Virus record (IMG/VR): IMGVR_UViG_3300031951_001167
Location: 1-24,347 of that record
Direction: 5' to 3' (one strand)
Length of the DNA stretch: 24,347 nt
Source of the DNA: a virus
In this document: piece after piece, positions 1 through 24,347 of the stretch
How positions within the stretch are numbered: position 1 is the first letter of the stretch
Layout of the letters: each line of letters starts with the position of its first letter
Made by a program: the position numbers and the translations under genes
Notes under the pieces: generated by a model
What the model was told of the DNA's origin: nothing
The model's database searches: none
Seen by the model: only the letters and a program-made list of their open reading frames with translations

Positions 1-3000
1 CATTACAAAATGCATTTAGGCTTTCATCTGCCGATCTTGCAGAAGCAATTAACTTTCTTAACGTAGTAGAAAACCAAACTGTTGTTTCTCTTGATGATAT
101 TACAACTGCTATTCCAAAAGCAGCTCCAATTATTCAAGAACTCGGTGGAGATGTAAAAGATTTAGCATTCTTTATGGCAGCCATGAAAGAAGGCGGTATA
201 AATGCATCTGAAGGTGCTAACGCATTAAAATCTGGTCTCGCTTCTCTTATTAATCCTACAGATAAAGCTAAGGGAATGCTTGCTGATTTTGGAATTAATA
301 TTGATGCAATAGTTGAAAAAAATGTTGGCAATGTAAAACAAACTGTTATAGATTTTGCTATTGCACTTGATGGATTAAGCAGCCTAAGTAGACAAAGAGC
401 AATTGAGCAGCTATTTGGTAAATTCCAGCAAGCACGTCTTTCTGCTCTTTTTACAAACGTTATTCGTGATGGAAATCAGGCATCAAGGGTTCTTGATTTG
501 GCAGGTACATCAACAGAAGAACTTGCATCATTAGCAGAACAAGAATTAGGTATTACAGCAAATTCTGCAATGAATAAATTTAGAAAATCTGTAGAAGATC
601 TTAAGCTTGCACTTGCCCCAATAGGAAAACTATTCTTAGAAATACTTACTCCGTTCTTAGAAAAAATTGGAGATGTTTTAGAAAAATTTAATAACCTTTC
701 TTCTGGAACTAAAAAAATAATTGCCAGTGTAGTTATTGGCTTAGGCGCTGTTGCACCTATTGTTTTGATGACAGCGGGTTTGCTTGCTAACTTTGTAGCT
801 AACGGTATCAAGGGAATAGCATTATTAAGAAATGGTTATTTAAGATTAACTGGTCAGTCTCAAGTATTAAGTGAGCAAACAAATTATTTGACTGTAGAAC
901 AACAGCAAGCAGTTGCAGCTGCAGCATCTATGGAACAGTCTCATTCAAAACTACAACAGGTATTTACTGGAGAGGCTGCAGCAGTAAGAGCATTAGTTGC
1001 AGAATATCAAAGAATGATTGCTGCACAAAATACTGCAGCAACAAGATTCCCAGCAATGATGGTGCCAGGATTTAAGCCAAAAGGCTATGCAAAAGGAGGA
1101 GAGGTTTTTGCAGTTCCAGGATCTGGAAATCAAGATACAGTTCCAGCAATGCTTACACCTGGCGAAATAGTTATTCCTAAAAAACAATCTAAAAAATATT
1201 TTGGTTTAATTCAGGGCATTGTCTCTGATAATATACCTGGGTATAGAAAGAGTAATATAAAATCGGTTTCAGAAAGAGCTGGACAGGTTCCAGTATATGG
1301 AGATATAGCAGTTAGATTACAACCAAGAGCTGAAAATATAGCTCAAAGAGCTTCTGTTCCATCTATTGCAGAAGTTCTAGGGCCATTAACAGCAAGGGTA
1401 GGAGAAAGTCGTGGACTTGGATTTGGCAGTGAAGCAGTATCTGCTTATCCATCTATTGTAGAAGAATATAGAGCTATTGTTCAACAATTTTTGTCTGAAG
1501 TAGAAGCAGAATTTCAAAGAAATGCAGATACTATAACTGATACCAGTGAAAGACTAGCAGAAGCGTGGAGAGTTGCTGGACAATCTGTTGAGTCAGAACT
1601 TACTCAAATAGGAAGTCCACAAGAAAGAGATTTAATTAGAAAAGCTTTCGGTCTTGACCCAGATTCTTATGGAACAATAGCAGGAGAATTTAGTCTGAAA
1701 AGAGGCTTTAGAGGAAGGGCTCCAAGATATCCAGCTGGGGTATCTCCAACTTCATTTACAGATCCAGAATTTAAAAAAGCTGCAAGATCTGCTTATGAAA
1801 TGGTTTCTGGCACACCAGCAGAAAATCTAGATGTTGGACATGTTTTTGATATTAAAACTAGAGAAAAAATGGGTTTGCCAACAAGGATTGCGCTAGAAGA
1901 TTTAAAGGCAGATACAGAAACATCTATATCTACATTAAATTATTTAGAAAAAACTATTGAAAAAGCAGAGGCAGAATTAGCTGCAAAAATTGAGCAAACT
2001 GGTGAGGTTGTAAAGCAATCTACAAAGAAAATTGGACAAAAAGCAATAGATGGTTTAGCAGAAGGTACTGGCTCTGCATCACCATCTATTAAAGCAAAAC
2101 AACAAGGACAAAACGTTGTAGATGGCTTTGAGCAGGGTATTTTAGAGGGCATGGACGATGTTTCATTAATAAGGGATGAACTAAGAAGAAAAGGTGAATT
2201 TCTTACAGACCAATTTGGTCAAGGCATTCTTGATGGAATGGATGATGTAACTCTTGCAGCTATTGCAGTAAAAGATGAAGCTGCTAGAAAGTTAGGAATG
2301 CCATCAGTCAACCCACTATTGGCTCCAGCAATACCAGGTCTTGTTGGGCGAGGAATTACTCCAGGACCATCAATGCCTATTGATGCTGTAAGAAATTTTG
2401 AAACCGTCACCATACAAGCAGCAGAAATAACAAAAAAATCATCAGAAAATATTGGTAAATGGAATAACAAACTTATGGCAGGAAGTTTTGGTTTATCTTC
2501 TGTTATTGGTGGGCTATCAATGTTTGGAAAAGATCTTGGTAAAACTGGAGATATATTGTTTAAAGTTTCTTCAGCCATGTTTATTTTACAGGGTGTTGTG
2601 CAAACACTAACACAGGCCAAGTTATTAGAAATAGCTGCAACAAGACTAGCAGCTGCAAAACAAGCATCCTCATTGGCAACATATGGGGCAGGCCTAGCAT
2701 CAAGAGGCGGAATTCTTGGACTTATTGGAAGAATTGGAGTTTTTGCTAGAACTCTTTTAGGATTAGGAACTTCAATAGGCAAACTTGTATTTAGGTTTGG
2801 TATAGTAACAACTGCTGTTATCGCCTTATATAAATCTAACCAAGCAGCAAAAGAAAGAGTAGATGGCCTTGGTAATGCAGCACAGCTTACTGGAGAAAAA
2901 TTAAAAGGACTATCTAACTTTTTTGGAATTAATTTAAGAACACCAGCTTTTGAAAACTTTAAATTTGAAGGAGCTACTGCAGCACCAGCGATGACTGGAC

Positions 3001-5519
3001 AAAGAAGGCAGGAAGTTGAAAGACTTATAGCATCTGAAGATTTTAAACCTTTTGCAAAAGATGTTAAAGCATTAAAAAATGCAACAAATAAAGAAGCACA
3101 ACTTGTAATGGAAGGACTTGCAATACAGCTTCAATCCTCTGGAGCAACAGAAGAACAGGTAAGAATTTTTATTGATGCACTCAAAAAAGCCTCTGGTAAA
3201 AAAGATGTAGAGATTGATTTTAAGTCTTTAAAAATTGGCACTGAGGGAAGCCTTGAAGCTATTGATAAAAACATAAAAACCTTAGTGTCAAGATTTAGTA
3301 AAAAGGCTAAAATAGGTTTTACTGAGGCTTATGCAAAAAGCTTAAATCTTACTGGAAGATCAATCGCTGGTGCTTTTGGCTCATTACAATTACAGCTGGA
3401 AAATGGAACAATATCAGCTCAAGATTATGCCACTCAAGTAAAAAGTATTAATACAGAAATATTAGGTATTTCAGATAATCAAGCTAGACTTGCCTTAGTT
3501 AATCAAGTATTTAAAGCAATGGGGTCAGAAGCACAAGAAGCAGCAAAAGGAGTAAAAGATTTAAATGATAAATTATTGTTGGCACAAGTTATAACACTTG
3601 GTGTTGGTAACGAAGAAGATATAAAAGGTCTAAAAAGTCCAGATCCAGAAGTTGTTGCTAGATCAAGAAAAAATCTTCAGGATTCAATGACTACATATTT
3701 TAAAACATTAGCTCCACTTATTGATGCGTTAAATACAAATAAGAATGATAGTAATGCTATAGATAGCAAAGGATTAACACTACAGGAAAAACTAATAAAA
3801 ATTTATCAAAAACAAATAAGAGGCCTTGAGAAAAAACAAAAAGCATTGCAAGATGTTAATGATGAAATTGATAGACAAAATCAATATATACAAGATCAGA
3901 TGGATCTTCAAACAAAAATTACAGAAGCTAAAATATCTGGAAATTACCTTGAGGCAGCAGCTCTTTCTCAACAAAAATTAATACGACAATCAGAATTTAA
4001 TCGTGAATCCAGAGAGATTGAACTGCAAAAACAGATTGATAAGATTGAAGATAGAATTAGTCAGCTTGAAAATCAAGGCAAAAAAGCTGTTTTAACTACA
4101 CAAGAAAGAAGATTGTTAAAGCTTAATGCAGGCATGTTTGCTAAAGGTGGATCTGTAGGTAGTTCAGGAGGAGCTGGTACTACTGGTGCAACAGGAGGAA
4201 CATCAGGTACTTCTATTCCAGTAACTGGAAAAGATACACAAGCTGATACTCCAAAACCAAAACCAATAAGAGGACACCTTACTGACCCGTGGCCATCATA
4301 TGAAAAAACAAAAAAGTATTATGGACATGCTTGGACCGTATATTTTGATACAAAAACAAAAGAGTGGCTTCCTATAGAAATAAAAAATGTTAAAAATGAT
4401 GCAATAACTTATGAAGATTGGTTAGATGGAGTTAGAACTTATAATTCTGGGGGTTCAGTATCTGGTCCAGGAACATCAAGATCTGATTCAATACCAGCAA
4501 TGCTTTCAAATGGTGAATATGTTGTAAATGCAAAATCTGTTAATAAGGTTGGAGTTCCATTTCTTAATGCAATAAATGGTATGAAAGATGGCGGACCAGT
4601 CTATCAAGGCAGGGGATCAGTAACAGATGCTAAAGCTGTTAATAATGCAATAAATAAATCTGGTGGACTTTTAAACTATACAGCAAATATGTTAAAAGGA
4701 TTTGGAAAAACGGCTCTATTAACCTACGGTCCAGGGAAAGCATTAAAAATTATGAAAGGCCTAAAGTCTCTCACTAAGCTACCTGGAGTCCAAGCTCTTT
4801 CTCAATCATCTCAAATGATTCATAGGTCTCAAAATCCAATAACAAGAGCATTACCACAACAACAAGTTGCAATGACATATGGCAGAGCATACGGACCTGG
4901 AACATATTTTGCAGAAAGCGAATTAGCAGCACGTCAATTATTTAGACACCATGGTGACTATTTATATAAAATGAATATGAGTCCTATTGCGAAACTTAAA
5001 GTGTTACGCTCTAAGGGATATATAAACAAAAAACAATTTGATGCCATGGAAGTAGAGCTCAGAAATGCAGGACTTGGAGGAAGAAGGCTAAGTGATGCAA
5101 CATCAGTGGATGATCCTTTAGTTCAATATTTATTAAAGAAAGGGTATATAGGAAATAATCCTGGCCTCAGCATGACAAATTGGCTTGTTGGTAATAAAGG
5201 ATTTGGACTTAAGTTAATGGAGTCGCCTGTTGGAAAGGGTTTTGCTGATGGTGGATATATTAGCTCAAGTATGATGAAGTCTCTTCCAAAGTTTGAAACT
5301 GGTATCAAAAATGTCCCACATGATATGGCAGCAATTCTTCATCAGGGAGAGCGTGTCTTGACCAAAGAAGAAAACAAAAATTATCCAACATCTAATCTTA
5401 CTATTAGCCCAACATTCAATATTACTGGCGGTAATTCAAAAGAAATCGTAGACCAGGTTATGGTAAAATTAAATATCTTGGCAAACAAGAATAACAAAAG
5501 CAATAGGGTGATGATATAA
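1..5519 (+). CDS. Phage tail tape measure protein (5' end cut by window)
   Basis: This protein sets tail length and sits inside the tail tube until DNA ejection. The frame is open from base 3, so the ATG at 174 is internal; at least 1838 residues are encoded. The N-terminal part (to about 700) reads like the TP901-type tape measure core, with KxxPxxxxxG and NPxxKAKGMLADFGI stretches. Hydrophobic segments lie near 705-825, 2460-2610 and 2705-2840. A charged coiled coil spans about 3780-4085, and a Gly/Thr-rich linker about 4140-4230. Three cassettes of the form (S/D)xxPAML..GE occur near 1090-1210, 4447-4585 and 5300-5385 (the last diverged to MAAILHQGE), a pattern I know from large tape measures. 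The motif FEQGILEGMDDV (2127) recurs as FGQGILDGMDDV (2214), 29 residues later. Two stretches look like embedded enzyme domains (near 1740-1990 and 4812-5215; see findings). The stop overlaps the next ATG by one base. Confidence 0.93.
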   Translation, partial: LQNAFRLSSADLAEAINFLNVVENQTVVSLDDITTAIPKAAPIIQELGGDVKDLAFFMAAMKEGGINASEGANALKSGLASLINPTDKAKGMLADFGINIDAIVEKNVGNVKQTVIDFAIALDGLSSLSRQRAIEQLFGKFQQARLSALFTNVIRDGNQASRVLDLAGTSTEELASLAEQELGITANSAMNKFRKSVEDLKLALAPIGKLFLEILTPFLEKIGDVLEKFNNLSSGTKKIIASVVIGLGAVAPIVLMTAGLLANFVANGIKGIALLRNGYLRLTGQSQVLSEQTNYLTVEQQQAVAAAASMEQSHSKLQQVFTGEAAAVRALVAEYQRMIAAQNTAATRFPAMMVPGFKPKGYAKGGEVFAVPGSGNQDTVPAMLTPGEIVIPKKQSKKYFGLIQGIVSDNIPGYRKSNIKSVSERAGQVPVYGDIAVRLQPRAENIAQRASVPSIAEVLGPLTARVGESRGLGFGSEAVSAYPSIVEEYRAIVQQFLSEVEAEFQRNADTITDTSERLAEAWRVAGQSVESELTQIGSPQERDLIRKAFGLDPDSYGTIAGEFSLKRGFRGRAPRYPAGVSPTSFTDPEFKKAARSAYEMVSGTPAENLDVGHVFDIKTREKMGLPTRIALEDLKADTETSISTLNYLEKTIEKAEAELAAKIEQTGEVVKQSTKKIGQKAIDGLAEGTGSASPSIKAKQQGQNVVDGFEQGILEGMDDVSLIRDELRRKGEFLTDQFGQGILDGMDDVTLAAIAVKDEAARKLGMPSVNPLLAPAIPGLVGRGITPGPSMPIDAVRNFETVTIQAAEITKKSSENIGKWNNKLMAGSFGLSSVIGGLSMFGKDLGKTGDILFKVSSAMFILQGVVQTLTQAKLLEIAATRLAAAKQASSLATYGAGLASRGGILGLIGRIGVFARTLLGLGTSIGKLVFRFGIVTTAVIALYKSNQAAKERVDGLGNAAQLTGEKLKGLSNFFGINLRTPAFENFKFEGATAAPAMTGQRRQEVERLIASEDFKPFAKDVKALKNATNKEAQLVMEGLAIQLQSSGATEEQVRIFIDALKKASGKKDVEIDFKSLKIGTEGSLEAIDKNIKTLVSRFSKKAKIGFTEAYAKSLNLTGRSIAGAFGSLQLQLENGTISAQDYATQVKSINTEILGISDNQARLALVNQVFKAMGSEAQEAAKGVKDLNDKLLLAQVITLGVGNEEDIKGLKSPDPEVVARSRKNLQDSMTTYFKTLAPLIDALNTNKNDSNAIDSKGLTLQEKLIKIYQKQIRGLEKKQKALQDVNDEIDRQNQYIQDQMDLQTKITEAKISGNYLEAAALSQQKLIRQSEFNRESREIELQKQIDKIEDRISQLENQGKKAVLTTQERRLLKLNAGMFAKGGSVGSSGGAGTTGATGGTSGTSIPVTGKDTQADTPKPKPIRGHLTDPWPSYEKTKKYYGHAWTVYFDTKTKEWLPIEIKNVKNDAITYEDWLDGVRTYNSGGSVSGPGTSRSDSIPAMLSNGEYVVNAKSVNKVGVPFLNAINGMKDGGPVYQGRGSVTDAKAVNNAINKSGGLLNYTANMLKGFGKTALLTYGPGKALKIMKGLKSLTKLPGVQALSQSSQMIHRSQNPITRALPQQQVAMTYGRAYGPGTYFAESELAARQLFRHHGDYLYKMNMSPIAKLKVLRSKGYINKKQFDAMEVELRNAGLGGRRLSDATSVDDPLVQYLLKKGYIGNNPGLSMTNWLVGNKGFGLKLMESPVGKGFADGGYISSSMMKSLPKFETGIKNVPHDMAAILHQGERVLTKEENKNYPTSNLTISPTFNITGGNSKEIVDQVMVKLNILANKNNKSNRVMI

Positions 5520-6457
5520 TGGCATATTTATTAAACGCTGGTTTGGCTGTATCACTAGATGGAACAACTTGGTATAGCTTAACAGATCATAACCGTCAAC
5601 CAATTGATATTAATACAACTCTAATTCAAAAAGAAAATAGAATGGCTAATGGCACAATGAGAAAATTTGTTGTTAGCAAAAAAGATACAATATCAGCATC
5701 TTGGGATAACGTTCCAAGTTCAAGTGTACAGGCTACACCATTTTCAATAACAAGTGCCGTGGTATCTGGAAATAATATAGTTTATGTTACATCAGTCAAT
5801 CATAATTTCTTGACTGGTTCAGTCGTAGCAATTTCTGGTTTTAATAATGATAAACTTAATATTACAGCATCTGTTAGTAGTGGAATTACTAATAGCTTTA
5901 TGGTTTCTAATTCCAAAGGTGCTGCTGATGGAACTACAACACCAAATACTACTACTACAGCAACATACGCATCTGGAGGAGCTGCTGGATCTAATACATT
6001 TGTTATTTCTACACCAAATGCAGGCATTCAGGTTTCACAATCAATTACTGGAACTGGATTTGATACAGGGACACAAGTTACAGCAATAAACGGAACAACA
6101 ATTACTTTTTCTCCAGTAGCTAAAACACAGATTTCTGGAACAATAACATTTACAGCACCAGCATCATCTGTTGTAGAAATACTTCCATCAATAACAACGG
6201 TTGACGGCAATAAGGGCGCAGCATGGCTAACTTCATTTTATAATGCAAATGCTGGAGTTCCAATATTTTTAAAAGTAACTGAATCAAAAATGACTGATCC
6301 AGCTGCTGGAGTAGTTCCCACAGATTCAACTTTTCTTTCTGCTAAAAATACATCAAAAACATATAATGTTTTTATGAGTAATTTTAATAAAACTATTTCA
6401 AAAAGAACAAGAACAACTGACTATGTTAATATGAGTATAGAGTTTACGGAGATTTAA
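5519..6457 (+). CDS. Tail protein with inserted beta-rich domain (distal-tail or tube-like)
   Basis: A 312-residue protein directly behind the tape measure, which is where distal-tail or minor tail proteins normally sit. The ends look like one split domain: residues 1-70 (SLDGTTWYSL, RKFVVSKKDTISASW) and about 222-312 (TTVDGNKGAAWLTSFYNANA, then a C-terminal YVNMSIEFTEI). Residues about 85-221 between them are Ser/Thr/Gly-rich with few charges. Their second half (SNTFVISTPNAGIQVSQSI, GTGFDTGTQVTAINGTTITF) resembles repeat modules common on phage surfaces. I infer a tail core protein carrying a decoration-type insertion. The start follows AGGGTG (5505-5510) with an 8-base gap and overlaps the tape measure stop as TAATG. 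The exact tail role is not proven: a tail-tube or distal-tail identity is equally possible. Confidence 0.7.
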   Translation: MAYLLNAGLAVSLDGTTWYSLTDHNRQPIDINTTLIQKENRMANGTMRKFVVSKKDTISASWDNVPSSSVQATPFSITSAVVSGNNIVYVTSVNHNFLTGSVVAISGFNNDKLNITASVSSGITNSFMVSNSKGAADGTTTPNTTTTATYASGGAAGSNTFVISTPNAGIQVSQSITGTGFDTGTQVTAINGTTITFSPVAKTQISGTITFTAPASSVVEILPSITTVDGNKGAAWLTSFYNANAGVPIFLKVTESKMTDPAAGVVPTDSTFLSAKNTSKTYNVFMSNFNKTISKRTRTTDYVNMSIEFTEI

Positions 6458-9400
6458 TGTTAACAAATGTTAGCTCAAGTATTTTTTCAAACTCCAACTC
6501 TATTTTTCTTAAACCGATGGTATTTGCGGAGTGGAATCAAAATATTTATAATCCACCATATACAGTTTTAGCTGGTACTGGAACAAAACAAACAAACGTT
6601 ACAACATCAACAACACTTAGCGATGCTACTGGTTCAGATGTAAAACCAAACTTTACAACTAAAAAGTTTGAAATGACAGATGATGATCAAACTATTACTT
6701 ATACAATTACACCTACCGCAACTAGTCCAGCATATAAGATAGTTACTTTTATAAAAACAAATAAGTCATACCCCATTATGGCAAATTTTTCTGCTTCAGG
6801 ATCGTTTAGTCAGTATGGCTCATCTAATGCAGAAATTAACTCTTATTCTTGGCAAAAGGTAGAGACTTATATTGGCGGTGCATCTTCGGCAGATAATATA
6901 ACAAGCATTACATATAAAGTTGCATTAAATAGGTTTGCCACAGAAGATGATTTACCAATAGACATTTTATTTACTGTACCAGAAGTTTACCCTGTTAGTT
7001 TTTTTGATTATAAGTTTAATTCTATATATCCATCAGGATCGGTATTTACAAATTTTAGGCCAGGGGAATCTTATGTAAATACTGGCAGCTCTCTTTTTTC
7101 TTTTCCATCAAACTTTAGAGAGGTTGTTTCAGTAGCACACGATATTCCACCAGTAACCTCAATATCAAGGCTTCCAAGCTTTATGCCATCATATGATCCA
7201 ACTGGATTCTATAAGCATGCTCTAGTAAATGATATGTCACCATATAAATATTTTGTTTCCGATACATCAAATAAATCTATAACCGCAGTATATGAATCAA
7301 CTGGTATAACAGCGAATAAGCTTGTGCTAAAATTTAATACACTAGTTTCAATTCCTACAATAAATATTTATATAAATGGATCATTGATTACTGTTGATGG
7401 TTCAAGCTCTATTAGTCTTGCAGCCAATATAGCAAAAGAATCTGGTGGAATAAGAGAAGATGCTGGAGTTTTAGTTTTATATTGGAACGGATCTGCGTGG
7501 ACTAGATCTAGGTGGTCAACAATGCCATCAATTGGTCAAAATGGATCAATTTCTACGTCAACAACAATTAATAAAATAACCGTAACACAAACATCATCAA
7601 CACTACGTGATGCATTTTCTGATTTTAAGGATAGGTTGACAGACTCAACATATTTTGATTCTGACTCATCAAGAATGCAGGTTATAGAGATTTCACCAAG
7701 AATAGAAATTAATTTGTCAGACTATGTTCTTGATTTAAGTGTAAACAAATCAATGGATAATAAATCAACGCCATTGCCTATATCATCAATAAATTCTAAT
7801 GATGCCACAATAAATTTTTCTTCTATACCACTTGGAAGCTCTTCACAGCCAATTCCAATATTTTCTAATCAAAGTAATTATTCTGGAACAGCTTTAAAAA
7901 ATCTACTTGGTAAAAATGTTAAGTTTTATTTAAATTATTATTTAGAAGACTATCATAATTCAAGCAATAACTCTATTGTAGAGTCAAACACATTAATTCC
8001 AGCTGGTGTTTTTTATGCAGATACCTGGTCAGAAAGTGATGCTAGTCAGGTAGCTGTTCAATGCTTTGATATAACAAGATATTTACAATCAACGCAGGTA
8101 GCAGACTATGTATCAAATAAAGAATCAGTATTTACATTAATAACTAACATGCTTGACCTTTCTGGGTTTACCGACTATGATAGTCATGAATTAACGCTTG
8201 CCTGTTTAAACACAAACGCACCAATGGACTTAGCATATTTTTATGTTAACTCAAAAGATACAACAGTTATTGATGCATTAAATCAAATATTTTTGCCATA
8301 TCAAATAGTTGCATACATAGATGAATATAATGTTATGAGATTTTCTAGTTTATCTCAAATGTTAGATTCTGGTTCATCTGATATTGTTATTGATAGTTCT
8401 GATGTTATTGAAAATGGATATGCAATTACTAATAAGGCAAAGCCAGGAAAAATATCTTTAAGATATCAAACTCCTAAAATTAAACAATCCCCTGCTTTGC
8501 AAAACCTTAAACTTGATGAAGATTCACCATCATTTATTTATACAACATCAAATGAAATAGTGTGGTCTCAGCAAAATGCAGACTCTGTAGGAATGAACTA
8601 TCTTGCTAATTCAATGAATGAATCACAAAATTATTTTATAACAGATCAAAATGATTTGCTTGATATATTTCATACATACAATAGAGACTTTCAAGGATAT
8701 GCTGCAATTGAAAATGAAATTGTTTCATTTGTATATAAAGAGTACGAACTATCTAGTGATTTAATTAGAGAAGATTTAGAGCCAGCAGAGCCAGTAAAAG
8801 TTTCCATAAAAAGCACGGTAGAGCTTGAATCTGAAATAAATAAATTTAATAAACAGTATCAGGTAGGACTTAGAACCTCCGATGGACAAACAAGGCCAGA
8901 CTCATCTACACTTGTTGAACCAACTGGTAAAATTACAAAAGTTCAGCGTGGACTATTTGGTAGCAAACCATCAGCACATACAGTTCTAGATTCTGGAAAT
9001 GCTGCATCAAAAAATATTACAGCTAAAATTTTATACAATGATTATGAAACAGCAGTTGAAGACGCTACATACACAACAGCATACAATAATGAATTTGTTC
9101 CAGAAGTTCCATCATTATCAAAGGTTATTTTTTATCCTACAACAGAAAGAAGCACCGTAGTAACAGATTCTGGAACAGACTATTATCATACTTATTCTGC
9201 AAAAATAAGACTACATGAAACATCAGATGTCAGTTCTGGCGGAGTATTTTTTAATTTTGCGGTATCACCAAACGTAACCCCTAACACTTTTTTCTTAGAG
9301 TTAGTCAAGTATAATACATATAAGCTTGATGGTACAACAGTAAACTATCCACCAGTATTTAATTATGCTTTAGTATTATATCGTATTGCAGTAAATACTA

Positions 9401-10644
9401 CTATAGGAAATGATGGTCCAATCACAACATACGATCCAGAAATTATTGGTTATTCTAATGTAACTGGAGTAGTAAAGAATATTATAAATAATACAGAAAA
9501 GGTATTAGAAGACGATGTTGTTGATGGAAAAGTTGTGTATACCGTAAAGAGTGACCCAAGGTATGAATACTTTAATTTAAGAACTAGTATTTATAAATCT
9601 ACTGGAGAAGATGGAGAATCCGCATCTATAACTAATTTATTTTCTGTATTTTTAAATAACTATGAAATAAAAGGATGGCAGCAATATACTGAAGACGGAT
9701 GGATACCGTTCTATCCAAATACAAATACTGGACTGCCTAAAAAACTTCAATATGATGATGAATTTAGTACTGGTGCAATATTTGGTGCTTTTATTTCTAA
9801 TGATCCAATAGGAATTCCAGGTATACCATATATAACAGGTTTTGTTGCTACAGACCCTGGATCAGTAAGAGAGATTTATGCTACACATAAACCATTAAAA
9901 GAAAGAAGTGTTAATTACTATTTTCAAGATAGAGAGTTTTTAAATGGAATGGTACAAGGGCAAAATCTTTTTTCCTCATCAAAATCTTATATGATGCAAA
10001 CAAAACCAGAAGTAATTGGAATAAATACATATGATGTTCAATATACAACTCCAGCAGCAGTATTAGTTTCTGTTTGGCCCGTAGAATATTTATTAAATTA
10101 TTATCCAGGCAACGGTCCAGTAGAGAAAAAATTTATGCAAACAAAAACAGTAGAGGAACATTCACTAGCTTATTCTAGTGTTATTAATACTGGTTTTAGA
10201 GCAAAGTTTGCAATTGCTAATAACTCATCACACATGGTTTATTTAATGAAAGATTCTGATGAATCAAAACAAACTACAGTTAGACTCAACCTTTGGACTC
10301 ATGAAATTATTGCTAATTCAGATCCAGAAATTATTGAAAAAATAATAGATCCAGGAAATATAACCGAAACAGTACAAATTGACTCAAACTGGGTTCAATC
10401 AAAAGAAGCAGCAACTAGCTTAATTTCAGTAATAACAAATGGCATAGACTATTTTTCTAAAGATATTACCTTAGATATTTTTGGCAATCCATTGATTCAA
10501 ATTGGAGATAGGGTAGAGTTCACCTATCCACTTGCTGGAATTAATCAACAAAAATATATAGTAACTTCAGTATCTACTGATTTTAGCGATGGCTTATCAA
10601 CAAGGCTTGGTATGACCATGATAGGTTCAGGGGTATCCTACTAG
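6457..10644 (+). CDS. Large tail-hub / tail-associated protein
   Basis: A 1395-residue protein encoded just after the distal-tail-like gene, the usual place for the tail hub or tail-associated protein. Residues about 600-640 (VIDALNQIFLPYQIVAYIDE followed by NVMRFSS) look like the hub fold in which a protein asks for a local binding loop. RGLFGSKPSAHTVL at about 831-844 matches a motif I associate with hub and baseplate proteins. The C-terminus (GNPLIQIGDRVEFTYP, then YIVTSVSTDFSDG) is a small barrel typically found at the end of such proteins. Residues about 885-980 (AKIRLHETSD, GGVFFNFAVS, TFFLELVKYN) could be a LamG/concanavalin-like sheet, which would suggest glycan contact; this is tentative. 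The N-terminal third is Ser/Thr-rich and unrecognised. SD GGAG (6448-6451) lies 5 bases before the ATG. Arginines are almost all AGA/AGG (about 3 CGT among roughly 32 by eye). Confidence 0.75.
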   Translation: MLTNVSSSIFSNSNSIFLKPMVFAEWNQNIYNPPYTVLAGTGTKQTNVTTSTTLSDATGSDVKPNFTTKKFEMTDDDQTITYTITPTATSPAYKIVTFIKTNKSYPIMANFSASGSFSQYGSSNAEINSYSWQKVETYIGGASSADNITSITYKVALNRFATEDDLPIDILFTVPEVYPVSFFDYKFNSIYPSGSVFTNFRPGESYVNTGSSLFSFPSNFREVVSVAHDIPPVTSISRLPSFMPSYDPTGFYKHALVNDMSPYKYFVSDTSNKSITAVYESTGITANKLVLKFNTLVSIPTINIYINGSLITVDGSSSISLAANIAKESGGIREDAGVLVLYWNGSAWTRSRWSTMPSIGQNGSISTSTTINKITVTQTSSTLRDAFSDFKDRLTDSTYFDSDSSRMQVIEISPRIEINLSDYVLDLSVNKSMDNKSTPLPISSINSNDATINFSSIPLGSSSQPIPIFSNQSNYSGTALKNLLGKNVKFYLNYYLEDYHNSSNNSIVESNTLIPAGVFYADTWSESDASQVAVQCFDITRYLQSTQVADYVSNKESVFTLITNMLDLSGFTDYDSHELTLACLNTNAPMDLAYFYVNSKDTTVIDALNQIFLPYQIVAYIDEYNVMRFSSLSQMLDSGSSDIVIDSSDVIENGYAITNKAKPGKISLRYQTPKIKQSPALQNLKLDEDSPSFIYTTSNEIVWSQQNADSVGMNYLANSMNESQNYFITDQNDLLDIFHTYNRDFQGYAAIENEIVSFVYKEYELSSDLIREDLEPAEPVKVSIKSTVELESEINKFNKQYQVGLRTSDGQTRPDSSTLVEPTGKITKVQRGLFGSKPSAHTVLDSGNAASKNITAKILYNDYETAVEDATYTTAYNNEFVPEVPSLSKVIFYPTTERSTVVTDSGTDYYHTYSAKIRLHETSDVSSGGVFFNFAVSPNVTPNTFFLELVKYNTYKLDGTTVNYPPVFNYALVLYRIAVNTTIGNDGPITTYDPEIIGYSNVTGVVKNIINNTEKVLEDDVVDGKVVYTVKSDPRYEYFNLRTSIYKSTGEDGESASITNLFSVFLNNYEIKGWQQYTEDGWIPFYPNTNTGLPKKLQYDDEFSTGAIFGAFISNDPIGIPGIPYITGFVATDPGSVREIYATHKPLKERSVNYYFQDREFLNGMVQGQNLFSSSKSYMMQTKPEVIGINTYDVQYTTPAAVLVSVWPVEYLLNYYPGNGPVEKKFMQTKTVEEHSLAYSSVINTGFRAKFAIANNSSHMVYLMKDSDESKQTTVRLNLWTHEIIANSDPEIIEKIIDPGNITETVQIDSNWVQSKEAATSLISVITNGIDYFSKDITLDIFGNPLIQIGDRVEFTYPLAGINQQKYIVTSVSTDFSDGLSTRLGMTMIGSGVSY

Positions 10645-10650
10645 TCAAAA

Positions 10651-10674
10651 TGGTATAATAATATAAATAGGAGA
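10651..10674 (+). promoter_or_regulatory. Putative extended -10 promoter plus SD before the lectin-like gene
   Basis: TGGTATAAT at 10651-10659 is a perfect extended -10 (TGn-TATAAT). It lies between the stop of the hub gene and the ATG at 10680. No good -35 is seen 16-18 bases upstream, which extended -10 promoters can tolerate. Transcription would start near 10666, giving a leader of about 14 bases. The SD AGGAGA (10669-10674) sits 5 bases before the ATG. Its resemblance to two other sites in the window supports a real element, but TATAAT is easy to hit by chance in AT-rich DNA. Confidence 0.5.
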
Positions 10675-10679
10675 AGATA

Positions 10680-11159
10680 ATGGCTTATGTAAAAATAGAC
10701 AATCCAGAGATAATTGATATGGCAAGCATCCAAAAAATAATTGATGTTATAAATGACCATAGTGATTATTTAAATGTTTTAGTTAATAGGTTTGGTGCTG
10801 ATTATATACCAGACTGGCTTGCAGACGATGTTCAGTCCGATTTTGATTTAGCAACAAGTAATATTGTGTTTGGAAAAATAAAATTAAATCCAGATAATGA
10901 AGATCATGTTGGTGATAGTAATGGAGATCCATACTATCGTCGCACGTATAATTTTGAAACTGGTGTAATCTTTTCAAAGGCTCCACGAGTAATAGTTTCT
11001 CATGACAATACAGATGGAACTATTGGTGGACAGCTTGATATTGTTGTATCAACTCATAATGTTACAACAACTGCATTTACTGTTAGAGCATATAAGCCAG
11101 ATGGTTCAGCAGCGAATGCGCCAATAATTGTAAACTTTATTGCTATTGGTCCAAGATAG
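10680..11159 (+). CDS. Small tail protein with H-type-lectin-like domain
   Basis: A 159-residue protein. Residues 10-40 are predicted helical and amphipathic (IIDMASIQKIIDVINDHSDY) and could trimerise or anchor it to the tail. Residues about 88-159 follow the H-type lectin pattern: an F-rich strand (NFETGVIFSKAPRVIVS), then VSTHNVTTTAFTVRAY, and a terminal VNFIAIGPR like the closing W/F-x-AxG strand of that family. H-type lectins bind sugars, often GalNAc, as trimers or hexamers, so a role in recognising host surface glycans is plausible. The gene has its own putative promoter and a strong SD and sits between the hub and the fibres. The match was made by eye, so the fold is probable and the sugar specificity unknown. 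Confidence 0.6.
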   Translation: MAYVKIDNPEIIDMASIQKIIDVINDHSDYLNVLVNRFGADYIPDWLADDVQSDFDLATSNIVFGKIKLNPDNEDHVGDSNGDPYYRRTYNFETGVIFSKAPRVIVSHDNTDGTIGGQLDIVVSTHNVTTTAFTVRAYKPDGSAANAPIIVNFIAIGPR

Positions 11160-11166
11160 TAAAAAA

Positions 11167-13509
11167 ATGAAGGCAAAATATACATCTCCGTATACTGTTG
11201 GAAAGCGGCAGACTGTATATATTGATGCCAATGATCCTAGAGTACGCAATCCAATAAAATATGGAATTACAACAGCTCGTCTAGGATCTGATTTTGTTAT
11301 TGTTACTGACGGTGGAGCAACTACACCAATAGGAAAATTATCATCAATACAAAACTCTGGAGGTCCAACATATTCAACAACTCCAGATCCTTTTTCTCCA
11401 ACAAGTACAAACTTTATCAAACCATCTGATATTTCTAATATCGCTGTAGCATGGTTTGGCTCAACACTTGTTATAACATTTGATTTTGATTTTAGTGATA
11501 ATAAAAACAAATATGTAACAGGATTTGAGTATACCTTAACATCTGATGGATCTGAGTCAACAATTATATCTTCTTTAGTATTAAATAAAGCTGGAACTAC
11601 CCAAACAATTAATTTTACATATACAAATAATATAAATGCATTTAACATATTCAAATCATCTTTTTCTTTATTAAAAATTAGAGCAAAAGATAGCTTTGGC
11701 AATGTTGGAGAGTACGCAACATTGTCTGTTATACCATCTTATACGCCAGATTTATGTACACCAGAAATTTCTGCTAATAGCATTGCAAGAGGATATACAG
11801 TAAACTTTTTAGAAACATGTGAAAAAGAGTATGATTTTGTATCAATAGAAGAAGTTGTCTCAAGTGCAAATACTGCACCATCTTCAGGGTATCAGCAGGT
11901 ATATTTAAGTGAAATTCGTCCAGCAACTATTATTACACCCACTACTGAGTCAAGATGGGTAAAAGCACGGTATACAGATGGAACTGGATCATATGGGTCA
12001 TACTCAAATATAGTTCAAGTAACTCCTGAAAGTATAGTAGCAGCTGATACTACAGGACCAGATAATGTTTCATCTGTTACTGCATCTAGCGGAATTGATA
12101 CTAGCGGATACCTTGGTTTCAATGCATATGCAGATATTTCTTGGCCAGCAGTAACTGGAGGCGGTATTCGTGGATATAGAATTAGATTTAGTAATGACAA
12201 TGGAACAACATATTCATATGTAGACTCTCCAGGAACTGGAACAACATATAGGCTGGGTGGCTTAGCAATCGGATCTACATATAAAATTGCTGTTGCCACA
12301 TATGATGAATATAATAATCTTTCCTCTAGCTTTGTTGCAGGACCAGATGTTACTGTTACTGGAACACCTTCTGTTTCAAACTATATAACTGGCGGACCAT
12401 TTGAATTTGGTGTTGGAGTTGGTGGTGTATCAACAAACAAAGGATTATATTTTGATCCCAGTAATTATTGGTATGTAAATGCTACCAATAGTGCAAGATT
12501 AAAGGTTGGTGGATCCACAAGTAACTATTTAGAGTGGAATGGAGCAACATTTGCTGTAGATGGCAATCTTACTGCACGTCAAGGAACATTTGCTGGAAAT
12601 GTTAGCATTATCACAGGTGGCTCACTTATTGCAGGAACATCTGGAGCACAATCTGTTATTGTGAACTCAAATGGACTTTCAGCAAATAATACAGCTGGTG
12701 CAGCATTAACAGAAATTTTAACAACTCCCATTGGAACAGGAACAACTACTCCAGGATCAAACTCATTGGGATCATGGACAACTGGCGAACTGATTAACTT
12801 TTTTACAAAGTCAGCGATGATTGGTGGATGGCTTGTTACTGATACTCTTATTAAAGATAGGTCTAATCAGTTTCAACTTGACTCAACAAATAAAAGAATA
12901 TCAATAACTGGAACAACACCAGTTGGAGAAGGCAATACTAACTTTACAGTTAAATTTGGAACAGCTCTTTCAGGATCTGGAACTAATACAACAAATATAT
13001 TTGAAGCAGGTACAACTAGTCAGGTTCCAAAGTTTTATATAACACAAACTGGTGTACTACATGCAGTTGATGCCGATCTGCTTGGACAAATAAGAACTGG
13101 AGATACTGGCAATGTTATGAAGTTTGGTGTCGGTGCTGGAGACTCTGGAGAAGATGGAATACATATTAACTCTGCAAACTACTGGTATTCTACAGCTGAG
13201 TTTAGCCTAGGTGGTGGAATATTAAGAGGTGATCATGAAACAGTAACTATAGATCTTTATGAAGGTAATGCTAATTTTTATATGGTACAAATGCCGTCTT
13301 CTGATGACGATGGATATGCTGGAGATCCAACAATAACAATTAAGTCTGATGGAAAAATTGTAAAAGGTAGAAGACTTATCTATAGCACATTAATTGCAGA
13401 TGCAGCTAGAACAACAACAATAGATCCAGTAACCAAAGAGGGAACAATAAGTATAAATGGGACGAATAGAACTGTTAAAATTGGAGATCTTCTTTTTATT
13501 GACGAATAA
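11167..13509 (+). CDS. Tail fibre / minor tail protein with FN3 domain
   Basis: A 780-residue protein starting at ATG 11167 (MKAKYTSPYTVGKR). The frame also allows a TTG at 11140 inside the previous gene, but that has no SD and is unlikely. The first 290 residues form beta-rich domains. Residues about 294-398 are a fibronectin type III domain (PDNVSSVTAS, DISWPAV, GYRIRFSNDNG, YKIAVATYDEYNN). The C-terminal half is Gly/Thr/Ser-rich fibre. It contains a module twice: FGVGVGG..NYWYVN (residues 414-449) and FGVGAGD..NYWYST (653-684). The closing segment (IKSDGKIVKGRRLIYS, SINGTNRTVKIGDLLFIDE) may be a trimerisation tip. Only 7 bases separate it from the lectin-like gene, and there is no clear SD, so translation may be coupled. 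It likely forms a tail-tip fibre. Whether it contacts the receptor is not known. Confidence 0.75.
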   Translation: MKAKYTSPYTVGKRQTVYIDANDPRVRNPIKYGITTARLGSDFVIVTDGGATTPIGKLSSIQNSGGPTYSTTPDPFSPTSTNFIKPSDISNIAVAWFGSTLVITFDFDFSDNKNKYVTGFEYTLTSDGSESTIISSLVLNKAGTTQTINFTYTNNINAFNIFKSSFSLLKIRAKDSFGNVGEYATLSVIPSYTPDLCTPEISANSIARGYTVNFLETCEKEYDFVSIEEVVSSANTAPSSGYQQVYLSEIRPATIITPTTESRWVKARYTDGTGSYGSYSNIVQVTPESIVAADTTGPDNVSSVTASSGIDTSGYLGFNAYADISWPAVTGGGIRGYRIRFSNDNGTTYSYVDSPGTGTTYRLGGLAIGSTYKIAVATYDEYNNLSSSFVAGPDVTVTGTPSVSNYITGGPFEFGVGVGGVSTNKGLYFDPSNYWYVNATNSARLKVGGSTSNYLEWNGATFAVDGNLTARQGTFAGNVSIITGGSLIAGTSGAQSVIVNSNGLSANNTAGAALTEILTTPIGTGTTTPGSNSLGSWTTGELINFFTKSAMIGGWLVTDTLIKDRSNQFQLDSTNKRISITGTTPVGEGNTNFTVKFGTALSGSGTNTTNIFEAGTTSQVPKFYITQTGVLHAVDADLLGQIRTGDTGNVMKFGVGAGDSGEDGIHINSANYWYSTAEFSLGGGILRGDHETVTIDLYEGNANFYMVQMPSSDDDGYAGDPTITIKSDGKIVKGRRLIYSTLIADAARTTTIDPVTKEGTISINGTNRTVKIGDLLFIDE

Positions 13510-13526
13510 AAAAAAGAAAAATAATT

Positions 13527-15773
13527 ATGCCAATTAATAGATTTAAATCTAACGGTTCATGGGGAAACATCGGTTTTGTTTATAGATTAAAAAATAATGG
13601 AACTTGGAAAAGGTTACAGTCAGTCTATAGACTTAAATCAAACGGAACCTGGAATTTAGTTTACTCTGTTGCATCAAACGTTCCAGTATTATCTATAGCT
13701 CCAACACTAACAAATCAAATAGCAAGCTCTACTGATTTTAAAAATGAAGATACGTTAACATTAACAAGAGGAACATGGGAAAATACTGGATCGTTATATG
13801 ATCCAGTATCATATTCTTTAAAAATTCAATATAGTGACTCAGCCTCTGGACCTTGGACAAATGCATCAACAGGGACTGGTACTAGTATATCTTATGAAAT
13901 ACCTATTGATCAAACTAGATCTCCGAGTAAATATTTTAGAGGTCGTGTAGAAGTTACCAACTCATCTGGAACTGCTGAATATAATACTACCCCAGTTCGT
14001 TCTAGAATAAATCTTTCTGTTACAAAACCAGTTGTTAGCACTTCTCCAAATGTTATAACGGTATCATGGATAACTATACCAACAAATAGTTCTTTAAATA
14101 TAGAATCACAGACATTGCAAATTATTGCAAATCAACAATATACATTTAATGGAAATACATATAACATCGGCGATACCGTATATTCATCGTCTATTTCCCC
14201 TGGAACTCAAACTAATGTAAATATATCATTATCTGGTACAAATATTACAGCGCCAATATCTTATAAAGCTAAAGTAATAGTTGTTGCAAAAGATTCTGCT
14301 CAAACTACAGTTACATCAGAACTAAGTGATGCTTTTACAACAAATGCTTTAACTGCACCAACACCTACAGATGTTACATGGACATTAATAGGCGGTACTA
14401 AAACTTGGAGCATATTCTTTAGCGGTGGAAGTGGTCCTTATTATCAAGCTACTTATGCACTTAGTCCTATTGAGCAAACTACAACTGGATTTGAAGCAAG
14501 TGGTTCTTCTAGCCCAATACTTTATACTGGATTAGCTAACCCTACTGATAATACAACATATTATTGGTTTGTTAGATCATCTAATGCTTTAGATTCAAGT
14601 GATTCAAGTAATATAAGCGCTTGGTCTGCTGCATCAGTATCATATACTCCAAGAATTCCATATAATGTTTCTGTATCAATTTCTCCAACAAGTGGTGTTC
14701 TTGGACAACAAACATTTACTGCAACAGCTAATGCAGAAGGAACCCCAACTCCAGACATTGCTTATCAATGGCAGTTTTATGATTCTGAAATTACACAATC
14801 TTGGCAAAATTTGGGAACTAGCCCAGCATCAAATCTTTCTACATATACACCACAAACAAATTTTCCTGGAACAAAATTAAGGTGCTCTATAGTTGCAACT
14901 AACCTTATGGGTAGTACTCCTGCATTTAGCAATGAAGCCATTCTTTCTGCTCCATCTCCATTTTTCCCACCAAGCTTTCCATTTTTTCCACCAACATTCG
15001 TACCAACATATACTCTTACGGTTAATTGTAATGGTGGAACTGGATGTCCAGCTTCTGGAACTCATACTGGATCATATACTATACCATCTACAGATCCAAC
15101 AAGAACAGATCATTCATTTAATGGATATGGAGTTACTTGTTCTGGATCAAACATAGGAACCTATACAGCTGGACAAACAATTTTGTGTGAAGGAAATCTT
15201 GTATTAACAGCATCATGGACCTCATTGCTTGCTGCTCCAGTTAATACGGTTGCTCCTTCAGTTACACCATCTAGCGGTGCTCCAGGGACTCAATTCTCAT
15301 GCTCACAGGGTACATGGACTGGATACCCAACTCCGACATATTCGTATCAATGGCAAAGTTTTGAATCTGGTTTTGGATGGTTTAATATTTCTGGTGCTAC
15401 ATCAAATACATTTACACCAGGCGCTGGATATGCTGGAACAAATATAAAATGTATTGTTACTGCAACAAATAGTCAGGGAAGTGCATCACAAGAATCAAAT
15501 ATTGCTCAAGTAACTGCAGCACCGTCTCCGTTCTTCCCGCCTAGCTTCCCGTTTTTCCCGCCTAGCTTCCCATTCTTCCCACCTAGCTTCCCGTTCTTCC
15601 CACCTAGCTTCCCGTTCTTCCCACCGACCTTTGGGGCTACATGGTATTGTAGTACTTATAGTAATGGTTCATGTAGTACCTTTACATCTAGCTTTGATGC
15701 AACTGGAGATGATGCTGGTGGAGCAATTCAAACTAGATGTTCAACATCTGGTTATCCAACATGTCCATTTTAG
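13527..15773 (+). CDS. Multidomain tail fibre with Ig-like modules and PFFPPSF heptads
   Basis: A 748-residue fibre-like protein. The N-terminus has three 15-residue repeats of the RLKSNGTW type (residues 5-48), probably a virion-attachment or oligomerisation segment. FN3/Ig-like beta domains follow. Two related Ig-like modules (about 380-474 and 570-667; YQWQ, then TKLRCSIVATN or TNIKCIVTATN) each end in APSPFFPPSF. The first is followed by two heptads (residues 478-491), the second by five (668-702). Between them residues about 495-565 resemble an InlB/Listeria-Bacteroides repeat (YTLTVNCNGGTGCPASG, DPTRTDHSFNGYG, LVLTASWT) with cysteines at 501 and 507 and more further on. The last 46 residues contain four Cys. 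These features fit an exposed adhesive fibre. There is no SD: the ATG follows an A-rich tract. The ligand is unknown. Confidence 0.72.
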   Translation: MPINRFKSNGSWGNIGFVYRLKNNGTWKRLQSVYRLKSNGTWNLVYSVASNVPVLSIAPTLTNQIASSTDFKNEDTLTLTRGTWENTGSLYDPVSYSLKIQYSDSASGPWTNASTGTGTSISYEIPIDQTRSPSKYFRGRVEVTNSSGTAEYNTTPVRSRINLSVTKPVVSTSPNVITVSWITIPTNSSLNIESQTLQIIANQQYTFNGNTYNIGDTVYSSSISPGTQTNVNISLSGTNITAPISYKAKVIVVAKDSAQTTVTSELSDAFTTNALTAPTPTDVTWTLIGGTKTWSIFFSGGSGPYYQATYALSPIEQTTTGFEASGSSSPILYTGLANPTDNTTYYWFVRSSNALDSSDSSNISAWSAASVSYTPRIPYNVSVSISPTSGVLGQQTFTATANAEGTPTPDIAYQWQFYDSEITQSWQNLGTSPASNLSTYTPQTNFPGTKLRCSIVATNLMGSTPAFSNEAILSAPSPFFPPSFPFFPPTFVPTYTLTVNCNGGTGCPASGTHTGSYTIPSTDPTRTDHSFNGYGVTCSGSNIGTYTAGQTILCEGNLVLTASWTSLLAAPVNTVAPSVTPSSGAPGTQFSCSQGTWTGYPTPTYSYQWQSFESGFGWFNISGATSNTFTPGAGYAGTNIKCIVTATNSQGSASQESNIAQVTAAPSPFFPPSFPFFPPSFPFFPPSFPFFPPSFPFFPPTFGATWYCSTYSNGSCSTFTSSFDATGDDAGGAIQTRCSTSGYPTCPF
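13539..13673 (+). repeat. Three 45-base direct repeats, 15-residue units
   Basis: At the start of the 748-residue fibre gene, units begin at 13539, 13584 and 13629 with the protein pattern R(F/L)K(S/N)NG(S/T)W...VY. The third unit is the most diverged at its end. The DNA copies are not identical, so this is an old protein-level repeat rather than a recent duplication. Confidence 0.8.
14958..14999 (+). repeat. Two 21-base repeats coding PFFPPSF and PFFPPTF
   Basis: This short block follows the first Ig-like module of the fibre gene. Codons are AT-leaning (CCA, TTT), in line with the rest of the genome and unlike the second block at 15528. Confidence 0.9.
15528..15632 (+). repeat. Five tandem 21-base repeats coding PFFPPSF (last PFFPPTF)
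   Basis: Units start at 15528, 15549, 15570, 15591 and 15612. They are nearly identical in DNA (a unit reads CCG TTC TTC CCG CCT AGC TTC, with a few third-base changes). Proline and phenylalanine codons are C/G-ended, making a GC-rich island in an AT-rich gene. The repeat stays in frame if units are gained or lost. Confidence 0.95.
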
Positions 15774-15794
15774 TTAAAAATATAGGCAAAGACC

Positions 15795-15814
15795 TGATAT
15801 AATGTATAAGGAGG
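15795..15814 (+). promoter_or_regulatory. Putative extended -10 promoter plus strong SD before the small-gene block
   Basis: TGATATAAT (15795-15803) is an extended -10 in the short gap after the fibre gene. The -35 is poor: TTAAAA at 15774-15779 would give an 18-base spacer. AAGGAGG (15808-15814) is a near-perfect SD, 4 bases before ATG 15819. A start near 15810 would leave almost no leader, so either the true start is slightly upstream or the -10 match is fortuitous. The gap marks the change from tail genes to small and replication genes. Confidence 0.5.
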
Positions 15815-15818
15815 AAAA

Positions 15819-16043
15819 ATGTCATTAATTCTTACAAATGAGGAAAAAATTAACATAGTTAATCAACACCTTAGAAATTTAGAATTTTTAAAATATAACA
15901 CATATCTTGATTCACTTGAAGCAAGCGCCGTGTCATCTTCAGAAGAATTAATTACACAAATAGAAAATAGAAAAGTTGAAGTTGAAGCAAAAATAAAAAT
16001 ATTACAAGATGAAAGACAGTCTTTATTACAAGACGGGGTGTAA
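15819..16043 (+). CDS. Small helical protein of unknown function
   Basis: A 74-residue protein with no family I recognise. It is charged and largely helical, and the second half (ENRKVEVEAKIKILQDERQS) reads as a coiled coil. There is no signal peptide and no membrane segment, so it is unlikely to be a holin. It opens the small-gene block and has the strongest SD in the window. One base separates its stop from the next start, so the two small helical proteins are probably made together and may interact. Confidence 0.7.
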   Translation: MSLILTNEEKINIVNQHLRNLEFLKYNTYLDSLEASAVSSSEELITQIENRKVEVEAKIKILQDERQSLLQDGV

Positions 16044-16044
16044 A

Positions 16045-16233
16045 ATGGAAAAACTTGATTTAATAGTTACTGCATTACAGCAACGTATAGGTGAAATGGT
16101 AACAAACTATGAAACACAAATAGCTATTTTACGTGCAGAAATTACACAGCTAGTTAATGAAAAAAATCAAAAAGAACAAGCTATTCAAGAATACTCAGAT
16201 GAGCTAAATTCAAAGATTGCGGATATAAAATAA
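16045..16233 (+). CDS. Small coiled-coil protein of unknown function
   Basis: I place the start at ATG 16045 (MEKLDLIVTALQQRIGE), giving 62 residues. An upstream in-frame start at 16009 would lie inside the previous gene. Almost the whole protein is a predicted coiled coil with heptad-like spacing (IAILRAEITQLVNEKNQKEQ). No enzyme motif or membrane segment is visible. A G-rich stretch (GGGGTG, 16034-16039) before the start may act as a weak SD. The tandem placement with the preceding helical protein suggests a functional pair, which is inference. Confidence 0.65.
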   Translation: MEKLDLIVTALQQRIGEMVTNYETQIAILRAEITQLVNEKNQKEQAIQEYSDELNSKIADIK

Positions 16234-16236
16234 ATT

Positions 16237-16425
16237 ATGTCATGTGTAAAATGTAAAGGCAGAGTTTTTGTAGATCGCCAGTATAGCAGTTCAATACACC
16301 TAGAAACTTTTTGTATTATGTGTGGTTATAGAAAATTTTATCACCCACCAGAGCAAAGTGTGGAGGGCCTATGGCTACTGGAAAAAGAAAGATTGTTAGC
16401 CAAGAGTACAATAACGACCCTGTAA
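16237..16425 (+). CDS. Small zinc-ribbon-like protein
   Basis: A 62-residue protein with two CxxC pairs, C3-x2-C6 and C26-x2-C29, separated by 19 residues. This is the layout of a small zinc ribbon that binds one Zn by four cysteines. Such ribbons commonly contact nucleic acid or other proteins. The C-terminal 55 bases overlap the next gene in another frame. The start lies 3 bases after the previous stop and lacks a good SD. The cysteine layout is seen directly; the role is unknown. Confidence 0.65.
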   Translation: MSCVKCKGRVFVDRQYSSSIHLETFCIMCGYRKFYHPPEQSVEGLWLLEKERLLAKSTITTL

Positions 16426-16913
16426 TAGCTGGTAATAAAAAGGTTTGGTTTTTAAATGGAGATCTTGTTAGACTTCATCATAGCTCCAGATCTACTGGTA
16501 TGGTAACTGTTTATAATATAACAAAAGATAGACTAGAAAGTTGTTTTAGGTCTGACTTTAGAAAAAATAGACAAAAAGCATATACAGTAGCAGAAACTGC
16601 AGTACTTGTCAATAGGCATCGTAAATACTTTCCACGATTAATTAAATGGGGAGTAATACCACCTCCAACTGGCTCAAAAATAAATGGTGAGCGGGGTTGG
16701 CAAATTAGATCATACTATTCTGAGTCACAAGTAAAAGAGATTCGTGATATACTGGCATCTAGACATATTGGAAGACCAAGAAAAGATAATTTAATAACAA
16801 ATAATCAAACTCCTACATCGCAGGAGTTGACACGTAGAATGGGCGATGGTATACTTACATATACAAAAACTCCAGACGGAAGATTTGTTCCAGTTTGGAC
16901 AGAGAGCATATAG
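16371..16913 (+). CDS. Putative MerR-like DNA-binding protein
   Basis: A 180-residue protein. Residues about 70-130 (AYTVAETAVLVNRHRKYFPR, then LIKWGVIPPP and YSESQVKEIRDILA) follow the winged-helix pattern of MerR/excisionase-type binders: helix-turn-helix, a wing (here with GSKINGERGW), and a Y-S-E-x-Q-V helix. Next comes GRPRKD (residues 134-139), which resembles an AT-hook core and would suit AT-rich phage DNA. The N-terminal 60 residues look like a small beta domain (VWFLNGDLVRLHHSS, GMVTVYNIT). The SD TGGAGG (16361-16366) lies 4 bases before the ATG, inside the preceding gene. Possible roles are transcription control or a replication accessory function. Confidence 0.65.
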   Translation: MATGKRKIVSQEYNNDPVIAGNKKVWFLNGDLVRLHHSSRSTGMVTVYNITKDRLESCFRSDFRKNRQKAYTVAETAVLVNRHRKYFPRLIKWGVIPPPTGSKINGERGWQIRSYYSESQVKEIRDILASRHIGRPRKDNLITNNQTPTSQELTRRMGDGILTYTKTPDGRFVPVWTESI

Positions 16914-16928
16914 GCCATGGGAGGGCAC

Positions 16929-17135
16929 ATGCAAAACGATGAAACAAAAATTAATGTAACTTTGGGATATACCTTAAACTTGGGTAACTTTCAATCACTT
17001 AGGCTAGATCTTGGAATTATTGATTCTAAGCGTGATGGAGAGAATATAGATCAGGCATTTGAGAGAGTTTATAAGTTTGTAGAAGATAAGCTAACATCAA
17101 AAATTAATGAAGCCAAGGTTGAGCTAGAGTCATAA
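16929..17135 (+). CDS. Small protein of unknown function upstream of the helicase
   Basis: I place the start at ATG 16929 (MQNDETKINVTLGYTLNLGN; 68 residues). An ATG at 16917 is in frame, but the SD GGGAGG (16919-16924) lies downstream of it and 4 bases before 16929, the same geometry as the preceding gene. The protein begins with beta strands (INVTLGYTLNLGNFQSLRLD) and ends in a helix (AFERVYKFVEDKLTSKINEA). I have an impression of similar small proteins beside phage replication genes but cannot name a family. The stop overlaps the next ATG by one base. Confidence 0.65.
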   Translation: MQNDETKINVTLGYTLNLGNFQSLRLDLGIIDSKRDGENIDQAFERVYKFVEDKLTSKINEAKVELES

Positions 17136-17443
17136 TGGCAGACCGCAAAGACCGAATGGCTTTGCTCAGTCGCTACAACAAACTTTATTTGCAGAGATAC
17201 GAGCAAAAGTCTAATATCAATCTCAATGTTGAACAATGGGCTGCAGATGCCCTTGTAGAGTCGTATGGTCTTAAAGATTGTTATGATCTTTTGGATTATT
17301 ATTTTAAGATTGCACAAGATCCTAGCTGGAATTATTTTGCATATAATGCTGAAAAAATATTAAACGGTAAACTTGAAGTTCAATCAGATATTAAAGAACG
17401 TGAAGAGCGTAGAAGATTAGCTAGGAAGTGGTTAAGTGAATAA
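17135..17443 (+). CDS. Unknown helical protein, possible helicase-loading partner
   Basis: A 102-residue, charged, mostly helical protein ending in a basic helix (IKEREERRRLARKWLSE). Residues about 33-70 contain WAADALVESYGLKDCYDLLD and two Trp. I recognise no family. It overlaps the start of the DnaB-like helicase gene by 8 bases and the previous stop by one base, so translation is probably coupled to the helicase. Phages that carry their own DnaB often encode a loader next to it, and this is the best-placed candidate here, but there is no ATPase motif and the role is only inferred from position. Confidence 0.65.
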   Translation: MADRKDRMALLSRYNKLYLQRYEQKSNINLNVEQWAADALVESYGLKDCYDLLDYYFKIAQDPSWNYFAYNAEKILNGKLEVQSDIKEREERRRLARKWLSE

Positions 17444-18656
17444 TTCAGAAGCAAAGGTAATATCTGCTGTACTTAATGATAAGCAAATACATGTATTACT
17501 ACAGGCTAATCTAGATAATATTTTACGTACACATAATGATGTATGGAATTTTATTAGACACTATTTTGATATTAATGGTAGTGTGCCACCGACATCACTT
17601 GTAGTTGAAAAGTTTAGAGATTTTCAAGTCATACCAGATATTGGGGCTACCAAACATCATCTTGATGAACTTCAAACAGAATACCTTAATGATAGCCTAA
17701 AAGATATACTAAGAACTGCAGCTACAGATGTTCAAGGTGGTAATGGAGGCCAAGCCCTAGAGCAATTAATTACAAAGACTTCTGAGCTAAAGAAAAACAC
17801 ATCTGCTATTAGAGATGTTGATGTTACTGATCTTGATTCTGCCGTTGCCTATTACGAAAACGTCCAAAAGATGAAAGAGTCTGGGCAAGTTGGAATCAAA
17901 ACTGGGCTGCCAGGATTTGACAATTATCTCCCATCTGGGATTATGCCAGGACAGCTTGGTGTTTTCCTAGCATATCCAGGTATTGGAAAGTCCTGGCTTG
18001 CTCTTTACTTTGCAGTGCAAGCTTGGAAGCAGGGCAGATCTCCTCTTATTATTTCTCTTGAAATGTCAGAAACTGAAGTTCGTAATCGTGTATTTGCAAT
18101 TATGGGTGAGGGCTTGTGGTCACATCGTAAACTTAGCAACGGAGAAGTAGAGATTGATATGCTTAAGAAATGGCATGCTAGTAAGCTTGATAGTAAACCA
18201 GCATTCCATATTATCTCTAACGACTCTGGTGGTGAAGTAACTCCATCCGTTATTCGTGGAAAAATAGATCAATATAAACCAGACTTTGTTGTTGTTGATT
18301 ATCTTCAGCTTATGTCTCCTAATCAAAAGTCTGATAATGAGACGGTACGAATGAAGAACTTGTCTCGTGAACTTAAACTAATGGCTATTAGTGAAGAGGT
18401 TCCCATTATTGCAATTTCATCTGCTACCCCAGACGACGTAAAAGATCTCAGCAGTGCTCCAACGCTTGGTCAAACAGCTTGGTCACGACAGATTGCTTAC
18501 GATGCAGACTGGGTTATGGCACTTGGTCGTGCAACAAATAGTGATATTATTGAATGTGTATTTAGAAAAAATAGAAATGGTTTTATGGGAGACTTCTTAG
18601 TTCAGGTAGATTTTGATAGAGGATATTATAAATACAAGGACTTTGAAGAAAAATAA
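17436..18656 (+). CDS. dnaB: DnaB-like replicative DNA helicase
   Basis: A 406-residue RecA-fold helicase that would unwind DNA at the phage fork. Walker A is AYPGIGKS (residues 179-186) and Walker B is VVVDYLQL (285-292, with D288). LEMSETEVRNR (208-218) matches the DnaB motif after Walker A, and the C-terminal FRKNRNG (376-382) fits the arginine-finger/H4 region. It is shorter than bacterial DnaB (about 450-470), and the N-terminal domain is reduced and diverged. The start is GTG, 7 bases after AGGAAGTGG-like SD sequence (AGGAAG 17423-17428), and overlaps the previous gene by 8 bases. The alternative name RecA-like/GP4d helicase would mean the same role. Confidence 0.93.
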   Translation: MNNSEAKVISAVLNDKQIHVLLQANLDNILRTHNDVWNFIRHYFDINGSVPPTSLVVEKFRDFQVIPDIGATKHHLDELQTEYLNDSLKDILRTAATDVQGGNGGQALEQLITKTSELKKNTSAIRDVDVTDLDSAVAYYENVQKMKESGQVGIKTGLPGFDNYLPSGIMPGQLGVFLAYPGIGKSWLALYFAVQAWKQGRSPLIISLEMSETEVRNRVFAIMGEGLWSHRKLSNGEVEIDMLKKWHASKLDSKPAFHIISNDSGGEVTPSVIRGKIDQYKPDFVVVDYLQLMSPNQKSDNETVRMKNLSRELKLMAISEEVPIIAISSATPDDVKDLSSAPTLGQTAWSRQIAYDADWVMALGRATNSDIIECVFRKNRNGFMGDFLVQVDFDRGYYKYKDFEEK

Positions 18657-18657
18657 A

Positions 18658-19212
18658 ATGAATGCTAATCCAAGAATTAACAACGGTATTGTTACGGTAT
18701 ACTCTAATAATATAGATACACATTATTGGATAGATCTTCTTGAAAAGGTTAGCTTAGACTCATATCCATTTGAAGATGTTGCTCGTCGTCCACATCAAAC
18801 AATGGAGCTTCCAGCAATATATAATAAAAATGATAGCTATTCCGCAATAGAGCTACGTGCTATGTTTTATAACATACTCAATGACTCTTTAATTCATTTC
18901 ATGCAAACAAACAACATGAAAAGAATGGAACCACTAAGGGATACTATAACTGCATCAAAACTGTTTCCAGATAAACCAATGAATGCCCACCAAGATATTA
19001 CTGACGATAGATTTGATAGCTTTATTGCACAACTATATATTAACGATGATTATGATGGTGGTGAATTAACTTTTCCAGAAAGCTCATACAACTACAAGCC
19101 AAAGGCTGGAGACATGGCATATTATAAGATGAATGCTATGCACGGAGTACTTGCAATATCTTCTGGATTACGATATACTATAGGATATAGCTTATTAGGA
19201 CCATACAATTAA
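18658..19212 (+). CDS. 2-oxoglutarate/Fe(II)-dependent oxygenase (prolyl 4-hydroxylase-like)
   Basis: A 184-residue protein starting at ATG 18658; an in-frame TTG at 18613 lies inside the helicase gene and is unlikely. The double-stranded beta-helix signature is present: HQD (H111, D113) and H162 bind iron, and R172 in GLRYTIGYS would bind the 2-oxoglutarate carboxylate. YDGGELTFPE (132-141) and KPKAGDMAYY (147-156) are typical of the prolyl-4-hydroxylase-like (P4Hc) family. Enzymes of this type hydroxylate proline or other residues, or nucleic acid bases, using O2 and 2-oxoglutarate. The gene sits between helicase and primase with gaps of 1 base, a position also seen in other large phages. 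The substrate cannot be told from sequence. Confidence 0.9.
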   Translation: MNANPRINNGIVTVYSNNIDTHYWIDLLEKVSLDSYPFEDVARRPHQTMELPAIYNKNDSYSAIELRAMFYNILNDSLIHFMQTNNMKRMEPLRDTITASKLFPDKPMNAHQDITDDRFDSFIAQLYINDDYDGGELTFPESSYNYKPKAGDMAYYKMNAMHGVLAISSGLRYTIGYSLLGPYN

Positions 19213-19213
19213 T

Positions 19214-20143
19214 ATGAAAACAAACAAAGACATATATACAGAAGAGCAAGTAAAACGAGTACTTAATGGTATTGGCGTTGATATTGAGTCAGAGGTTGGT
19301 TTAGAGTATATAGTTTTTTGTCCATTTCATAACAACTCTAGAACTGCTGCAGCTGAAATTAATAAACATAATGGAATGCTATTTTGTTTTTCATGTCAAA
19401 AAACTGCAGATCTATTAGAGACGGTAATGCAGGTTAGCGGTAGAACATACTTTGAGGCTTTAAGATACATAAAGAGTAAAGAAAAAGAATCTGACATTAC
19501 ACTTACAATTAACAAAGCTCTTTATTCAAAGCCAGATTTTGTTCAGTTTGATGAACTGCTTATCAAAAGATTAAATTTACAAGCTCTTGAGTCGCCACGA
19601 GCTATGAGATATTTTGAAGGAAGACAAATAACAAAAGAATCGGTCAGTAGGTTCAGCCTTGGTTATTCAGAAAAGCAAGACTCTGTAGTAATTCCAGTAC
19701 ACTCTCCAGATGGAATGTGTATTGGTTTTGTTGCAAGAACAGTAGAGGGTAAAGAGTTTAAAAATACTCCAGGGCTTCCAAAGAGTAAAGTTTTATTTAA
19801 TTTACACAGAATAAAAAACTCAGAGGTAGTATACTTAGTAGAGTCTTCTTTTGATGCAATTAGATTAGATCAAGTAGGATTTCCAGCGGTAGCAACGCTT
19901 GGAGCTAATGTTTCTGTATCACAGACTGAGCTATTAAAGAAATACTTTAATAACGTAGTCTTGATTGCAGATAACGACGATGCAGGAAAAACAATGTCAG
20001 AGAAACTTGTTGAAAGACTGGGATCTCAAATAACAATAATAAATATAGATAAAAAATATAAAGATATTGGTGACATGGATGATGAATCAATTAGAAAACT
20101 AGAGTATAGGTTTGACAATTCAATTATCGCTATGCTACAATAG
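19214..20143 (+). CDS. dnaG: DnaG-type DNA primase
   Basis: A 309-residue primase that would synthesise RNA primers for DNA synthesis. The N-terminal CHC2 zinc finger has C36-PF-H39 and C58-FS-C61. The Toprim domain is visible as E210 (LVESSFDAIRLDQ), the DND acidic group at 253-255 (ADNDDAGKT) and KDIGDM (283-288 region). LGYSEKQDSVVIPVHSPDG is the usual strand region preceding Toprim. The protein is much shorter than bacterial DnaG (about 580-600) and lacks a clear C-terminal helicase-binding domain, which is usual in phages. It starts one base after the oxygenase stop with no SD, so translation may be coupled. The end of the gene holds the promoter of the next gene. Confidence 0.9.
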   Translation: MKTNKDIYTEEQVKRVLNGIGVDIESEVGLEYIVFCPFHNNSRTAAAEINKHNGMLFCFSCQKTADLLETVMQVSGRTYFEALRYIKSKEKESDITLTINKALYSKPDFVQFDELLIKRLNLQALESPRAMRYFEGRQITKESVSRFSLGYSEKQDSVVIPVHSPDGMCIGFVARTVEGKEFKNTPGLPKSKVLFNLHRIKNSEVVYLVESSFDAIRLDQVGFPAVATLGANVSVSQTELLKKYFNNVVLIADNDDAGKTMSEKLVERLGSQITIINIDKKYKDIGDMDDESIRKLEYRFDNSIIAMLQ

Positions 20144-20159
20144 AAAAAACACAAGGAGA
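20112..20159 (+). promoter_or_regulatory. Strong sigma70-type promoter and SD before the ssDNA-binding protein gene
   Basis: TTGACA at 20112-20117 is a perfect -35. TACAAT at 20136-20141 is the -10 with an extended TG at 20133-20134; the spacer is 18 bases. Both lie in the last codons of the primase gene. Transcription would start near 20148, giving a leader of about 22 bases with the SD AAGGAGA at 20153-20159 and ATG at 20170. This is the best promoter in the window and sits at the gene expected to need the most protein. Confidence 0.8.
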
Positions 20160-20169
20160 AAAAACAAAA

Positions 20170-20823
20170 ATGGCAATCGTAAAAGGACTAAAAAATATCA
20201 ATGCATTAGTAGATAAGCCTAAGTCCGAAGGCACTGGACTTAAGGTTCGCTGGGTTAAGTTGGCAGATGGTCAATCTGCAAAAATTAGATTTGTTAATGA
20301 GCTAGATTCTGATTCTGCACATTTCAATGAAGATCGTGGTTTGGCAGTTGTGGTTTCAGAACACACTAATCCAAAGGATTATAAGCGCAAGGCTGCTTGT
20401 ACTCAAGAGTCAGAGGGTCGTTGCTTTGGCTGTGAGATGGCCCGTAAAGAGCCTAAGAGTGGCTGGAGAGCCCGTCTTCGCTTCTATACCAATGTTCTTG
20501 TTGACGATGGTCTAGAAGACCCTTATGTGGCTGTCTGGTCTCAGGGTATCAGCAAGCAATCGGCATTTAACACAATTCGTGAATACGCACTTGAGACTGG
20601 TAGCGTTTCTAATGTTCAGTGGAAGCTAAAGAGAAATGGTCAAGGAACAGAGACAAACTATACTTTGATTCCATCGGCACCAGATGCTGAGCCATTTGCA
20701 TGGGAAAATATTGAACCCTTTAATCTTGAAAAGGTTGTTCGTGAAGTACCATATCCAGAGCAAGAAGCATTTTACTTTGGATTTGATACCCCATCTGTTA
20801 CCTCAACAAACGTTGACTGGTAA
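20170..20823 (+). CDS. Single-stranded DNA-binding protein (gp32-like)
   Basis: A 217-residue protein I take to be the phage ssDNA-binding protein, coating exposed DNA at the fork. HTNPKDYKRKAACTQESEGR and CFGCEMARK give a set H65, C77, C85, C88. This closely follows the zinc ligands of T4 gp32 (His64, Cys77, Cys87, Cys90). RWVKLADGQSAKIRFVNELD and YVAVWSQGISKQ are also typical of a phage ssDNA-binding family known to me from actinobacteriophages, where the ending AFYFGFDTP is common. The C-terminal tail is only mildly acidic (NVDW). Codon use is distinct: 9 of 12 arginines are CGT/CGC against AGA in the tail genes. With its own strong promoter, this looks like a highly expressed gene. Confidence in the name is good but rests on visual match. 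Confidence 0.85.
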   Translation: MAIVKGLKNINALVDKPKSEGTGLKVRWVKLADGQSAKIRFVNELDSDSAHFNEDRGLAVVVSEHTNPKDYKRKAACTQESEGRCFGCEMARKEPKSGWRARLRFYTNVLVDDGLEDPYVAVWSQGISKQSAFNTIREYALETGSVSNVQWKLKRNGQGTETNYTLIPSAPDAEPFAWENIEPFNLEKVVREVPYPEQEAFYFGFDTPSVTSTNVDW

Positions 20824-20826
20824 TCA

Positions 20827-23800
20827 ATGAATTACGTTGGGCTTCATGTCCACACACATTACTCGCTAATGGATGGTGTGGCAACTCCGCAAGAATATGT
20901 AAATAGAGCAGTTGAACTGGGTATGCCAGCAATTGCAATTACAGATCATGGCACTCTTTCTGGACACCGTGAAATGTATCGTCTTGCAAAAGAAGCAGGT
21001 ATCAAACCTATTCTTGGCGTAGAAGGCTATATGACAACTAATCGCTTTGATAACAGGGCGAAAGCAGATAGAACTGATCCATTAGATCAAAACTATCACC
21101 ATATAGTTCTTCTAGCCAAGAACCAACAAGGTCTAGAGAACCTAAATAAGATTAATGAGATTGCTTGGACTGAAGGATTTTTCAGTAAGCCAAGATTTGA
21201 CTTTGAAATATTAGAAAAGTATAAAGAAGGAATTATTGTAACTTCTGCCTGCCTTAGTGGTTGGATAGCTAAGGCGGTAGAGTTAGATGAATTAGCAATT
21301 GCTAAAAAGCATATATCTTGGTTTAAAAATACATTTGGCGATGATTATTATATTGAAGTAATGCCACATAACCCAGAATACGTGAATAAGGGCCTCATAA
21401 ACTTAGCAAAGTCAATGAATGTAAAAATAGTTGTTACACCAGACTGCCATCACTCTGATACCAGTCAAAAAGAAATTCAAGAACTCATGCTTATTCTTAA
21501 TACTCATGCCAAATTACAAAAAGATGTAACATATGATAAATCCAAAAAGCATAAAGATATGATGGAGCGCTTGGATTATTTATATGGAGCAGACCGTCAA
21601 ATGTCTTTTAGATCTTTTGATATTCACCTGCTTTCCTACGAGGAGATGAAGCAGTGTATGAAAAATCAGGGTATTGAAAATGAAGAAATGTTTCAATCTA
21701 CTATTGATATTTGTAATAAAGTAGAAGAGTATGATATCAGATCTGGGCTTACGCTCTTGCCAGTTCAGTATAAAAATCCTGATCAAGAGCTTGCTAATCT
21801 TGCATTTGCTTCATTAGAAGAAAAAAGATTAAATAGTAACTGGCTTGGTAATGATATATATGAGCAAAGACTTTATGAAGAACTTGACATTATCAGAGAA
21901 AAAAAGTTTGCACCATACTTTCTTGTAGTTCGTAACATGATTAATTGGGCTAAGAAAGAAGGAATTATGGTTGGTCCAGGTCGTGGATCATCGGCTGGAT
22001 CTTTGCTTTGTTACCTTCTTGGAATTACTGAGATTGATCCAATTGAGCATGGACTTCTATTCTTCCGATTTATTAATCCAGAACGTAATGACTTTCCAGA
22101 TATTGATACAGATATACAAGATTCTCGTCGTGATGAGGTCAAAGATTATCTTGTTAGACAATACCGACATGTAGCATCTATTGCAACATTTTTAGAATTT
22201 AAAGATAAAGGTGTGGTGCGTGATGTATCTAGAGCACTTAATATCCCTTTGCCAGATGTTAACAAGGTTTTAAAAACAGTTGATACTTGGGATGAGTTTT
22301 GTACATCTAAAAACTCAGCGTGGTTTCGTGAAAAATATCCAGAGGTAGTGACATATGGTGATCAGTTACGTGGTCGTATTCGTGGAACTGGAATTCATGC
22401 TGCAGGTGTTGTAACTAGTAAAGAGCCTATATTTAAATATGCTCCACTTGAGACAAGAAATGTTACTGGCGCTGATGAGCGCATTCCTGTTGTTGCGGTA
22501 GATATGGAAGAGGCTGAAAGAATTGGACTTATTAAGATTGATGCTCTTGGTCTAAAAACTCTTAGTGTTCTTAAAGATACTATAGATATTATTGAGCAAA
22601 GACATGATAAAAAAATTGATCTTCTTTATATTGATATGGACGATAAGAATGTTTATCAAATGCTGTCTGATGGATATACCAAAGGCGTATTTCAGTGCGA
22701 AGCAACGCCTTATACAAATCTATTGGTAAAAATGGGTGTAAAAAATCTTGCAGAACTAGCTGCTTCCAATGCTCTTGTTCGTCCAGGTGCTATGAATACT
22801 ATTGGAAAAGATTATATTGCTCGTAAACACGGTAGGCAAAATATTGATTACATGCATCAAATTATGAAACCGTTTACAGAAGAAACATATGGATGTATCC
22901 TATATCAGGAGCAAGTCATGCAGGCCTGCGTAGAGCTTGGTGGTATGACTATGGCAGAAGCAGACAAAGTAAGAAAGATTATTGGTAAGAAAAAAGATGC
23001 AAGAGAATTTAATGCATTCCAAGATAAGTTTGTTAAGGGCGCTTCTGCTTATATTTCTCCTAACGCCGCTTTGGATCTTTGGCATGATTTTGAGGCACAT
23101 GCGGGATACTCGTTCAACAAGTCTCATGCGGTTGCTTACTCTACGCTCTCTTATTGGACGGCGTGGCTAAAGTATCATTATCCTATAGAATTTATGTACT
23201 CACTTTTAAAGAACGAAAAAGACAAAGACACAAGGACGGAGTATCTAATTGAAGCTAAAAGAATGGGAATTCCAATTAAGCTACCTCACATTAATGATTC
23301 GGATAAAGATTTTAAAATTGAGGGTAAGGGCATTAGATTCGGTCTTTCTGCCATTAAGTTTATCTCTGATACTATTGCTGACAGGTATATTGCTGCTCGT
23401 CCATTTGGCTCATACAAAGATGTAGAAGAGTTTACTTTTACAAAAGGTAATGGAGTCAATAGTCGTGCACTTCAGGCAATGAATGCTATTGGCGCACTTA
23501 CATTTTCAGATAATCCATCAGATCAAAATAAAGTAAGAGAAAATCTTTATGAGTATCTTAATCTTCCAGAGTTTAATATGCCAATACCACAACACTATTA
23601 TGCATATATAAATGACATTGAAGAGTATGAAGAAAAAGGTGCTTTTATTTTGATGGGTATGGTAAAATCAATTAAGAGAGCAAAAGGTTGGTCTAGAATA
23701 GAGTTGTTGGATAAAACAGGAAGCGTGGGTATATTTGATGAAGAGAATACGACTATTGAGGCTGGTCGTACTTATATTATCCTTGCAAACGATAATAGGG

Positions 23801-24114
23801 TTGTTTCTGCAGTACCTGTTGATGAAATATCTAATTCATCCGATGCCTTAATAAAGTTCTTAAATTATAAGATGTTGCCATATAAAGATGATGAAATGTT
23901 TGTAGTATCTTTTAAACCAAGAATAACTAAGGCTGGAAAGAAGATGGCCTCTCTTACTCTTGCAGATTCTGGTAGAGAGCTTCACGCAGTAACAGTATTT
24001 CCAACAGCATTTCCTAAAGCTTACATGAATGTACAGGCAGGAAATGTATATAAATTTGAATTTGGTAAAACAAAAGATGGAACAGTAATAATGGAGGATG
24101 TAGTTAATGTTTGA
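20827..24114 (+). CDS. dnaE: DNA polymerase III alpha subunit (DnaE-type) with PHP domain
   Basis: A 1095-residue replicative polymerase, shorter than bacterial DnaE (about 1160). The N-terminal PHP domain keeps its metal-site motifs: HVH (H7, H9), TDHG (D40, H41), GVEGY (E66), HH near 91-92, and PDCHHSD (D206, H208). GPGRGSSAGS begins the palm, PDIDTD (424-429, D427 and D429 catalytic) and KIDALGLKTL (D572) supply the three carboxylates. YQEQVMQA and SFNKSHAVAYS are family hallmarks. The C-terminal end has an OB-fold-like segment about 935-1000 (GAFILMGMVKSIKRA) and another about 1010-1095 (TKAGKKMASLTLADSGRE). There is no SD, and it starts 3 bases after the ssDNA-binding gene stop, so it is probably co-expressed with it. 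It overlaps the next start by 8 bases. Confidence 0.96.
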   Translation: MNYVGLHVHTHYSLMDGVATPQEYVNRAVELGMPAIAITDHGTLSGHREMYRLAKEAGIKPILGVEGYMTTNRFDNRAKADRTDPLDQNYHHIVLLAKNQQGLENLNKINEIAWTEGFFSKPRFDFEILEKYKEGIIVTSACLSGWIAKAVELDELAIAKKHISWFKNTFGDDYYIEVMPHNPEYVNKGLINLAKSMNVKIVVTPDCHHSDTSQKEIQELMLILNTHAKLQKDVTYDKSKKHKDMMERLDYLYGADRQMSFRSFDIHLLSYEEMKQCMKNQGIENEEMFQSTIDICNKVEEYDIRSGLTLLPVQYKNPDQELANLAFASLEEKRLNSNWLGNDIYEQRLYEELDIIREKKFAPYFLVVRNMINWAKKEGIMVGPGRGSSAGSLLCYLLGITEIDPIEHGLLFFRFINPERNDFPDIDTDIQDSRRDEVKDYLVRQYRHVASIATFLEFKDKGVVRDVSRALNIPLPDVNKVLKTVDTWDEFCTSKNSAWFREKYPEVVTYGDQLRGRIRGTGIHAAGVVTSKEPIFKYAPLETRNVTGADERIPVVAVDMEEAERIGLIKIDALGLKTLSVLKDTIDIIEQRHDKKIDLLYIDMDDKNVYQMLSDGYTKGVFQCEATPYTNLLVKMGVKNLAELAASNALVRPGAMNTIGKDYIARKHGRQNIDYMHQIMKPFTEETYGCILYQEQVMQACVELGGMTMAEADKVRKIIGKKKDAREFNAFQDKFVKGASAYISPNAALDLWHDFEAHAGYSFNKSHAVAYSTLSYWTAWLKYHYPIEFMYSLLKNEKDKDTRTEYLIEAKRMGIPIKLPHINDSDKDFKIEGKGIRFGLSAIKFISDTIADRYIAARPFGSYKDVEEFTFTKGNGVNSRALQAMNAIGALTFSDNPSDQNKVRENLYEYLNLPEFNMPIPQHYYAYINDIEEYEEKGAFILMGMVKSIKRAKGWSRIELLDKTGSVGIFDEENTTIEAGRTYIILANDNRVVSAVPVDEISNSSDALIKFLNYKMLPYKDDEMFVVSFKPRITKAGKKMASLTLADSGRELHAVTVFPTAFPKAYMNVQAGNVYKFEFGKTKDGTVIMEDVVNV

Positions 24115-24347
24115 TGAGTTAGCAGAAAAAATACATAAAAATGCAGTAGAAAAGGGTTTTTGGGATAGACCAGCAGATGAAATATTTGTTGCAAAGCAAA
24201 TGATGATGATTGTATCTGAAGTTGTAGAAGCTCTTGAGGTTGTACGCAAAGATATGGATCCAGACAAGCTATCTGATGAGTTTGCAGATATTATTATTCG
24301 TACCCTTGATCTATATGCTGGTATGGTAGATGGCGGGTATATGAAAA
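24107..24347 (+). CDS. MazG-like nucleotide pyrophosphohydrolase (cut by window end)
   Basis: Only the first 80 residues are present. SEVVEALEVVRK (residues 37-48) and LSDEFADIIIR (55-65) give the ExxE...ExxD metal site of the MazG/all-alpha NTP pyrophosphohydrolase family (E38, E41, E58, D61). Such enzymes hydrolyse (d)NTPs to monophosphates and pyrophosphate, and some phage versions are linked to damaged nucleotides or to ppGpp. The SD GGAGG (24093-24098) lies 9 bases before the ATG, and the start overlaps the polymerase stop by 8 bases. The position beside the polymerase fits nucleotide-pool control during replication. Confidence 0.85.
   Translation, partial: MFDELAEKIHKNAVEKGFWDRPADEIFVAKQMMMIVSEVVEALEVVRKDMDPDKLSDEFADIIIRTLDLYAGMVDGGYMK

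Follow-up and report, generated by a model that had tools for sequence, protein, structure and literature searches.

Phe/Pro repeat blocks in a fibre-like gene of an uncultured phage: a probable length-variable spacer and joint for tip exchange

The closest described systems are the collagen-like Gly-X-Y repeats of phage structural proteins, the Ig-like and fn3 arrays of phage fibres and decoration proteins, and the phage 2OG-Fe(II) oxygenases. For mimivirus, PMC8968730 reports a viral collagen that is hydroxylated, citing Luther (2011), and the 2OG oxygenases of cyanophages have been assigned a metabolic role (PMC3037559). The locus described here resembles the collagen-like systems in having a proline-rich tandem repeat in a predicted virion protein, but its FFPP arrays are built from Phe/Pro units of three, four and seven residues and do not have Gly at every third position; neither block contains any Gly, and a collagen-like repeat was rejected because of this lack of Gly periodicity. 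The domains that bear the blocks are of the same kind as the known Ig-like and fn3 families, whereas the Phe/Pro linker and the behaviour of its DNA lie outside them. An oxygenase of the same domain family as the cyanophage examples (PF13640; PMC3037559) is encoded both in the DNA studied here and beside other FFPP genes; the cyanophage enzymes have been discussed as metabolic, and no paper among those searched was found to describe such a gene next to one for a proline-rich fibre.

We consider that the blocks are probably a length-variable, unfolded spacer and a recombination joint in front of an exchangeable fibre tip. In a modular phage fibre, each Ig-like domain would be followed by a Phe/Pro-rich spacer, with block 2 joining the last Ig domain to the tip. 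The array DNA, a tandem repeat of 21 nt here and of mixed 9- and 12-nt steps elsewhere, would gain and lose units in frame, the number of units would set the distance of the tip from the fibre, and the array would offer a common stretch of DNA for tip exchange between phages. More speculatively, neighbouring prolyl-hydroxylase-like enzymes might hydroxylate the array prolines.

The fibre-like gene and its two repeat blocks

The stretch analysed (the window), a linear viral record of 24.3 kb and a metagenomic fragment, has tail genes followed by genes for a DnaB-like helicase, a 2OG-Fe(II) oxygenase, a primase and a single-strand-binding protein. A modular fibre-like ORF of 748 aa (13527–15773, + strand, as are its parts and the oxygenase gene described below) lies downstream of minor-tail-like genes (phrog_10359, phrog_11445) and contains both blocks in an open reading frame. 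It begins with an anchor of 'YRLKxxGxW'-type repeats (13527–13667), followed by several beta domains, Ig-like domain 1 (14652–14951), block 1 (14958–14999), a Cys-containing domain resembling Listeria–Bacteroides (InlB-type) repeats (15003–15227), Ig-like domain 2 (15228–15521), block 2 (15528–15632) and a Cys-containing C-terminal tip (15633–15770). Alignment shows the N-terminus to be conserved in relatives in which the rest of the fibre is replaced, the anchor being kept in L121 and L124 with the remainder unrelated. The InlB-type name is given by resemblance only, since the Flg_new/PF09479 match was to the fibre of L028 and not to the window protein. Between two tail genes lies a gene (10680–11159) whose small product has an H-type lectin domain (PF09458, 29.9 bits) and could possibly be a second receptor-binding protein.

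In the AlphaFold2 model both Ig domains are folded, as is the InlB-like domain, and the two blocks and the tip are unfolded. Ig-like domain 1 is a beta domain (pLDDT about 70–90) with Ig matches in the PDB, and domain 2 (pLDDT about 90–95) matches PHROG structural families and, at about 46 %, virion proteins of Stenotrophomonas phage; a Foldseek search with the predicted model also led to Ig structures. Block 1 is a low-confidence coil (residues 109–121, pLDDT <50) and block 2 has pLDDT of about 30–40, the confidence of AlphaFold2 for the FFPP arrays themselves being low. Ig-like domain 1 with block 1 is 45 % identical at the amino acid level to Ig-like domain 2 with block 2, linker included, and each copy contains APSPFFPPSF. 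The two are copies of a single duplicated module, and the blocks are not independent of one another because each ends one copy of the same Ig-like module.

Both heptad blocks lie in the fibre frame at exactly the positions originally given. Block 1 consists of CCATTTTTCCCACCAAGCTTT and CCATTTTTTCCACCAACATTC, encoding PFFPPSF and PFFPPTF, and block 2 of four 21-nt PFFPPSF units followed by one PFFPPTF; that the closing unit of each block is PFFPPTF is a small correction to the original description. Tandem Repeats Finder reports block 2 with period 21, 4.7 copies, 93 % matches and a score of 168, and its five units form the longest pure heptad run seen (others have three at most). Two different codon dialects had been proposed for the blocks. 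Block 2 is clearly of TTC type (13/15 Phe codons), but CCG makes up only about half of its prolines (7/15, with CCA and CCT at 4/15 each); block 1 is mainly CCA/TTT (CCA 6/6, TTT 4/6, TTC 2/6). The counted genes of the window outside the blocks have 282 TTT and 29 TTC codons (about 10 % TTC), and CCG at 11 of 311 Pro codons. The excess of TTC in block 2 over this background is strong (P=4×10−12), and is still apparent if only a single ancestral unit with 3/3 TTC is counted (P=8×10−4); the difference between block 2 and block 1 (P=0.03) is weak alone because tandem copies are not independent.

The sole fibre ortholog found, in L200, was reached only through the DnaB gene, direct searches for fibre relatives having returned nothing new. 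It has the same domain order, is 86 % identical over the InlB-like domain and Ig-like domain 2, and carries Phe/Pro linkers at both homologous sites. These are made of FFPP tetrads, the first being 19 aa long compared with 14 in block 1, and the second running for about 60 aa to the C-terminus compared with 36 plus tip in the window; the L200 protein thus ends in its FFPP array and has no Cys tip. TTC is used for 33 of the 37 Phe codons in or at its linkers, and TTT nearly everywhere else in its fibre. Searches for a near-identical record of the window, for a within-population count of units, found none, L200 (75 % identical) being the only ortholog in the collection. FFPP occurs in only five of 38 records comprising the window and its relatives. 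L121 is 91 % identical to the window over 7.7 kb of tail genes, yet its fibre after the anchor is wholly replaced and has no FFPP. In the replacement fibre (L121, 7805–10060) a series of Cys-rich repeats (CTGTGSYSNTSG...GTRCGSCTY) takes the place of the FFPP module.

Local growth of block 2, which had been proposed from its near-identical units, agrees with the comparison: units 1–4 differ at 1–3 of 21 nt, whereas the homologous flank of the block differs by about 25 % between the window and L200, and units with CCTAGC were seen in no other viral contig. We infer that block 2 grew once the window and L200 had diverged. Because tandem repeats are easily misassembled and the record is a metagenomic fragment, block 2 might be an assembly artefact; this is very improbable, given that the block is 105 nt long and in frame, that its units differ by 1–5 nt, and that Phe/Pro linkers stand at both sites in the ortholog.

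A class of FFPP arrays varying in length and tip

The suggestion that PFFPPSF heptads be sought in other phage fibres proved fruitful: a degenerate pattern, PFFPP[ST..]FPFFPP, found at least 119 stretches with related arrays in viral contigs. Together with the two linkers of L200, these bear out the view that the peptide motif is kept while its codons vary. The arrays are composed of xFP and xFPP steps. A typical carrier is a protein of 170–450 aa in which the array follows one fn3 domain or two and either closes the protein or precedes a short Cys-rich tip or a Hint-like domain; more than one array gene was present in several contigs. The window shares with this class a Phe/Pro segment of tandemly repeated units that contain PFFP and the position of the array directly after an Ig/fn3-type domain, and block 2, unlike block 1, shares its richness in TTC. 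There was no match over the array itself in Pfam or PHROGs, no sequence match to it in the PDB, and no description of the class in the literature searched, peptide searches giving unrelated proteins. Among cultured phages, tblastn found no match to two fn3-FFPP proteins, a search in which BLAST low-complexity masking could miss arrays in unrelated proteins. A scan of 84,980 bacterial and archaeal species gave 67 matching stretches, of which about four were true arrays, mostly phage-protein-like; a host origin was rejected because the matches were mostly frame-shifted or antisense chance hits. FFPP arrays apparently constitute a widespread, undescribed class of Phe/Pro repeat segments in uncultured phages and, being common in viral metagenomes, can serve to mark a large group of them. 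Array-specific codons and prolyl-hydroxylase-like neighbours, described below, are two unexpected properties of the class.

Several variant forms were seen. In L073, L084, L119, L101 and L099 the array is followed at the C-terminus by an intein/Hint-like domain, several of which end in VHN; the L084 domain matches PF14890 at 24.5 bits, below the cut-off of 35.8. A self-processing tip is possible in the Hint-bearing proteins. YFPP/FFPP-array proteins are present in the bacterial MAG contigs L155 (whose protein has a PASTA domain), L166 and L187, which may be binned phage contigs. In the virion-like proteins of L078, L031 and L056, FFPP units occur together with (V/A)PVAP or PTPTPT repeats, and PYFPPPYFSxxWGG units also occur in L078 and L031.

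The 21-nt unit had led to the expectation that the repeats would change length without breaking the frame, and this is what near-clonal pairs of other class members show, each having essentially one large in-frame indel that equals the difference in array length. L002 and L106 differ at three positions of 5,454 nt and by a single 66-nt gap; the corresponding values are 0 in 5,349 nt plus 57 nt for L014/L111, 0 in 3,372 nt plus 66 nt for L021/L093, and 2 in 9,259 nt plus 30 nt for L067/L102, and the arrays of L060 and L061 differ by 24 nt. Some of these differences could be assembly collapse, since long arrays elsewhere exceed a typical short read. The length of the spacer would seem to matter for reach or flexibility.

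The tips are replaced at the array. Of the 121 pairs whose upstream domains are alike (score of at least 0.75; the pairs are not independent events), 77 have tips that are unrelated or missing, and L049 and L105, for example, match over the upstream domains and the greater part of the array before diverging. Conversely, there are two cases of a common tip on unrelated upstream domains, and 25 of 95 distinct FFPP C-termini end in Cys-rich tips other than that of the window. These alignments place the FFPP array at what appears to be a tip-exchange joint, and the common array DNA may well promote the exchange. The class offers a concrete case of the evolution of fibre length and tips.

Codon use in the arrays

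At all 94 distinct loci the array uses TTC more often than the remainder of its contig does (means of 0.86 and 0.19), and TTC-rich array coding is found at every genome GC. The idea that block 2 grew from a GC-richer seed is therefore unsupported; TTC-rich arrays are the norm of the class, so block 2 needs no special seed, and it is block 1 that is the deviant. This array-specific rule is a clean system in which to separate translational selection from DNA-level history. Three simpler causes were rejected. Avoidance of +1 frameshifting at TTT-CCN alone does not fit, as both Phe codons of FF are equally TTC (0.90 and 0.89); general sequence context is not the full cause, TTC reaching 0.39 before a codon starting with C and 0.36 before Phe, not 0.9; and renewal by growth alone does not explain the conservation, because array length does not predict TTC use.

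We tentatively infer that selection for accurate or rapid decoding maintains the array codons: TTC and TAC would be well decoded and long Phe/Pro runs slow or error-prone to translate, and arrays would favour these codons in the same way as the capsid gene. Tyr is likewise encoded by TAC at 0.82 in arrays compared with 0.31, TTTTTT encodes only 2 % of FF within arrays and 47 % outside, and among 1,428 other genes just 0.07 % reach a TTC share of at least 0.85, the top two being major-head-like. This last match speaks for translational selection in the case of TTC, though not of CCG, which is hardly used in the two capsid-like genes (0.00 and 0.09). In the arrays CCG is raised mainly before Phe (0.44 versus 0.08) and not between prolines (0.11), and because the choice is position-specific a tRNA preference fails to explain it; moreover, TTT is tolerated in block 1 of the window. 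Alternatively, and to our minds also somewhat short of an even chance, the codons may reflect history, the 12-mer CC[A/G]TTCTTCCCA spreading between fibre genes by recombination and being renewed by tandem growth before amelioration. This 12-mer accounts for 54 % of 1,837 units, each form being present in about 119 of 149 arrays; TTC is lower in first than in middle units (0.81 versus 0.89, P=0.001), and block 1 looks ameliorated. Against such a history, last units are not lower in TTC (0.94), and short arrays are as rich in TTC as long ones.

Prolyl-hydroxylase-like neighbours

The window encodes one prolyl-hydroxylase-like 2OG-Fe(II) oxygenase (18613–19212; PF13640 at 27.5 bits, above the curated cut-off of 27), which has weak matches to the PKHD hydroxylase PiuC and bacterial P4H (P4H profile E-value, 3.6×10−12). 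It lies 2.8 kb downstream of the fibre gene, and there is no cluster of such genes in the 24 kb of this fragment. Elsewhere in the class, clusters of PF13640 oxygenase and DUF6065 genes lie downstream of FFPP genes on the same strand, and at least 570 loci in viral contigs are related to these clusters.

The phage oxygenases might hydroxylate the Pro-Pro motifs of the arrays, stiffening the spacer or readying it for glycosylation, which would extend the spacer model; we regard this as doubtful, and put it forward from gene neighbourhoods as a speculative hypothesis and not as a result. In its favour, besides the family member in the window itself, PF13640 genes are present in 28 of 28 FFPP contigs, and 69 of 75 FFPP genes have an oxygenase within 5 kb downstream. 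Over the 6 kb downstream of FFPP genes there are about 0.7–0.9 oxygenase genes per kb, far above the 0.03–0.07 per kb over the same distance upstream; relatives of the window that lack FFPP have two such genes in 1,087 kb, although these controls are of one clade and many FFPP contigs share a common architecture and are not independent; 526 of 537 oxygenase genes are on the strand of the FFPP gene. Reciprocally, 38 of 43 oxygenase-ortholog loci with at least 6 kb of upstream sequence have FFPP 3.5–6.6 kb upstream, and the A6 profile, of a cluster ortholog, has prolyl 4-hydroxylases as its nearest solved structures (E-value, 4×10−6), but the A6 seeds were taken from FFPP contigs. Also against hydroxylation, the oxygenase occurs with no FFPP in the stretch covered in three L289-type contigs, L310 and L345; the link is weak in the window clade because L124 and L127 keep the oxygenase without an FFPP fibre; and other roles, concerning 2-oxoglutarate and nitrogen status, have been proposed for such oxygenases in cyanophages (PMC3037559).

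The broader proposal, that many uncultured phages build hydroxyproline-rich fibres in which a hydroxylase-modified Phe/Pro repeat is a length-tunable joint for swaps of receptor-binding tips, is in our judgement unlikely, but if true it would represent a post-translationally modified fibre type new to phages. The adjacency also makes testable a long-open question, namely on which substrates the numerous 2OG-Fe(II) oxygenases in aquatic phages act. Clusters of PF13640 and DUF6065 genes stand directly after the FFPP genes in L049 (1754–6808), L071 (8482–14138), L113, L102 and L027, that of L049 having two DUF6065 genes.
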